Shown here one piece after another: positions 1 to 64,000 of a DNA stretch of 64,000 nt (positions are counted from its first letter, which is position 1; every line of letters starts with the position of its first letter). The DNA is from Acidobacteriota bacterium. GTDB lineage: Bacteria; Acidobacteriota; Terriglobia; Terriglobales; Acidobacteriaceae. The stretch covers positions 62,001 through 126,000 of the forward strand of contig JAJYVF010000010.1 in the NCBI GenBank assembly GCA_021792135.1, read 5' to 3'. A model generated the notes under the pieces. It made no database searches. It worked only from the letters and a program-made list of their open reading frames with translations, and was not told where the DNA came from. A program made the translations under genes and the position numbers.

Positions 1-498
1 CGGATCGTACTGGCTTTCCGGCGTCAGCCCGACCTTCTCCTTCTTGAAGCGGTCCATGATGTCCGACTCGGTAATCGAACTGATGCCCTTGTAATTGATC
101 TCGCGGATGGTCGGCTTCTCGCGCACATACACGTCCAGGATCACGCCCTGCGGCGTGTCTTCCTTCTCAATGCGGACGTCCTCGAAATAGCCCGTGTTCC
201 ACAGCGAATTGAAGTCGCGCTCCACCGTGAGCGGATCGTAGGGCTCGCCCACGTGGCTGAACATGCGGGCCAGGACCGTCTCCCGGGGGATCCGGCGGGT
301 ACCGATCACGCGGATCTGGATCACATTCTGCTGCTGGCCGGGCTCGGCGGAAGCCGCCGCAGGCAGAGCTTCCTGGGCGAACAGCGGTGCGGCCGGCAAT
401 ACAGGAGCCAGTACGAGAGCCAGAACCAGGGAGCGCCCGAAACAGCGGCGCAAATTCCTGCATGATACGTGCGGGGAGCCTGCGCTCCAGAAGTTCAC
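1..498 (-). CDS. bamA: BamA-like outer-membrane assembly protein, N-terminal part (runs off the window)
   Basis: Reading the minus strand from the right gives a hydrophobic signal-like stretch (SLVLALVLAPVLPAA), then a POTRA-type region with VIQIRVIGTRRIPRETVL, NTGYFEDVRIEKED and VYVREKPTIREINYKGI. This is the usual start of the BamA/Omp85 family, which inserts beta-barrel proteins into the outer membrane. The rest of the gene lies left of base 1. The start is uncertain: I placed it at a GTG (498), but an in-frame TTG at 453 lies just after AGGA. The ATG at 463 is in another frame and does not encode the POTRA sequence. Upstream (499-740) I see only a -10-like box and no gene. Family assignment is firm; the exact start is not. 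Confidence 0.75.
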   Translation of the reverse strand, partial: MNFWSAGSPHVSCRNLRRCFGRSLVLALVLAPVLPAAPLFAQEALPAAASAEPGQQQNVIQIRVIGTRRIPRETVLARMFSHVGEPYDPLTVERDFNSLWNTGYFEDVRIEKEDTPQGVILDVYVREKPTIREINYKGISSITESDIMDRFKKEKVGLTPESQYDP

Positions 499-555
499 GG
501 GAAAAATAGGCACACCCTCACTGCTCAAAATCGGGCAAATCTATGGGAAAAGGCG

Positions 556-561
556 ATTATA
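556..561 (-). promoter_or_regulatory. Possible -10 box for the BamA-like gene
   Basis: The minus strand carries a perfect TATAAT here, about 58 bases upstream of the chosen GTG. No convincing -35 hexamer lies 16-18 bases further upstream, so this is a weak call. The interval 499-740 otherwise shows nothing recognisable. Confidence 0.3.
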
Positions 562-740
562 ACAGCGCGATTCACGCAGGGAACGCCGTCCGGCTCGGCG
601 CCCCGACAGTTCCCGGCAGCATGGAACCCAGCGAATCCCCCTGGACTCGTTGGCGGCAACTTCATTTCACTCTCCCGCCCTCTGCATCAGGCATTGTCAG
701 GGATCATGTCGGGAAAAAAGTTGCCTTCAGTGTATCGGAA

Positions 741-2894
741 TCACGCGCGTTTGGCTGTGGATCGGAGGGCTCTGCGCACATCTACCAGTACCGAATAGAA
801 GACCGGCCCTCCGCCCAGATCGTTCAGCCGTTGCGAGGTGAGCAGATTCACGTTGTGTCCGCCGGCGGATAGCTTGTTCCATCCCACCCGCGCGGCCACC
901 ACGCCGGGCCGAACCGCTCCATCCACGTGGGCGCGCAGCCGCAGGCTTCCGCGATCGTTGAACACCTCAACCGCATCGCCTTCCGCGATTCCGCGCTGCG
1001 CGGCGTCGTCGCGATGCATCTCCAGCACGCCGTTGTGCGCGGTCTCCATCTCCCGGTGGCCGGGCAGGTTGATAAAGGTGGAATTCATGTAGTTGTCCGA
1101 TTTGCGCGGAAGGAACTCCAGCGGGTAGGGCCCGCCCTCTGCGGTGTGCCGCGACTCTGCCGCCGGGCGAAACGCCGGCAGCGGATCGACGCCCTCGGCC
1201 GCCAGCTTTTCCGAGAAAAATTCGATTTTGCCGCTCGGCGTCGGAAAGGGTCCCTCGCCAAACGGCTGAAATGGCCGCCGCGGTCCCTCGGAAAAATGCA
1301 GCCGTTCGATCCCGCCGTTCTCCCGAAGGCTCTGCGGCGTCGTCCCGGCGAGCCATGGATCCTGATTCTCCGCATCGCCGGCACGCAGCGCCTGGGCCAT
1401 CAGCTCATCCACCGTATCCCGGAAGCAGGGCTCGGTGAAACCCATCCGCGCCGCCAGCCCGGTAAAGAGCCATACGTTGGACCTCGCTTCTCCCAGGGGC
1501 TCAATCGCCTGATCGGAAATCTGCACGTAGTAGTGTCCGTAAGCGCCCTGGATGTCCCGGTGTTCGAGGAAAGTGGTTGCCGGCAGGACAAGATCGGCGT
1601 AATCCGCCGTGTCGGTGAAGAACTGTTCGTGAACCACGGTGAACAGGTCCGGCCGCGACAGCCCGCGCAGCACCGCGCCCTGGTCGGGCGCAATGGCCGC
1701 GGGATTCGAGTTGTAGACGAACAGCGCATGCACCGCAGGATCACGCAATTCCGTCAGCGCATGGCCCAGCCGCGACATGTTCACCACGCGCGCCGGGCGA
1801 CCGAGCGGGCTGGACAGCATCAGGTCGGGCCGCTCCAGCGCAGCGCTGTCCCAGCGAAAAGCGCCGCTGGTGGAAAGCTGCAGCCCGCCGCCCAGGCGCT
1901 TCCACGCGCCGGTGAGCGCGGGCAGCATGGCAATGGCGCGTACCGCCGCGCCGCCATTGTCACTGCGCTGCACGCCGTAATTCAGGCGGATCACCGCCGG
2001 CGTGGTCGTGCCGTATTCCCCGGCCAGCCTCTCGATATCGGCGGCCGGAATCCCCGTCAGGGTCGACACGCGTTCCACGGGATACGCGGCGATCCGCTGG
2101 CAAAGCCGGTCGAACCCGTGGGTCCACTGTGCCACGTACTCCTGGTCGTAAAGCCCGTCGCGCACCAGGATGTGCATCATCCCCAGCGCCAGCGCAGAGT
2201 CCGTGCCGGGATTGATGGGGATGTACCAGTCGGCAGCCTTCGCCGTGCGGGTGGCATAGGGATCGATCACTACCAGCTTCGCCCCGTTGCGCCGCGCCTC
2301 CTCAATAAAGGGCCACAGGTGAATATTGTTGCCGTGGATATTCGCGCCCCACGCCACGATGAACCGGGCGTTCCGGAATGCCTCCGTGTCGGTGCCAAGC
2401 TTGCGCCCGTAAACAGAGAGCAGCGCTTCTCCTCCCGTCGTTGCGCAGATCGTGCGGTCCAGCTGCGATGCCCCCAGCCGGTGAAAGAAACGCCGGTCCA
2501 TGGAGCCATAGCCGAGCACGCCAATGGTCCCGGCATAGGAGTAGGGCAGGATCGACTCAGGTCCGTACTGGCGCGCAATCGCGTCCAGCCGCGCGGCAAT
2601 CGTATCGAGCGCCTCATCCCAGGAGATCCGCTCGAAGGATTCCGCTTCACGCCGGTGCTCCAGCGGCCCCTTCGGCGCATCTGCGCGCCGCCGCATCGGA
2701 TAGAGCAGCCGGTCCGGCGAATACACACGCTCCAGATACTTCGCCACCTTCCCGCAGAGAAAGCCCCGCGTCACCGGGTGACCAGGATCGCCCCGCAGCC
2801 GGGTAGCGCGCCCGCTCTCGTCAATCGTGACCAGCACGCCGCAGGAGTCGGGACAGTCGTGGGAACAGACGGCGTGGACGGTCTTCGCAGCCAT
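741..2894 (-). CDS. Molybdopterin-dependent oxidoreductase (bis-MGD family, [4Fe-4S] type)
   Basis: A protein of 717 aa starting MAAKTVHAVCSHDCPDSCG. The N-terminal cluster motif (C..DC..SCG, with another Cys in GFLCGK near residue 48) is the [4Fe-4S] site of the DMSO reductase/formate dehydrogenase superfamily. Later segments FIVAWGANIHGNN, VVIDPYATRTA, LFVYNSNPAAIAP and FTDTADYADLVLPATTFLEH are typical cofactor-binding blocks, and the C-terminal third is the molydopterin dinucleotide-binding domain. No selenocysteine codon is seen. The substrate cannot be told from sequence. No iron-sulfur or membrane partner subunit is adjacent, so it may be a soluble single-subunit enzyme. I chose the ATG at 2894 over an upstream TTG (2930) because the family begins here; a TACAAT box ends just 5 bases upstream of it. 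Confidence 0.85.
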   Translation of the reverse strand: MAAKTVHAVCSHDCPDSCGVLVTIDESGRATRLRGDPGHPVTRGFLCGKVAKYLERVYSPDRLLYPMRRRADAPKGPLEHRREAESFERISWDEALDTIAARLDAIARQYGPESILPYSYAGTIGVLGYGSMDRRFFHRLGASQLDRTICATTGGEALLSVYGRKLGTDTEAFRNARFIVAWGANIHGNNIHLWPFIEEARRNGAKLVVIDPYATRTAKAADWYIPINPGTDSALALGMMHILVRDGLYDQEYVAQWTHGFDRLCQRIAAYPVERVSTLTGIPAADIERLAGEYGTTTPAVIRLNYGVQRSDNGGAAVRAIAMLPALTGAWKRLGGGLQLSTSGAFRWDSAALERPDLMLSSPLGRPARVVNMSRLGHALTELRDPAVHALFVYNSNPAAIAPDQGAVLRGLSRPDLFTVVHEQFFTDTADYADLVLPATTFLEHRDIQGAYGHYYVQISDQAIEPLGEARSNVWLFTGLAARMGFTEPCFRDTVDELMAQALRAGDAENQDPWLAGTTPQSLRENGGIERLHFSEGPRRPFQPFGEGPFPTPSGKIEFFSEKLAAEGVDPLPAFRPAAESRHTAEGGPYPLEFLPRKSDNYMNSTFINLPGHREMETAHNGVLEMHRDDAAQRGIAEGDAVEVFNDRGSLRLRAHVDGAVRPGVVAARVGWNKLSAGGHNVNLLTSQRLNDLGGGPVFYSVLVDVRRALRSTAKRA

Positions 2895-2977
2895 AATGCA
2901 TTGTAGGATTGTTCGGCCCGCAGCTCGCAATCCGAAATATTTCAGTGCTCAGAACAGATCGGAGTGAGTGCCGATTC

Positions 2978-3227
2978 TCAAATGCCGAGGTCCTTCATCA
3001 GCGCCTCAGGATTCCGGAAACGCCTGCCCTTGCCGCGATCCGCCGCCTTCAGGGCCCCTCACCGTCGTGGCATGGGGAATCCTCGCCTCAAAGGGCAGGG
3101 CTTTTTCGGCAGCCACCCGCACCATACGGACAGCATCCGGGACGGACATGCCCGTTTCCGCCAGTGTTTGCGCAGCCAGCTCCCTGACCTTCCTGTCGAT
3201 GCGGACATGCACCATGGCGGCCGCCAT
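2978..3227 (-). pseudogene. RelB/DinJ-type antitoxin, frameshifted, no toxin gene beside it
   Basis: The minus strand starts with GGAGGG, 7 bases, then ATG, giving MAAAMVHVRIDRKVRELAA, GMSVPDAVRMVRV and AAEKALPFEARIPHATTVR. This matches the ribbon-helix-helix RelB/DinJ antitoxin family. As written, the frame goes off at a run of four C (plus strand 3055-3058) and stops at 3006. Removing one base there restores the family C-terminus: ALKAADRGKGRRF followed by RNPEALMKDLGI and a stop at 2978-2980. So this is one extra base, either a true frameshift or a sequencing error. The partner toxin gene normally follows at once, but the oxidoreductase starts 83 bases away and no toxin is present. It is an orphan and probably decayed unit. 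Confidence 0.6.
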
Positions 3228-3256
3228 GTTTCGGCCCTCCTGCGATGCCTTGTATC

Positions 3257-4714
3257 TCAGCGCGCGACTTTTGCCGCCGTTTCCTCGGCAGCAGCGGGCG
3301 TTCCCGCCAGCGGCAGCGTGAAGAGGAAAGTCGCGCCGGCCCCCAGCTCGCTCTCCGCGCGAATGGTCCCGCCGTGGGCCAGCACGATGTGTTTCACAAT
3401 GGCCAGCCCCAGTCCGGTGCCGCCGGACTCCCGCGATCGCGCCTTGTCGACCCGGTAAAAGCGCTCAAAGATGCGCCCCAGGTGCTCATTGGCCATGCCC
3501 TGCCCGAAGTCCTGCACGTAGAACTCGACGGCGTTCTCGAGCGGCCGCGCGCCCACCACAATCCGCCTGCCCGACGCGCCATACTTCAGCGCATTCTCGA
3601 TCAGGTTCCCGAAGACCTGGGTCATGGCATCCACGTCGGCCAGCACCAGGGTGTCCGTGGCTTCGCCGGCTTCGAGAGAGACACCCGATTCCGTCACCAT
3701 GCCTGCCAGCGACTCGATGGCATCCTCCACCAGCGCCGACGCCCGCACCGGCTGCACCCTGGGTTTGTGTTCGCCGGATTCCACCTGGGCCAGCGCCAGC
3801 AGGTCCTCGGTCAGCCGGTTCACCCGCCGCGCGTTCTTCAGAATGATCCCCATGAATTCGCGCGCATGCTCGGGCAGGTCCAGGCTCTCTTCGAGCAGCG
3901 TTTCGACATAGCCCGAAATCGAAGTCAGCGGCGTGCGCAGCTCGTGCGACACATTGGCCACGAAGTCGCGGCGCATCTTCTCCGCCTGCTCGATCTTTGT
4001 CACGTCGTGCAGCACCGCCACCGCTCCTCCATCCGGAGTCGGCGCCGCGCTCACCTCGAAGACCCGCCCCGGCACCACGGAAATGGCCCTCCCGGTCCGG
4101 ATCGCCCTGTCCCGCAAGGCCGATGCGACGCACTGCAGCACGTCGGGATCGCGCACGCTCACCACCAGCGCCTTGCCCACCCGCACCGCGCTCGGAGCGA
4201 TGCGCTGCATGACCGCGTTGCACCAGTTCACCTGCCCGCCTGCATCGACGGCCACCACAGCCTCCTGCATGGAATCAAGCAATGCCGCCAGTTCGCGCTG
4301 CTTGTTCTCCTGCTCGCGGAACGACTGCTCCAGCCGATCCGCCGTCGTATCCAGCGCACGCGCTACCTCGGCGAACTCGTCGTTCCCGTCTTCCTCGATA
4401 CGCGCCTTGAAATCCCCGGCGGCAATCCGGCCGGCAAAGTCCACCACACGCCGCAGCCGTGCCGCGATGCGGCTCGAGATCCATGCTGAAACCAGCGTCG
4501 CCAGCAGGAGAGACAGCAGCGAGGCCGCAAACAGATCCCGCCGCAGAACGTGCAGCGCCGCCGCCTGCTGCGCAGGGCCCGGCAGCGCGATCCGCGCCTC
4601 CTCATGCAGAGAGTGGCCGACGATGTTGCGGAAAGAAAGGTCCAGTACGGCCGTGCCCAGGCAAAGCACCAGCACGAACGACAACAGCAATTTGGAAAAG
4701 ACTCTGCTCCTCAC
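3257..4714 (-). CDS. Sensor histidine kinase, PhoR type
   Basis: A membrane histidine kinase of 485 aa. There is a transmembrane helix at about residues 8-24 and a second at about 61-80, then HAMP (about 81-135), a PAS-like domain (about 142-235), the dimerisation/phosphoacceptor domain with FVANVSHELRTPL (His257), and an ATPase domain with NLIENALKYG, FGQGM and GGTGLGLAIVKH. HAMP-PAS-HisKA-HATPase is the PhoR/ResE arrangement. The extracytoplasmic part is short (about 36 residues), so a large periplasmic ligand domain is absent. It is the last gene of a three-gene run with the response regulator and a DinB-fold gene, and presumably phosphorylates that regulator. Phosphate sensing is plausible from architecture but not shown; no pst/phoU genes are in the window. 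Confidence 0.9.
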   Translation of the reverse strand: MRSRVFSKLLLSFVLVLCLGTAVLDLSFRNIVGHSLHEEARIALPGPAQQAAALHVLRRDLFAASLLSLLLATLVSAWISSRIAARLRRVVDFAGRIAAGDFKARIEEDGNDEFAEVARALDTTADRLEQSFREQENKQRELAALLDSMQEAVVAVDAGGQVNWCNAVMQRIAPSAVRVGKALVVSVRDPDVLQCVASALRDRAIRTGRAISVVPGRVFEVSAAPTPDGGAVAVLHDVTKIEQAEKMRRDFVANVSHELRTPLTSISGYVETLLEESLDLPEHAREFMGIILKNARRVNRLTEDLLALAQVESGEHKPRVQPVRASALVEDAIESLAGMVTESGVSLEAGEATDTLVLADVDAMTQVFGNLIENALKYGASGRRIVVGARPLENAVEFYVQDFGQGMANEHLGRIFERFYRVDKARSRESGGTGLGLAIVKHIVLAHGGTIRAESELGAGATFLFTLPLAGTPAAAEETAAKVAR

Positions 4715-4763
4715 GCACTGAACCCAGTGCTGTCATTAGAGCATTTCCGCGCCAGGCCCGCTG

Positions 4764-5273
4764 CTAACGCGCCATCGCGGGCTGGTCGTCCGCCGACGGC
4801 CCGTACACGCCCGGGATGGCGACTTCGAGCAGCCGCAGATAGACCCCCAGCTGCGCCCGGTGATGGATCAGATGGTCCATGAAAACGCGCCGCAGCGCCA
4901 GCGCCCGCGGCAGCGATGCCATCACCCGGTCGCCGAATCTGAAGCTCCAGGTGACGTCCAGCTGGTCGTCGCGCAGACCGCCCAGCGCCGTCCGCGCATC
5001 TTTCGCTGAGGAATCGAACTTCTCCAGCAGCTCAGCTGCCGATCCGGCCAGGAAGGGCGCGGTTCCCGGCTGCCGAACCATGGTGTCGCTGGCAATGATC
5101 GCGGAGCAGCGCAGCGGCAGGTCCGCAATGTGCGAAGACAGCCGCCCCAGGGTCATCGACTTCTCGTGCGGCTTCCAGCCGAAGCTCGACTCGGGCACGC
5201 GCTCCAGCATCATCCGCGTCTTCGGCATTTCCTCGTCAAATTCCAGCAGGTACAGCTCCTGAATGGTCATCAA
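4764..5273 (-). CDS. DinB-family (DUF1572/DinB_2-like) four-helix protein
   Basis: A protein of 169 aa with the DinB/YfiT four-helix layout: TIQELYLLEFDEEMPKTR at the start, SHIADLP in helix 2 and FMDHLIHHRAQLGVYLRLL in helix 3. The three histidines (one in SHIAD, two in DHLIHHR) are the usual divalent-metal ligands. Members act as metal-dependent thiol transferases or remain uncharacterised; the specific job here is unknown. It begins 6 bases after the response regulator and ends 49 bases before the histidine kinase, so it is wedged inside a two-component operon and probably co-transcribed. A second Met follows directly, so the start may be one codon later. Confidence 0.8.
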   Translation of the reverse strand: MMTIQELYLLEFDEEMPKTRMMLERVPESSFGWKPHEKSMTLGRLSSHIADLPLRCSAIIASDTMVRQPGTAPFLAGSAAELLEKFDSSAKDARTALGGLRDDQLDVTWSFRFGDRVMASLPRALALRRVFMDHLIHHRAQLGVYLRLLEVAIPGVYGPSADDQPAMAR

Positions 5274-5279
5274 TAGCTC

Positions 5280-6014
5280 CTACGCCCGCATTGCGGCCTC
5301 GCCCACCACCGCCCGATCCACCGTCTTCGGAATCTCGAATCGGTAACCGGCGCCGCGCACCGTCTTCAGGTACCGCGGGTTTTCCGGGTCTGCCTCGATT
5401 TTCTCGCGAATCCGGCGCACATACACGTCCACCGAGCGGGGCGTTACAAATCGGGCATCGCCCCAAACCGCATCGAGCAGGTGATCGCGGCTGAACACCC
5501 GTCCCGGATGCCGCGCCAGGTAGTCCAGCAGCCGGAACTCCGTCGCGGTCGTCGTGGTCAGCGCGCCGCGGACCTTCAGCTGCATGGCCCCCGCATCGAT
5601 CTCCACGTCTTCGAAGACAATGGAGGCCGGCGACGCGGGCCGCTCAAAGCGCCGCAGCACCGCCTTGACCCTGGCCAGCAGCTCGCGCGGTGCAAACGGC
5701 TTCGTCACGTAATCATCGGCGCCCAGTTCCAGCCCCAGCACGCGGTCATTCTCGCCCGCCCGTGCCGTCACAAAGATGATCGGAATGCTGCTGAGAGAAG
5801 GGTGATTCCTCAGCCGCCGGCAGACATCCAGTCCGTCCCCGCCGGGAACCATAATGTCCAGCAGAAACAACGCGGGCGCCTGGCGCTCCGCATCGGGGAT
5901 CAGGCTGCCGGGCGTACCGTAGATGCGGGCGGGAAAGCCCGCGGCTTCCAGATGATGCTGGATCAGGCGAGCAATATCGGCGTCGTCCTCGAGCACGAAT
6001 ACGGTCTGATTCAA
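5280..6014 (-). CDS. Response regulator, OmpR/PhoB family
   Basis: A protein of 244 aa. The receiver domain (residues 1-120) has the acidic pair in VLEDDADI, phospho-acceptor Asp53 in LLDIMVPGGDG, Thr in FVTARAG and Lys105 in DDYVTKPFAP. The winged-helix DNA-binding domain (about 140-230) contains TATEFRLLDYLARHPGRVF, the recognition helix in SVDVYVRRIREKIE and TVRGAGYRF. It is the first gene of the operon with the DinB-fold gene and the PhoR-like kinase. Organisation and sequence fit a PhoB-like regulator, but the target regulon cannot be inferred from this window. Confidence 0.9.
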   Translation of the reverse strand: MNQTVFVLEDDADIARLIQHHLEAAGFPARIYGTPGSLIPDAERQAPALFLLDIMVPGGDGLDVCRRLRNHPSLSSIPIIFVTARAGENDRVLGLELGADDYVTKPFAPRELLARVKAVLRRFERPASPASIVFEDVEIDAGAMQLKVRGALTTTTATEFRLLDYLARHPGRVFSRDHLLDAVWGDARFVTPRSVDVYVRRIREKIEADPENPRYLKTVRGAGYRFEIPKTVDRAVVGEAAMRA

Positions 6015-6213
6015 GAGCTCGTTTCCTCCTCGCGCCCGTTCCGCACACCCCGGACGCGCCCGCCTTCAGGCTATCGCACCTGGGCAAAGAGAATGCAAAC
6101 GTTCTGTTAATTCGAACTGCCCCGCGGCGACCCCGAATGCGGCTCAGGCCTGTTCTGCCTCGCTCCGAAATCGCCCGCCGGCGGCCTGTTCCCGGCGCAG
6201 GCCCAGCCGCCGA

Positions 6214-7158
6214 TTAATGTGCGTGGGAGTGCCTGTGCTCATGGTCGTGAACATGCGGTTCTTCCGTCGCGATCAGGCATCCATGAGCCGTCTCGCACAC
6301 CACATGCTCGAACTGCAGCGTCGTGTGGTGGATCCGGAAGCGGTCCCGCAGCACCGCATTGATGCTCTCGCGGATGCGGTTGCTTTCCGACGGCGGAATA
6401 TCGGCAATCGTCACATGGCTCGAAAGCGCGTGGGTGTGAGACCCGAGGCTCCAGACATGCAGGTCGTGGACGTCCTCGACGCCGTCGATTTCCGCCAGCG
6501 TCTCCCGAATCTCCACCAGGGAAATGCCCCGCGGCGTGCCTTCCAGCAGGATATTGAGCGTTTCGCGCACGATCCCGATCGAAGACCACAGGATCAGCGC
6601 GGCAATCGCCAGCGAGAGCGCCGGATCGATCCAGGTGCGCCCGGTGAGCAGGATCGCGAGGCCTCCGACGATAACGGCTGCGGTGGACAGCGTGTCTCCC
6701 AGCATGTGAATGAAGACGCTGCGGATATTGATGTCGTGGCTCACCCGCCACAGCATGGCTGCGATCGCCCCGTTCATCAGCACGCCGGCCGCCGCGACCG
6801 CCATCATGGTGCGCGAGCCTACCGCGGTCGGATGGTCAAAGCGGCGAACGGCTTCCAGCGCGATCCAGACCGCAATCACAATCAGCATCAGCGCATTGAG
6901 AAAGGCGGCCAGAACTCCCGCGCGCTGGTAGCCGAAGGTCTTCCGGTCGGTCGCGGGCCTTGTCTGGAACCAGACGGCGACAAAGGAGAGAACAATGGCC
7001 AGCGCGTCCGAGGCGTTGTGCCCGGCTTCGGAAATCAGGGCCAGAGAATGGGCATGCAGCCCCGCAACAAGCGTCAGCAGGACATAAGCTATGGTTGCGA
7101 TCAGGGAAAGGCGCAGCACCTTCTGCATGGCTGTGGAGTTTGCGCCATGAACATGCAT
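6214..7158 (-). CDS. Cation diffusion facilitator family zinc/cobalt efflux transporter
   Basis: An inner-membrane antiporter of 314 aa in the CDF (CzcD/ZitB) family. Six transmembrane segments are visible between about residues 17 and 200, with the metal-site motifs EAGHNASDAL (helix 2) and HMLGDTLS (helix 5). A cytoplasmic domain follows (ETLAEIDGVEDVHDLHVWSLG), and the C-terminus is a histidine-rich tail (HVHDHEHRHSHAH). Both ends carry His clusters (MHVHG at the start). The role is export of Zn2+ or similar divalent metal against protons. It stands alone; no metal-responsive regulator is next to it. Confidence 0.9.
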   Translation of the reverse strand: MHVHGANSTAMQKVLRLSLIATIAYVLLTLVAGLHAHSLALISEAGHNASDALAIVLSFVAVWFQTRPATDRKTFGYQRAGVLAAFLNALMLIVIAVWIALEAVRRFDHPTAVGSRTMMAVAAAGVLMNGAIAAMLWRVSHDINIRSVFIHMLGDTLSTAAVIVGGLAILLTGRTWIDPALSLAIAALILWSSIGIVRETLNILLEGTPRGISLVEIRETLAEIDGVEDVHDLHVWSLGSHTHALSSHVTIADIPPSESNRIRESINAVLRDRFRIHHTTLQFEHVVCETAHGCLIATEEPHVHDHEHRHSHAH

Positions 7159-7254
7159 ACGCCTTCAGTCTATTCCCTCATCCCGTACCTGCGTGCCCGA
7201 TGCGCCAGGCAGAAGGGAACATGCCGCGGAATTTGTCTCGTCCGGGAGATGCCT

Positions 7255-7746
7255 CTATCGCCGCGGCAAAGGCGCGGAAGAGCGCGCCGGGCGTGGCGGC
7301 GGCATGCGCCGCAGATGCAGGGGATCGGTGCCAGTCCTCAGCCCGCTCCAGTTCTCCGCGATCACAATGCTGTTCTCCGGATGATGGACGTCGTAACGCA
7401 CCGAACAGGGAAATCCGAGGTGCAGGTCTTCCGTCTTCACGTGCTCGCGCAGCGCGGAGACATCCTGCGAGCACTCGTACTCCACCCCGCCGATCTCGTA
7501 CCTATAAATAAGGACCCGCACTTCGCGGGGCCGGCCATCCTCCTCAGCGTCAAACTCCGAGATATCCAGGATGGTTCCGTCCATGATGCGCCCGGACCGC
7601 ACCAGCTGCGCGCGCCGCTCCCGTTCGATCTCTTCCGGAGAAGGCTTCCGCCGGGTCGCCAGATAAGCCGCCACCCCGCCCAGGCAGAGAACGGAAGCCG
7701 CCACCGTCCCGATTACGTTCGGATCGCGCACTGAGAAGGTGTACAT
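7255..7746 (-). CDS. Small membrane-anchored protein, function unknown
   Basis: A protein of 163 aa starting MYTFSVRDPNVIG. One transmembrane helix (about residues 11-29) precedes a soluble domain with RSGRIMDGTILDISEFDAEE, VLIYRYEIGGVEYECSQDVS and VRYDVHHPENSIVIAENW. The pattern of a surface-exposed beta domain that recognises its own converted input resembles DUF3592-like proteins, but I do not assign it firmly. A frame extends further upstream to 7995, but that would run across the hslV start, and GGAG sits 6 bases before the chosen ATG, so I use 7746. The C-terminus is Pro/Arg rich. Divergent from hslV. Confidence 0.65.
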   Translation of the reverse strand: MYTFSVRDPNVIGTVAASVLCLGGVAAYLATRRKPSPEEIERERRAQLVRSGRIMDGTILDISEFDAEEDGRPREVRVLIYRYEIGGVEYECSQDVSALREHVKTEDLHLGFPCSVRYDVHHPENSIVIAENWSGLRTGTDPLHLRRMPPPRPARSSAPLPRR

Positions 7747-7861
7747 CCGTAACTCCGGGGGGGCAGCCTGCCGCCAAAGGCGTGCCTGGACAGATGCAGA
7801 ATAGCGCAGAACCCGGTGGATGCAGAGGGTTTTCGTCCCCTGCGCTATACTCGCAGGAGAC

Positions 7862-8485
7862 ATGTCGAATCGCAGGATTGCAGCGACGGCCGCTTCGGGC
7901 GGTCGTTTTTCCTTCAGTGGCAAAAATCGCAGCCGGGCGGGCAGCCCGGGACGGATTCGTTCCACCACCGTCATTTGCGTCCGGCGCGGCGGCAACGTCG
8001 TGATGGCTGCCGATGGTCAGGTCACCATGGGCGAGGCGGTCTTCAAGCACACCGCCAGGAAGATCCGCCGCCTCTACCAGGACAAAATCCTGGCCGGTTT
8101 TGCGGGATCGACCGCCGACGCTTTTTCGCTCTTCAGCCGCTTCGAGACCAAACTGGAGCAGTACGCCGGCAATCTCGGACGCTCCGCCGTGGAACTGGCC
8201 AAGGACTGGCGCACCGACAAGATGCTGCGCAATCTCGAGGCCCTGCTGGTCGTCTCCGACCTGAACCAGACCTATCTGATCAGCGGCTCGGGCGACGTCA
8301 TCGAGCCGGACGAGGGCATCGCGGCCATCGGCAGCGGCGGCTCCTACGCGCTGGCCGCGGCCCGCGCCCTGATGGAAAACACCGACCTGGGCGCCCGCGA
8401 CGTCGCCGAAAAGGCCCTCCGCATCGCCGGCCAGATCTGCATTTACACCAACGATAAGCTCACCATCGAAGAGCTTCACGCATAA
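7862..8485 (+). CDS. hslV: ATP-dependent protease proteolytic subunit HslV (ClpQ)
   Basis: A protein of 207 aa. From residue 35 it reads [20 protein letters not shown], the HslV core whose first Thr becomes the N-terminal nucleophile after processing; [20 protein letters not shown] and [14 protein letters not shown] follow. HslV forms a double hexamer that degrades substrates unfolded by HslU. The start ATG at 7862 has GGAG 5 bases upstream. This leaves 34 residues ([10 protein letters not shown]...GSPGRIRS) before the catalytic Thr35, where most HslV proteins have only the initiator Met. The prosegment is basic, Ser/Gly rich, and must be removed for activity. hslU follows 27 bases later, so the two are an operon. 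Confidence 0.93.
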
Positions 8486-8512
8486 GAGCACAAGCCGCCA
8501 GGAGCATGGGGA

Positions 8513-10060
<1,548 letters not shown>

Positions 10061-10127
10061 GCCGCCCGCACTCCGTGCGGAAAAAAATATGGGGTGGGGT
10101 GGCGCAGGTGGCTCGATCGGCGGGGCT

Positions 10128-10160
10128 TGCGGGGTAATACCCCGCGGGTATTACCCCGCA
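10128..10160. repeat. Perfect palindrome, 15-bp arms, 3-base loop
   Basis: Left arm TGCGGGGTAATACCC, loop CGC, right arm GGGTATTACCCCGCA. It lies 68 bases after the hslU stop and has no T-run, so it is not a standard terminator. It could be a REP-like element or a protein site. Confidence 0.75.
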
Positions 10161-10469
10161 GTTGGGGCGGGTAGCTCGTCTGCTCGCACTTGGGTGCGGG
10201 CGCGCAGGTCGTGAGGCATGGGTTGGGCGTGGCTGCGATCGGAAAACGGTACGGGTCTGGGGAGGGGCTGGCCGGACATGGCAATCCTTTCGATCCGAGG
10301 GTAATGCTGGAGTGGCGACCCGAGAGTTCGTCCCAATCCATGGAGGGAGACAACCGCGGATTCTTCGCTTATCCCCCCAACTGAAAGACGTTTGGGGTCC
10401 GTGCGCTCCGAATGACAGGCGCGCGGCGATGTCAGGAACTTCCAGGACGCCAGGCCAGAGCTGATGTGG

Positions 10470-10500
10470 AAAAGGCCGCTGAGGCGGCCTTTTCATTTTT
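10470..10500 (+). terminator. Rho-independent terminator-like hairpin
   Basis: Stem AAAAGGCCGC / GCGGCCTTTT with loop TGAG, followed by CATTTTT. The A-run on the left also makes it usable in the other direction. It lies 410 bases after hslU, with no known gene ending right before it. Confidence 0.7.
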
Positions 10501-11019
10501 CACCCTATATATCCAGAATACCAAGCCGGGGGAATGAATCGGCCAGATTTTTTTGCGCCGGTTGGCGTGTAAGTGGCTTGTTATGAGGGCATGTTAGTTC
10601 GGATTTCGGGATGGGGTCTTGACAGTTTTTGGGCGCTAACCAGGAGGGGGCGGATTGCCGGGAACCTCGGCGAGGAGGGAGCCCGTGAAGAGGTGACTCG
10701 ATCATTTTGCTGATCGGCAGCCACCACGGGATCGGGAGTGTTGGCTCAACGCAGCCCCGTTTCCCGGGTACTTATCTCGCTTCCGTTGCGCAAGCCATTC
10801 TCGATAAGCGATTTGCCCTGACTGAGAGCGTCAGACGAGGATGCAAATTCCGTGCGCGCCTGGCCGCCGACCATGCTGGGCGGCGACTTTAGGCGGTTGC
10901 AGGCTGCCGAAAGGAATCCGTAGCCAGCCAACCCGTGGTTCGTCCTGCTGTGCCCTTCCCGGAAATCCCTCCTTGACTGCCACCGCAAAGTTGTTGTCTG
11001 ATATGTAGCAGGTCCATAT

Positions 11020-11364
11020 ATGGAGACGACTGTATCAGAAGTCGAGTGGAAGAAGGGCAGCGCCGAGCTCCTGATTCTGTCATTGGTCGAAGCTCGGCCG
11101 CGCCACGGCTACGAGATCAGCAAGCTCATTGAGCAACGCTCCGGAGGAGCCGTTCGCTTTCACGTCGCTTCGCTGTATCCGCTGCTCTACCGTCTCGAAC
11201 GACGCGGCTGGATCCAGGGGAAGTGGGTAGAAGAAAGCGGGCAGCGCCGGCGACGATATTACCGGCTCACCGCCGCCGGACGAAAAGTCCTGGCTTCACA
11301 GCGCAGTCGCTGGCAGGAATTTGTGGCTGCCATTAACCGCATCATGGAGGTCGAAGGTGCCTGA
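11020..11364 (+). CDS. PadR-family transcriptional regulator
   Basis: A protein of 114 aa with the PadR winged-helix signature: KKGSAELLILSLVEARPRHGYEIS, FHVASLYPLLYRLERRGWIQG and RRRRYYRLTAAGRKVL. In Acidobacteriota such regulators commonly precede permeases of the duplicated orphan type, as here; its stop overlaps the permease GTG by 8 bases. A near-dyad (TGATATGTA then CATATATG at 10999-11018) just before the ATG could be its own operator, since PadR proteins bind ATGT/ACAT-type repeats. The ligand is unknown. Confidence 0.88.
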   Translation: METTVSEVEWKKGSAELLILSLVEARPRHGYEISKLIEQRSGGAVRFHVASLYPLLYRLERRGWIQGKWVEESGQRRRRYYRLTAAGRKVLASQRSRWQEFVAAINRIMEVEGA

Positions 11365-14095
11365 CTGGAAGCCGGAGATTCTTCGCAGGCTCGCTCCGCT
11401 GAGACTTGCCCCCATGCGCGAGGCGGAAATTGCCGAGGAGGTTGCGCAACATCTGGAAGACCGATATCGGGAACTGCTCTCGGCGGGCGAGACTGATGAC
11501 TCGGCCTATCGTATATCTCTGTGCGAACTGGAAGGCGAGGACTTTCTCGCTCGGGGCCTCAGGCCCGTCGAGAGAGAACTCTATCGAGAACCGCTCCCGC
11601 CGGGAAAGCGAAGCCGGAATGTCTTTGAGAATATCCTTCGCGATTTTCACTATGCGCTTCGCACGCTGGGGAAGTCGCCCGGCTTCACCATGGTTGCGGT
11701 CTTCACTCTCGCTCTCGGAATCGGCGTCAATTCTGCGGTTTTCAGCATTTTCAACTGGGCCGCGCTGCATATGCCGGCGGTCTTAAAGCCGAACCAACTT
11801 GCAACGCTTGCCGCTCAGGACATTGGCGGCGGCTGGGACAATGGTTTTTCCTATCCCGATCTGGTGGCCATACGCAACCAGTCTGCTGCTGCATTTTCCG
11901 ACGTTGCCGGCGCCATCATCTTCACGCAGGACGGCTTGAGTGCCGATGGGAACAGCACGCCAGTCTGGACCAATTACGTTACCGGCAATTTCTTTCAAAC
12001 CATGGGTGTGAAGCCGGCGCTGGGAAATCTGATCGAGCCGGTGGAAGGAAAGACCGTCGATGACGAGCCGGTGCTGGTGCTCGGCTATGCCTTCTGGAAA
12101 TCGCGTTTTGGAGGCGCGACGAACGTAATCGGGAAGAGTGTTCTGATCAACGGGCAGCCGGTCACGATCATCGGCGTGGCGCCGAAGGGTTTTCACGGTG
12201 TCACATCTCTGATCGAGACGCAGGGCTACTTGCCGCTCGGTCTGGCCGCTGTTACTTGCGATGCAGCCAAAGGCTTTCTCGCAGATCGGAAGGCGTCCCT
12301 CCTCACAATCGTCACACGATTAAAACCGGACGTGTCTCTCGCTTCGTCGCAACCCATGTTGCACGCAATCGGACTGAACCTGGCAGCGCACGATTCCACA
12401 ACGGATACCTGGAGGACGCTCAGAGCCCTCGCTTACGGGCCCATGAGTCCGGCCAGCAACCCGCAAGACGACACGGTGGTGGGGATCGTCGGGGCGCTAT
12501 TCCTGACGCTCGCGGGCCTGGTGCTCATCCTCGCATGCCTGAACGTGGCCACTGTTTTGCTGGCGCGGGCCTCAGAGCGGCAACACGAAATGGCGGTCCG
12601 CGCCGCAGTCGGCGGAGCACGTCATCGGCTGATCCATCAGTTGCTGACGGAGAGCTTTGTTCTCTCCCTGGGCGGGTGTGCGGGCGGAATTGCGCTCGGG
12701 CTCGCAACCAGCCGGTATCTTGGTTCGATCAATGTCCATATGGCCGTTCCTCTTGTGCTGGATTTTCAATTTGACTGGCGCGTCTTAGCCTACGCATTTG
12801 GCGCGGCCGTGTTGACGACGGCCCTTGTGGGAATCGCACCCGCCCTGCGCGCGACGCGAGGCGGACTGAATCATCTTCTCCGCGAGAGCGTCCGCACTGA
12901 AACTCCCCGAACGCTGCGGTCGCGCAGCGCTCTTGTCGTGGCACAGGTTGCCGGCTCCCTGATGCTGCTGATCGTCGCCGGCCTTTTTATGCGAAGTCTG
13001 CGCAACGTTGAGCACGCAAATCTGGGGTTCGATCCGCATAACGTGCTCAATTTCGACGTCGATCCCCACCAGGCGGGATACAGCAAAGCGCAGTCCTGGG
13101 AGTTTCTGCAGAAGGTTGTGGAGCGCGTGCGTGCTTTGCCGGGTGTTGATAAGGCCAGCTTTGCTGAAACGGTTCCGATGGGTGGCGTCCATCATGGCAC
13201 CAACCTGAAGATCGCTGGCTACTCGCGGCCTCGCGGGCAAGGCCCGTATGCCGGCTATAACTCGGTTTCATCACAGTATTTCGAGACCATGCGCGTTCGT
13301 ATTTTGCGTGGGCGTGGATTTCTGGACTCGGACAGCCAAACAACCCAGCGTGTTGCAGTGATTAATGAAGCGATGGCACAGGAGTACTGGCCCAACGAGA
13401 ATCCGGTTGGCAGGCGATTCAGCATGGCCAGCGATCCCAAAGATCCGGTCAAGATCATTGGCGAGGTGGAAAACAGCAGAGTCCAACACCTCACGGGGGC
13501 AATTGAGCCGTTCATGTATTTATCGCTTGCCCAGTCATACCACTACCGGGAACCGGTCACCCTGCAGCTGCGAACGAGCCTGCCGCTCGCTGCGATGAAC
13601 CACGAGGTAGCAGCTGCCGTTCATTCGCTCGCTCCCACGATGCCGATCTTCGACGTTCAGACCATGACAACGGCGCTCGATACCACAAACGGATTGTTGT
13701 TTTTCCAGATGGGTGCGGAACTGGCCGGCTGCCTCGGCCTTCTGGGGCTTGTGCTGGCAACGGTGGGTTCTTATGGCGTTGTGTCCTATAGTGCCAGCCA
13801 GAGAACGCGAGAGATCGGCATTCGTATGGCGCTGGGCGCAAAAGAGGGAGATGTCCTGCGTCTGATGCTGCGCCAGGCATCCCTGGTCGTCGGGGCTGGA
13901 ATCGCGGTGGGTATCCTGGGAGCAGCCGCGGTTGCCCATCTTGCGTCACACTTCCTGTCCGGAGTCTCGGCACTGGATCCGATTACGTACCTTGTTGCCT
14001 CGGTCCTGCTCGCTGGGATTGCGCTGCTCGCCTGCTATGTCCCTGCCCGGCGTGCCACGCGGGTCGATCCAATGGTCGCGCTGAGATACGAGTAG
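11357..14095 (+). CDS. ADOP-type ABC transporter permease (MacB/FtsX repeats)
   Basis: A protein of 912 aa. The N-terminal cytoplasmic ADOP segment (PMREAEIAEEVAQHLEDRYREL, residues about 20-45) precedes a first transmembrane helix (MVAVFTLALGIGVNSAVF). Two copies of the MacB periplasmic core plus FtsX domain follow, each FtsX with transmembrane helices (LFLTLAGLVLILACLNVATVL, and near the end ELAGCLGLLGLVLATVGSYG). REIGIRMALGA and PARRATRVDPMVALRYE are the usual FtsX C-terminal motifs. No ATPase gene is adjacent, hence orphan; the substrate is unknown, with export of drugs, lipids or peptides the family expectation. I chose GTG 11357, which has GGAGG 6 bases upstream and overlaps padR, rather than an upstream frame extension to 11321. 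Confidence 0.9.
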   Translation: MPDWKPEILRRLAPLRLAPMREAEIAEEVAQHLEDRYRELLSAGETDDSAYRISLCELEGEDFLARGLRPVERELYREPLPPGKRSRNVFENILRDFHYALRTLGKSPGFTMVAVFTLALGIGVNSAVFSIFNWAALHMPAVLKPNQLATLAAQDIGGGWDNGFSYPDLVAIRNQSAAAFSDVAGAIIFTQDGLSADGNSTPVWTNYVTGNFFQTMGVKPALGNLIEPVEGKTVDDEPVLVLGYAFWKSRFGGATNVIGKSVLINGQPVTIIGVAPKGFHGVTSLIETQGYLPLGLAAVTCDAAKGFLADRKASLLTIVTRLKPDVSLASSQPMLHAIGLNLAAHDSTTDTWRTLRALAYGPMSPASNPQDDTVVGIVGALFLTLAGLVLILACLNVATVLLARASERQHEMAVRAAVGGARHRLIHQLLTESFVLSLGGCAGGIALGLATSRYLGSINVHMAVPLVLDFQFDWRVLAYAFGAAVLTTALVGIAPALRATRGGLNHLLRESVRTETPRTLRSRSALVVAQVAGSLMLLIVAGLFMRSLRNVEHANLGFDPHNVLNFDVDPHQAGYSKAQSWEFLQKVVERVRALPGVDKASFAETVPMGGVHHGTNLKIAGYSRPRGQGPYAGYNSVSSQYFETMRVRILRGRGFLDSDSQTTQRVAVINEAMAQEYWPNENPVGRRFSMASDPKDPVKIIGEVENSRVQHLTGAIEPFMYLSLAQSYHYREPVTLQLRTSLPLAAMNHEVAAAVHSLAPTMPIFDVQTMTTALDTTNGLLFFQMGAELAGCLGLLGLVLATVGSYGVVSYSASQRTREIGIRMALGAKEGDVLRLMLRQASLVVGAGIAVGILGAAAVAHLASHFLSGVSALDPITYLVASVLLAGIALLACYVPARRATRVDPMVALRYE

Positions 14096-14417
14096 GGATT
14101 CTGCGACCCGGAAAAGTGACACGGGCGTGGTCAGTTGATGCCAAATCGCCAATGCGCTCACCGACAGCACAAAGGGAACGCTAAGCCGGCAAGTGCCGAG
14201 CGATGCGCGCGGTTGAGGGGTTGTCAGGAGGGATTGTCCGGAGTTGGTCAGGGTGGTGGCGGGCCAGGGTGGTGGCGGAAAAGCTGACGCGCTGTCGGAG
14301 GTTGAAAGAGCGCAGGGGTTCTTTCCCTTCGCTGCGCTCCGGGGTCAGGATGACGCCGATGGGGGGATGTGTCGCAACGCAGGGGTATGCGATCCGCATT
14401 AGACTCAAATCGAGCCG
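14096..14417 (+). other. 322-bp intergenic stretch, no gene seen
   Basis: No supported frame. The segment around 14315-14355 (CTTCGCTGCGCTCCGGGGTC then AGGATGACG) is phrase-like and partly similar to sequence near 10395-10415, suggesting a dispersed acidobacterial repeat rather than unique sequence. Confidence 0.4.
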
Positions 14418-15470
14418 ATGCCCACCACCCTCCGTTCCTACTCGAAGATCAACCTTGGCCTGGCCATTGGCCCGCCTCGCCCGGATGGCTTCCACGCGCT
14501 GACCACCTGCTACCAGACGCTCGAAGCCCACGACCGGGTGACGGTCGAGGCCGTGCCGGGGGGGGAAACCGCTCTTCGCATCACCTGTACCGACGGGCGC
14601 GTCCCCTGCGACCCGGCCAACACCGCCTGGAAGATCACCGAGCACGCGCTCGCCGCCTGGGGGATCAGCGCCGACGTCCACATCCACATTGAGAAGCGCC
14701 TGCCGATCCAGGGTGGACTGGGGGCCGGCTCGGCCAATGCCGCCGCGGCGCTGCTGGCCCTCGAATCCGAGCTTGCCCGCCACGGCATCGGCGCGCTGCC
14801 CGGTCCGGAGAAGCTCCGCATCGCCGCCGAGGTCGGCTCCGACGTTCCCCTCTTCCTCATCGGCGGCGCCATTCTCGGGCTGGGCCGCGGCGAGCAGGTT
14901 TATCCGCTCCCCGATCTGCCCCCGACCCAGTGCGTTCTGGCACTGCCGGAGATCGGCGTCTCCACTCCGCAGGCTTTTCGCGACTGGGACGCGCTCCATC
15001 CCGCCACGCCGGAATTGACCCCGCCTGATCCGTCCGATAAACTACTCACGTTGAGTCGAGCTCTCGCCTCGGCCTTTTGTCCGGGGTCCCCGGCGGGTTC
15101 GCCCGCCGGGGGGAGCGCGCACTCCTCCGGTGTCTCCGCCATGGGCGAAGACCTGGCCGGGAAGGCAGATCATCCGCTTCTCGCGCTTGTCCGAACCGGG
15201 ATCGAAAACGGCTTCGAGGAAGTCGTTTTCCGGCAGCATCCCACTCTCGGAACAATCAGGCGCATACTTGCGGACTCCGCCAGCCCTCAGGAGGCGGCCA
15301 TTTATGCCGCGCTTTCCGGCTCCGGATCGGCGCTTTTCGGGCTGTACGGAACCGAGGCGGCGGCCAGGGCGGCAGAGGCGCGGCTCAGCGCGTCAGGAAT
15401 CCGGTCACTGCGGACAGAAACGCTGCCGCGGGATCGCTACTGGCGGGGGATGGGGGAAGAGGGCGACTGA
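14418..15470 (+). CDS. ispE: 4-diphosphocytidyl-2-C-methyl-D-erythritol kinase
   Basis: A GHMP-family kinase of 350 aa that phosphorylates CDP-methylerythritol in the MEP isoprenoid pathway. It starts TLRSYSKINLGLAIGPPRPDG; the ATP loop is PIQGGLGAGSANAAAALLAL (about residues 95-114); SDVPLFLIGGAILGLGRGE and AIYAALSGSGSALFGLYG are the remaining family motifs. It is about 60 residues longer than typical IspE (about 285-300). Much of the excess is a low-complexity insert (GSPAGSPAGGSAHSSG, about residues 222-240), whose DNA is a near-perfect hairpin (15088-15111). The insert lies between conserved blocks, so the enzyme is probably still functional. Confidence 0.93.
   Translation: MPTTLRSYSKINLGLAIGPPRPDGFHALTTCYQTLEAHDRVTVEAVPGGETALRITCTDGRVPCDPANTAWKITEHALAAWGISADVHIHIEKRLPIQGGLGAGSANAAAALLALESELARHGIGALPGPEKLRIAAEVGSDVPLFLIGGAILGLGRGEQVYPLPDLPPTQCVLALPEIGVSTPQAFRDWDALHPATPELTPPDPSDKLLTLSRALASAFCPGSPAGSPAGGSAHSSGVSAMGEDLAGKADHPLLALVRTGIENGFEEVVFRQHPTLGTIRRILADSASPQEAAIYAALSGSGSALFGLYGTEAAARAAEARLSASGIRSLRTETLPRDRYWRGMGEEGD
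15088..15111. repeat. Perfect 10-bp hairpin with TTCG loop, inside ispE
   Basis: CCCCGGCGGG, TTCG, CCCGCCGGGG. A TTCG tetraloop on a perfect GC stem is extremely stable as RNA. It encodes the Gly/Ser/Pro/Ala insert that is not part of the IspE family, so it looks like a palindromic element that landed in frame. Confidence 0.8.
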
Positions 15471-15517
15471 GAGCCGGGTGGTCCAGCGGCTACCAGCGGC
15501 CGGAAGGGTTAAGTTGC

Positions 15518-15591
15518 TGGGCGATCGACTAATGGTAGGTCAAGTGCCTTTGGAGCACTTTGTCCAGGTTCGAATCCTGGTCGCCCAGCCA
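15518..15591 (+). tRNA. tRNA-Gln (anticodon TTG)
   Basis: Acceptor stem TGGGCGA / TCGCCCA with discriminator G and encoded CCA. The anticodon stem AGTGC / GCACT encloses CTTTGGA, giving anticodon TTG. The T arm is CCAGG TTCGAAT CCTGG. First base T paired with A72 is the usual glutamine tRNA feature. Genomically encoded CCA ends at 15591. Confidence 0.93.
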
Positions 15592-15671
15592 GGAGCGGAG
15601 CAGAACCCAGGCCCGGCGGAAACTTCGCCGCAACATCACGTGATACCAGGCAAACCAGCCAGGAGGATCCT

Positions 15672-16739
15672 GTGAAGATGGACACGATGGACGCAGTCGC
15701 AGCCGACGCGGCAACAACCGCGGCGGCCGCGGTGGACGGCAACGCAGCCAGAGCGAAACCGCAGGCGCGGCGTTCGCGGGTATCGAATGAGGACAGGCGA
15801 TTCAAGATCTTCTCCGGCACGGCCAATCGCGATCTCGCGGAGGCCATCTGCCGCCACATCGGCGTCACTCTCGGGGAAACCCGCATGCAGCGCTTCGCCG
15901 ACGGCGAGGTCTACTTCCAGCTGCTCGAAAATGTCCGCGGCGCCGACGTCTTCGTCGTTCAGCCCACCTGCTATCCCGTCGATCAGCACCTGGTGGAGCT
16001 GCTGATCATGATCGACGCCCTGAAGCGCGCTTCCGCCGGACGGATCACGGTCGTCGTTCCTTATTACGGATACGCCCGCCAGGACCGCAAGGACCGTCCC
16101 CGCGTCGCCATCTCCTCCAAGCTGGTGGCCGATCTCATCACCACCGCCGGGGCCAACCGCGCGCTCTTCATGGACCTGCACGCGGCGCAGATTCAGGGCT
16201 TCTTCAACATTCCCGTCGACCATTTCTTCGCCAGCCCGGTGATGGTCAGCTACATCCGCGATCTGAATCTCCCCGACGTCACGGTCGTTTCACCCGACGC
16301 CGGCGGCGTGGAGCGGGCCCGCGTTATTGCGACCAAGCTCAGCGTCCCGATGGCCATCGTGGACAAGCGCCGCACCGACATCAACGTGACCGAAGTGATG
16401 CACGTCATCGGCGAGGTTAAGGGCCGCACCTGCCTGATCGTGGACGACATCATCGACACGGCCGGCACCCTGGTCAAGACCGTCGATGCGCTGCTCGAGC
16501 AGGGCGCCACCCGCGTTTATGCCTGTGCCTCGCATGCGGTTCTCTCCGGGGAAGCAATCCAGCGCATTGCCAGCTCGCGCCTCGAACAGGTTGTCGTGAC
16601 CGATTCCATTCCGCTGCGCGACAGGACGCGCCCGCTGATCGAATCGGGCAAGCTCAAAGTGCTTTCGGTGGCGGGCCTGCTGGGCGCCGCCATCCTGAGT
16701 ATTCACATGGAAACCAGCGTCAGCACGCTGTTCAACTGA
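15672..16739 (+). CDS. prs: Ribose-phosphate pyrophosphokinase
   Basis: A 355-aa PRPP synthetase, which makes 5-phosphoribosyl diphosphate from ribose 5-phosphate and ATP. Family motifs: FSGTANRDLAEAICRHIGV, RFADGEVYFQLLENVRGADV, VVPYYGYARQDRKDRPRVAI (the flexible ATP loop), DLHAAQIQGFFNIPVDH, VSPDAGGVERARVIA, and the PRPP-binding loop CLIVDDIIDTAGTLVKTVDA. AGGAGG is 5 bases upstream of a GTG at 15672; an ATG two codons on is an alternative. The first about 38 residues (Ala/Thr rich) extend beyond the usual start. It heads the classic order prs-rplY-pth-rpsF-rpsR-rplI. Confidence 0.95.
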   Translation: MKMDTMDAVAADAATTAAAAVDGNAARAKPQARRSRVSNEDRRFKIFSGTANRDLAEAICRHIGVTLGETRMQRFADGEVYFQLLENVRGADVFVVQPTCYPVDQHLVELLIMIDALKRASAGRITVVVPYYGYARQDRKDRPRVAISSKLVADLITTAGANRALFMDLHAAQIQGFFNIPVDHFFASPVMVSYIRDLNLPDVTVVSPDAGGVERARVIATKLSVPMAIVDKRRTDINVTEVMHVIGEVKGRTCLIVDDIIDTAGTLVKTVDALLEQGATRVYACASHAVLSGEAIQRIASSRLEQVVVTDSIPLRDRTRPLIESGKLKVLSVAGLLGAAILSIHMETSVSTLFN

Positions 16740-16929
16740 TGTGCAGCTTTCAGCTACTGGCTTTTGGTGGTTAGCTGGCTAAGTTGCAAAACGATAATTG
16801 GCGGCGATCGAAAAGGTCGCCGTACAGAAGGGAGTGGATGAGGCGGGCCAGGGGATAGCAGAGGCTGTCTGGTGTTGACGATTGCCTGTTCCCGGTTCCC
16901 CGCCTTTCCGTGCCCGAAGGGAAAAGACC

Positions 16930-17631
16930 ATGATCACCCAGGAAGTCGTCAGTGCCGTGCCCCGCGAGGGCAAGTTCAACAAGAATGCAGCCCGCCGCGT
17001 CCGGGCGAAGGGCAGCATCCCGGCCGTCGTCTACGGCGCGGCCGAGCCGGCCGTCGCTCTGGAAGTCGACCCCAAGCAGATCCAGCGCATTCTGCACTCG
17101 GAGACCGGACACAACACCATCTTCGACCTCGACGTCTCCGGCGCCAAGAACAAGGTGATGATCGTCGACTGGCAGTACGAGCCGATCAAGGGCAAGCTCA
17201 TCCATATCGACTTCAAGCGGATCGCTCTTGACAAGCCGATCCGTGTCGAGGTGCCGATCCAGATCACCGGCACGGCCGTGGGCGTCAAGACCCAGGGCGG
17301 CATTCTCGACCTGACGCTGCGCGAAGTGGAGATCGAGTGTCTGCCCGGGGACATTCCCAGCCACATCGATGTGGATGTGTCGAACCTTGCCTTCGGTATG
17401 GTGCTGCGGGTTTCGGATCTGCCCCACGCCGGCAGCCTGCGCTTCCTCACGCCCGAGGACACGCCGGTCGCGCATATCACGGCGATCAAGGAAGAGGCGG
17501 CTCCGGCAGCCGAGGCCGAAGCGGCCGCCGCTGCCGCGGGTCCTGCCGAGCCGGAAGTGGTGAAGAAGGGCAAGCAGGAAACCGCCGAAGCCGCTGCCGG
17601 GGGCGGAGCCGAAAAGGGCGGAAAGAAGTAG
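16930..17631 (+). CDS. rplY: 50S ribosomal protein L25/general stress protein Ctc
   Basis: A protein of 233 aa of the long L25/TL5/Ctc type. The N-terminal 5S rRNA-binding domain contains GKFNKNAARRVRAKGSIPAV; the C-terminal beta domain contains ITGTAVGVKTQGGILDLTLR and IEIECLPGDIPSHIDVDVS-type sequence. An Ala/Glu/Lys-rich tail follows (about residues 190-233). Start ATG 16930 is preceded by a GGAAAAG element; the frame is open further upstream but the family begins at MITQEVVSAVPREGK. pth follows. Confidence 0.93.
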   Translation: MITQEVVSAVPREGKFNKNAARRVRAKGSIPAVVYGAAEPAVALEVDPKQIQRILHSETGHNTIFDLDVSGAKNKVMIVDWQYEPIKGKLIHIDFKRIALDKPIRVEVPIQITGTAVGVKTQGGILDLTLREVEIECLPGDIPSHIDVDVSNLAFGMVLRVSDLPHAGSLRFLTPEDTPVAHITAIKEEAAPAAEAEAAAAAAGPAEPEVVKKGKQETAEAAAGGGAEKGGKK

Positions 17632-17644
17632 GTGGCAGACAACC

Positions 17645-17678
17645 GCGGTCCCCGGCAAGCCGGCTTGGCGGGGACCGC
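17645..17678. repeat. Long inverted repeat between rplY and pth
   Basis: Arms GCGGTCCCCGGCAAGC and GCTTGGCGGGGACCGC, 16 bp with one mismatch, separated by CG. It begins 13 bases after the rplY stop. It could be a read-through attenuator or a REP-like element; there is no T-run. Confidence 0.75.
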
Positions 17679-17697
17679 GCAGGAAGGGAAGTCGAGT

Positions 17698-18339
17698 TTG
17701 CCGGGGTGGTCAGGCGGTGTGTTGCTGGTGGTGGGCCTCGGGAACCCGGGCATCGAGTACCAGTTCACGCCGCACAACGCAGGGTTTCTGGCGATTGACC
17801 GTATCGCCGAGGAGCACAAGGTGGCAGTCGTCAACCGGCGCTGCCGCGCACTCACGGCGAAGGTTCGGATCGCCGGCAGGGAAGCGATCCTGGCCAAGCC
17901 GGAAACCTTCATGAACCTGAGCGGGCTTTCGGTCGGGGCGCTCGTAGACGAGTTCGAGGAGGAGGATTCCGGCGAGGGTCCGATCCGCAACCTGCTCGTG
18001 CTGTACGACGAACTGGATTTACCGCTGGGGCGGCTGCGAGTACGCGAGCGCGGCAGCCCGGCGGGGCACAACGGGGCGCGTTCCATCTCCGGGGCTCTGG
18101 GCACGGACGAATGGGCTCGCATCCGGATCGGAGTTGGAGCGGAGCCGGGCGTCAGGCAGGAAGCTTTCCGGCGCGGCCGGGATTACCTGCTGACGCCGAT
18201 GAGCAAGCGGGACCTGGCGGCCATCGATCCGGTGCTGGACCGGGTGGCACGCGCGGTGGAGATGGTGGCGGCGAAGGGTGTCCACGCTGCCATGAACGAA
18301 TTCAACCGCCGGGAGGAACCAGGCCCTGCGGAGACGTAA
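17698..18339 (+). CDS. pth: Peptidyl-tRNA hydrolase
   Basis: Releases peptidyl groups from stalled tRNA. Motifs: LLVVGLGNPGIEYQFTPHNA (with the catalytic His in PHNAGF), KPETFMNLSG, LVLYDELDLPLGRLRVRERG and SPAGHNGARSISGALG. I chose TTG 17698 (213 aa), which follows GGAAGGGAAG; the frame also opens at GTG 17632 directly after the rplY stop. That longer version would encode the 16-bp hairpin at 17645-17678 as protein, and the family normally starts only a few residues before the GLGNPG motif. Either start leaves the enzyme complete. Confidence 0.93.
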   Translation: MPGWSGGVLLVVGLGNPGIEYQFTPHNAGFLAIDRIAEEHKVAVVNRRCRALTAKVRIAGREAILAKPETFMNLSGLSVGALVDEFEEEDSGEGPIRNLLVLYDELDLPLGRLRVRERGSPAGHNGARSISGALGTDEWARIRIGVGAEPGVRQEAFRRGRDYLLTPMSKRDLAAIDPVLDRVARAVEMVAAKGVHAAMNEFNRREEPGPAET

Positions 18340-18486
18340 GGGAGCAGAGGTTTTGCAGCAGGGCAGGGCTATAGCCGTGCCGTGGCAGGAAGCAGCGCGA
18401 AGGGGCTTCAGCCCCGGAGAAGAAGCAAGCGGGAAGCGAAATTTTTTGCCGGGCCTCAGGGTCCGGAGGGAAAAGAGAAACTAACG

Positions 18487-18909
18487 ATGCAGCGTTTCTA
18501 CGAAGTAATGTTTATCGTCCGCCCCGACGTGGCCGACGAAGAGCTCGACAAGCTGATCGCCGGTCTCGAACAGACGGTGACCGGCGGCGGCGGCAGGGTT
18601 CGCTCCACGGAGAAGCTGGGGCGCCGCAAGCTGGCGTATCTGGTGCGCAAGTTCTCCGAGGGCAACTACGTTCTGCTCACCATCGATGCCGACGGTCCCC
18701 TCGTGGCCGAGCTGGAGCGCCGCCTGCGCGTCTCCGAACCGGTCATCAAATTCATCACCGTGCGCATGGATGAGGAAGACAAGCGCCTTGCCAAGATCAA
18801 GGCGATCCGCGCCACCCGCAAGAAGCTGAGCGCCATTCCGCCCGAGCCGGTTCCTGCTCCGGCCGAAGTTGCGCCTGCAGCGGAAGCGGCAACTCCGGCC
18901 AGCGCATAG
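18487..18909 (+). CDS. rpsF: 30S ribosomal protein S6
   Basis: A protein of 140 aa; starts MQRFYEVMFIVRPDVADEEL and contains STEKLGRRKLAYLVRKFSEG, the S6 core. The C-terminal about 40 residues are Pro/Ala/Glu rich (PPEPVPAPAEVAPAAEAATP). S6 binds S18 and the central domain of 16S rRNA, and rpsR is 71 bases downstream. The frame is open back to 18382, but the family start is at 18487. Between pth and this gene lies a small hairpin GGGGC TTCA GCCCC (about 18403-18416). Confidence 0.93.
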   Translation: MQRFYEVMFIVRPDVADEELDKLIAGLEQTVTGGGGRVRSTEKLGRRKLAYLVRKFSEGNYVLLTIDADGPLVAELERRLRVSEPVIKFITVRMDEEDKRLAKIKAIRATRKKLSAIPPEPVPAPAEVAPAAEAATPASA

Positions 18910-18980
18910 GGGCGCCGGTCAACACCTGGTTTTGAAAAATTGGCCGGCGCCGCCCGCGGCTTCCGGCTGGAGGAATGAAT

Positions 18981-19304
18981 ATGGCTGACGAAACGACAAC
19001 AACATCATCCCGCCCCGAAGCGCCTGCCGGGCGCCCTTCCGGCCCGGGCGGACGCCCCGGAGGCCCCGGGGGGCCCGGCGGACGCAAATTCTTCCGCCGC
19101 AAGAAGGTCTGCAAGTTCTGCACGGAGAAGATTGACGCCATCTCCTATCGCGATGTGCGGCTGCTGCAGGGCTTTGTGGCCGAGCGCGGCAAGATCGTGC
19201 CCCGCCGCCTGACCGGCGTGTGCACCACGCATCAGCGGCGTCTGAGCCGGGCCATCAAGCAGGCTCGCAACATCGCCCTGCTGCCCTTCGCGGCGCGGTT
19301 TTAA
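18981..19304 (+). CDS. rpsR: 30S ribosomal protein S18
   Basis: A protein of 107 aa. The S18 core is [32 protein letters not shown] and [20 protein letters not shown]. The N-terminus carries an unusual Gly/Pro/Arg-rich extension ([19 protein letters not shown]), about 35 residues before the core. The Cys pair CKFC with a later Cys suggests the zinc-binding (C+) form. ATG 18981 has GGAGG 7 bases upstream; an ATG at 18975 is too close to that site. Confidence 0.93.
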
Positions 19305-19341
19305 TTCAGGCGAAGCACCGCTCGGGCGACGGCCGGTCCCA

Positions 19342-19360
19342 ATACCGTCAGTGACGGTAT
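19342..19360 (+). repeat. 8-bp hairpin upstream of rplI
   Basis: ATACCGTC AGT GACGGTAT, perfect stem, 3-base loop, in the 107-base gap between rpsR and rplI and 52 bases before the rplI start. There is no T-run; it may tune expression within the operon. Confidence 0.6.
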
Positions 19361-19411
19361 CGGGGTTTCCCAGCCCCGTGCTCTGTGCTCAACTCTTCGG
19401 GAGATTGTGGA

Positions 19412-19870
19412 ATGGAAGTGATTCTCAAGGAAGATGTCTCGACCCTCGGTCATCGCGGCGATGTCGTCAAAGTCGCCGACGGCTATGGCCGCAACTACCT
19501 GCTTCCCCGCCGGCTCGCCATGGAAGCCACCGCGGCCAACAAGGCCATCATCGAGCAGATGAAGGCCTCCGCCCTCCGCCGCTCCGCGAAGGAAAAGGCC
19601 GACGCCGAGCAGCTGGTCACGCAGCTCAATGCCGTCTCCCTGGTCTTCGAGCGCCGCGTGGGCGAGCACGACCAGCTCTTCGGCTCCGTTACCTCGGCGG
19701 ATATCGCTCAGGGGCTTTCAGCGAAGGGCTTCGAGATCGACCGCCGCAAGGTCCAGCTCGAGGAGCCGCTGAAGTCCACCGGGGAGTTCACCGTTCCGGT
19801 GAAGCTGCACCGCGAGGTCACGGCGCACGTCAGCGTCACGGTGAAGGGCGAAGAAGCCCAGGCGGGATAA
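19412..19870 (+). CDS. rplI: 50S ribosomal protein L9
   Basis: A protein of 152 aa with the L9 signature MEVILKEDVSTLGHRGDVV followed by VADGYGRNYLLPRRLAM. The central helix (about residues 40-75) and C-terminal domain (LFGSVTSADIAQGL, GEFTVPVKLHREVTAHVSV) are intact. It is the last gene of the ribosomal run. The frame extends nine codons upstream to 19385, but the family starts at MEVILK. Confidence 0.95.
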   Translation: MEVILKEDVSTLGHRGDVVKVADGYGRNYLLPRRLAMEATAANKAIIEQMKASALRRSAKEKADAEQLVTQLNAVSLVFERRVGEHDQLFGSVTSADIAQGLSAKGFEIDRRKVQLEEPLKSTGEFTVPVKLHREVTAHVSVTVKGEEAQAG

Positions 19871-19924
19871 CATTGGGTGGTCACCTTGTCGCCTGAACCC
19901 CAGGGTGGCACGAACGCCTGCCCG

Positions 19925-20293
19925 ATGAACCCAAACCTATCTGCGGAGCTGCGCTTCCTGGAGGAATCTCTCCTCCAGCCGGAGATCCGGCGCGACCGGG
20001 CGAGGGTGGCGGAGCTGCTTGCCGAGGATTTTCTCGAGTATGGCAGCTCCGGCCGCGTTTATGACAAATCCCGCGTTCTCAATGAACTCACTGCCGAGCC
20101 GCCACACCGCATCCATCTGACCGATTTCCACGCCAAGCCGCTGGCTCCCGATCTTTGCCTGGTCACCTATCGCACCGTCCGGCCCGAGGGGCCGCCTCAA
20201 CCTGGATCCTGCATCCTCCGGAGTTCTATCTGGGTCCGCCGCGATAGCCGCTGGCAGATTGTCTTCCACCAGGGGACTGCAGTTCCTGCGTAA
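19925..20293 (+). CDS. DUF4440/SnoaL-like small protein
   Basis: A protein of 122 aa: ELRFLEESLLQPEIRRDRAR, VAELLAEDFLEYGSSGRVYD, PLAPDLCLVTYRTV and SIWVRRDSRWQIVFHQGT. This is the NTF2-like cone fold annotated as DUF4440 in many bacteria; several members bind small ligands and none gives a function here. The frame opens at GTG 19877, and I prefer ATG 19925, though no strong ribosome site precedes either. It lies 54 bases after rplI. Confidence 0.75.
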   Translation: MNPNLSAELRFLEESLLQPEIRRDRARVAELLAEDFLEYGSSGRVYDKSRVLNELTAEPPHRIHLTDFHAKPLAPDLCLVTYRTVRPEGPPQPGSCILRSSIWVRRDSRWQIVFHQGTAVPA

Positions 20294-20405
20294 TTGAGCC
20301 GCTGTCGACGTGCCGAAAGTAATTCCTTCAGCGAAGGTTCTCATTCCCTGAGGCTGAATTCCGCAATGAGAAGATAGATTCACAGGACCTCTGCGAACCG
20401 CGCCC

Positions 20406-21242
20406 ATGCTCAAAGTCATCTCCTCGCATGTTTTCCTCGATCATCGCCTGCACCCGGGTCTTCTGGACGTCTTCGCCCGGGCCGGCGCTCAGGGCGTCGA
20501 GCTCTTCGCCGCTCGCCAGCACATCGACTACACCAGCCGCTCCCATATTCGCGAGCTGGCCGAGTGGTTCCGCTCCAACAGGACGGAGCCGTTCTCCCTG
20601 CATGCGCCCCTGTTTCCCGACCACGAAATGGGACGCGGAGGCGCGCCGCCGGTCAACGTCATCCATCCGGAAAAGGCGCGCCGCATCAATTCGATGGATG
20701 AGATCAAGCGCGCCCTCGAAGCAGCCGAGGAGATCCCTTTTCGCTTTCTCATCGTCCACCTCGGCGACCGCGACGATACCTGGGGACCCCGTGCTCTGGA
20801 ACACTCCGTCACCGCGCTCGAACATCTGCGTGCCTTCGCCAGCCCTCTCGGAGTGAAGCTTCTGGTCGAGAACCTGGAAGGCGAGGTGGCGCGGCCTGCC
20901 CACCTCATCGAGATCCTGAAGCTGGGCCGGCTGGAGGACATCGGGGTTTGCCTCGACGTCGGTCACGCGCACCTCGGCGACGGTGTGGCGTCCGCCCTCG
21001 AGGTATTGAAGGACCGGCTTCGCTCCTCGCACCTGCACGACAACAAGGGCGACAAGGACGCGCATCTCTGGCCCGGTGACGGCACGATTTCGTGGGATGA
21101 AACCCTGGCCGGGCTGAAAGCAGCCCCGCAGGCTCCCGCCGGGGTGCTGGAGATTCATCACAACCTCGGCGATTCAGCCGAAGCCGTGGCAACAAAGGCC
21201 AAGGGCGCTTTCGAGAAGATGGACGCGGCTCCCAAGGCTTAG
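20406..21242 (+). CDS. Sugar phosphate isomerase/epimerase-like TIM-barrel protein
   Basis: A protein of 278 aa in the xylose isomerase-like/AP endonuclease 2 superfamily. Visible barrel strands with metal-ligand candidates: GAQGVELFAARQHID, FSLHAPLFPDHE, FLIVHLGDRDD, KLLVENLEGE, GVCLDVGHAHLGD, SSHLHDNKGDKDAHLWPGDG and AGVLEIHH. The Glu, Asp and His positions in the ENLEG, DVGHAH and HLHDN segments match the usual divalent-metal site. Substrate unknown. It ends 12 bases before asnS. Confidence 0.82.
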   Translation: MLKVISSHVFLDHRLHPGLLDVFARAGAQGVELFAARQHIDYTSRSHIRELAEWFRSNRTEPFSLHAPLFPDHEMGRGGAPPVNVIHPEKARRINSMDEIKRALEAAEEIPFRFLIVHLGDRDDTWGPRALEHSVTALEHLRAFASPLGVKLLVENLEGEVARPAHLIEILKLGRLEDIGVCLDVGHAHLGDGVASALEVLKDRLRSSHLHDNKGDKDAHLWPGDGTISWDETLAGLKAAPQAPAGVLEIHHNLGDSAEAVATKAKGAFEKMDAAPKA

Positions 21243-21254
21243 AACAGGCAGATC

Positions 21255-22619
<1,365 letters not shown>

Positions 22620-22623
22620 TGGT

Positions 22624-23640
22624 ATGGCTGAGATGAACGAGAAGTCCTCGGCAAGTTCACCCGGAACGTCACCTCGTGGCGCGAACCTGACCAGCGCCGC
22701 AGCCTCGGGCGGTGTCCAGAGCCTGCCGCCGCGAAAGATCCGGGTCATCGGCGTTCCCCTGGATCTCGGCGCGTCGCGGCGCGGGGTGGATATGGGCCCG
22801 TCAGCGGTTCGCGTCGCCGGACTGGAGTCCCGCCTGGAGGCGCTCGGACACGAGGTCCACGACGGCGGCAACATCAGCGTCGCGCTTGCCGAAACCAAGG
22901 CCGCCGGCGATCAGAACGCCCGCTACCTGAGGGAGATCACCGAAACCTGCACGCGCGCCGCGGAAATGGTTCTCAAGGCGCTGAGCGAGGCGATGACGCC
23001 GGTGATCCTGGGCGGCGATCATTCGGTCGCGGCGGGCAGCGTCTCCGGAGCGGCGGAATTCTACCGCCGGCAGAACCAGAAGATCGGCCTCCTCTGGATC
23101 GACGCGCATGCGGACATTAACACGCCGGCGACTTCGCCCAGCGGCAATGTCCACGGCATGCCGCTCGCGGCATTGCTGGGCCTGGGGCCGGAGCCGCTGT
23201 CGAACATTCTCGGCTGGTCGCCCAAAGTGCAGCCGGAAAATACCGTCCTCATCGGGGTGCGCGACATCGATCCCAGCGAGAAGGAGAATATCCGCCGCGC
23301 CGGTATCACCGAGGTCTACACCATGCGCGACATCGACGAGCGCGGCATGAGGGCGGTGATGGAAGAAGCTCTGCGCGCCGCGGGCCGCGGCACCGCGGGC
23401 TACCATGTCTCCCTGGACATGGACTGGATCGATCCGGAAGACGCGCCGGGCGTGGGCACGCCGGTTCGCGGAGGGGCAACGTATCGCGAAGCGCACCTGG
23501 CCATGGAGATCATTGCCGATCACGGGCGAATGCTCTCCCTGGAGGTCGTGGAAGTGAATCCGGTCATCGATGAGCACAACCGCACTGCCGATCTGGCCGT
23601 GGAACTGATCTCATCGGCCTTCGGCAAGAAGATTCTGTAA
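22624..23640 (+). CDS. rocF: Arginase (ureohydrolase family)
   Basis: A protein of 338 aa that should hydrolyse arginine to ornithine and urea using two Mn2+ ions. Metal-ligand motifs: [22 protein letters not shown] and [18 protein letters not shown]; the substrate loop is [38 protein letters not shown] is the arginase (not agmatinase) N-terminal signature. The first about 37 residues are Ser/Ala/Gly rich and outside the family. It starts 4 bases after asnS with no clear ribosome site, so translation may be coupled. The last metal motif has Met in place of the more common Val/Phe (LDMDWID), which should not affect ligands. Confidence 0.9.
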
Positions 23641-23781
23641 TCGCAGGCGAAACAATCTCAGAATGGCGCCGGAACCCGCTTCAGCCCATCCGGAATCCGG
23701 CAGAACCTCGCGCTGATACGGCAACTCCGCTCCGATTCCGCCCTCGCCCAACTGCGATACCTTGAGAAGAGAGGCTCTTTG

Positions 23782-25779
23782 ATGACTTCTTCGGTCTCCG
23801 CTCCTGCTTCCGGTACTCTCGTCCACTCCTGGAACTCCGCCGATCCGCAGGCCCTCGAAGCCTGGGTCGAGGAACGTCTGCGCCGCCATGGCGAGGCGAT
23901 CGAAGTTCTGCTGGCCGCCTCGGCTCCGCGCACGCTCGAAAACACCCTGCGCGCCTACGATGACGCCCTTGCGGAGCTCGCGCTGGCGGGATCCGAGACC
24001 GGGCTGCTGCACAGCGTGCATCCCGAGAAACCGATGCGCGACGCCGCGCAGGGACTGCTGCAGAAGATTTCCCAGGCGGGTGTCGAGCTGGCGCTGAATC
24101 GCGGCGTCTACCAGGCGCTCTCCCAGGTGGACGCGAACGCCGCCGATGCCGCCGCGAAGCACTATCTCGACCGCACGCTGCTCCAGTACCGTCTGGCAGG
24201 CGTCGACAAGGACGATGCCACACGCGCGCGGATCAAAGAGCTGCAGGACAAGGGGACGCTGCTGGGCCTCGGCTTCGCCCGCAATGTGCAGGAGGGAGGG
24301 AACACCGTCGTGATCGAGAACGCGGCGGAGCTGGACGGTCTTCCTCCCGATTTCCTCGAGGCGCACCAGCCCGGCGAGGACGGCAAAATCGTCCTGACTA
24401 CCGACTTTCCGGACTATCTGCCGGTGATGACCTTTGCGCGCTCCGGCGATCTGCGCCGCCGCATGTTCCTCGCCTACAACACACGCGCGTTCCCGGCCAA
24501 TCGTCAGGTGCTGCTCGATCTGCTTGCCATCCGGCAGGAGATCGCCAGTCTTCTGGGATTCCCGCACTGGGCCGATCTGGCCACGGCCGATCAGATGATG
24601 GAGTCGGCGGCCAACATGCAGGCTTTCCTGGACGACCTGGACGGAGCCAGCAAGGCGGGCGCGGAGAAGGAGTTCGCGATGATCCTGGAGTTTGCGCGGG
24701 CCGCGGAACCGGGATTTGGCCAGATCGATGCCGCCAGCCGCGGCTATTGGCTGGAGCAATACCGGCGGTCGGCCTTCGCGTTCGATTCGCAGTCAGTGCG
24801 GCCGTATTTCCCGTACGACCGGGTCCAGGCCGGCGTGCTGGCAACCGCAGAGAAGCTGTTCCAGGTAAAGTTCCGCCGGGTTCAGAATCCCGACGTATGG
24901 AATGCTTCGGTGAGCGCCTGGGAAGTCTGGGACGGAACGGAGCTGGTGGGGCGCTTCTATCTCGACATGCATCCGCGCGAGGGCAAGGACAAATGGTTCT
25001 CCGCGCATCCGCTGGTGCCCGGCATTCTGGGGCGCCAGTTGCCGGAGGCCGCGCTGATCTGCAATTTTCCTGAGCCGAAGGAGGGCAATCCCGGGCTGCT
25101 CCAGCACTCCGATGTGGTGACCTTCTTCCACGAGTTCGGCCATCTGATGCACGCCCTGCTCGGAGGCCGGCAGGCCTGGGCCGGGATCAGCGGCATCGCC
25201 ACGGAGGGCGATTTCGTCGAGGTGCCGTCGCAGATGCTGGAGGAGTTCTTCCGCGATCCCCGGCTGCTGGCCAGCTTCGCCCACCACTACGAAAGCGGCG
25301 AGCCGATCCCCTCCGAGCTGGTGCTGAAGATGAACCGTGCCGGAGCCTTCGGGCGCGCGGACTGGGTCCGCACCCAGCTTTTCTACACCACGTATTCGCT
25401 CGAAACCCATCGCCTCAGTCCTGCCGGGCTCGACCCCGACCAGCTGATGCGCAGCCTCTATGAGCGCTTCCTGCCCTATGCGTGGATCGACGGCAACCGC
25501 ATGTACGCGAGCTTTACGCACCTCACCGGCTACTCGTCGAATTACTACACCTACCTCTACGACAAGGTGATCGCGCTGGACTTCTTCAGCCAGTTCCCGC
25601 GCCACGCGCTGCTCGATTCGCCGGTGGCCATGCGCTACCGCCAGGCCGTTCTCGATCCGGGCGGCTCCATGCCCGGGCGCGAGATCGTGCTGCGCTTCCT
25701 CGGAAGAAACCAGTCGAGCGACGCCTTCACCCGCTGGGTGGGCGAGGAGTTTCAGCCGATGACGGCGGCCTGCGGGTGA
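23782..25779 (+). CDS. M3-family metallopeptidase (thimet oligopeptidase-like)
   Basis: A protein of 665 aa. The zinc site is HEFGHLMHALLGG (His450, Glu451, His454) with the downstream Glu in GDFVEVPSQMLEEFF. WSAHPL-type and FPEPKEGNPGLL segments, and the C-terminal YSSNYYTYLYDKVIALDFF (substrate Tyr/His region), fit the M3A oligopeptidase family, which trims short peptides in the cytoplasm. No signal peptide is seen. The start is ATG 23782 with GAGG 8 bases upstream. Adjacent genes suggest no specific pathway. Confidence 0.9.
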   Translation: MTSSVSAPASGTLVHSWNSADPQALEAWVEERLRRHGEAIEVLLAASAPRTLENTLRAYDDALAELALAGSETGLLHSVHPEKPMRDAAQGLLQKISQAGVELALNRGVYQALSQVDANAADAAAKHYLDRTLLQYRLAGVDKDDATRARIKELQDKGTLLGLGFARNVQEGGNTVVIENAAELDGLPPDFLEAHQPGEDGKIVLTTDFPDYLPVMTFARSGDLRRRMFLAYNTRAFPANRQVLLDLLAIRQEIASLLGFPHWADLATADQMMESAANMQAFLDDLDGASKAGAEKEFAMILEFARAAEPGFGQIDAASRGYWLEQYRRSAFAFDSQSVRPYFPYDRVQAGVLATAEKLFQVKFRRVQNPDVWNASVSAWEVWDGTELVGRFYLDMHPREGKDKWFSAHPLVPGILGRQLPEAALICNFPEPKEGNPGLLQHSDVVTFFHEFGHLMHALLGGRQAWAGISGIATEGDFVEVPSQMLEEFFRDPRLLASFAHHYESGEPIPSELVLKMNRAGAFGRADWVRTQLFYTTYSLETHRLSPAGLDPDQLMRSLYERFLPYAWIDGNRMYASFTHLTGYSSNYYTYLYDKVIALDFFSQFPRHALLDSPVAMRYRQAVLDPGGSMPGREIVLRFLGRNQSSDAFTRWVGEEFQPMTAACG

Positions 25780-25875
25780 GAATCTCGGTCGCAGTTCACT
25801 GCCATTCCCTTTCAAATAGGGTTTAGGATGCAATCGATGGCGTTCCTCCCGCCAGCGCTGGCCGCAGCCCGTAAA

Positions 25876-25897
25876 TTTGGTGTGGCCATGCACCAAA
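25876..25897. promoter_or_regulatory. Inverted repeat, possible operator of the DUF6978 cassette
   Basis: TTTGGTG, 8 bases (TGGCCATG, itself containing TGGCCA), CACCAAA. It lies 22 bases before the DUF6978 ATG, between M3 peptidase and the cassette, where an autoregulatory site would be expected. No regulator is identified. Confidence 0.45.
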
Positions 25898-25919
25898 AGG
25901 GAAGGAGATAGGCTGCAGG

Positions 25920-26354
25920 ATGCTCACACAAGCTGAAGCAGACCAACTAATCCAGATGGAAAAGCAATTTGTGCGTCCCCCAGCATCGATCAGCATCCCG
26001 CCGGGAGCAGACGAGACCTATGAGCTTGTGGGCCAGGGAGATCGCGAAAGATTCCAGCTCGATGTGTGGCGAGGTACGCTGCGGCTTTCGAAACTGAAGC
26101 TTCAGAACAGGGCGCGAAGCGTCGTGGTTCTCGTTCGGCTCGATGTCGATGGTGCACCTCATACGAATCCAGACGGGGAGCAGGTTTCAGGGACCCATCT
26201 GCACCTGTTTCGGGAGGGGTACGACGACAAGTGGGCCTATCCCATAGACTCAGCGAGGTTCACATTGCTGAGCGACCTCGGTGCGACATTTCAGGAATTC
26301 TGCGCGTTCTGTAACATCGTGGCATCTCCACCGTTCCAGGGAATAATCGCATGA
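25920..26354 (+). CDS. DUF6978-like protein, first gene of a two-gene cassette
   Basis: A protein of 144 aa: MLTQAEADQLIQMEKQFV, FQLDVWRGTLRLSKLKLQNR, VVLVRLDVDGAPHTNPDGEQ, GTHLHLFREGYDDKWAYPI and LGATFQEFCAFCNI. From memory these match the DUF6978 family, which is repeatedly encoded next to DUF1828 proteins. The biochemical role is unknown. It overlaps the next gene by four bases (ATGA). Codon use is less G/C-biased than in the M3 peptidase before it, and the pair separates genes with no link to it, all signs of an acquired cassette. GGAAGGAG lies about 12 bases upstream of the ATG. Confidence 0.7.
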   Translation: MLTQAEADQLIQMEKQFVRPPASISIPPGADETYELVGQGDRERFQLDVWRGTLRLSKLKLQNRARSVVVLVRLDVDGAPHTNPDGEQVSGTHLHLFREGYDDKWAYPIDSARFTLLSDLGATFQEFCAFCNIVASPPFQGIIA

Positions 26355-27124
26355 GCCAAGCCGATTGCCAGAAGATGATCGATGATTATGTAGCTTGGCT
26401 TCGTCGGGGGCTCTCGATCGAGGAAGTCGGCGGAGTCTGCGAGCTAACGACACCATTTCTGGACAGGCATAACGATCACCTCCAGGTATACGCAATCAGA
26501 AGGAACGGCAGTGTTACGCTTTCCGATGACGGCTTTGTCCTTTCTGATCTGCGAACAAGCGGGCTCGATGTCGATACGCCGAAGAGAAAAGCCGTTCTTG
26601 AAAGCATATTGAATGGTCTGGGCGTTCGAGCAGAAAACCAGCAGTTGGTAGTCGAAGCGTCACCAGCTAATCTGGGGCAGCGTTTACACTCGCTGGTTCA
26701 GGCGATGCTGGCCGTAAACGATATGTTCGTAATGGCTCAACCCCGCGTCGCGGGATTTTTCTTTGAAGATGTTCGCAGCTTTCTCGACAGCCATAATGTT
26801 CGCTACACTCCCCGGGTGAAACTTGCAGGCAAGAGCGGTTATGACCATGGCATCGATTTTTTGATTCCGAAATCTCAAAAGCGACCGGAGCGTATCCTGC
26901 AGGCAATCGCTGCGCCAAAGAAGGACAACATATTCGCGTATCTGTGGATGTTGAGCGACACGCGTGCCGCACGCCGCGATGGAACCGAGCCTGAAGCATA
27001 CGCATTCCTGAATGATCAGGAGCAGCCAGTAGGAGGCGACGTAACCGAAGCCCTCGCGGCCTATCGCGTAATCCCCGCTCTTTGGTCGCGCCGTGGCGAT
27101 TATGTGGATGCATTAGCTGCGTAA
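26351..27124 (+). CDS. DUF1828 (N-terminal) and DUF1829 (C-terminal) domain protein
   Basis: A protein of 257 aa. The N-terminal half (ELTTPFLDRHNDHLQVYAIR, GSVTLSDDGFVLSDLRTSGL) is DUF1828-like. The C-terminal half (VRYTPRVKLAGKSGYDHGID followed by FLIPKSQKRPERILQAI) is DUF1829-like and ends with a residue pattern common in nuclease-like folds (D..I/P....P....), which I only suggest. No function is established that I know of. It is translationally coupled to the DUF6978 gene. Such pairs occur in prophages and islands, so a toxin-antitoxin or defence role is possible but unproven. Confidence 0.7.
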   Translation: MSQADCQKMIDDYVAWLRRGLSIEEVGGVCELTTPFLDRHNDHLQVYAIRRNGSVTLSDDGFVLSDLRTSGLDVDTPKRKAVLESILNGLGVRAENQQLVVEASPANLGQRLHSLVQAMLAVNDMFVMAQPRVAGFFFEDVRSFLDSHNVRYTPRVKLAGKSGYDHGIDFLIPKSQKRPERILQAIAAPKKDNIFAYLWMLSDTRAARRDGTEPEAYAFLNDQEQPVGGDVTEALAAYRVIPALWSRRGDYVDALAA

Positions 27125-27138
27125 GGGGATTTGTATCA

Positions 27139-28401
27139 ATGGCACGTGTTCGACTGATTGTTCTTCTTCTCTTCTGCGCGTCTGGTCTCATACACGCCCA
27201 AAGCGATCCGATCATCACCGTCCATCATGGGCCCAACGCGCCCGAGCAGGCGGCGAAGCATTATGTCGTCATGGTTTCCCTCAACGGCTTCCGCTACGAC
27301 TACGCGAAGAAATATGGTGCGGAGCACCTGCTGGCGATGGCTGCTCACGGAGCCAGCGTTCCCGAAGGGATGATTCCGGCTTACCCGTCGCTGACCTTTC
27401 CCAATCACTACACGCTGGTGACCGGGCTCTATCCGGAGCACCACGGCATTGTGGGCAATCAGTTCTACGATCCGGCGCGCAAAGAGCGCTATTCCTACAT
27501 CGACCCGAAGACCAGCAGGGACGGCTCCTGGTATGGCGGAACGCCTTTGTGGTCGCTCGCAGAAAAGCAGGGAATGCGTACCGCATGCTTCTTCTGGCCG
27601 GGATCGGAGGCTGAGATCGCCGGCGAGCGGCCGACATATTATCTGCACTACAACGAGACCATCCCGGAGGAGAAGCGCGTCGAGCAGGTAATCGCCTGGC
27701 TCAAGCTGCCGCCCGAGGAGCGGCCGCACTTCATCACGCTCTACGACTCCGAGGTCGATCATGCCGGACACGAATTCGGCCCCGACAGTCCCCGGACGGC
27801 CGCAGCCGTCAGGCACGCCGACGACCTGGTGGGCACGCTGGAGAAGGATCTGAACGTCCTGCATCTGCCCGTCGACCTGATCGTCGTTTCCGATCACGGT
27901 ATGGAGCGGATCGAGGGCGGCTGGATCGACCTCGATCAGTACGCCCCGTTCGAAAATTTCGTCACAGCGGGCACGTTTCTCTACGCCCCCTCGGAGCAGG
28001 CCGCGAACACGGCGTACCAGAAGCTCAAAGCGGCGGACGCGGCTTTCATGGTGTACCGGCGCAGCAATGTTCCGGCGGAGCTGCACTTTGATGACAATCC
28101 ACGCGAGGGCGATCCGGTGATTGTGGCGCGTGGTCCGTATGCCATCCGCGCGCATGCGCCGCCGCCGGAAGGGGAGGATCGCGCGCCTGCGGTGGGGAAT
28201 CACGGATTCGATCCCTTCATGATCCCCAATATGAAAGCGATCTTCTATGCCGAGGGCCCGGATATCCGCGCCGGCGTCAGGCTGCAGCCGTTTGAGAACG
28301 TCAATGTGTATCCGCTGGTGGTAAAAATCCTCGGGCTGAAGAGCCCTTCCGTGGACGGGGACGAGAACGTGCTCTCCGGCATTCTCGTCGCCGGCCACTA
28401 A
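27139..28401 (+). CDS. Secreted nucleotide pyrophosphatase/phosphodiesterase (NPP family)
   Basis: A protein of 420 aa with a signal peptide (MARVRLIVLLLFCASGLIHA). It belongs to the alkaline phosphatase superfamily: the nucleophile Thr is in YPSLTFPNHYTLVTGLYPEH, with ligands in LYDSEVDHAGHEFGPDS, VVSDHGM and VGNHGFDPF. These enzymes hydrolyse nucleotide or phospholipid phosphodiesters outside the cytoplasm; the substrate is open. The frame runs upstream to 27082, inside the previous gene, but the signal peptide begins at 27139. Confidence 0.88.
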   Translation: MARVRLIVLLLFCASGLIHAQSDPIITVHHGPNAPEQAAKHYVVMVSLNGFRYDYAKKYGAEHLLAMAAHGASVPEGMIPAYPSLTFPNHYTLVTGLYPEHHGIVGNQFYDPARKERYSYIDPKTSRDGSWYGGTPLWSLAEKQGMRTACFFWPGSEAEIAGERPTYYLHYNETIPEEKRVEQVIAWLKLPPEERPHFITLYDSEVDHAGHEFGPDSPRTAAAVRHADDLVGTLEKDLNVLHLPVDLIVVSDHGMERIEGGWIDLDQYAPFENFVTAGTFLYAPSEQAANTAYQKLKAADAAFMVYRRSNVPAELHFDDNPREGDPVIVARGPYAIRAHAPPPEGEDRAPAVGNHGFDPFMIPNMKAIFYAEGPDIRAGVRLQPFENVNVYPLVVKILGLKSPSVDGDENVLSGILVAGH

Positions 28402-28407
28402 CTGCAC

Positions 28408-29589
28408 TCAGCCGTTAAACGTCGCCTGAGCTGCCGTTACACCCCGAGGCTCGCCGCGCAGAAACGTCTCGACCAGTTCGTTCTTCGCAGAGAAGACAGC
28501 GATGTCGGCGGAGCGTCCGGGGGCCAGAGAACCGACCTCACCCTCCAGCCCGATCATGCGCGCCGGATTGCGCGTCGCCAGCGGAATCACGTCGGCGAGA
28601 GGCGCTCCGGTGAACGCGGCGAAATTGCGCACAGCACGTTCGAGCGTGAGCGTGCTGCCGGCCAGCGTGTCTTCGCCGGTGATGCAGCGGCCGTCCTTCA
28701 CGCGAACCTCGACTTCTCCGAGGTGATAGGTCCCGTCCGGCATGCCGGTGGCGGACATGGCATCGGTCACCAGCAGAGCGCGATCCTTCCCCTTGGCCTT
28801 CCAGAAGAGGCGAACCGCGGCGGGATCGACGTGCAGCCCGTCGCAGATCATCTCCGCGTAGAGATTGTCGTTGGTCAGCACTTCTCCCAGAATCCCAGGC
28901 TCGCGATGGTCGAAGGCGCGCATGGCGTTGAAAGTATGGGTCGCGGTCACACCGCCGGCCCGTACTCCGGCCTGGGCCTCCGCGGCCACTGCGTTGCTGT
29001 GGCCGAGGCTGACGCGCACTCCCAGAGTCGTGGCATGGGCGATGGTTTCCAGCGCGCCCGGCAGTTCCGGCGCAATGGTCATCAGGCGGATCTTGCCTTC
29101 CGCGGCCTGCCATAAACGGTCGAAAGCCGCGACCGACGGTGTTTGCAGCTGATGCGCGGCATGGGCGCCGCGCTTGTGCGGAGAAAGAAACGGCCCTTCG
29201 ATATGGATGCCATGAGGACGAGCGCCCTCGACCGGGGCGTGCAAAAGCTTCGCCAGGCCGCTGAGCGAGCGCAGCAGGACATCCATGGGCGCGGTCATCG
29301 TGGTGGCGAGATACGCACCCACCCCGCGGCGGGCGAGAAACTCGCCCACGTGGTTCACCACGGAAGCGGTGCCCTCCATGAGGTCGTGTCCGCCGCTGCC
29401 ATGAATGTGGACGTCGAAGAGAGCGGGAGCCAGCGTGCAATCGGGCAGTTCAACATGCCGGCCGGCGGGAAGCGGAGCATCCCTGCGGGAAACGATTTCG
29501 GCAATCACGCCGTCTTCGATGACGACTGCGGGCTGGAGAACAACCCGATCGGGAGTGAAAAGCTGGCTGGCTGTCAGTACGGTGCGCAC
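28408..29589 (-). CDS. nagA: N-acetylglucosamine-6-phosphate deacetylase
   Basis: An amidohydrolase of 393 aa that converts GlcNAc-6-P to glucosamine-6-P and acetate. Metal and catalytic motifs: LFDVHIHGSGGHD, HGIHIEGPFLSPHKRGAH (metal Glu), VSLGHSNA, THTFNAMRAFDHREPG and the catalytic Asp in LLVTDAMSATGMPDG. The C-terminal end IGLEGEVGSLAPGRSADI is the usual beta-sandwich closure. It converges on the phosphodiesterase gene, with 6 bases between stops. No nagB or PTS gene is adjacent; cell-wall amino-sugar recycling is the likely context. Confidence 0.92.
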   Translation of the reverse strand: MRTVLTASQLFTPDRVVLQPAVVIEDGVIAEIVSRRDAPLPAGRHVELPDCTLAPALFDVHIHGSGGHDLMEGTASVVNHVGEFLARRGVGAYLATTMTAPMDVLLRSLSGLAKLLHAPVEGARPHGIHIEGPFLSPHKRGAHAAHQLQTPSVAAFDRLWQAAEGKIRLMTIAPELPGALETIAHATTLGVRVSLGHSNAVAAEAQAGVRAGGVTATHTFNAMRAFDHREPGILGEVLTNDNLYAEMICDGLHVDPAAVRLFWKAKGKDRALLVTDAMSATGMPDGTYHLGEVEVRVKDGRCITGEDTLAGSTLTLERAVRNFAAFTGAPLADVIPLATRNPARMIGLEGEVGSLAPGRSADIAVFSAKNELVETFLRGEPRGVTAAQATFNG

Positions 29590-29637
29590 AGAACAGGGTA
29601 CACCTCGGGACTTTCGCTGCCGTTCAGGGGGTCAGCT

Positions 29638-30144
29638 TCAGTTCTGCGGGGCAACTGCCGGGCGGGGCACCACGATTCCCTTCGCCTTGTGGGCACCGGG
29701 AGCGATGCGCGCGCGTCCCTGCCGGTGGATCGCGTGCCCCCTTGCCGACTTGCCGGCCGGGATCGGGGCGGAAGACGGTCCCGCGGGGTGCGCCGCGGAG
29801 GCGGCTCCGACTCCCGAGGCAGGCAGATGCAGCACGGGGGCTACGGAAACCGGGGCCGGCGCGATGTGCCTCGAGTGGCTCACGGAACCGGCAACGATCA
29901 CCGCACCGACCAGCAATGTGGAGGCGGTGCCGAGAGCCGGCGCCGAGAACCGCCTCAGCCAGCCGGTGCGCGAGGCAGGGAATGCATTGGTAGCGGAGCC
30001 CATCCGCATACGCTCGGCCGCCAGGCGAGTCAGAAGCCTGCCTTCCAGGCCGGGTGCGGGTAGAGAGTTGCCGAGGCTGCGCAGGGCAGCGTCAATCCGG
30101 TTGTTCACACGGGAATCGGATCCGGGGTCGATCTCAGGCTTCAT
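29638..30144 (-). CDS. Membrane protein downstream of an ECF sigma factor, possible anti-sigma factor
   Basis: A protein of 168 aa. The cytoplasmic N-terminal part (residues 1-67: RVNNRIDAALRSLGNSL, LEGRLLTRLAAERMRMG) is followed by one transmembrane helix (about 71-88, GTASTLLVGAVIVAGSV) and a Pro/Ala/His-rich outer tail. Its ATG overlaps the sigma factor stop (ATGA). Position and topology are those of anti-sigma factors, but the zinc-binding HxxxCxxC motif of the common class is absent, so the assignment is by context only. Confidence 0.6.
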   Translation of the reverse strand: MKPEIDPGSDSRVNNRIDAALRSLGNSLPAPGLEGRLLTRLAAERMRMGSATNAFPASRTGWLRRFSAPALGTASTLLVGAVIVAGSVSHSRHIAPAPVSVAPVLHLPASGVGAASAAHPAGPSSAPIPAGKSARGHAIHRQGRARIAPGAHKAKGIVVPRPAVAPQN

Positions 30145-30719
30145 CGCGTGATCCCTTCTTTCTCGAGCAGAACCGCAAGTTCTCTGCGGGCGCGGAAGAT
30201 GCGGGAGCGAATGGAGGACTCGGTGGTGCCGAGCGTGGCCGCGATCTCGGCGGTGCTCAGCTCTTCGACGGCCGACAGCAGCAGCGCCTCCCGCTCGCGG
30301 TTCGGGAGCCGATCCACCAGCGCGAGAATGCGAGCGTGTTCCTCCGTGGAGATTGCAGTGTCGTCCGCGCCGCGTTCGCCGGAGGGCAGCACGCGGGCGT
30401 GGTCGGCGATGTCCTCGTTCTCCGGGCGCGTTTTGGCGCGGCGCTTCTTGTCGAGGACGATATTCCAGACGATGCGAACCAGCCAGACCCGGTAATCGCG
30501 GATTTCCGAGAGGCGGGATTCGTGCTTCAGGACGCGAAGGAAGGTTTCCTGCACGGCGTCTTCCGCCTCGGCGGCATTGCGCGTGACCGAGAAGGCCACA
30601 CGATAAAGGGCCGTCGAGTACTCAGCAACCAGGGCGGCAATCGTCTTGCTGGTGTCCAATGGCTTCGCAACCGGAGCAGGCGCCACCCAGCTGACGAGCT
30701 GGCCTTCCAGGGAATTCAT
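30141..30719 (-). CDS. ECF-type RNA polymerase sigma factor
   Basis: A sigma-70 family protein of 192 aa. Region 2: YSTALYRVAFSVTRNAAEAE then DAVQETFLRVLKHESRL and IRDYRVWLVRIVWNIVLDKKR. Region 4: LVDRLPNREREALLLSAVEE then LSTAEIAATLGTTESSIRSR, the -35 recognising helix-turn-helix. There is no region 1 or 3, typical of ECF sigmas that answer envelope stress. It is coupled to the single-helix membrane protein that may hold it inactive. The upstream gap (30720-30978) separates it from a divergent gene and could hold its own promoter; I see no clear GGAAC-type element. Confidence 0.9.
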   Translation of the reverse strand: MNSLEGQLVSWVAPAPVAKPLDTSKTIAALVAEYSTALYRVAFSVTRNAAEAEDAVQETFLRVLKHESRLSEIRDYRVWLVRIVWNIVLDKKRRAKTRPENEDIADHARVLPSGERGADDTAISTEEHARILALVDRLPNREREALLLSAVEELSTAEIAATLGTTESSIRSRIFRARRELAVLLEKEGITR

Positions 30720-30978
30720 CCTGGCTATCCTCCGGCCGGATTTCGAGGTCCGGCGCAGGTAAATCGCACGTCTGCTCTAAAGACGGAGGATACCGCGTTT
30801 TCGCTCCTGCCGATTTGGGCGTGGCCAAATCACGGGGCTTCCGGGTGTATTTCGTGCTGTGGAGTCTTTCACCAGACTGGCACTAGACTGGCACTGATGC
30901 ACTCGCCAGGCAGCCGGGGGCGGCAGAAGACGCGCCGCCTTCGGCGAAGAGCGCGGCATCCGGGCGCCAGGAATTTTC

Positions 30979-31734
30979 ATGCATCGGCAACCCTGGTTCG
31001 AACTTCACGATCAGCAGTGGTTTCCCGCCCTCTTCCGCGATCTGGTGACGGAGGCGCTGCAAGCCACGTGGAAGACGAACCACACCTATCGGCCTGTCGT
31101 CCCGCTGCTGCGCGAGGCGGTGGAGCGCTCGCGGTCGCGCCGCATCATCGACCTGTGCTCAGGCGGAGGCGGTCCCTGGCCCGCGCTGTACAAGCAGATG
31201 GCGGACGGGCGCCCGCTGGAGGTTCGTCTGACGGATCTCTATCCGAATGCGCGCGTTACGCCGGCCAACGGGCTCAGTATGCACCCGGAGCCGGTGGATG
31301 CGCGCTGCGTTCCGGGGCAGCTGACAGGCTTCCGCACCATGTTTTCCTCCTTCCACCATTTCGATCCGCCCGCAGCCCGGGCGATCCTGGCCGACGCTTT
31401 CTCGCGCCGGGAGGGGATCGCGGTCTTCGAGGCAGCTCGGCGCAGCGCCTGGACGCTTCTGGCGGTCAATGCCGTTCCGCTGCTGGCGCTCAGAGCGGGG
31501 CTGGCGGCGTGGCCCATCCCGGCGAGCCGCATCCTGTGGACCTATCTGCTTCCGGTGGTTCCGGCGGTGCTTTGGATGGATGGCGTGCTGTCGTGCCTGC
31601 GCAGCTACTCGCTGGCCGATCTGCATGAGCTGACGGAGGGGCTGTCGGCTCCGGATTATGAGTGGCGGATGGGCGAGCAGCGCGGCGGTCCGGTGGCGAT
31701 CACCTACCTGATCGGAGGGGCGGTGAACCGCTGA
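30979..31734 (+). CDS. Class I methyltransferase-like protein
   Basis: A protein of 251 aa. RRIIDLCSGGGGPWPALYKQ is a glycine-rich SAM-binding loop (motif I), and LEVRLTDLYPNARVTPANGL is a motif II with Asp for the ribose. RTMFSSFHHFDPPAARAIL resembles motif IV. The second half has a hydrophobic stretch (LWTYLLPVVPAVLWMDGVLS) that could be a membrane helix. The substrate is unknown. It is divergent from the sigma factor, but nothing ties them functionally. Confidence 0.7.
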   Translation: MHRQPWFELHDQQWFPALFRDLVTEALQATWKTNHTYRPVVPLLREAVERSRSRRIIDLCSGGGGPWPALYKQMADGRPLEVRLTDLYPNARVTPANGLSMHPEPVDARCVPGQLTGFRTMFSSFHHFDPPAARAILADAFSRREGIAVFEAARRSAWTLLAVNAVPLLALRAGLAAWPIPASRILWTYLLPVVPAVLWMDGVLSCLRSYSLADLHELTEGLSAPDYEWRMGEQRGGPVAITYLIGGAVNR

Positions 31735-31882
31735 TCCGGCAACCGCCGCGGCGTCCGCGAAGCGCACCCGATGCGGGCGGGGACGGCGAAAACCGGGGCA
31801 CTCCCGCTCGCCTGCGCGGGCAACCTTTGACAATCCGACCGCAGGTTTGCTGGTGCATAATGGCAGCAGGGGCCCTCCCGGT

Positions 31883-32560
31883 TTGAACCTGCCCAATTCC
31901 ATCACGATGGGCCGCATCTTCTGCGTACCTGTGCTCATCTGGATGCTGTCGCCGCATTTTCCACATGGCGGCTGGCATGGCGAGCAGGAGGTGGCTGCAT
32001 CCCTGTTCTTCATCGTGGTTTCGATCTCCGACGGCGTCGACGGCTATCTTGCCCGGAGGCGCGGCCAGATCACCACGATGGGCATGCTGCTCGATCCCAT
32101 TGCCGACAAGCTGCTCATCTGCTCGGCTTACATCGCGCTGATCCAGTTCAATCCGCACGTGGTGAAGCCGTGGATCGCGGTGATTGTGATTGGGCGCGAG
32201 TTTCTGGTGAGCGGCCTGCGTTCGATTGCCTCGACGGAAGGCTTCACCATCGAAGCCAGCGATCTGGGCAAACTCAAAACGGTGATCCAGATCGTCTCCG
32301 TGGTCGCCGCGACCCTGGCTCACGGCTGGTACGAGTGGCACTTCGGGTGGTTCATCGTGCCGGTGGATCTGTTCGCGGTGGTCGGAATCTACTACATGGC
32401 TGCTGTTTCGACTCTTTCGGCCGTCGATTACTTTGTGGCCTTCTGGCGAAAGATCGACCGGGCCACCGCGACCCGTCGCAGCAGCGAGAACGAATTCGTG
32501 CTGAGCCGGCGGAAGAAGAAGACTCCGCCGCAGCCGGCGCGCAACGCGACGCAACTCTAG
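31883..32560 (+). CDS. pgsA: CDP-diacylglycerol-glycerol-3-phosphate 3-phosphatidyltransferase
   Basis: Makes phosphatidylglycerol phosphate in the inner membrane. The CDP-alcohol phosphotransferase motif DG(X2)AR(X8)G(X3)D(X3)D is seen as DGVDGYLARRRGQITTMGML followed by DPIADK. Several transmembrane helices flank it (ASLFFIVVSIS, WIAVIVIGREFLV, IQIVSVVAATL). The C-terminus is Arg/Lys rich. I start at TTG 31883 (LNLPNSITMGRIF), which fits the family; the frame also opens at TTG 31847. CATAAT at 31856-31861 would put the transcript start very close to the TTG. Confidence 0.9.
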   Translation: MNLPNSITMGRIFCVPVLIWMLSPHFPHGGWHGEQEVAASLFFIVVSISDGVDGYLARRRGQITTMGMLLDPIADKLLICSAYIALIQFNPHVVKPWIAVIVIGREFLVSGLRSIASTEGFTIEASDLGKLKTVIQIVSVVAATLAHGWYEWHFGWFIVPVDLFAVVGIYYMAAVSTLSAVDYFVAFWRKIDRATATRRSSENEFVLSRRKKKTPPQPARNATQL

Positions 32561-32622
32561 AAATCGCGGGGCTGTCCGCCCCTGCCGGGGCCGAGCTCAG
32601 CCGGTGCTCCCCCCTGACCTGC

Positions 32623-32895
32623 CATTCCCGGCGGCGCGTGCAGGTCTCGTGCGCTCTGACCGTCATCGATGCAGGAACGATCATCAACCGGAAGGCGGAA
32701 CCGGACTGCATCTTCGTGGAGTATCCTGATTACGAAATCAACGAATACGGTTCGCGCGGGATGGGCGAGACTGGGCTGGCCGGCGCAGCTCCCGGACCCC
32801 GGATGGCCGTATATCACGCGACGGGCGAGGGGGTTCGCAAGCTGCCTGTTGGGGTCGAGGACCCGCTGGCCGCGCCGCAGAATCCGAGTGCCTGA
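32623..32895 (+). pseudogene. Remnant of xanthine dehydrogenase molybdenum-binding subunit (C-terminal pieces)
   Basis: This frame reads RRRVQVSCALTVIDAGTIIN then, after an abrupt junction (RKAEPD), CIFVEYPDYEINEYGSRGMG, ETGLAGAAPG and MAVYHATGEGVRKLPVGVED. The two pieces match separated blocks near the C-terminus of XdhA/YagR-type large subunits (VDAGRVINP and FVEYPD..N..GARGIGE.GL). The sequence normally between them, and the other about 650 residues upstream, are missing. No start codon with a ribosome site is present; the open frame simply runs on from an unrelated shadow of pgsA. xdhC starts 2 bases after its stop. I read this as a deletion scar of an xdh operon. Confidence 0.7.
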
Positions 32896-32897
32896 AG

Positions 32898-33944
32898 ATG
32901 AGTGAATTGCGGCAGATCCTCGACCTGTGGAAGCGGGCCACCGCCGCGGGCGAGGAAATTTGCCTCGCCACGGTCGTTGGCATTGAGGGGTCGGCCTACC
33001 GACGCCCTGGGGCGCGCATGCTGCTGACGTCGACCGGCCTGCGGGCGGGAACCATCAGCGGGGGGTGCCTCGAAGCCGAAGTCGTGAAGAAAGCCTGGTG
33101 GCTGACCGCGCAGGGCCCAGCCATCCAGCGCTACAGCAGTTTTTTCGACGACGATGGCGATATGCCCTACGGTCTGGGCTGCGGCGGGACCGTGATCGTT
33201 CTGCTGGAGCGGGGTGAGGCCGCGGCGGCATCGCTGGAGGCGCTGCGCCGCAGCAGCGAGGAACGAACTCCTTCGGTCATCCTCACGGATACCGCGGTCG
33301 AACAACCCGGCACTGTGCTGATCCTGAATCACGCGGGGGAAGCGGTGTTCGAGCGCGCCGCGGATTCGCAGCTGCGCGCAGCCGCCCGGGAAGCGCTGCA
33401 GGCCCGGGAGTCGCGGCGCTTTGGGCAGACCTTCATCGAGTATGTCGCACCTCCGCTGGCCCTCTTCGTCTTTGGCGCGGGGGATGACGCGCAGCCGCTG
33501 GTGGAACTTGCATCGTCGCTGGGGTGGCATGTGGCGGTCGCGGACGGGCGCACGAACCTCGCGCGGGCGGAGCGCTTTCCGCGGGCAGCGCGCGTGCAGG
33601 TGCTCGACGAGTCGCTGGCCGCGAACCCGGAAGATGCCGCCGTCATCATGACCCACAGCTACGAGCAGGACGCCAGACTGCTGCGTATGCTGCTGCCGCT
33701 CAGGCTGAGGTACCTCGGCATTCTGGGGCCGAAGCTGCGTACCGAGCGTCTGGTGACGGAAGTGGCTCCGCAGCTGGGCCTCGATCCGGCTGCGTGCATG
33801 GCGCGGCTGCACAGCCCGGTGGGGCTGGATATTGGCGGCCATTCGCCGGCGACCATTGCGCTCTCGATTGCGGCGGAGATTCAGGCGGAGTTTTCCGGCC
33901 GACCGGCGCGCAGCGGCGCCTCCGCCGAACCCGTTCATGCCTGA
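32898..33944 (+). CDS. xdhC: XdhC-family molybdenum cofactor maturation protein
   Basis: A protein of 348 aa. The N-terminal XdhC domain (ICLATVVGIEGSAYRRPGAR, LRAGTISGGCLEAEVVKKAW, GLGCGGTVIVLLE) precedes a Rossmann domain (ALFVFGAGDDAQPLVELASS, ...AAVIMTHSYEQDARLLRMLL, LGILGPKLRTERLV). XdhC binds molybdenum cofactor, sulfurates it with a partner and inserts it into xanthine dehydrogenase. Here its target gene is only a remnant directly upstream. The MobA-like gene overlaps its end by 8 bases, so the two are co-expressed. Confidence 0.9.
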   Translation: MSELRQILDLWKRATAAGEEICLATVVGIEGSAYRRPGARMLLTSTGLRAGTISGGCLEAEVVKKAWWLTAQGPAIQRYSSFFDDDGDMPYGLGCGGTVIVLLERGEAAAASLEALRRSSEERTPSVILTDTAVEQPGTVLILNHAGEAVFERAADSQLRAAAREALQARESRRFGQTFIEYVAPPLALFVFGAGDDAQPLVELASSLGWHVAVADGRTNLARAERFPRAARVQVLDESLAANPEDAAVIMTHSYEQDARLLRMLLPLRLRYLGILGPKLRTERLVTEVAPQLGLDPAACMARLHSPVGLDIGGHSPATIALSIAAEIQAEFSGRPARSGASAEPVHA

Positions 33945-34533
33945 GCCTTGCTTCGCCGCGGTACTACTGGCTGCGGGTGGCTCGGCCCGTCTCGGCAGAC
34001 CGAAGCAGCTCATTCGAATCGGCGGCGAATCGCTTCTTCGCCGAACTGCGCGGATCGCCCTGGAGGCAGGACTTGCGCCGGTCTTCGTCGTCCTTGGCTA
34101 TCGTGCAGGGGAAATGGAGCCCGAGCTGGAAGGCCTGGCCGTCACGGTGCTTCTGAATGAAAGGTGGCAGGAGGGTATGGGATCGTCCCTGCACTGCGGA
34201 GTGGCTTCGGTGTCCGGCCTGCGCCCCGAGCCTTCAGGGGTGGTGCTGATGGTCTGCGACCAGCTGCGTCTCAACCGCGAGCACCTGCGCGCGCTGCTGA
34301 CATGCCAGTCCGAGGGCGATAGCTGGATTACGGCCTCCTTCTATGGAGGGAGAGCGGGAGTTCCGGCTGTCTTTTCCCGGCGCCTGCTGCCGGCGCTTCT
34401 TGCGGTAAGGGGGGATCGGGGCGCCAGGGATCTGATCGCCGGGTACCCGGAGCAAACGAAACTGGTTCCCTGGCCGGACGGAGCCCTGGATCTGGACCTT
34501 CCGGAGGACCTGAAACCAGGCAGGGTGGAGTGA
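33937..34533 (+). CDS. MobA/MocA-like nucleotidyltransferase
   Basis: A protein of 198 aa. It begins FAAVLLAAGGSARLGRPKQL, the NTP-transferase loop of the MobA/MocA/CoxI group. Then come VTVLLNERWQEGMGSSLHCG, GVVLMVCDQLRLNREHLRAL, and GVPAVFSRRLLPALLAVRGD. Relatives add CMP or GMP to molybdopterin for xanthine dehydrogenase-type enzymes, and its position after xdhC supports MocA-type cytidylation. The ATG at 33937 overlaps xdhC; the frame is open further upstream only as a shadow. Confidence 0.85.
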   Translation: MPEPCFAAVLLAAGGSARLGRPKQLIRIGGESLLRRTARIALEAGLAPVFVVLGYRAGEMEPELEGLAVTVLLNERWQEGMGSSLHCGVASVSGLRPEPSGVVLMVCDQLRLNREHLRALLTCQSEGDSWITASFYGGRAGVPAVFSRRLLPALLAVRGDRGARDLIAGYPEQTKLVPWPDGALDLDLPEDLKPGRVE

Positions 34534-34789
34534 TGGGGATCATGGTGAGGCGTCTATTTGGTGATATCGAAATAAGATTCACCTCACAAAAGCGATTTTC
34601 TCCGCTGAGCTAACCTTCTGCAACCCTTATGGGGAGCGAGTTGCCAACCGTTTACATCGGGGTCTAGCATACGGGGAGTTTGGTGGAAATCCCTGCAAGG
34701 ACGGGACGCGCCCCGAGCGAAGCCATGTCGATCCCCGAGAAGCTGATGTTGCAGTCCCACTTCCAAAGCAGCAAGCGGAGCGAGCTTAT
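34534..34789 (+). other. Intergenic region before the GvpL/F-like gene
   Basis: Holds a nested dyad just after the MobA-like gene (GTGAGG 34545-34550, TATTT 34555-34559, AAATA 34570-34574, CCTCAC 34582-34587), possibly a weak transcript end. The stretch 34660-34780 is rich in short G/C stems but matches no riboswitch I can verify. Confidence 0.35.
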
Positions 34790-35587
34790 ATGGCGTGGTA
34801 TGCCTACTGCATAACAGAAAGACAGGCCTTTCCCGAACTGCTTCGTCACCGGAAGCCAATTCCAATGGAAGCAGTTACCGGGATCCAGGGAAACCAGATT
34901 TTTCTTTACCCAGCCAGTGATTTAGCCGTCATCGTCAGCGAGTACTCCTCCTCGGAAACTCTTACTCAGCAGTCCGGCGTTGAACATGCCCGTGTCATTT
35001 CAGACTGCTTCAGAACTTCCACTGTCCTGCCCTTTCGTTTTGGAACGGTATTTGCCGACGACGACGCACTTCGGCGGTCGATTCGCTCCAACCAGAGGCA
35101 GTTTCTTACCAATATCGAGCGGCTCCGGGGCAAAGCGGAAATGCATCTGAAGGTGATGCTCGAGGATTGCTGCCGCGAGCAGGTCCGCCGGTACGACCCC
35201 AATTCGGTGCCTGCCGTGGGGCGGGCCTATTTAACGAATTTGCGTGAGAATGCGACGCTGCAGCGCGAGCGGCAGACGAAGGCGCGCACGATCAGTGTCC
35301 AGATGCATCGCATGTTCCTGCCGCTGGCCGAGGAAGTCACCTGCCGGCGCGTGGATAAAGGCAAGATGCTCCTCGATATTGCGCACCTGATCGAGTCCGC
35401 CGGGGTGGAGCGGTACCAGAACAAGTACTCCAGCGCCAGCATGCTGATGAAGGATTGCCAGATGCAGCTTTCGGGCCCGTGGCCACCCTACCACTTTGTG
35501 CATCGGCTCACCAGCCACCCCGCTTCGCCGGCGGCAGCGGCCGCGGGCGCTCCGCGGCACGCCGCCAACCTTGCGGTTCCGGCGTAG
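34790..35587 (+). CDS. GvpL/GvpF-family protein, orphan
   Basis: A protein of 265 aa. Features of the gas-vesicle GvpF/GvpL family: WYAYCITERQ at the start, VSEYSSSETLTQQSGVEHAR, the hallmark VLPFRFGTVFADDDALRRSI, MHLKVMLEDCCREQVRRYD, YLTNLRENATLQRERQTKAR, and LSGPWPPYHFVHRL near the end. GvpF/L proteins bind the shell protein GvpA during vesicle assembly, but no gvpA, gvpN or other gvp gene is in this window. The last about 25 residues are Ala/Pro rich. GGAGCG lies 7 bases before the ATG. Probably repurposed, or its partners lie elsewhere. A terminator follows. Confidence 0.82.
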   Translation: MAWYAYCITERQAFPELLRHRKPIPMEAVTGIQGNQIFLYPASDLAVIVSEYSSSETLTQQSGVEHARVISDCFRTSTVLPFRFGTVFADDDALRRSIRSNQRQFLTNIERLRGKAEMHLKVMLEDCCREQVRRYDPNSVPAVGRAYLTNLRENATLQRERQTKARTISVQMHRMFLPLAEEVTCRRVDKGKMLLDIAHLIESAGVERYQNKYSSASMLMKDCQMQLSGPWPPYHFVHRLTSHPASPAAAAAGAPRHAANLAVPA

Positions 35588-35613
35588 CCGGCGCAAACTG
35601 CATCAAGACGAAA

Positions 35614-35648
35614 AAAGCCCCGGCGGACCCACGAACCACCGGGGCTTT
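35614..35648 (+). terminator. Terminator-like hairpin after the GvpL/F-like gene
   Basis: Stem AAAGCCCCGG / CCGGGGCTTT with a 15-base loop, preceded by an A-run, 27 bases after the stop. Works best as a terminator on either strand; the T-run on the plus strand is only three bases. Confidence 0.65.
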
Positions 35649-35834
35649 CACTGAGGACAAAAGCGGGTGTTGAACTGAAGCGCAGCATCCCGCTCGCCTC
35701 TGGTGTATAGACGCGCGAAACGGGGAGAAAGTTAAGCGTTCTCCTGCAGCACTCCGCACGTGAGCGCGCGGCTGATCCGCGTCGTTCCCGGCCATCCCAC
35801 AGCCGATGCGGCGGCGGATATGATGTGCAGAGAG

Positions 35835-36803
35835 ATGAGCAAAATTTCCTTTCTCTTTCCCGGGCAGAACTCGCAATATACGGGTATGGGGCGCGACCTT
35901 GCGGAGAAGTTTCCGGTCGCGCGCCGAACCTTTGAAGAAGCGGATGACGCGCTGGACTTCTCTCTGTCGAAGCTGTGCTTCGAAGGGCCGGAGGAGCAGC
36001 TGAAGCTGACGGAGTTTCAGCAACCGGCAATCTGCACGGTTTCCGTGGCGGCGCTGCGCGTGCTGGCCGAGCAGGGAATTACGCCTGTGCTGGTTGCCGG
36101 GCATTCGCTCGGCGAGTATGGGGCCAACGTTGCGGCCGGTTCGATGGTGTTTGCCGACGCAGTTCGGACCGTCCGCCAGCGGGGACGATACATGCAGGAG
36201 GCTGTTCCGGCGGGGCAGGGCGGGATGGCTGCCGTTCTTGGGCTGAGCTCGGAAGCAACCGCGCGCGCCTGCAGCGATGCGGCGGCGGAGAGGCAGGCAA
36301 TCGTCTCGGCGGCAAATTTCAACTCGCCCGAGCAGACGGTCATTTCCGGCGAGGCAGCGGCCGTTGAGCGGGCTGCGGCTCTGTGCAAAGAGCGGGGCGC
36401 GAAGCGCGTGGTTATGCTGCAGGTGAGCGCGCCTTTTCACTGCGCGCTGATGCAGTCTGCTCAGGATCGCCTGGCCGGGCTGCTGCAGGGCGTCACGTTT
36501 GCCGCGCCGCGCATCCCTGTGGCGGTGAATGTCGATGCCGCGCTGGCGAGCCAGCCAGACCGATTGCGCGACGCGCTGATCCGGCAGGTGACCGGAGCGG
36601 TGCGCTGGGTTGAATCGATGCGACTGCTGATCGCGCAGGGAACGACACTCTTCATCGAGGTGGGGCCGGGAAAGGTACTCACGGGCCTGATGCGGCAGAT
36701 TGACCGCAGCCAAACCTGCCTGAACGTGGAGGACGCGGCGAGTCTGGAGAGACTCCTTCTTCTGCAGAGCACGGAAGCTCAGGCGAAAGACAGCCAGCGG
36801 TAA
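35835..36803 (+). CDS. fabD: Malonyl CoA-acyl carrier protein transacylase
   Basis: A protein of 322 aa that loads malonyl groups onto ACP for fatty acid synthesis. It starts ISFLFPGQNSQYTGMGRDLA (the common version is GQGSQ). The nucleophile is Ser91 in VAGHSLGEYGANVAAGSMVF, with the usual Arg in QRGRYMQEAVPAGQGGMAAV and the catalytic His in VSAPFHCALM. The C-terminus has FIEVGPGKVLTGLMRQI. ATG 35835 was chosen (frame open to 35760). It stands apart from other fab genes in this window. Confidence 0.92.
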   Translation: MSKISFLFPGQNSQYTGMGRDLAEKFPVARRTFEEADDALDFSLSKLCFEGPEEQLKLTEFQQPAICTVSVAALRVLAEQGITPVLVAGHSLGEYGANVAAGSMVFADAVRTVRQRGRYMQEAVPAGQGGMAAVLGLSSEATARACSDAAAERQAIVSAANFNSPEQTVISGEAAAVERAAALCKERGAKRVVMLQVSAPFHCALMQSAQDRLAGLLQGVTFAAPRIPVAVNVDAALASQPDRLRDALIRQVTGAVRWVESMRLLIAQGTTLFIEVGPGKVLTGLMRQIDRSQTCLNVEDAASLERLLLLQSTEAQAKDSQR

Positions 36804-36851
36804 AGCGGCCAGCCGTCAGTTCTGAGATTCTGCTGCGGGCTCCGAACTCTC

Positions 36852-37328
36852 TCATGGTCCGGAATAAAGCTCGATGGGCGAGAAGCCGATGGTGTTGGTT
36901 CTGTCATCGATGCGCAGAAAGATGGGAGTGCTGCCACCGTTGACGTCCAGGCCGATCACCACGCCATTGCCGACGTGCCGCGCCACGATGATTTTGTGGC
37001 TTCTGATGACGCCGTAGTCGCTTGCCGGGCCCCAGTCCTTCGAGAACTCACTGAAACCGTACGGTTCAAAGTTCTGCGGATGCTGCTGCCAGTTTGGATC
37101 GTTGTTCCAGAGGCCGTAGGCCTCTTTCAGATCGCCGCTTTGCACCGCGCTGAAGAACTGATTGATCCTGTGATCGGCGGACCAATGCCAGAACTGCCAG
37201 GGAATCTGCAGATACCAGAACCACGCGGTGATGCCCACCACCACCACAAAGACAATTGCGGCAATCGAAAAGTTGTGAACAAGGCGCGCTTTGCGCGCAT
37301 TGTAGGCAGGAGCATCCAGCAGGGTCAT
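36852..37328 (-). CDS. Membrane-anchored protein, function unknown
   Basis: A protein of 158 aa with one transmembrane helix (about residues 21-43, FSIAAIVFVVVVGITAWFWY). The outer domain has RINQFFSAVQSGDLKEAYGL, SEFSKDWGPASDYGVIRSHK and GVVIGLDVNGGSTPIFLRID. The pattern of a short helical part then a small beta domain resembles NTF2/DUF4864-like accessory proteins, but I do not assign it. AAGGAG is 10 bases before ATG 37328; the frame runs further upstream without a site. It lies 97 bases downstream of ddl on the same strand. Confidence 0.65.
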   Translation of the reverse strand: MTLLDAPAYNARKARLVHNFSIAAIVFVVVVGITAWFWYLQIPWQFWHWSADHRINQFFSAVQSGDLKEAYGLWNNDPNWQQHPQNFEPYGFSEFSKDWGPASDYGVIRSHKIIVARHVGNGVVIGLDVNGGSTPIFLRIDDRTNTIGFSPIELYSGP

Positions 37329-37425
37329 TCCGCGCGACTCCTTTCGTCTTCCGCGACCCGAGACCTCGAAGGAAGTATCACCATATTCATTCTGACACCT
37401 CAGATGCCCGCTCGGTTTCCGGAAC

Positions 37426-38622
37426 TCACAGGGAATAGCGATTGCGGTCTTTGTCGGCGCGGCGTTCGAGAGCAAGGTGGATCAGCCGGTCAATGAGCTT
37501 CGGATAGGGCACCCCCGAAGCAGCCCAGAGGCGCGGATACATGCTGATGGACGTGAATCCGGGCAGCGTGTTGATTTCGTTCACGTAGACGCGGCCGGAA
37601 GGCCCTGGCTCCATGAGGAAGTCAACGCGCGCCAGACCGGAGCAGTCGCAGGCGCGGAAGGCGGCGATGGCCATTTCGCGGATCTGCTTCGCCTGGCGGC
37701 GGGTCAGTTTTGCGGGAATGATGAGGTCCGAACCCTCGCTGAGGTACTTGGCCTCGTAGTCGTAGAACTCTTTTCCGGGCACCACTTCTCCGACGACGGA
37801 GGCTGCGGGATCGTCGTTGCCGAGGACAGCGACTTCGAGTTCGCGGGCCTTTTTTCCTTTTCCGCCTACGCCCTGTTCGATCACAATCCTGCGGTCGAAG
37901 CGGGCGGCGAGATCGATGGCCGGGCCAAGCTCCTTCCTGTCGTGCGCCTTGCTGATGCCCACCGAGGAGCCGAGATTGGCGGGCTTGACGAAGACCGGAT
38001 AGCGGAGCGTGCCTTCGATGCCTGCCCGAACCTTTCTGGGGCTCTTCTCCCAGTCGGCGCGCAGGAAGGTGACGTGTTTCACAATGGGCAGCCTGGCGGA
38101 GGCAAAGAGGCGCTTCATGACGTCCTTGTCCATGCCTGTCGCCGAGCCGAGGACGCCGGAGCCGACATACGCAATGTCAGCCAGCTCAAAGAGCCCCTGA
38201 ATCGTTCCGTCCTCGCCAAATGTGCCGTGCAGGACCGGAAAGACGACGTCCAGATTCAGCACATGTTCAGCCCCTGGCTTGGCGACCGAGCCGGCATCGC
38301 GCTCGAAGGGAACCAGGGTTGCAGTTTCGCCGGTGGCGGGAACGGGTGGCACGATGACCGACTCGCCTTTGCGAAGTACCGCCGCTGCGGGAGTTGCTTC
38401 GGGATCGCCCGCGCGGAAGTGCTTCTCCGAAGAAGAAGCGGCATTCAGCAGACGCTGCGCGTGGCCGGCTGTGACCCAGCGGCCTTCTTTGGTGATTCCG
38501 ACGGGAATGACCTCGTATTTTCTGCGGTCAATGGCCTTGAGGACCGAAGCGGCGGAAAGAAGCGAGACTTCATGTTCGCCGCTGCGTCCGCCGAAGAGGA
38601 TGCCGACCCGGAGCTTTTTCAT
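37426..38622 (-). CDS. ddl: D-alanine-D-alanine ligase
   Basis: A cytoplasmic ATP-grasp enzyme of 398 aa that makes the D-Ala-D-Ala end of peptidoglycan precursors. Motifs: [88 protein letters not shown] and [20 protein letters not shown] with an omega-loop-like stretch. It is longer than E. coli DdlB (306 aa), largely through an insert at about residues 60-110; this length is usual for the DdlA/VanA-type branch. The C-terminus is Arg-rich. Confidence 0.93.
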
Positions 38623-38753
38623 CTGCTGGTTGTCATTCTATCGGGTTGAGTAACGGATAGCGGCGATCCGGGAGGGTGAGGAAGGTCACTCGCAACAGGC
38701 CGGAACCCGGCGGCAACCACCCGGGGCCGACCGGCGATGGAGATCAGGCGGTC

Positions 38754-39155
38754 TCATGCGCGGCGCTTCGGATGGGTCGAGAGCAGATGGGAAACCGTGT
38801 CGAGCATGAGGGCGGGGTGGACAGGTTTAGCCAGGATGTTGAAGATGTAGCCTTTTTTCGAGGCTTCCTCCAGGAGATCCTGGGTGCTGTGGTGGCCGGA
38901 GAAGAGCAGCAGCTGGCAGCTGGGATAGTTCTGTTGCAGGACGATGGCGAGATCGATCCCGTTCATGCGGGGCAGCATGACATCCAGGATAGCGAGCTCG
39001 GGCTGCCACTGCGCGATAATCTCGATCGCTTCTTCGGCAGAGTAAGCAACACGGGCTTGATACCCGCTCTTTGAAAAAATTACGAACAATGTGTCGGCGA
39101 CGCTGGGCTCGTCATCGACGATGAGAATGCTGCGGCTGTTCCCGATGCCCGTCAC
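38754..39155 (-). CDS. Single-domain response regulator (CheY-like)
   Basis: A receiver domain of 133 aa with no output domain: ILIVDDEPSVADTLFVIFSK, phospho-acceptor Asp58 in AILDVMLPRMNGIDLA, and NILAKPVHPALML with the conserved Lys. I start at GTG 39155, which has GAGG 5 bases upstream; the frame extends to GTG 39245, adding a Pro/Asp-rich N-terminus. No kinase is next to it. This class, common in Acidobacteriota, probably works in a phosphorelay through another protein. Confidence 0.8.
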   Translation of the reverse strand: MTGIGNSRSILIVDDEPSVADTLFVIFSKSGYQARVAYSAEEAIEIIAQWQPELAILDVMLPRMNGIDLAIVLQQNYPSCQLLLFSGHHSTQDLLEEASKKGYIFNILAKPVHPALMLDTVSHLLSTHPKRRA

Positions 39156-39577
39156 CAGGTCCTCCGAGTCCGAATCATCAGCGGGGCGCCCGGGAGGGAA
39201 ATCGAATCGTTTCCCTGCCGGATCAGGCGCCGAAGCGGCCCCCACCCTGATGGGATGCGATTTCGCAGAATCCAGTGCATTCGGCGGAGCCTGGACGCGG
39301 TAGCCTGAAGAGAGAGGGGCCGTCCTGTCGTTTCCCGCCGAATGCTGTGATTCTGCTCTGCCCTGGTCAGCCTCGTCCCTGGGTCATGCATAACCCTGCT
39401 GGAAATCCTGTCCGACTCAGATGATGAGTTTGCCCGTCAGGCCGCTCCCGAGCGAGCCCCCGCGCGTAGTGTACGATGCGGGAAAGTTGTTGTTAGCATA
39501 CTGGGTGCCTTAGCTAAATTATTGATTTCATTGGCGCAATTGCGTCCGTGAAAGGGTTGGTGGGCAATGGAGTCAGC

Positions 39578-40372
39578 ATGGATGTGGAAGTTGTATCGTC
39601 GCATGAATGGGCGGAGCGGATTCGGCGGCTGCTGCGAGACCTGAAGATTACACAGTCGGGACTGGCGGAGCGTCTGGGAGTATCCCCGGCGACGGTCTCG
39701 CGCTGGGTCCAGGGGCGGAACGAGCCCACGGCCCAGACGTACGTGGCGCTGGGCAATCTGTCCGGCCCCCCGCAGGCTGCGTACTTCTGGGAGCGTGCGG
39801 GCATGGATTTTTCGGGAATGCCGGATGCTCATCTGCGGCAGACCTCTTCGTCGCTGTGCGTGAGCCTGAAGGATTTCAGGGTAGTGACCAGCCGCAAAAT
39901 GCTTCGGGAACTGGCGGGGCGCGGGCATGTGGCTGCCATTCCGCTGCTGAATGTGACGGCCTATGGAGATTCGGTGGCTTCCCGCGAGAACGTGGTGCTC
40001 TCCGAGGCCGTGGTGGAAGACGTCCTGCTGGCGCCGCTGGACTGGTGCCCGCACCCCGAGAACGTGATCGGCATGCATCTGCAGGGGGACTCGATGGTGC
40101 CGGTTATTGGTCCGGGATCAATTGTGTTCGTCGACACCGCGGCCACCGATCGGAATCGGCTTCAGCAGCGGCTGACGGTGGTGGCCCATCGGGATCTTGG
40201 GTTCAGGCTGGCACGGTTCCAGCGGATTTCCGGGACCGATCTGCTGGTTTCTGCGCACCATAGGTACCCGCCGCTGGATGTGAGCAACGCCTCGAAATGG
40301 AAAGTCTTCGGCGAAGTGCTCTGGTGGGTTTCGCGAGATACGGAGGGGTGCGCACCGGCAATCCGTGCCTGA
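39578..40372 (+). CDS. XRE-family HTH regulator with S24 (LexA/CI-like) domain lacking the catalytic Lys
   Basis: A protein of 264 aa. The N-terminal helix-turn-helix (about residues 12-60) reads LKITQSGLAERLGVSPATVS then RWVQGRNEPTAQTYVALGNL. The C-terminal half is S24-like: HLQGDSMVPVIGPGSIVFVD carries Ser172. Where the dyad Lys should be (about 37 residues on), the sequence is AHRDLGFRLARF, with Arg instead. So it keeps the repressor fold but may not self-cleave. ATG 39578 has GGAG 5 bases upstream. The target is unknown; CI-like control of a phage or stress genes is the family expectation. Confidence 0.82.
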   Translation: MDVEVVSSHEWAERIRRLLRDLKITQSGLAERLGVSPATVSRWVQGRNEPTAQTYVALGNLSGPPQAAYFWERAGMDFSGMPDAHLRQTSSSLCVSLKDFRVVTSRKMLRELAGRGHVAAIPLLNVTAYGDSVASRENVVLSEAVVEDVLLAPLDWCPHPENVIGMHLQGDSMVPVIGPGSIVFVDTAATDRNRLQQRLTVVAHRDLGFRLARFQRISGTDLLVSAHHRYPPLDVSNASKWKVFGEVLWWVSRDTEGCAPAIRA

Positions 40373-40387
40373 GGCGGTAACGTAGCG

Positions 40388-41470
40388 CTATTCCCGGGAA
40401 AACCCGGGCTGGCGGAAGTGCTCCCAGCCGCGGGGAAGGACGGGGGTTGGGGCGCCCTGCTGCGTGCCGAGCAGGATGCGGGGCCGGCCGGGGGCAGGGC
40501 GGCGCAGGATCCCGATGCGATGGATGGGAACCCCGGCAATCGTGCGGGGAATCCGCGTCCCCGGAGCGGCGGTGAAAAGCAGTTCGTAATCTTCGCCCCC
40601 ATGAAGCGCCAGACTGAGAGGGGCGTGGCCGGATTTGCGGGATCGAAGGGCGAGAGAGTGGATGGGCAGCGAGGCTTCATCCAGGACCGCGCTTACCTTC
40701 GACTCCTCGCAGATATGGGTCAGGTCCGTAGAAAGGCCGTCGCTGATGTCGATCATGGCATGGGCCAGGGTGCGAAGCCGGCGGCCGACCGTGATGCGGG
40801 GTTGCGGATAGAGGTGTGGGTGTTCGGTGACGCCCTGACGGCCGCTGCCGAATCCGCGCTGCCTGCGAGCCAGGGCCAGCAGTTCGGCAGCCGATCCTCC
40901 GAGGGCGCCGGTCACGTACAGGAGGTCGCCAGGCCGTGCCGCGGAGCGCAGACGGGCTTCTCCCCGGGGAAGTTGACCAACCGCCACGATATCGGCAGCG
41001 ATCAGCCCGGGCTGACCGGGAAGGGCCGGAGACCGGGCGATGTCGCCTCCGGCTAATGGGGCTCGATGCCGGCGCGCCAGGGCGAGCAGGCCCTCAAAGA
41101 AGCCGTCAATCCAGGCCGAAGGCACCCCTGCCGGAACGGCCAGGGAGAGAAAGACGGCCAGCGGTTCGGCTCCCATTGCGGCCAGATCACTCAGACCGCG
41201 AGCAAGACAACGATGGCCGGCGGATTCCGCCGGATGCCAGTCGCGGCGGAAGTGGACGCCTTCCAGAGAAAAGTCGGTGGTGACGCAGATTTCGTGGCCG
41301 GCAGAAGGGCCGAGGATGGCGCAGTCGTCTCCGATGCCCAGGCGGAGGGATCGGGAGTGCGGCGCGGCGGCTGCCGCCTGGCGGCGAATCTTGTCGATCA
41401 GCGCAAGCTCGCTGACAATCGTGCCGGATTTTGCCGAGCGGGGCATCGTCGACGGGATTGAGGTCAGCAT
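40388..41470 (-). CDS. thiL: Thiamine-monophosphate kinase
   Basis: A protein of 360 aa that makes thiamine diphosphate from thiamine monophosphate and ATP. Motifs: ELALIDKIRRQ, GIGDDCAILGPSAGHEICVT (nucleotide/Mg loop), DFSLEGVHFRRDWHPAESAG, LSDLAAMGAEPLAVFLSLAV, AHAMIDISDGLSTDLTHICE and LHGGEDYELLFTA. ATG 41470 was chosen; a GTG at 41500 would overlap the divergent dapD leader. Divergent from dapD with a 40-base gap, which must carry both promoters. Confidence 0.92.
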   Translation of the reverse strand: MLTSIPSTMPRSAKSGTIVSELALIDKIRRQAAAAAPHSRSLRLGIGDDCAILGPSAGHEICVTTDFSLEGVHFRRDWHPAESAGHRCLARGLSDLAAMGAEPLAVFLSLAVPAGVPSAWIDGFFEGLLALARRHRAPLAGGDIARSPALPGQPGLIAADIVAVGQLPRGEARLRSAARPGDLLYVTGALGGSAAELLALARRQRGFGSGRQGVTEHPHLYPQPRITVGRRLRTLAHAMIDISDGLSTDLTHICEESKVSAVLDEASLPIHSLALRSRKSGHAPLSLALHGGEDYELLFTAAPGTRIPRTIAGVPIHRIGILRRPAPGRPRILLGTQQGAPTPVLPRGWEHFRQPGFSRE

Positions 41471-41510
41471 ACCGTTTCCGGGGGGCAGCGGTTGATACAC
41501 TGCGCTTGCG

Positions 41511-42347
41511 ATGAATCTTCAGAATCGGATAGAGGAGCATTTTGCGGCGGGCTCTGCCGCGATGGGTGATCCGGCGGCCATGGCGGCATTTCTGGAATTG
41601 CGGGAGGCGCTCGAGGCCGGTGAGGTGCGGGCTGCGGAGCCAGATGCGGGTTCGCCGACGGGCTGGCGCGTGAATGCCTGGGTGAAGCAGGGGATCCTGC
41701 TGGGTTTTCGGCTGGGGACGATGGAGGCTCTGGGCAAGGACCTGTCGTTCGTGGACAAACACACCTATCCGGCGCGGCGGTTTACGGCGGAGCAGGGGAT
41801 CAGACTGGTGCCGGGTGGGTCCTCCGTGCGTGCGGGCGCCTATCTCGCGCGGGGCGTCGTGGCCATGCCTCCCATGTATGTCAACGCCGGGGCGTACGTG
41901 GATGAGGGGACGATGATCGACTCCCATGCGCTGGTCGGGAGCTGCGCGCAGATCGGGAAGCGGGTGCATCTGAGCGCGGCCGCGCAGATCGGCGGCGTGC
42001 TGGAGCCTGTGAATGCCAGCCCCGTCATCCTCGAAGGCGATGTGCTGGTCGGCGGAAACTGCGGCGTGTACGAAGGCACGATTGTGCGGCGACGCGCGGT
42101 GCTGGCGGCGGGGACCGTGCTGACGCGCGGCACGCCGGTGTACGACGTGGTGCGCGGGAAGGTGCTGCGGGCCGAGGGCGACCAGCCGCTGATCATCCCG
42201 GAAGGAGCGGTTGTGGTCCCCGGGGCGCGGGGCATTTCCCGGGGCCAGGGCGCGGAGTGGGGGCTAAGCGTCTACACACCGGTCATTGTGAAGTATCGGG
42301 ATGAGAAGACGGAACTGAGCGCGGCGCTCGAGGAGGTGTTGCGGTAG
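41511..42347 (+). CDS. dapD: 2,3,4,5-tetrahydropyridine-2,6-dicarboxylate N-succinyltransferase
   Basis: A protein of 278 aa in the succinylase branch of lysine/diaminopimelate synthesis. A left-handed beta-helix built of hexapeptide repeats is plain from about residue 100: [60 protein letters not shown] and [20 protein letters not shown]. The N-terminal helices ([12 protein letters not shown]) and [13 protein letters not shown] fit the family. No Shine-Dalgarno is visible upstream, but TACACT at 41495-41500 would start transcription within a few bases of the ATG, suggesting a leaderless message. Confidence 0.92.
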
Positions 42348-42432
42348 CCGATATCATCCGTTCCGCAGGCAGGATCCTGCGCGCCAGGAGCAGATCGGGG
42401 ACCTTCGCGAGGGCACCCCGGGTGCCGCGCGG

Positions 42433-42696
42433 CTAGACGACTTCCGCGTTTTCGCGGTCCACCGTTTCGGCGCTCATAAAGCGCTCGAGAGCCTGCATGG
42501 CACAGCCCTGGCCGCAGAGATGCCGCATCTCGGGATTGCGCGCTTCGGCGAAATTCCAGGGCAGGATGGTGAAGCGCTGGTTGGGCTGTCCCTCATCGAA
42601 GCAGGGAACATCGCCCAGCATCAGCATCCACCAGTGGTTGGAGGCGCCCTTCTTCTTTCCGCAGATATCGCAGGTGAAGGAAACGTCCCACACCAT
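42433..42696 (-). CDS. Small cysteine-rich protein, probably metal-binding
   Basis: A protein of 87 aa: WDVSFTCDICGKKKGASNHW with a CxxC knuckle, and MRHLCGQGCAMQALERFM with a CGQGC pair, a likely zinc ribbon or similar metal site. The middle has DEGQPNQRFTILPWNF. The function is unknown; the spacing of cysteines and the lack of a signal peptide suggest an intracellular small zinc protein. Confidence 0.7.
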   Translation of the reverse strand: MVWDVSFTCDICGKKKGASNHWWMLMLGDVPCFDEGQPNQRFTILPWNFAEARNPEMRHLCGQGCAMQALERFMSAETVDRENAEVV

Positions 42697-42776
42697 GGGG
42701 AGGCCCTCCCGGATGAACAGTCGCTACCTTACAGTACAACGGAAGGGGCGCCGCCGGTGTGAAACTTTGGTGCAGG

Positions 42777-42911
42777 CTAGCCGTGCTTCGGGTTCCGGGC
42801 CATCGCGCGCCGCATCCTGAGCGGGCTTCCGGGCGAAGCGCTCCATTTGACGGCCCGCATCTGCCGGGTTTTCCAGGGGCGGACGCCCTGAGGGTGACGA
42901 GGCTTGTCCAT
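42777..42911 (-). CDS. Small basic ORF of 44 aa
   Basis: The minus strand has GGGAGGT, 4 bases, then ATG, giving MDKPRHPQGVRPWKTRQMRA and a basic C-terminal half (LRMRRAMARNPKHG). The ribosome site is one of the best in the window, but the frame is short and overlaps no known family. Two overlapping frames exist here, so it may be chance. Same strand as the Cys-rich gene, 81 bases upstream of it. Confidence 0.4.
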   Translation of the reverse strand: MDKPRHPQGVRPWKTRQMRAVKWSASPGSPLRMRRAMARNPKHG

Positions 42912-43047
42912 ATCGACCTCCCACGTCATCAGTTTAGCCGCGTCGATCGGGTTGCGCTCGGCGGGTCAGGGATCTGATTTCGATACGACGCGAAGGTGGA
43001 GGAGAGAGTAACCCCACGACGCCCGCAGGCGAGGTGGGGTCCGCCAT

Positions 43048-45711
43048 CTAGTGTGGGGCCGGACCGCGCACGATCTGGACGAGGTTGTCCGGCTGGACGT
43101 GTTTGGCGAAGGCGGCCTTCACGTCATCGGCGGTCAGGGCGTAGTACTTTTTTGCGGCGATGATGGGCTCTTCGAGGGGAAGGCCCACTTCGGCGCGGCC
43201 CAGCAGGCCGGCGGCGAGCGCATCCTCGCTGCCTTCGCTGAGGGGGATCTGGCGGAGCAGCAGCGCCTTGGCCTGGCGCAGTTCCGGGGCGGAGACATCC
43301 TGGGTGCGCATCTGATCCAGATCGCGGATGATCAGAGCGCGGGCTTTGGAGACGTTGGGCGGATCGCAGCCGTATGCGACCGAGTAGCTGGCGCGGGTCT
43401 TTGAGGCGTTCAGGCTGACGCTGACGGTGTAGACCAGGCCGGCTACCTGGCGCAGGTCGTGATAGAGACGCGTTGCGTAGAATCCGCCGCCGAGGACGTG
43501 ATTACCGAGCTGCAGGGGGTAGTAATCGGGGCTGAAGCGGTTCACGTCGATCTGCTCCGCGAGGGTTACCTGGTCCTGGACCCGCTCGGGATCGGGCACG
43601 TTGGCCGCCGACGGTTTATTCACGGGCACCGGGGGCAATGTCGTATCGGGCTTCGACCCGGTGGCGTGCCAGTTGCCAAACCACTTTTCGATGACCGCCT
43701 TCGCCTCGTCCGGAGTTGCGTCGCCGATCACGACAATGGTGGTGAGATCGGGCCGGATGGTCGCGTCGTGGTACTGCTTCACTTCATCGAGGGTTAATTG
43801 GGAGACGGTTTCCGGAGTGGTCTGGCGCAGGACCGGATCATGCGGGGGCAGCAGGGCGGTATCGAGCGCGCGCGAGGTGCGGTAGCCGGGGCTCTTCAGA
43901 TTCCCGGCGACGAATTGCGCGGTCTGCTGCTGGGTGATCATGAAGGCCCGCTGCGGCAGAGCCGGATGCAGCTCATTGTCGGCGAGCAACTGGACGCCGC
44001 GCGAAAAGTACTCCCTGAGCACCCTGACGGAGAACTCGTAACCGGCGCTTTCGTTGGCAGCGATATCGTCGAGAGCCTTCTGGAAAGCCAGCCGATCGAG
44101 GCTCTGCGTGCCGTAGGAATAGAGTCCGTCGAGGACCCCACCGACGCCGTCTTCGCCCGGAGGTGTCTGCAGATCGCCGTCGTGCTTCACGGAGCCGAGG
44201 ACGGTCACGGTGGGGCTGGTGGTATCGGTGCGAACGATGAGACGGATCCCGTTCGGCAGCCTGGTGTCGGAGACAGGCAAATAGACGGAAGGAACCTTCA
44301 GCTGGTTGAGCGGAGCGGCCGCCCATGCGGGGAGCTGCACGGGTTTGGTGGGGGCGGAAGTGACCTTCTCGCTGCCGCCGAAGCCTTTGGAGGCGACGGG
44401 CGCACCGGTCGGCACAGGCTTGAGGGTGGCCGTGATGGTGGGCGCGTTCAGCAGATACTGCTTCGCAACGCGGTTCACGTCCGCGACGGTGACTCTGCGG
44501 ATGGCGTCGATATCCTGCTCGGGCGAGGTGCGTCCTTCGGCTGCCAGGGCATTCGACCAGACGTCAGCCAGGCCGGGGATGGAGTTGCGCTGGAATTCGG
44601 CCTGAGCAATCTCGCTTCTTTTGGCGGCGTCCACCAGGTCCGGGGGCACCCCATTGGTGGCGTAACGGCTGATGATCCGGCGCATCTCGGCGATGGAAGG
44701 CGCGGCATCGACTCCGGCGGGCTGGGCCACCAGACCGAAGGCCACGCTGGCCCTGGGGTAGGTCTCCGCCAGGCCGAATTCCGCCGCGAGGGCCTTGCCT
44801 GCGGGCACCATGCCATAGAGATCGGCGCGCTGGCTGGAGAGCACATCGGAGAGGATCTGCATGGCCGCGTAATCCGGGGAGTCGGTGCCGGGCATCCGCC
44901 AGGCGATGAAGCCGAGCACATAGGGCAGGTTGCTGTCGATGGTGAAGCTCCCGGACTGGACAGGCTGCAGGTGGATGGCTGGACGCGGGGCAAGCGGATG
45001 GCTGGGAATATCTCCGAAGAGCTGCCTGATTTTGGCGAGCGTGGTGGTGGGGTCCACATCGCCAACCACAACCAGGATCATGTTCGACGGCGTGTACCAC
45101 TTCTGATAAAACGACCTGAGCATGGCGCCGGTCGTCGCGTCGAAGGAAGGCCTGGTGCCGAGCGGGTCGTGCGCATAGGGCGTCCCCGCAAACATGGCTC
45201 CGTTGAGGCGGTCGATGAACTTATAGGTGGGATTGGAGAGGTCGCGGGCGACTTCCTGCTCGATGGCCCCGCGTTCCTGGTCCCACTCGGTCTGGGAGTC
45301 TTCGATGCCGTGGAGGCAGGCCGCCTGGGCCTGAAGCGCGACGTCGAGGTCGGCGGAGGGGACGGTGGCGAAGTACTGGGTGATGTTCTGCTGGGTGTCC
45401 GCGTTATCCTCGCCGCCGAGCAGCGCGTAGATGGCTGCGGTCTGGTCGGCGGTCATGCCGGCGCAGCCGCGGAAGGCCATGTGCTCCTGTGCGTGGGCCA
45501 TGCCGGGAAAGCCTGCGGGGGTCTCATCGCCACCGACGATGAAGTTGGCCTCCACCGTCGCAACCGGGGCGAGCGCGTTGCGGATAATGACCACCCGCAT
45601 GCCGTTGGACAGCGTGGCGCGGGTGGGCGGTTCGGCGCTGGCGTGCAGACGAGGAGCGGCACTTACAAGAAGAAGCAGGAGAGCAGGAACAGGAAGAAAT
45701 CGCTGTTTCAA
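43048..45711 (-). CDS. M16-family zinc protease (insulinase-like), secreted
   Basis: A protein of 887 aa with a signal peptide (MKQRFLPVPALLLLLVSAAP, cut after about 25). The inverted zinc motif HAQEH (His73, Glu76, His77) with the distal Glu in RGAIEQEVARD marks the active first half. The second half (about residues 455-887) is a related inactive domain, with TIVVIGDATPDEAKAVIEKW and LGNHVLGGGFYATRLYHDLR. Members degrade periplasmic peptides or process partners. A pair of M16 genes is usual in some bacteria, but here both halves are fused in one chain. Divergent from tRNA-Pro. Confidence 0.9.
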   Translation of the reverse strand: MKQRFLPVPALLLLLVSAAPRLHASAEPPTRATLSNGMRVVIIRNALAPVATVEANFIVGGDETPAGFPGMAHAQEHMAFRGCAGMTADQTAAIYALLGGEDNADTQQNITQYFATVPSADLDVALQAQAACLHGIEDSQTEWDQERGAIEQEVARDLSNPTYKFIDRLNGAMFAGTPYAHDPLGTRPSFDATTGAMLRSFYQKWYTPSNMILVVVGDVDPTTTLAKIRQLFGDIPSHPLAPRPAIHLQPVQSGSFTIDSNLPYVLGFIAWRMPGTDSPDYAAMQILSDVLSSQRADLYGMVPAGKALAAEFGLAETYPRASVAFGLVAQPAGVDAAPSIAEMRRIISRYATNGVPPDLVDAAKRSEIAQAEFQRNSIPGLADVWSNALAAEGRTSPEQDIDAIRRVTVADVNRVAKQYLLNAPTITATLKPVPTGAPVASKGFGGSEKVTSAPTKPVQLPAWAAAPLNQLKVPSVYLPVSDTRLPNGIRLIVRTDTTSPTVTVLGSVKHDGDLQTPPGEDGVGGVLDGLYSYGTQSLDRLAFQKALDDIAANESAGYEFSVRVLREYFSRGVQLLADNELHPALPQRAFMITQQQTAQFVAGNLKSPGYRTSRALDTALLPPHDPVLRQTTPETVSQLTLDEVKQYHDATIRPDLTTIVVIGDATPDEAKAVIEKWFGNWHATGSKPDTTLPPVPVNKPSAANVPDPERVQDQVTLAEQIDVNRFSPDYYPLQLGNHVLGGGFYATRLYHDLRQVAGLVYTVSVSLNASKTRASYSVAYGCDPPNVSKARALIIRDLDQMRTQDVSAPELRQAKALLLRQIPLSEGSEDALAAGLLGRAEVGLPLEEPIIAAKKYYALTADDVKAAFAKHVQPDNLVQIVRGPAPH

Positions 45712-45873
45712 ATTCGGTCCTCCGCGAAGGTTTCCCTGATCTGAATGGTAATGGAAACGGGATCGCGCCGGGGCGAACCAGGTTCGATGGCGGGATCAGC
45801 GCCGCTGCGGAGCGGGCGGCGGTCGAGAGAGGAAGCTGGTGGTAGACTTTGGGAAGCAGACCTCTGCGGAAGT

Positions 45874-45950
45874 CGGGACGTGGCTCAGCCTGGTAGAGCA
45901 CTCGCTTGGGGTGCGAGGGGTCGGCAGTTCAAATCTGCCCGTCCCGACCA
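45874..45950 (+). tRNA. tRNA-Pro (anticodon GGG)
   Basis: Acceptor stem CGGGACG / CGTCCCG with discriminator A and encoded CCA. D arm GCTC AGCCTGGTA GAGC. Anticodon stem CTCGC / GCGAG around TTGGGGT (anticodon GGG). T arm GGCAG TTCAAAT CTGCC. Its last about 63 bases are also the antisense coding 3' end of the serine recombinase gene, so the tRNA is the attachment site of the neighbouring element. Confidence 0.95.
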
Positions 45951-47378
45951 TTCTTCAGTTTTGACCCTCTTTGCAATCAGATCGAATGGCTTTCTGTAGG
46001 TGGGATAAAGACTTACGCCATCGATGGAGCAGTTCAAAAGTACTTTTCGGAGCAGGTCGGCCTGTTCCGCGGGTTTTCGCGTAAGGTACAGAAAATAGGC
46101 CTTGTTTGCGAGTTCTAAAATCCTTTTCGCATCCAGCAGCCGATCGGAGTCCGTAGTCTGATTCAGAGCGGTAATCTGCCCCTCAACCCGCAATTCTTCA
46201 GCGTGCCATTCGGCCCGTTTTCGGTTCCAGAATTCCTCTGTGATTTTCCCGTCGAGCTTGTCCTCGTAAGCCTGATCCATTCGCCGATGAATCGCCTCCA
46301 CGTCCCGTTCAAGACGAGCACGTATGCTTGCTGATTCCCGGGACAGTTTTTGCTGATCCTGCTGGAGCGAACTTTCGATGGTATGTATCACCTCGTCAGG
46401 GATGTGGACGTCCCTCAGTACGTCCCCCATACGTGCAGCGAGTTCCTCTTCCCGGAACCGGGGAAGATCGCAGGGACCCTTGTATCCGCTGCAACGGTAG
46501 TACACGTACTTTCCTTTTTTCACTTCTGCGGTGACGGTGCATCCGTCATGGGCACACGTGAGCATCTTTTTGAACGCGATTTGGTGCTTCCCGTACTTTC
46601 CTTTGCCCCCGCCGCGGATGAGGCGCTGGACGTCCTCGAACGTCCCCACAGAAATCAGCGGGACGTGCGTACCCCGGTACTGCTCTCCCCTCCACATGAA
46701 GAGGCCGATGTAAACCGGGTTCGTCAAGACGGTATGCAGGTACGCTCTGTTGATGTACGTCCCGAACTCTTTCCGAATTGTTTTCTGGAGAGTGCTCAGG
46801 GAGTACGTCCCGGTGACGTACCTCTCAAAAGCGAACTTCACAATCCGCGATTTCTCGGGGTGTACATCGATGTTCCGGGTCGTCCGGTTGTTCTGATACC
46901 CGTACGGGGCACGTCCGGGGTAGATGCCCTGTTCGGCCTTCTCCCGCATCCCCTTGATGACCTCTTCTCGCAGATTGTCGGAATAGAACTTCGAAGATAC
47001 GAGTTCGATACCGTGCATGAATTTCGTCTGCGCACGTGCGTCCTTCGAGAGGACAGATCCGGACTTGACGAAGATCACCTCCAAGTCCAGCTCATCCAGC
47101 AGTACCTGATCTTTGAAGTTGCGGGTCAGACGGTCTGTCTTCTCGACAAGAATCATGCGGCATTCATTTGAGCGACGGAAGAATTCGAGCATCTTCCCGA
47201 ACTCCTTTCGCCCTGTACTCTTCGCCGATTCGATATCGACAAACTCACGTGTGATTTCGATGCGATTCTTCTCCGCAAACGTGTGCAGCAGGCGCACCTG
47301 TGCATCAATCGAATATCCTTCCTGCTGCTGCTCGCGGCTCGATACACGCGCATAAAGAACGGCTGTGCGCACGCTCAT
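45885..47378 (-). CDS. Large serine recombinase (integrase)
   Basis: A protein of 497 aa. The resolvase-like catalytic domain (residues 1-145) begins VRTAVLYARVSSREQQQEGY with catalytic Ser13 and contains LVEKTDRLTRNFKDQVLLDE. The recombinase domain is at about 160-260 (APYGYQNNRTTRNIDVHPEK, AYLHTVLTNPVYIGLFMW), followed by a zinc ribbon (LTCAHDGCTV...YYRCSGYKGPC) and a coiled coil (about 330-410). The C-terminal end RADLNCRPLAPQASALPG is translated from the antisense of tRNA-Pro. It should integrate and excise the element, using the tRNA as attB. Serine integrases rarely overlap tRNA genes in this way. The ATG overlaps the previous gene by four bases. Confidence 0.92.
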   Translation of the reverse strand: MSVRTAVLYARVSSREQQQEGYSIDAQVRLLHTFAEKNRIEITREFVDIESAKSTGRKEFGKMLEFFRRSNECRMILVEKTDRLTRNFKDQVLLDELDLEVIFVKSGSVLSKDARAQTKFMHGIELVSSKFYSDNLREEVIKGMREKAEQGIYPGRAPYGYQNNRTTRNIDVHPEKSRIVKFAFERYVTGTYSLSTLQKTIRKEFGTYINRAYLHTVLTNPVYIGLFMWRGEQYRGTHVPLISVGTFEDVQRLIRGGGKGKYGKHQIAFKKMLTCAHDGCTVTAEVKKGKYVYYRCSGYKGPCDLPRFREEELAARMGDVLRDVHIPDEVIHTIESSLQQDQQKLSRESASIRARLERDVEAIHRRMDQAYEDKLDGKITEEFWNRKRAEWHAEELRVEGQITALNQTTDSDRLLDAKRILELANKAYFLYLTRKPAEQADLLRKVLLNCSIDGVSLYPTYRKPFDLIAKRVKTEEWSGRADLNCRPLAPQASALPG

Positions 47379-47560
47379 TTGGTTTCCTTCGCCCCTTTAC
47401 GCTTGTCGGCCTGTTTCGCCCAGCGTGTCTGGACAGCTTTCCGTGCCTGTTCAGATCTCTGTTCGGGGCTGAGGTTGGCTGCACGTTTGCGTCCGCCCAT
47501 GCTCCCGGTTTTTCGAAAAAATTCGAGCGCCGATTCGGGAAGAGGATTTCGCCTTTTCAT
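47375..47560 (-). CDS. Small basic element-borne protein (61 aa)
   Basis: MKRRNPLPESALEFFRKTGS, then MGGRKRAANLSPEQRSEQAR and KAVQTRWAKQADKRKG. The GGRKRAA..LSPE.R...ARKA...RW phrase recurs in small basic proteins of plasmids and phages, whose function I do not know; a role in DNA binding or recombination control is plausible. It is sandwiched between the Rep-like gene and the recombinase with near-zero gaps. Confidence 0.65.
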   Translation of the reverse strand: MKRRNPLPESALEFFRKTGSMGGRKRAANLSPEQRSEQARKAVQTRWAKQADKRKGAKETK

Positions 47561-47562
47561 AC

Positions 47563-48600
47563 TTAGGGTGTCAGTATACTCCAGCTCTCTTTGTTCGAAT
47601 CAGGATTTGAAAGGGAATCGAATCCGTTGCGCTTCTCGACAGAACCATCGATCTGCATCTGAACAGATCTGCGATACGAATCCAGAACCGAATCCACGCT
47701 CAGTTCCGTGGAGGCCTTTTCCTCTGACAAATACGCATCAAGATCATCAAAAATTCGTTTTGCGTTACGGTCCCGATTGAGCATTGCTCGGGCTTGTTGG
47801 TAGCCGAAACGCTCAATGTAATCCCGTAATCCGGCCAGTTTCAGGGATCTTGCTGCTCCTACCCGTGCCGGGTCAGGAAATGGGATTTTTCCGCGAATTA
47901 CCTCCACGTTCGCAAACGGGTTGAACGCCGCTGCATTTCGCAGTCGTCCGAAGGTGGCCAATTCCTCGGGAATTCGCCCGCCCCCGGCCTGCCGTTCCAC
48001 GCGTGTAAGAGTCACATTTTCGGAGAAGCCGAACAAATCCTCGAAGGTCGGGAGATCCGCATCCTGGATTACCCGCTTGAGAATTTCCGGCATCCGGGCT
48101 TTGCACTCCGCAACCTTGTCGTAGACCCGTACACAATTCGGAGCCCGCCCGTACCGGAAATACTCCAGGCGCCGCTTTCCAATTTCTTCGTAGTCACGTT
48201 CGCCAATCGCGATTGCGGACCGCTTCAGCTTCACCCGCAGCGACTCGTGCATGTGCACGAGCGGTATTCCGTACATATCGGCGGCCAGATCCAGCCGCAG
48301 CAATTCGAGCGGGGCTGGTTCGACGTCGAACACGCCTACGATGATCTTTCCCATTTGCTCCAGCGACTTGTCCGCCGTATCGAATATCTCGATTTTGTGA
48401 TTCTTCGGCCCGCGATGTTTGAAATACGCGTGGAGAACCGCATCGACTCCAAAAGGACGGAGATCAACCACTCCCTGATAATGCCGGGATGGCTTGATTG
48501 AACTGCTGAAGCTGGCGTAGCGAACTTCCTTCGGAAGAAACCGGAATTCGGGCTGGAAGCTGGCGCTGTAGGGGACTTTTACATCCAGCTTGTCGATCAC
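47563..48600 (-). CDS. Putative replication initiation protein (Rep_trans/gene II-like)
   Basis: A protein of 345 aa starting GTG (MIDKLDVKVPYSASFQPEFR) with GGGGGA 6 bases upstream. Rep-like blocks: LELLRLDLAADMYGIPLVHM, KRRLEYFRYGRAPNCVRVYD then KVAE (the RVYDK..E motif), and LTRVERQAGGGRIPEEL. These resemble single-strand-nicking initiators of filamentous phages and rolling-circle plasmids, though I could not place the catalytic Tyr with certainty. If right, the element can replicate as a circle after excision. Two hairpins sit in its upstream leader (48628-48677). Confidence 0.6.
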   Translation of the reverse strand: MIDKLDVKVPYSASFQPEFRFLPKEVRYASFSSSIKPSRHYQGVVDLRPFGVDAVLHAYFKHRGPKNHKIEIFDTADKSLEQMGKIIVGVFDVEPAPLELLRLDLAADMYGIPLVHMHESLRVKLKRSAIAIGERDYEEIGKRRLEYFRYGRAPNCVRVYDKVAECKARMPEILKRVIQDADLPTFEDLFGFSENVTLTRVERQAGGGRIPEELATFGRLRNAAAFNPFANVEVIRGKIPFPDPARVGAARSLKLAGLRDYIERFGYQQARAMLNRDRNAKRIFDDLDAYLSEEKASTELSVDSVLDSYRRSVQMQIDGSVEKRNGFDSLSNPDSNKESWSILTP

Positions 48601-48627
48601 AGCCGGTCCCCCGTTCGGGAGAGGCCT

Positions 48628-48677
48628 GCGTCAAATTGACGCGAGTTGCTGGCTGTTAGACAAGGCCTGCAACTCGC
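48628..48677. repeat. Overlapping hairpins upstream of the Rep-like gene, possible nick origin
   Basis: GCGTCA AAT TGACGC (48628-48642) overlaps GCGAGTTGC (48641-48649), paired with GCAACTCGC (48669-48677) across 19 bases. Structured DNA just upstream of a Rep gene is where a rolling-circle origin or Rep operator is often found; neither is proven. Confidence 0.5.
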
Positions 48678-48752
48678 TGCGGCCGCCGTTGCGGGTTGGT
48701 GGCCCTCTGCCTCCGGAGATCCGCGCCGAGCGGTTGCAGAGGCGAATGCAAT

Positions 48753-48929
48753 ATGGATTGCGCGCGTTATAAAGCGCCTCAGGCGCGTTTCTGCGCCCCA
48801 AGGACAGGGAAGATATCGTATATGGCAAGGAGGAGCTCCGCAGGGCGTTATAACCCGGTAATGAAAGTCAGATTGAAGTGCAACCGAGCAGTTGCGGGGG
48901 CGTTCGCCCGACGTAGGCGTCGCCGCTAA
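48753..48929 (+). CDS. Small Arg-rich ORF (58 aa or 35 aa)
   Basis: From ATG 48753 the frame reads MDCARYKAPQARFCAPRTGK; an internal ATG at 48822 gives MARRSSAGRYNPVMKVRLKC then NRAVAGAFARRRRRR. The tail is almost pure Arg, a DNA-binding-like composition. The ribosome site is weak (GGCGA). It is opposite to the Rep-like gene, and a palindrome GCGCCT C AGGCGC lies inside it (48774-48786). It may be a phage-like DNA-binding peptide or a chance frame. Confidence 0.3.
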   Translation: MDCARYKAPQARFCAPRTGKISYMARRSSAGRYNPVMKVRLKCNRAVAGAFARRRRRR

Positions 48930-49406
48930 TCGCCGGCGGCTACATGGTGGGTTTTCCATGTGTCTCCCGATCCCAGCGATCTAATGTGAGGAAGAATTCA
49001 AGCAGTGGCCGGATTGTGCAATCGCTCAGAAGGGGACCAAAGCCGAACTCCGTTACTCCATCCAGGTCCGCTGTGTCCGCGGCCTCCGTGCCCGGCGCTG
49101 CGCGCCGGGGAAGAGTGGCGGGGCTCTGCCCCGCACCCCGCCCAGTTTTAGACTGAGAGAGCCCCGCTTCGCGGGACTCGCCTTTACCCGAACGACACAC
49201 CCCGGCGTCGTGGCAAGAGGATGGACAAGCCGCTGGCTTTCGGCCAGCCGTCACTGCATGTGTAGGCTGTCTCAGCCCCGGAACGGACTGGTGAACCGTT
49301 GCCCCGGATTGTGGTCCAGCCGCACTGCGCTTGTCCATACGCCCCAATCTGCGGTAACCAATCCGCCTTTAAAAGTGGGCACGACTTTGGCAGAGGGAGT
49401 GCCAGA
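48930..49406 (+). other. 477-bp spacer between the element genes and the HTH gene
   Basis: No supported frame. It contains three consecutive G/C hairpins at 49091-49175 and otherwise mixed-composition text. It could hold the right attachment site, but I could not recognise a tRNA-like repeat. Confidence 0.45.
49091..49175. repeat. Three tandem hairpins
   Basis: CCCGGCGC TGC GCGCCGGG (49091-49109), GCGGGGC TCT GCCCCGC (49118-49134), CCCGC TTC GCGGG (49163-49175). All have 3-base loops. They sit upstream of the HTH gene, with no T-runs. Confidence 0.7.
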
Positions 49407-49964
49407 ATGGGGCGGTGGGATTTTGGCGGAGGCTCAGTGGACGAAAAGAGGCGCGAGGAGTTTGTCGTGGCCGTCGAGCAAATGGCGATACGGCTTGGGG
49501 CGAAGTCTTACGAAAAAGGACTGGACCAGGCGATCAGGTTGGTCTCGTGTCTGCTGCAGCTCATGGAGTCAATACGCACGAAAGAGGCATTGCGAACCGC
49601 ACTGGATTCCCTGGAAACGCCCACGAAGAGCGAAGAGCGGAAGATTCTCTTCGCTCTTCGCTATATGCCCCATTTCCTTCGGATTACCTCCGGGCTTGCC
49701 ATCACCAAATTTCTCACTCCTCTACCGGCATTTGCCCCAGGACGTCCGCAAAGAATGACCGCGGAAGAAGGCGAAAAGCTGCTCAATTTCATTAGCGGAC
49801 TGCATCGACAGGGCGTGCCGCTGGGTATCGCCAAGCAGCGGGCGGCAGCGCGTTTCCATTGCAGCGTTCGCACTGTCGAAAGGCTGTGGGGAGAGAGGGG
49901 AGAGCCCCGCGAGGATTGCGCGACTCCGGAGGAGATAAAAGAATGGATTTCTACGGAAATCTAA
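49407..49964 (+). CDS. HTH protein of unknown function next to the CRISPR locus
   Basis: A protein of 185 aa, start ATG with GGGAG 7 bases upstream. The N-terminal part is helical (VVAVEQMAIRLGAKSYEKGL, LVSCLLQLMESIRTKEALRT). The C-terminal region carries a helix-turn-helix: GIAKQRAAARFHCSVRTVER then LWGERGEP. It might be a regulator of the mobile element or of the adjacent cas9/tracrRNA region; nothing shows which. It ends 76 bases before the tracrRNA 3' hairpin. I do not recognise a family. Confidence 0.6.
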   Translation: MGRWDFGGGSVDEKRREEFVVAVEQMAIRLGAKSYEKGLDQAIRLVSCLLQLMESIRTKEALRTALDSLETPTKSEERKILFALRYMPHFLRITSGLAITKFLTPLPAFAPGRPQRMTAEEGEKLLNFISGLHRQGVPLGIAKQRAAARFHCSVRTVERLWGERGEPREDCATPEEIKEWISTEI

Positions 49965-50035
49965 GCCAGGAAAAGCACTTCTGGCTTGATTGGGAAAGAG
50001 GAATGTCTGTGGTCAACCACCGCAGTATTCGCAAA

Positions 50036-50141
50036 TACACGAACGCCCCGTTTCCGGGGCGTTCAACGGTTACGGATATCCGATACCGTACGACGAAAGC
50101 TTACTGAGAAACAGCCGAGCAATCGCCGCTCACGTACACTG
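50036..50141 (-). ncRNA. Predicted tracrRNA of the type II-C system
   Basis: Minus strand. The 5' part (50140-50121) is identical to 20 bases of the plus-strand repeat. The next 18 bases (50120-50103) match the rest of the repeat with a few changes and a short bulge. As RNA paired to a minus-strand crRNA, nearly all changed positions become G.U pairs, so the whole repeat can pair. Downstream come a nexus-like part with ACGGT/ACCGT arms (50066-50089) and a strong stem GAACGCCCC / GGGGCGTTC (50041-50064), followed by GTGTATTT, a probable 3' end. About 105 nt, divergent from cas9. A TTGACA/TAGAAA promoter sits immediately upstream. Prediction from sequence, not measured. Confidence 0.82.
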
Positions 50142-50148
50142 CTATACT
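50140..50148 (+). promoter_or_regulatory. Possible cas9 extended -10 element
   Basis: TGCTATACT on the plus strand, 44 bases before the cas9 ATG, fits an extended -10 (TGnTATAAT-like). No good -35 is present, as is common for extended -10 promoters. It overlaps the start of the tracrRNA and its -10. Confidence 0.45.
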
Positions 50149-50176
50149 TTCTACCTCCCCCAATCTGAAGTGTCAA
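50148..50176 (-). promoter_or_regulatory. tracrRNA promoter
   Basis: On the minus strand TTGACA (50171-50176), exactly 17 bases, TAGAAA (50148-50153). The expected start is 6-8 bases further, at about 50140-50142, the first base of the anti-repeat. The -35 lies 15 bases before the cas9 start codon. Confidence 0.65.
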
Positions 50177-50191
50177 TGGAAAGTTGGGGCC

Positions 50192-53100
50192 ATGGCGACC
50201 GACGGTGATGCTGCGCAGCGGTACGTGTTAGGAATTGACCTCGGCAGTGCCTCTTTGGGCTGGGCTGCAGTTCGGCTGGCGCACGACGGCACACCTTCGA
50301 CGCTCTTGCGTGCCGGAGTCCGCATCTTCGATCCGGCGGTTAGTGGTGACATTGAGAAAGGCCAGGATGAGTCCAATGCCGTAGCACGGCGGTCGGCCCG
50401 TCTCATTCGCAGGCAACTGCGCCGCAGGGTTGCACGCCAGCGGGAACTCTTTCGTTTGCTCCAGCACCATCACCTGTTGCCCCGCTATGAAGGCGTAGAA
50501 ACAAATGCATCGGAACAGCGCCATGCTGTATTGAATTCGCTGGACCGGGAAATCTCAGCCAAGTGGTCCACGGCTGAAGGTAACCAGGCGACTACCGCAA
50601 TCGAACTGCCGATGTACCTTCTGCGCAAATGCGCGCTCTACAACCCACTAGAGCCGTTTGAAATCGGGCGCATCCTCTATCACCTGAGCCAGCGCCGCGG
50701 CTACCGATCAAACAGAAAGGAAAAGGCTGGAAGGCAGGATAACTCCGCAAAGGAAAAGAAGAAGGATGACCTCGGCCAGGTCGAGGGGGAAATTGATGCC
50801 TTGGTACACGAAATGCGCCGTGCAGAAGCTCGCACTCTTGGCGAGTATTTCGCGTCCCTGAATCCACATGAGCAAAAGGTGCGGCGCCGCTGGGCCAGCC
50901 GAAAAATGTATGAAGATGAGTTTGCCGAAATCTGGCATAAGCAGGCGGCCTACCATCCGGAGATACTCACGGAGGAACTGCGCAGAGACATCAAGCACCT
51001 CCTCTTCTACCAGCGTCCCATTAAAGAGCAAGCGCACCTGATTGGCAGATGCGAACTGGAGCGCGACGAACGGCGCGCAGCCTGGGCAACGCTTGACGCC
51101 CAGCAGTTCCGTGTACTCCAGAAGCTGAATGACCTGGAACTCGTGTATCCGGGCCAAGTCGCCGGCGTGCGTCTCACGCCAGAACAGCGCCAGATTGTCA
51201 AGGAGTTGCTTCAAAACGCCGCTGAGGTTTCGTTCAAGAAGATCCGGAAAGCGCTTGGTCTGCCGGAAAATATAGGATTCAATCTCCAGAGAGGCGGTGA
51301 AACCCGTCTGAAGGGCAACCTTACAAACAGCCACATGGCCGAAGTATTTGGGCTCCATTGGGCCATGATGTCCGACGAGGAAAAGAAGCAGGTGGTTGAG
51401 GACTGGCGAACTATAGAACGCGAAGAGTCGCTCATCCGGCGAGCCATCGATCATTGGAAGCTGGATGACGCTGGCGCGAGATGCTTCGCGACGCGGCCTG
51501 CGCCAGCCGGATATTGTTCCCTCTCTCGAAAGGCGATCCGGAAACTGATGCCCCTGATGGAAGCGGGGAAGCGCTTCAAAGAGGCCGAAGCCGAACTATA
51601 CAGCAGTCGATTTTCCGGCGGACGCGTGCACGACCGCATTCCTCCTGTTCGACAGGTGCTCACGAGCCTGCGAAATCCAGCTATTGAGCGGGCGCTCACC
51701 GAACTCCGTAAGGTTGTGAACGCGCTCATTGGGCAATACGACAAGCCTGCCCAGATCCGAATTGAACTCGCGCGCGATCTAAAGGAGCCAAGAAAAGAGC
51801 GCGCACAGGCGGTACGAACGATTCGGGACCGCGAGAAAGAACGCAATACCGCAAAGGCGAAGCTGCTTCGAGAATGCGTCATTCACCATCCTTCTCGCCC
51901 CGACATCGAAAAGGCACTTCTGTGGGAGGAGTGCCAGGGAGAGTGCCCTTACACGGGCAGGAGATTCCCTTTCTCGTCGCTGTTTGGCCAGAATCCTCCC
52001 ATGCAGGTGGAACACATCATTCCCTTCAGCCGCATTCCTGACGACTCTTTCCAGAACAAGACGCTCTGTGCCGTCGAAGAGAACCAATACAAGACCAACC
52101 GCACGCCTTTTCAAGCCTATGGGGGAACGCCTCAATACGAAGAAATCCTGAATCGTGTGCGCAACTGGAAACGGCAGATTTACAGCGACAGCATGGTTCG
52201 GAACGACAAGCTAAAAGCCAAGGGAGACGGAAGGCTTGCGAATCCCGGCAAATTGCGGCGTTTCGAATTGCGAACCACTGAAGAGCTGGACGGGTTTAAG
52301 GACCGCCAATTGAACGATACGCGCTACGCAAGCAAGCTTGCCTGCGAGCTGGTCGGGACTCTCTACGGCGGGCGGGATGTGCAGCGTGACACAGGCGCTC
52401 AGCGCGTAGTCTACGCCTCATCGGGCATGGTAACCTGGAGGCTTCGCAAGAGCTGGGGTTTGGATGCCCTTCTTGGTGAGTCTGCACCATCCTCAAATGG
52501 GTCAAAGAGCGGGAAATCACGCGCCGATCACCGCCACCATGCAATAGATGCGATCACCATCGCTCTCAGCGAACCGAAGCTCATCGCGGCTCTGAGCCGA
52601 GCCAACTCGCAGGATCCCTATTGGCCGCAGAATGGCCACACGGCTCCCAGAATTCAGGCCCCCTGGCCAGATTTCGTGGCATCCATCCGGCCACACATCG
52701 AGCAGCTCCTGGTGTCGCACCGTCCAGAACATCGCCTCACGGGCGCATTGCATGATGCATCAAACTACGGCCGTCCGCGCCAGGAAAACGGCAAGGAAGT
52801 GGTACATATCCGAGTTCCGGTTGCCGGAAAGAACAAAGGAGAGGGGCTAACAGCGAAGGACATCGAAAGCATTGTTGATCCGGCAGTTCGCGAAGTTGTG
52901 CGAGCCAAAGCTGCGGAGTTTGGCGGTGATTTAAGGGATTGGACTCCAAACGCGGAGCGAGACGACTGGCCTCAGCTAAAGACGAGAACGGGCAGGACAA
53001 TCCCTATCAAACGTGTTCGCCTCAAGAAGAGCCTTGCCGTCGAGACAATCGCAAAAGGAAAAGCGAATGAGCGGCAAGTAGCCGCAAACAGCGTTCATCA

Positions 53101-53560
53101 TGTTGCGATTTTCGCGGCAAGAGATCACAAAGGCCGTGATAAGTGGATCAGCGATATCGTGACAATGCTGGAAGCTGCAAACAGGCTGGAAGAAGAGAGA
53201 CGCTTGTGCAAGCAGAATCCCAACCGCAAGCCCAAACCAATCGTTCGTGGCTGGCACAGTCAGGATGAAGAGGCTGAATTTCTCTTTTTTCTGATGAAGA
53301 AGGATACCGTCCGGATCACGGTCAAAGAACAACGCCGGGTGTATCTGGTCACGAGTTTCGAAGCCGATGGAAGAATCTCGCTGGTTCCGGTCAATGCCTC
53401 CGGAAAGCGCTCAGAACAAAGAGGTGCGAAAGAACAGGAATCGCCCGTCATGATTCGGGAAAGTCTGTCATCGCTCAAGGAGAGAAGTCCTGAGAAGGTT
53501 CTGATAGATACTTTAGGACGAGTTTTTCCTGTCCGAGACAACGTGCTGCTCAAGCCATGA
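50192..53560 (+). CDS. cas9: CRISPR-associated endonuclease Cas9 (type II-C)
   Basis: A protein of 1122 aa, the short-Cas9 size. RuvC-I is YVLGIDLGSASLGWAAVRL (Asp16); the Arg-rich bridge helix is RRSARLIRRQLRRRVARQRE; RuvC-II is IRIELARDLK (Glu525). The HNH domain has CPYTGRRFPFSSL, then QVEHIIPFSRIPDDSFQNKT with His608, Asn622 and Asn631. RuvC-III is HRHHAIDAITIAL (His782/783, Asp786). All nuclease residues are present, so it should be active. The HNH dyad reads Glu-His rather than Asp-His. The C-terminal PAM-interacting part starts at about residue 890. cas1 overlaps its stop by four bases; no csn2 or cas4 follows, which defines II-C. Confidence 0.96.
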   Translation: MATDGDAAQRYVLGIDLGSASLGWAAVRLAHDGTPSTLLRAGVRIFDPAVSGDIEKGQDESNAVARRSARLIRRQLRRRVARQRELFRLLQHHHLLPRYEGVETNASEQRHAVLNSLDREISAKWSTAEGNQATTAIELPMYLLRKCALYNPLEPFEIGRILYHLSQRRGYRSNRKEKAGRQDNSAKEKKKDDLGQVEGEIDALVHEMRRAEARTLGEYFASLNPHEQKVRRRWASRKMYEDEFAEIWHKQAAYHPEILTEELRRDIKHLLFYQRPIKEQAHLIGRCELERDERRAAWATLDAQQFRVLQKLNDLELVYPGQVAGVRLTPEQRQIVKELLQNAAEVSFKKIRKALGLPENIGFNLQRGGETRLKGNLTNSHMAEVFGLHWAMMSDEEKKQVVEDWRTIEREESLIRRAIDHWKLDDAGARCFATRPAPAGYCSLSRKAIRKLMPLMEAGKRFKEAEAELYSSRFSGGRVHDRIPPVRQVLTSLRNPAIERALTELRKVVNALIGQYDKPAQIRIELARDLKEPRKERAQAVRTIRDREKERNTAKAKLLRECVIHHPSRPDIEKALLWEECQGECPYTGRRFPFSSLFGQNPPMQVEHIIPFSRIPDDSFQNKTLCAVEENQYKTNRTPFQAYGGTPQYEEILNRVRNWKRQIYSDSMVRNDKLKAKGDGRLANPGKLRRFELRTTEELDGFKDRQLNDTRYASKLACELVGTLYGGRDVQRDTGAQRVVYASSGMVTWRLRKSWGLDALLGESAPSSNGSKSGKSRADHRHHAIDAITIALSEPKLIAALSRANSQDPYWPQNGHTAPRIQAPWPDFVASIRPHIEQLLVSHRPEHRLTGALHDASNYGRPRQENGKEVVHIRVPVAGKNKGEGLTAKDIESIVDPAVREVVRAKAAEFGGDLRDWTPNAERDDWPQLKTRTGRTIPIKRVRLKKSLAVETIAKGKANERQVAANSVHHVAIFAARDHKGRDKWISDIVTMLEAANRLEEERRLCKQNPNRKPKPIVRGWHSQDEEAEFLFFLMKKDTVRITVKEQRRVYLVTSFEADGRISLVPVNASGKRSEQRGAKEQESPVMIRESLSSLKERSPEKVLIDTLGRVFPVRDNVLLKP

Positions 53561-54507
53561 GTGATCGCATTCTGGAAATCGCCAGCCCCGCACACCTCCA
53601 CGTCAAAGACTCGCAACTCGTCATCGAACGCAATGAGTTCCTCCCCTTCCAGACTCCGGTAAGCGGAATCAGCACACTGCTGCTTGCGCATCCGCAGGTT
53701 ACTCTCACTCAGGCCGTAGTCTCTCGATTGGCCGAGGCTGGGGCCATGATCGTGGCTATCGATGGCCATTATCTGCCCGCCGCAATCACGCTCCCTCTGC
53801 AGACTCACAGCCTACAGACCGAGCGGCTCGGACTACAGGTAGCGCTAAAGCCCGTCTCTCGCAAGCGCCTCTGGCGGCAGATTGTGCAGGCGAAGATCCG
53901 TGCTCAAGGTCATCTTCTCAAGGAGCTATACGGCTGCGATGGCGGCCTTTTGGCCGCTGCCGCCCGAGTTCGCTCCGGCGATCCGGACAATATCGAGGCT
54001 CAGACCGCTCGTCGATATTGGAGGCTCCTCTTCCCCGACACCAGATTCCGCCGGGGTGCGGACCCGCTGGATTGCGGGGCGGATCAAAACAGACATCTTG
54101 ATTACGGGTACACAGTTTTGCGTGCATCCGTCGCTCGCGCTATCGCGGCGGCGGGTTTGCATCCATCTATCGGCCTGCGTCACCACAATCGCTACGACCC
54201 GTTTTGCTTTGCTGCTGATCTGATGGAGCCTTTTCGTGCTTTGATTGACTGGCGCGTTGTCGCATGGATAAAGGAGCACGATCCGGCTGCGCCCCTCGAC
54301 ACTTCCGCCAAGAAATGGCTCATTCAGGCCGTCACCATGCGATATTGCGACAACCGGGAAGAGCGGGCGTTATCCGACATTCTGTTCCGCTTAACGTGTT
54401 CCTTTGCGGCGGTGCTCGGCGGCAGCAAAGAGAAACTTGATCTCCCCGAGGTCTTGACGCCGTGCCCAGACGATTTGATCTCTCGGCTTACAGGTGTATG
54501 TGGCTAA
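53557..54507 (+). CDS. cas1: CRISPR-associated protein Cas1
   Basis: A protein of 316 aa, the integrase subunit for spacer acquisition. The N-terminal beta domain has LHVKDSQLVIERNEFLPFQT; the helical domain has Glu147 in DPDNIEAQTARRYWRLLF, the His in GLHPSIGLRHHNRYDPFCFA (His209/210), and Asp221 and Glu224 in AADLMEPFRALID. All metal ligands are present. ATGA overlap with cas9; cas2 overlaps its own 3' end. Confidence 0.95.
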   Translation: MSDRILEIASPAHLHVKDSQLVIERNEFLPFQTPVSGISTLLLAHPQVTLTQAVVSRLAEAGAMIVAIDGHYLPAAITLPLQTHSLQTERLGLQVALKPVSRKRLWRQIVQAKIRAQGHLLKELYGCDGGLLAAAARVRSGDPDNIEAQTARRYWRLLFPDTRFRRGADPLDCGADQNRHLDYGYTVLRASVARAIAAAGLHPSIGLRHHNRYDPFCFAADLMEPFRALIDWRVVAWIKEHDPAAPLDTSAKKWLIQAVTMRYCDNREERALSDILFRLTCSFAAVLGGSKEKLDLPEVLTPCPDDLISRLTGVCG

Positions 54508-54803
54508 TTGCCATGTTCGACCTGCCCGTGGAAACCACGGAAAATCGGCGCGACTACACGCGATTTCGCAAAGCTCTGCTTAAAGACGGGTTCATGATGC
54601 TGCAGTATTCCGTCTACGCCCGATTCATTCCCAGTGAAGAGGCAGCCGAGGCCCATCGCAGGACCGTCAAGGCATGCATTCCGCCAAGAGGTCAGGTTCG
54701 GTTAATGGCAATAACAGATCACCAGTTTGCAAAAATGGAAGTCTTTTATGGCAGAAAACCACGCGACCCCGAGGACGTACCCGAGCAGGTTCTGCTTTTC
54801 TGA
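54462..54803 (+). CDS. cas2: CRISPR-associated protein Cas2
   Basis: A protein of 113 aa. YRCMWLIAMFDLPVETTENR is the Cas2 beta1 strand with the conserved Asp; MMLQYSVYARFIPSEEAAEA and VRLMAITDHQFAKMEVFYGR complete the ferredoxin-like fold. I start at GTG 54462 (GAGGT upstream), because II-C Cas2 proteins usually have about ten residues before YR.MW; ATG 54498 is the alternative. It overlaps cas1 by 46 bases and is followed after 8 bases by a long hairpin and then the array. Confidence 0.93.
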   Translation: MPRRFDLSAYRCMWLIAMFDLPVETTENRRDYTRFRKALLKDGFMMLQYSVYARFIPSEEAAEAHRRTVKACIPPRGQVRLMAITDHQFAKMEVFYGRKPRDPEDVPEQVLLF

Positions 54804-54811
54804 GCAAAGGA

Positions 54812-54853
54812 GGCCGCCCAGAACCTAGCTGATTTCAGCAAGTTCCGGGCGCC
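54812..54853. terminator. Long hairpin between cas2 and the array, probable bidirectional terminator
   Basis: GGCCGCCCAGAACCTAGCTGA pairs with TCAGC AA GTTC C GGGC GCC (loop TT) with small internal loops. There is no T-run on either side. It fills the gap between the cas operon (reading right) and the array, which is predicted to read left, where a two-way stop is needed. Confidence 0.5.
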
Positions 54854-54855
54854 CT

Positions 54856-56602
54856 AGTGTACGTGAGCGGCGATTCCCGGCCATCCCCAGCTAGACGCCT
54901 TTACGGCCTATATCGGGCCGCAGTGTACGTGAGCGGCGATTCCCGGCCATCCCCAGCGAAGGGCGCGGAGAGCATCCTTGAAGAGGAAGTGTACGTGAGC
55001 GGCGATTCCCGGCCATCCCCAGCCCAGGACAGTAGCTTATGCGCAACGATTCCAGTGTACGTGAGCGGCGATTCCCGGCCATCCCCAGCTGGCACAGGCG
55101 CGGCCCGCATCCTCCAGGAAGTGTACGTGAGCGGCGATTCCCGGCCATCCCCAGCTGAAGGTAAAAGGCTCCTTCGCGCTCCAGAAGTGTACGTGAGCGG
55201 CGATTCCCGGCCATCCCCAGCATACTAGAGGCATTTATGCGCCTATGGCAGAGTGTACGTGAGCGGCGATTCCCGGCCATCCCCAGCGTACACGGACACG
55301 CTGATATCTGGTATTCAGTGTACGTGAGCGGCGATTCCCGGCCATCCCCAGCGTAAACGTTGGATTGGAGGAAGGCGCTTTAAGTGTACGTGAGCGGCGA
55401 TTCCCGGCCATCCCCAGCCGCCTGTTGCGGTTCGGAGGGCAGTCGATGAGTGTACGTGAGCGGCGATTCCCGGCCATCCCCAGCAGGCCAGCAGGGCGTA
55501 CCTGCAGCAGCATAGTGTACGTGAGCGGCGATTCCCGGCCATCCCCAGCCCTCTGGAAGAGCTTGGAAGAGTGGGACAAAGTGTACGTGAGCGGCGATTC
55601 CCGGCCATCCCCAGCAAAGAGACTGAACAGCCAAGTCTTTTCGCAGTGTACGTGAGCGGCGATTCCCGGCCATCCCCAGCAGGCGCTCATCGCTCCTTCT
55701 GCTCCTTTCCAGTGTACGTGAGCGGCGATTCCCGGCCATCCCCAGCTGGCAACCCAGCGATATATCATCGCTGATGAGTGTACGTGAGCGGCGATTCCCG
55801 GCCATCCCCAGCGACCATCGAGCAGTCGCCGGGAAATCAATAAGTGTACGTGAGCGGCGATTCCCGGCCATCCCCAGCCGGGATCCCGCCGTCCTGCTGC
55901 AGGTAGAAGTGTACGTGAGCGGCGATTCCCGGCCATCCCCAGCTCTTTCCGCGCAGGACGGCACCGCTCAGGAAGTGTACGTGAGCGGCGATTCCCGGCC
56001 ATCCCCAGCCGAACGATTGCGCGCTCTTTGCGGCGGACGAGTGTACGTGAGCGGCGATTCCCGGCCATCCCCAGCCAACTGTTGACATTGCTGTTAACAT
56101 TTTGCAGTGTACGTGAGCGGCGATTCCCGGCCATCCCCAGCCGTGGCCTTCATGCGCACCGACGGCAATCTAGTGTACGTGAGCGGCGATTCCCGGCCAT
56201 CCCCAGCGCCTGCGAAGGCGAATTCTGCTCTCCGCAAAGTGTACGTGAGCGGCGATTCCCGGCCATCCCCAGCCCAACACCGCTTACGCCGCCTATGACG
56301 TGTAGTGTACGTGAGCGGCGATTCCCGGCCATCCCCAGCCAGATGACCTGGAGGGTGCTGCGCGGCGGAAGTGTACGTGAGCGGCGATTCCCGGCCATCC
56401 CCAGCATAAACGTAAGCATGGTGTCTTTCCTCTTTAGTGTACGTGAGCGGCGATTCCCGGCCATCCCCAGCGCAAGTGAATACGCCTGGAGTGTGCCGTT
56501 AGTGTACGTGAGCGGCGATTCCCGGCCATCCCCAGCGTAATCGCACCAATGAAATGCAAGCCCTGAAGTGTACGTGAGCGGCGATTCCCGGCCATCCCCA
56601 GC
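54856..56602 (-). CRISPR. CRISPR array, 27 repeats of 36 bp, 26 spacers
   Basis: On the plus strand each repeat begins AGTGTACGTGAGCGGCGATT and ends CATCCCCAGC. I counted 27 starts, from 54856 to 56567; all copies look identical. Spacers are 30 bp (21) or 29 bp (five: after repeats 7, 10, 12, 16 and 25). The predicted crRNA strand is minus, where the repeat reads GCTGGGGATG...CGTACACT: it then looks like other II-C repeats and pairs with the tracrRNA. On that reading the leader and the newest spacers are at the right end (near 56.6 kb). The repeat end TACACT resembles a -10 and may act as an internal promoter, as known in some II-C arrays, but no -35 is seen. Confidence 0.97.
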
Positions 56603-56885
56603 TCTGCGCGCAATGCGGTGGGCCGCTCAATACGCACCTAACCTGCGTTTTTGACGATATAGGTTCTAAAGTCGTCTGCGAGCGCCGACCATTTCTGGAA
56701 TTCCCCGAATCTGATCTCTGCATCCGCTTTTGGCGACAGCCCGCGCGGTTCTCGCCGGGGGCGGCGCCGATACGCACAACAATTTTCGATGCGAGGAATC
56801 AGGTGTCTGAGGGCTGATGCCGAGCTCCCCGGGGCATCTGGTTCCGATCCGACAGGTGGAACAGCAGGTGCTGTATAACCGGACA
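56603..56885 (-). other. Right flank of the array, probable leader
   Basis: The 30 bases after the last repeat could pass for a spacer but no further repeat follows. At 56651-56675 the sequence is AT-richer (minus strand contains TATATC and a run of five A), a plausible leader promoter region for a left-reading array. No gene is supported before the peptidase start. Confidence 0.4.
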
Positions 56886-59093
56886 ATGCACGCAGTTGAC
56901 GATGGATGCAAAGGTGAGTGCCTGCTGCCCATTGCCGGCTTCACGGTAATCGGCTCTCTGCTGAGTTTTCTCAGCTGCGGCGTTGCAGCGCAGCCGGTTC
57001 CGAAACAAGAATTCGCGCTCCAGCAGGTGATGAGTGCGCCCTTCACTTCGAATCTGGTGGCGGCGCCCGCGGGGGGCGCGTTTGCCTGGGTTTCGGATGT
57101 CGAAGGGAAGCGCAACATCTGGGTTACGTCCGCTTCCGCCGGTGGCGCCAGATATGTATCACACCAGATCACAGATTATGCGAGCGATGACGGCCAGCAG
57201 ATCAGCCAGCTGACCTGGGCTCCGGATGCGAAGGCTGTCCTCTACGTTCGGGGCGGCTCATCGAACAATCCCGAGAAGGCGGCTCCGAATCCGGCTCACC
57301 TTCCCGGCGGGGCCGAGCAGGATGTATGGATCGTCCCGGTGGATGGTGGCGAGCCCCGCGAACTCGGCGAGGGCAGTTCGCCTGCCGTCACCCCCTCGGG
57401 CGATATGGTCAGCTGGTTTTCGGCCGGGCAGATCCGGTACGAGAAAACGGCGCAGATCGGCAGCGCGAGCCCGCACTCGGTGCAGGCTTTCGGGGACTGC
57501 AGCGGGTTTGCATGGTCGCCGGACGGAACGAAGCTGGCCTTTGTCAGCGATCGCGGCAGCCACAGCTTCATTGGAGTCTACGCACCGGCGACGAATACTC
57601 TCAAGTATCTCGACCCGGGGACGGACCACGACCTCTATCCGATGTGGTCACCGGATGGGCGGCAGATCGTCTTCGTGCGGATTCCTTATTTCAAGGAAGA
57701 GGACTTCACCCAGCCGCAGCGCACCGGCGAGCCGTGGTCGATACGGATCGCCGAGGTGGCCACCGGCAAAGGGCATGAGGTGTGGCGCGCCGCACCGGGG
57801 CCGGGCAGCGTGTTCCGGGCCCTGGACGCGGGCCAGCAGGTTTTCTGGACGGCCGGCGATCATCTGATCTTTCCCTGGGAAGGGGACGGCTGGACCCATC
57901 TGTATGCGGTATCTGTGCGGGGAGGGCCGGCACGGTTGCTGACGCCGGGCGATTTCGAGGCAGAAGATGCAGCCTTCAGTCCCAATCGGAAGACGGTCGT
58001 CTACTCGTCGAATGAGGGCGACAGCGAACGCCGCCATATCTGGGAGGTGACTGCGACCGGCAGCGCACCCGTGGCCCTGACCCATGGGGAAGGCATCGAG
58101 ACACAGCCGGCTGTAGCGAGCGATAACCGGACCATTGCGGTGCTGCGTTCGGATGCGCGCCTGCCGATCCGCCCGGCCATCGTCACGAGCCGAGGAGAAC
58201 TGCACGATCTGGCGCCGCAAGCCATCCCCGCAGATTTTCCGGCCACGCAGCTGGTGGTTCCGCAACCGGTGATTTACTCAGCCACCGACGGCCTGAAGAT
58301 TCACGCTGACCTGTTTCTTCCGGCAGAGGGCGGGAAGTGTGAGCGCCGGCCAGCGATCGTCTTTGTCCACGGGGGATCGCAGCGCCAGATGCTGCTGGGG
58401 TGGCATCCCATGGGCTATTACTCCAATGCGTATGCCCTGAATCAATATCTTGTAAGCCGGGGATATGTCGTCCTGTCGATTAATTACCGAAGCGGTATCG
58501 GTTACGGGCTCGACTTCCGCGAAGCGCTGCAATATGGCCCCACCGGCGCCAGCGAATTTCGGGATGTGGAGGGCGCGGGTCTGTATCTGCGCAGCCGCTG
58601 CGACGTGGATGCGGCTCGCATCGGGATCTGGGGTGGGAGCTGGGGAGGGTTCCTGACCGCGCTGGCGCTGGCCCGGGCTTCCGATCTGTTCTCGGCAGGC
58701 GTGGACATGTCCGGTGTGCACGACTGGAACATCGATCACCCCGATAACTTCCTGATTTCCGATACAGCGGCCGATCCCGGTGCGAGATGGCGCCTTGCGT
58801 GGGAATCCTCGCCCCTGGCCTCCATCGATACGTGGCGCTCGCCGGTGCTGCTGGTCCAGGGAGATAACGACGACGAGGTGCCGTTTCTGCAGACGGTCGA
58901 ACTGGCTGCGGCCCTGCGACGGCGCAAGGTGGAGGTTCAGGAGCTGGTCTTCCCGGACGAGGTGCACGACTTCCTGCTCTTTCGCGACTGGATGGCCGCT
59001 TATACGGCGACCGCGGATTTCTTCGATCACCACCTGGGCTCCTGGAAAGCTGTGCGAGGCAGCTCTCCAGTGAGCAGAAATATGCACAGGTAA
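56886..59093 (+). CDS. S9-family peptidase (prolyl oligopeptidase/dipeptidyl peptidase type)
   Basis: A secreted protein of 735 aa with a hydrophobic N-terminal segment (LLPIAGFTVIGSLLSFLSCG). Beta-propeller repeats (about residues 60-440) include WSPDGTKLAFVSDRG and MWSPDGRQIVFVRI. The alpha/beta-hydrolase domain has VFVHGGSQRQ (oxyanion), Ser in GIWGGSWGGFLTALA, Asp in LVQGDNDDEVPF and His in FPDEVHDFLLF, a full catalytic triad. I use ATG 56886; the frame opens earlier at 56817, but the signal-like part fits the later start. It probably cleaves peptides in the periplasm. Confidence 0.88.
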   Translation: MHAVDDGCKGECLLPIAGFTVIGSLLSFLSCGVAAQPVPKQEFALQQVMSAPFTSNLVAAPAGGAFAWVSDVEGKRNIWVTSASAGGARYVSHQITDYASDDGQQISQLTWAPDAKAVLYVRGGSSNNPEKAAPNPAHLPGGAEQDVWIVPVDGGEPRELGEGSSPAVTPSGDMVSWFSAGQIRYEKTAQIGSASPHSVQAFGDCSGFAWSPDGTKLAFVSDRGSHSFIGVYAPATNTLKYLDPGTDHDLYPMWSPDGRQIVFVRIPYFKEEDFTQPQRTGEPWSIRIAEVATGKGHEVWRAAPGPGSVFRALDAGQQVFWTAGDHLIFPWEGDGWTHLYAVSVRGGPARLLTPGDFEAEDAAFSPNRKTVVYSSNEGDSERRHIWEVTATGSAPVALTHGEGIETQPAVASDNRTIAVLRSDARLPIRPAIVTSRGELHDLAPQAIPADFPATQLVVPQPVIYSATDGLKIHADLFLPAEGGKCERRPAIVFVHGGSQRQMLLGWHPMGYYSNAYALNQYLVSRGYVVLSINYRSGIGYGLDFREALQYGPTGASEFRDVEGAGLYLRSRCDVDAARIGIWGGSWGGFLTALALARASDLFSAGVDMSGVHDWNIDHPDNFLISDTAADPGARWRLAWESSPLASIDTWRSPVLLVQGDNDDEVPFLQTVELAAALRRRKVEVQELVFPDEVHDFLLFRDWMAAYTATADFFDHHLGSWKAVRGSSPVSRNMHR

Positions 59094-59232
59094 TCCGCCA
59101 CGGAGATGGCGCGTACACTCGTGGGATGTCTGGGTCCCGTTCCCGTTCGAAGCGGCAATGCGTGGCAGTTCATCCAATATCCACCTGGCATCGGGGCAGC
59201 GTGACTGGCTCCGGGAAACGCGGAGGGCACTG

Positions 59233-60309
59233 GTGTATCGCAGGATCTGTTTCGCTGTCTTTCTGCTGCTGCTGGCGCCGATTCTTCGCGCGCAGGCCAC
59301 ACCGTCGCCGGCGCTGCTGGTGCTCGCCAAGCAGGACCAGACGCTCGACATCGTGGATCCTGCCACGCTGAAGGTGGTTGGACGCGTGCCGGTGGGTCCC
59401 GATCCGCATGAAGTGGTCGCCTCCGCGGACGGGCGCTATGCCTACGCTTCCAACTACGGATTCGGCGCGTACCACACCATCGCCGTGATCGACCTTGCGA
59501 GGCAGAAGGCGCTCGATCCCATCGATGTTGGCGTCCTGCGCAGCCCGCACGGACTCGCCTGGGCGGGCGGGAAACTCTACTTCACCGCGGAGATCAGCAA
59601 GATCATCGGGCGCTATGATCCGGCGAGCCACACGGTCGACTGGCTGCTGGGCACCGGCCAGAACCGCACTCACATGATCATCGTTTCGGGCGACCTCAAC
59701 CACATCTACACCTCCAACGTGGTCTCCGGGACGATCAGCATCTTCGATCGCACTGCGGACCCGGAGGGTGGGTCGTCTCGGGGCGGACCGGGAGGCCGTC
59801 CCCCTGTTCCCGTGGGCGCGTCGCCTCCGCCCCCGCCTCCGCCGGGGCGGCCCAAATCCGGATGGAACGAGACGGTGCTGCCTTCCGGGCCGGCCTCCGA
59901 GGGCTTCGACGTCGCTCCCGATGGCCGCGAGATCTGGGCGGCCAATGCAGGCGACGGCACCGTCACCGTCATGGATCCGATTCAGAAAGAGGTGATCGCG
60001 CATCTGGAGGCGAACGTCGCCGGCGCCAACCGTCTCCGGTTCACTCCCGATGGGAGACGCGTCTTCATCTCCTCGCTGCGAACCGGGGAGGTGGTAGTGT
60101 TCGACAGCGCCACGCGCCGGGTCGTCGACCGGATTCATGTTGGCCACGGGGCTGCGGGAATTCTCATGCAGCCCGACGGGACGCGCGCCTATGTTGCGTG
60201 CAGCCCGGACGACAATGTCGCCGTCATCGACCTGAGGACGCTTCGCGTGATCGGCCGCATACAGACCGGCCGGGGACCCGACGGAATGGCGTGGGCGGTG
60301 CGCAAATAA
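59233..60309 (+). CDS. YncE/surface-layer-like beta-propeller protein, secreted
   Basis: A protein of 358 aa starting GTG with GGAGG 6 bases upstream. Signal peptide: VYRRICFAVFLLLLAPILRA. YVTN/YncE-type repeats follow: LLVLAKQDQTLDIVDPATLK, EVVASADGRYAYASNYGFGA, GFDVAPDGREIWAANAGDGT, VTVMDPIQKEVIAHLEANVA and DNVAVIDLRTLRVIGRIQTG, a seven-bladed propeller. A loop of Gly/Arg/Pro (about residues 180-215, with a run of seven Pro) interrupts the middle. Binding function unknown. Confidence 0.85.
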   Translation: MYRRICFAVFLLLLAPILRAQATPSPALLVLAKQDQTLDIVDPATLKVVGRVPVGPDPHEVVASADGRYAYASNYGFGAYHTIAVIDLARQKALDPIDVGVLRSPHGLAWAGGKLYFTAEISKIIGRYDPASHTVDWLLGTGQNRTHMIIVSGDLNHIYTSNVVSGTISIFDRTADPEGGSSRGGPGGRPPVPVGASPPPPPPPGRPKSGWNETVLPSGPASEGFDVAPDGREIWAANAGDGTVTVMDPIQKEVIAHLEANVAGANRLRFTPDGRRVFISSLRTGEVVVFDSATRRVVDRIHVGHGAAGILMQPDGTRAYVACSPDDNVAVIDLRTLRVIGRIQTGRGPDGMAWAVRK

Positions 60310-60765
60310 GAAAGGAAAGCGGAGCGCCTGGGGAATAAACGAAGGCGCGCCGAAAACAAGCAGCGGTTCAGCCTTTTCCGCTCCCCGGCAGATGCGCGCC
60401 GCACCGCCCGGCAGGTGGTGCGAAGGGTTTGCGCGCGCTCCGGCGATGCAGGAATAACAAGGCAGAAGCGGGTTGCGCGGCACTGGCTGCTTTTTCGCAG
60501 TGCGCCTGTACCGGGTGCCGCTCCTATTTATCAGTCAGTACTCGGTATGTTCGTTAGTTGTAAGAATGGTTACGTATATAGAAGATACTGAGCAAAAAAA
60601 GGTTTGACGAGCGCAGTCTGCGGCGTTAAGGTGGCATGCATTCGACAAAAAACGAAACCCGGCTGAAAGCGGTTACAGCGGGGTCCAGAAACATGGAACA
60701 AAGACTGAAAGACATTTAAGGACATTTGCGAGCGAGAAGCTTTTTCGCGAGGTAAAGGAGACGCA
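60310..60765 (+). other. 456-bp intergenic region before the TonB receptor
   Basis: A weak stem GCGCCT / AGGCGC (60324-60348) follows the propeller gene. Around 60555-60590 the text is AT-rich (TATATAGAAGAT); this probably contains the receptor promoter. I see no gene, riboswitch or tRNA. Confidence 0.4.
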
Positions 60766-63700
60766 GTGAATCGAGAGAAAATTGCCACGGCAATTCAATG
60801 CCTGCTGTGCGCGGTGCTGCTGCTGTTTGCGGCAGGCAGCACGAGCTATGGACAGGATACAAATCCCACTCTGGGCGGGACGGTTACCGACACCACCGGT
60901 GCGGCGATCCCGTCAGCCAATCTGACGCTGACGAACACCAAAACAGGGTTCAAAGTTGCCCTGACCTCGGATGCTGCCGGGCAATACCATTTCACGAACA
61001 TCCCTCCCGGCAGCTACTCTCTGAGCACGACCGCGACCGGGTTCCAGTCGAAAATTCAGAGCGGAATTGAGCTGCTGATGAACCAGCAGGCCCGACAAGA
61101 CGTTACGCTGGCGGTTGGAAACGCGCAGCAGACGGTGACGGTCACGGCCGAGACGTCCACCATCAACTACTCGACCCAGACCCTCGACGGAACGATTTCG
61201 CCTGAGACCCTGCAGAATTTTCCGCTGATCATTTCCGGAGCGCCTCGTTCTTCGGTTACGGTGGCTGACATGATGCCGGGCGTCTCAACCGGCGCCAGCG
61301 GCAACGCTTACAACACGCGCATCGATGGCGGCCTAGTCACGGGCGACGAGGCGCTGGTGGATGGCGCCACCGCGATGGAAGGCTTCATGAACCAGAGCGG
61401 CATGGTGAGCCTGCAGACTGATTTCGGCATGTCGCCTGACATCACCAGCTCGGTCAACGTCCTCCTCGCCAACTACCCCGCGCAGTATGGCAACACCACC
61501 TCCGGGCAGCTCATCATCGACACCCGGTCGGGCGGCGATCAGTACCACGGCGCAGCCTTTGAATACCTGAGGAACAACGACCTCAACTCGCTCCAGTTCG
61601 GCGCTCCCCGCGGTCCCGGCATTGCGCCTCCGGTCGACCAGGAAAACGAGTACGGCATCGACATCGGCGGCCCGATCTGGCTCCCCGGTGTGCGTACCGG
61701 CGGACCGCGCATGAAGGGCTTCTTCTACTTCAACTGGACCGGTTATCGCGACAACGGCGGCACGAACTCCTCCACGCTGTCCATTCCGTCCCTCGCCGAC
61801 CGCGCCGGGAATTTCAGCGCGGCAGGCAGCCAGCTCTACTATCCCTACGATCCGGCAAAATACGGGGCGCTGGCAGGAACAGCGATTCCCAACAACCAGA
61901 TCGACCCCAAATTTGAAGATCCTATTGCCAAAGCGTGGATGGCCCAGCTGCCCACGCCCACCAGCTCCGGGGAGCTGAACAACTATTTCATTCCCCATTC
62001 CGGTCAGGGATCGCTGACGAACAAAGAGAACGTCTACTTCGCCCGCGTGGATGTGAACCTCGGCAGTTCGGACCACTTCTACTACAGCACCTGGTTCCAG
62101 TTGACGGGCATCAATACGGAGAGCGACCTGCCGGTTGCCCTCTCGACGGCAAGTCCCGCCAGCCCGGAGAACGCCAACATCGAGCGCTTCAACTGGGAGC
62201 ACAACTTCTCCGGCACGATGAATAACCACGCCACCCTGGGCTACCTGAACCGCAACGAAGGGTATTTCGCCCTGAACGGCAAGGCGAGTCTGCCCATGGT
62301 GCCTGGCATGGCCGGGGCGTACCTGCCGCAGTTCAATTTCGGCGGCGGATATTCGCAGCTCGGCAACAGCACCCTGCCGACTTCAGTTTCCACCCTGACC
62401 ACGCGTGGCACCTGGGCCTTTAACGACGTCTTTACGAAGGTCAAGGGCTCCCATACGTTCAGGGCCGGCTTCGAGTGGCGCATGGCCGGTACCAGCATTC
62501 ACGAAGGCAACAACCAGGGCGGTACGTTCACCTTCAATCCGGATACCACCGGGAACCAGCTCTGCCCGGCCAATTCACCCTGCCCGGGTGATGCCGCTGC
62601 CAGCTTCTTTCTCGGCGCGGCTGCCAACGTCACGGAGACCTATTACAACGTCTTCGCCATGTATCCGCGCCAGTACGGTTACGCCGTGCACGCCGGTGAC
62701 GAATGGCGTATGACGCCCAAGTTCACCTTCAACTACAGCCTGCGCTGGGACTACATCACCCCGTTTAGGGAGAAGTACAACAACCTCTCGTTCTTCGACC
62801 CGGTCGGCCTCAACCCCGGCGCCGTTACCGCCTCCGGACAGGAACTTCCCGGCCGGCTGGCCTTTGCCGGAAACAAGTGGGGCGCCGCCAGCTATGGCGC
62901 GCCTTATCCTGAGATCCCCTTCAAGACAGCATTGTCGCCGCGCATCGGCTTTGCCTATGCCCTGAATCAAAGGACCGTTATCCGCGCCGGATACGGAATC
63001 TACTTCGGGCAGGCGTTCTACCCGGGCTGGAACGGCGGCATGTCCCAGGACGGGTTTAACAAGAACGTCAACCTCAACGAGGCGCCCAGCGGCGGCTTCC
63101 AGGTGCCCGCTCTGTATCTGATGACCGGCGTCACACCGACCATCAAAGCTCAAATCGGGCCCACGGGCGAAGATATCAATAGCGCCTACGATAACGGGCA
63201 GTCGCCCCTCTACCGTCCGCTGGATGGAAACAGAAGGCCGTACTCCTCGCAGTGGAACTTCACCGTGCAGAGGGAGCTGCCCAGCAACATCGCTCTTACT
63301 TTGTCGTACGTGGGCACCAAGGGCACGCACCTGCCCTCCAGCCTCAACCCGCTCAACGTGCTGAATCCCTTTAATCCGTCCATCAGCAGCATCGGCAGCG
63401 ACCTGGCGGCGACCGATGCGGCCACCTTCGCGAAATACGGTGTCAGCTCACCGTACGTCGGCTGGGCTGGCCAGATGACCGGCTGTGCGCCGACAATGGC
63501 TCAGGCGCTGCTGCCGTACCCGCAGTACTGCAGCACGCTGCAGGGGTTGAACGAGGGCCATGCCGACTCCATCTACAACTCCTTCCAGGGGCAGGTGGAA
63601 CGGCGCTTCCAGGGCGGCTTGTATCTGCTCGGCGCCCTGACCGTTGCCAAGCTCTATACCAACGCCAGCTACTCAACCCAGTCCGGACAGGGCGACACCG

Positions 63701-64000
63701 GAGTCGGCAACAATGGCTTGTTCTCGCCCTATCAGGAAAACCGCACCTGGGCTCTGGCTCCGGACAACGTTCCTATCTCAGGGAACATTTCGGCGGTTTA
63801 CCAGCTACCCATCGGACACGGCCAGCAGTTCCTGTCCTCGGGTAACGCCTTCACAAACGCCGCGGTTGGCGGCTGGTCCGTCAGCCCCATCCTCCACTAC
63901 GAGTACGGAACACCGCTCTATTTCACGTCCTCCACCTGCCCGACCAGCAGCGAAGTACCGCAGTTCCGTGCGAGCTGCATTCCTGGGCAGCTGTCGGGCC
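60766..64000 (+). CDS. TonB-dependent receptor, Oar-like, with carboxypeptidase-regulatory domain (runs off the window)
   Basis: A GTG start with AAAGGAG 5 bases upstream; 1078 codons are open to the end of the window. Signal peptide: AIQCLLCAVLLLFAAGSTSY (cut near residue 31). The regulatory-like Ig domain (about 35-120) has LGGTVTDTTGAAIPSANLTL and YHFTNIPPGSYSLSTTATGF. The plug is at about 125-260 (SSVNVLLANYPAQYGNTTSG) and the beta-barrel follows (GGPIWLPGVRTGGPRMKGFF, NDVFTKVKGSHTFRAGFEW, RQYGYAVHAGDEWRMTPKFT). This type takes up carbohydrate or peptide substrates across the outer membrane and is greatly expanded in Acidobacteriota. The C-terminal part is missing. Confidence 0.93.
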   Translation, partial: MNREKIATAIQCLLCAVLLLFAAGSTSYGQDTNPTLGGTVTDTTGAAIPSANLTLTNTKTGFKVALTSDAAGQYHFTNIPPGSYSLSTTATGFQSKIQSGIELLMNQQARQDVTLAVGNAQQTVTVTAETSTINYSTQTLDGTISPETLQNFPLIISGAPRSSVTVADMMPGVSTGASGNAYNTRIDGGLVTGDEALVDGATAMEGFMNQSGMVSLQTDFGMSPDITSSVNVLLANYPAQYGNTTSGQLIIDTRSGGDQYHGAAFEYLRNNDLNSLQFGAPRGPGIAPPVDQENEYGIDIGGPIWLPGVRTGGPRMKGFFYFNWTGYRDNGGTNSSTLSIPSLADRAGNFSAAGSQLYYPYDPAKYGALAGTAIPNNQIDPKFEDPIAKAWMAQLPTPTSSGELNNYFIPHSGQGSLTNKENVYFARVDVNLGSSDHFYYSTWFQLTGINTESDLPVALSTASPASPENANIERFNWEHNFSGTMNNHATLGYLNRNEGYFALNGKASLPMVPGMAGAYLPQFNFGGGYSQLGNSTLPTSVSTLTTRGTWAFNDVFTKVKGSHTFRAGFEWRMAGTSIHEGNNQGGTFTFNPDTTGNQLCPANSPCPGDAAASFFLGAAANVTETYYNVFAMYPRQYGYAVHAGDEWRMTPKFTFNYSLRWDYITPFREKYNNLSFFDPVGLNPGAVTASGQELPGRLAFAGNKWGAASYGAPYPEIPFKTALSPRIGFAYALNQRTVIRAGYGIYFGQAFYPGWNGGMSQDGFNKNVNLNEAPSGGFQVPALYLMTGVTPTIKAQIGPTGEDINSAYDNGQSPLYRPLDGNRRPYSSQWNFTVQRELPSNIALTLSYVGTKGTHLPSSLNPLNVLNPFNPSISSIGSDLAATDAATFAKYGVSSPYVGWAGQMTGCAPTMAQALLPYPQYCSTLQGLNEGHADSIYNSFQGQVERRFQGGLYLLGALTVAKLYTNASYSTQSGQGDTGVGNNGLFSPYQENRTWALAPDNVPISGNISAVYQLPIGHGQQFLSSGNAFTNAAVGGWSVSPILHYEYGTPLYFTSSTCPTSSEVPQFRASCIPGQLSG

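What the first reader, a model, noticed from the sequence alone, without database searches (positions are those of the whole stretch)
50103..50140. tracrRNA anti-repeat whose G.U pattern fixes the strand of tracrRNA and crRNA
Seen: 20 bases identical to the plus-strand repeat plus 18 diverged bases covering the rest of it. Writing the minus-strand RNA (GCUCGGCUGUUUCUCAGU) against the crRNA 5' end (GCUGGGGAUGGCCGGG), the changed positions I could align all become G.U pairs, with one extra base as a bulge. On the opposite strands the same changes would be A.C mismatches. So drift has been filtered for pairing, which argues for a live tracrRNA read on the minus strand and an array read on the minus strand. 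Known: II-C tracrRNAs pair with the full repeat. Inference: natural selection kept this duplex.
Basis: partly seen in the sequence, partly recalled or inferred. Interest (0 to 1): 0.8.

Follow-up and report, generated by a model that had tools for sequence, protein, structure and literature searches.

The report
Cas9 helper RNA beside cas9
The short sequence just upstream of the cas9 gene is very probably the gene for the helper RNA (tracrRNA) of an ordinary type II-C CRISPR-Cas9 system in an Acidobacterium; comparison with relatives supports which strand is read, and the system itself is of a known kind.

Summary
Minus strand 50140-50103 is an anti-repeat: 20 bases identical to the plus-strand repeat, then 18 diverged bases. 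Folding pairs all 36 crRNA repeat bases with it (6 G.U, two bulges, not one): -61.5 kcal/mol, against -47.7 on the opposite strands. No other copy was found in the genome. From this locus alone the G.U strand argument is weak (P 0.004-0.04). Relatives make it strong. 37 of 43 loci have an anti-repeat by motif upstream of cas9; 30 of these 37 have minus-strand TTGAC 27-32 bases before it, and hairpin exits are T-richer on minus in 34 of 37. Repeat and anti-repeat change together: 72 of 76 double changes end paired, against 4-6 of 8-14 in slid controls. Correction: much of the G.U pattern is inherited, not filtered drift. crRNA positions 1, 7 and 10 are G.U in 31, 32 and 21 of 33 loci; wobble gains by lineage favour minus only 26 to 9. 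Verdict: a type II-C-like tracrRNA, well supported by sequence, no expression data, modest interest.

The parts
50171..50176 (-). Predicted -35 box TTGACA of the tracrRNA promoter (inference)
   Evidence: Minus-strand TTGAC 27-32 nt upstream of the anti-repeat in 30 of 37 loci; coordinates. The single-sequence promoter scan found no site in 49900-50300.
50148..50153 (-). Predicted -10 box TAGAAA, 17 nt from the -35; weak match (inference)
   Evidence: Position; some relatives carry better boxes at or near this place.
50103..50140 (-). tracrRNA anti-repeat; transcript start at about 50140 is inferred
   Evidence: pairs with all 36 bases of the crRNA repeat.
50066..50102 (-). tracrRNA linker and first hairpin (nexus-like)
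   Evidence: Alignment A2 of 13 loci chosen from those with a tracrRNA, and its consensus fold: 7 of 16 predicted pairs over both hairpins have a change on both sides that keeps the pair.
50040..50065 (-). Terminator-like hairpin of the tracrRNA with a T-rich exit
   Evidence: exit T-richer on minus than on plus in 34 of 37 loci, the reverse in 1.
50192..53560 (+). cas9, 1122 aa, RuvC and HNH motifs present
   Evidence: TIGR01865 E 4.8e-193; HNH_4, RuvC_III; motif positions.
53557..54507 (+). cas1, type II
   Evidence: TIGR03639 E 3.3e-63; PADLOC Cas1_II.
54462..54803 (+). cas2, type II
   Evidence: TIGR01573; PADLOC Cas2_II.
54811..54855 (.). Hairpin abutting the cas2-side repeat (leader junction; 3' end of a minus-strand array transcript)
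   Evidence: Fold z -5.4 for the window; z below -2 in 28 of 29 loci, window included, against mononucleotide shuffles.
54856..56602 (-). CRISPR array, 27 identical 36-nt repeats, spacers 29-30 nt; inferred to be read on the minus strand
   Evidence: the strand is inferred from the tracrRNA strand.

Best explanation
50140 to about 50035 on the minus strand is the tracrRNA gene of a type II-C-like CRISPR-Cas9 locus (tracrRNA, cas9, cas1, cas2, array). RNA polymerase starts near 50140 from a promoter in the gap between the anti-repeat and cas9, runs away from cas9 and stops at the hairpin 50065-50040. The array is read on the minus strand, towards the cas genes. The anti-repeat pairs with the whole 36-nt repeat in the crRNA; the Cas9-side half is rich in G.U at fixed positions, and the far half is almost all Watson-Crick. 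The duplex is presumably trimmed and loaded into Cas9, which cuts DNA matching the spacer. Shown by computation: sequence, pairing, conservation, covariation, position of a promoter-like box and a terminator-like hairpin in relatives. Inferred: transcription, processing, cleavage.
For: Minus/minus duplex more stable than plus/plus in 33 of 33 loci, mean difference 10.2 kcal/mol. For its own repeat, a locus's own anti-repeat ranks first of 33 in 21 of 33 loci and at worst 7th; the window ranks 3rd. On a Cas9 tree of 33 loci, 72 of 76 double changes end paired; slid controls 4-6 of 8-14; of all 179 inferred changes 137 end paired on minus, 115 on plus. Minus-strand TTGAC at 27-32 nt upstream in 30 of 37. 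Hairpin exit T-richer on minus in 34, on plus in 1, of 37. Hairpins with compensatory changes in 13 loci. cas9, cas1, cas2 frames open. Of 40 loci with usable DNA upstream of cas9, 37 have the anti-repeat by motif and 2 more (L072, L084) by eye.
Against: No expression data. The window's own -10 box is weak and the automatic promoter scan found nothing. The terminator's T run is interrupted (TGTATTTGC), and a second terminator-like site lies inside the anti-repeat itself (2 sites found, 0.5 expected). Folded alone, part of the anti-repeat pairs within the tracrRNA. No protospacer was found to check the array strand. The window's own array has no degenerate repeat at either end. In 12 of 33 loci the own anti-repeat is not the best partner. 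7 of 37 loci lack TTGAC at the expected place. L095 gave no motif-matching anti-repeat.
Confidence: 0.94

Rival explanations
1. The same pair read on the plus strands: a plus-strand tracrRNA upstream of cas9 and a plus-strand array.
For: The 20-base half pairs perfectly either way: -47.7 kcal/mol over the whole plus/plus pair.
Against: Minus/minus is more stable in 33 of 33. A plus-strand tracrRNA would need its tail in the 51-base gap and the cas9 start, where the scan found no plus-strand terminator. Downstream hairpin exits favour minus 34 to 1 in 37; TTGAC is on minus in 30 of 37.
Confidence: 0.03
2. A stray repeat copy or decaying relic that is not transcribed.
For: The weak -10 box and imperfect T run of the window copy.
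Against: The element is present in 39 of 40 loci with usable upstream DNA, covaries with the repeat, and the array has 27 exact repeats beside open cas genes.
Confidence: 0.02
3. An added role, not exclusive of the first: the anti-repeat DNA doubles as the cas9 promoter, since its plus strand ends in TACACT, a -10-like box pointing at cas9.
For: 25 of 33 anti-repeats end in TACACT on the cas9-facing strand.
Against: The last T, recalled as a key base of a -10 box, is lost in 5 of 33; conservation of TACACT is already asked for by pairing; no plus-strand promoter was found by the scan of 49900-50300.
Confidence: 0.1

Closest known systems
Type II-C CRISPR-Cas9 tracrRNAs (Neisseria, Campylobacter and relatives)
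   Same: Gene set cas9-cas1-cas2; array opposite to the cas operon (PMC3936727, passages seen); spacer gain at the last repeat, oldest repeat mutated (PMC12080349, abstract, passages and part 1 of Results seen).
   Different: G.U at crRNA positions 1, 7, 10 in most of 33 loci; whether positions 7 and 10 are wobbles in other II-C groups was not tested. A promoter inside the repeat was not shown here.
CRISPRCas_38, a II-C tracrRNA model mostly from Bacteroidetes (PMC9067536, passages seen)
   Same: tracrRNA typically within 100 bases upstream of cas9, found only in II-C.
   Different: Another phylum; the models were not compared here.
Rfam RNA families (release 15)
   Same: Nothing.
   Different: No tracrRNA match in 49900-50300 up to E 1; only a chance-level Spot_42 hit, 18.2 bits against a cut-off of 80, E 0.42.

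Membership tests
Type II CRISPR-Cas | Cas9 with RuvC and HNH domains | tested here: met
   TIGR01865 E 4.8e-193, HNH_4, RuvC_III; motifs at residues 14, 522, 606, 782 (their roles are recalled).
Type II CRISPR-Cas | tracrRNA with an anti-repeat outside the array | tested here: met
   By sequence. Expression not tested.
Type II-C | Only cas9, cas1, cas2; no csn2 or cas4 | tested here: met
   cas2 ends 52 bases before the array; of 7 proteins scanned only cas9, cas1, cas2 matched PADLOC. Other genes of the window and genome were not scanned.
Type II-C | Array read opposite to the cas operon | tested here: met
   By sequence prediction only: follows from the tracrRNA strand.
Type II-C | New spacers enter at the last repeat (cas2 side here); oldest repeat degenerate | tested here: inconclusive
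   At least one of the three far-end repeats differs from consensus in 9 of 29 arrays, near-end in 0 of 29 (24 against 0 mismatches); the window's own array shows none, and 9 of the 29 arrays end within 70 nt of the end of the stretch held.
Type II-C | Promoter inside each repeat | tested here: inconclusive
   The repeat ends in TACACT on the crRNA strand in 29 of 33 loci, preceded by TGN in 8 of 33, not in the window.
Type II-C | Cas9 falls in the II-C branch of the Cas9 tree | not tested
   No reference II-A/B/C Cas9 was in the tree. Best solved-structure match is 6jdq, E 5.3e-67, recalled as Neisseria Cas9.
Type II-C | crRNA and tracrRNA are expressed and guide cutting | not testable with these tools
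   Needs RNA-seq and a cleavage assay.

The most novel reading that the evidence does not exclude
The anti-repeat evolves as two halves. The Cas9-side half keeps a fixed wobble signature (G.U at 1, 7, 10). The far half is kept identical to the local repeat by being overwritten from the array (gene conversion) rather than by slow compensatory mutation. In repeat positions 1-15 (plus-strand numbering), 31 double changes were inferred, 15 of them transversions that cannot pass directly through G.U, against 21 single-sided changes, and 478 of 495 tip cells match exactly. Close pairs such as L013 and L014 differ at position 8 in both partners. Against it: L061/L062 and L077/L085 differ in the repeat but not in the anti-repeat there, so one-sided steps do occur, and long branches could hide ordinary stepwise compensation.
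Probability: 0.15. Interest if true: 0.6.

Novelty: new member of a known kind. Interest (0 to 1): 0.3.

Why it matters
It predicts the strand of both guide RNAs for a group of Acidobacterial Cas9s, which is what one needs to build a guide RNA and test the enzyme. It also gives a 33-locus set in which repeat and anti-repeat covary, so one can ask which wobble pairs Cas9 needs and how the two sequences stay matched while both change. In the held library no paper had all of the terms tracrRNA, Acidobacteri-, Cas9 and anti-repeat, and of 112 papers with 3 of 4 looser terms none of the 15 listed held Acidobacteri-; the library lacks most subscription journals.

Tried and rejected
Anti-repeat as cas9 promoter: weakened, the last T is lost in 5 of 33. 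Protospacers to fix the array strand by PAM: none in phages; in 12 genomes of the genus, besides the array and the anti-repeat themselves, one 27-base match at E 0.005 in G097, not followed up; plasmids and viral contigs were not searched. Rfam: no tracrRNA hit. Single-sequence promoter scan: nothing. The first tracrRNA alignment A1 had wrong coordinates for L093, so it was not used; A2 replaced it. A first motif search was too strict and found an anti-repeat in 6 loci; corrected. The pooled substitution count in 32 loci, 122 to 17 with 56 transversions, was set aside as inflated by shared ancestry.

Rows dropped. Of 57 genomes with a Cas9 match (own genome included), 40 besides the own one were fetched for comparison; 16 were not, most with short, split or weak matches (G139, G152, G198, G217, G239, G316, G359, G360, G414, G502, G517, G660, G742, G781, G790, G836). 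Of the 43 loci compared, 6 gave no anti-repeat by motif (L069 and L089 begin at cas9, L074 is truncated, L072, L084, L095). Of the 37 that did, 4 had no repeat to pair with (L068, L080, L083, L093), leaving 33, among them L063 with a lone degenerate repeat. L015 was not used; by its length it appears to be the same contig as L093.

Full report
What is there. The window holds cas9 (50192-53560), cas1 (53557-54507) and cas2 (54462-54803), all plus strand, then an array of 27 exact 36-nt repeats at 54856-56602. Upstream of cas9, the minus strand of 50140-50121 equals the first 20 bases of the plus-strand repeat and 50120-50103 is a diverged continuation. In the 5.1-Mb genome the 20-mer, up to 3 mismatches, occurs only in the 27 repeats and here; the 107-nt region has no second copy.

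Pairing. With both RNAs from the minus strand, the minimum-energy duplex pairs all 36 crRNA repeat bases: 30 Watson-Crick and 6 G.U (positions 1, 6, 7, 9, 10, 15), with two bulged tracrRNA bases, -61.5 kcal/mol; with both from the plus strand it is -47.7. For the diverged half alone it is -21.0 against -8.8. Random mutation of a perfect complement (7 substitutions, 2 insertions, 5000 trials per model) gives so stable a half in 3.6%, 4.8% and 5.9%, and so large a strand difference in 0.4%, 1.5% and 3.9%, for no, two-thirds and full transition bias. One locus therefore only suggests the strand.

Relatives. Cas9 searches found matches in 8 of 150 genomes drawn from the family, 43 of 399 from the class and 18 of 396 from the phylum, the own genome counted each time and the draws overlapping. 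An anti-repeat on the strand opposite to cas9 was found in 37 of 43 by motif, 40-205 bases before the start of the cas9 match. Of the six misses, L069 and L089 begin at cas9, L074 is truncated, L072 and L084 have one by eye, L095 is unclear.

Strand evidence from relatives. A minus-strand TTGAC lies 27-32 nt upstream of the anti-repeat in 30 of 37 loci, the window included; the -10 boxes are variable and the window's is weak. The best hairpin downstream has a T-richer exit on the minus than on the plus strand in 34 of 37, the reverse in 1, no difference in 2. In 13 chosen loci the tracrRNA tail folds into two hairpins, with compensatory changes at 7 of 16 predicted pairs. Testing both directions by fold and terminator is a published way to orient tracrRNAs (PMC7606464, passages seen).

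Covariation. 33 loci had both repeat and anti-repeat. Minus/minus beats plus/plus in 33 of 33; a repeat's own anti-repeat ranks first of 33 in 21 loci and at worst 7th, the window 3rd. On a Cas9 tree, with an alignment blind to G.U, 179 changes were inferred; 137 end paired on minus and 115 on plus. 76 are double changes, 72 of them ending paired; controls slid by 1-3 positions gave 8-14 double changes, 4-6 ending paired. From a Watson-Crick pair, 26 changes lead to a wobble that pairs on minus, 9 to one that pairs on plus, and 23 to a mismatch; 26 against 9 gives binomial P 0.017 against site numbers, treating events as independent. The raw tip count in 32 loci, 122 to 17 with 56 transversions, is inflated by shared ancestry.

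The G.U pairs at crRNA positions 1, 7 and 10 recur in 31, 32 and 21 of 33 loci. They look like inherited positions. The first-pair G.U is known: one paper reports it for the vast majority of II-A dual guides, citing Faure et al. 2019, and notes repeat-tracrRNA co-evolution (PMC6882279, passages seen; Faure et al. not seen). In crRNA positions 1-18, 131 of 594 cells are G.U, in positions 19-36, 8 of 594.

Array direction. In 9 of 29 arrays at least one of the three repeats farthest from cas2 differs from the consensus, in 0 of 29 one of the three nearest (24 against 0 mismatches); 9 of the 29 arrays end within 70 nt of the end of the stretch held. The leader end is thus probably the cas2 side, and a minus-strand transcript would run towards it. 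This is the published II-C layout: array opposite to the cas operon (PMC3936727, passages), spacers gained at the last repeat, oldest repeat mutated (PMC12080349, passages and part 1 of Results). The window's own array has no degenerate end, so for it this is by analogy.

Limits. Nothing here shows transcription or activity. The Cas9 was not placed in a tree with reference II-A, II-B and II-C proteins. The window's -10 box and T run are weak. The filing as II-C rests on gene content and layout.

Noticed in passing
54811-54855 in the window, and the same place in other loci: A strong hairpin directly abuts the cas2-side repeat; the sequence varies, the structure stays (z below -2 in 28 of 29 loci, window included, mononucleotide shuffles). 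It may end array transcripts before they run antisense into the cas operon. The part of a II-C study read here looked at hairpins upstream of the array, the other side (PMC12080349).
   Followed up: partly
L096 3547 and 3920 (coordinates in cas9 orientation): Two anti-repeats 373 bases apart upstream of cas9, with different tails: two tracrRNA genes or a duplication.
   Followed up: partly
45874-45950 and 45885-47378: The 3' end of a serine recombinase gene overlaps a tRNA-Pro gene, as at the edge of an element integrated at a tRNA; the tracrRNA lies about 2.7 kb beyond it. The other end was not sought.
   Followed up: no
L006 1501-4731 (G008) and L041 1501-4605 (G724): The cas9 matches of these two relatives were reported with one in-frame stop each; where the stop lies was not looked up.
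   Followed up: no
L063, about 7693 (cas9 orientation): The array finder found no array in this locus; a lone degenerate repeat lies about 180 bases after the cas9 match. cas1 and cas2 were not sought there.
   Followed up: no
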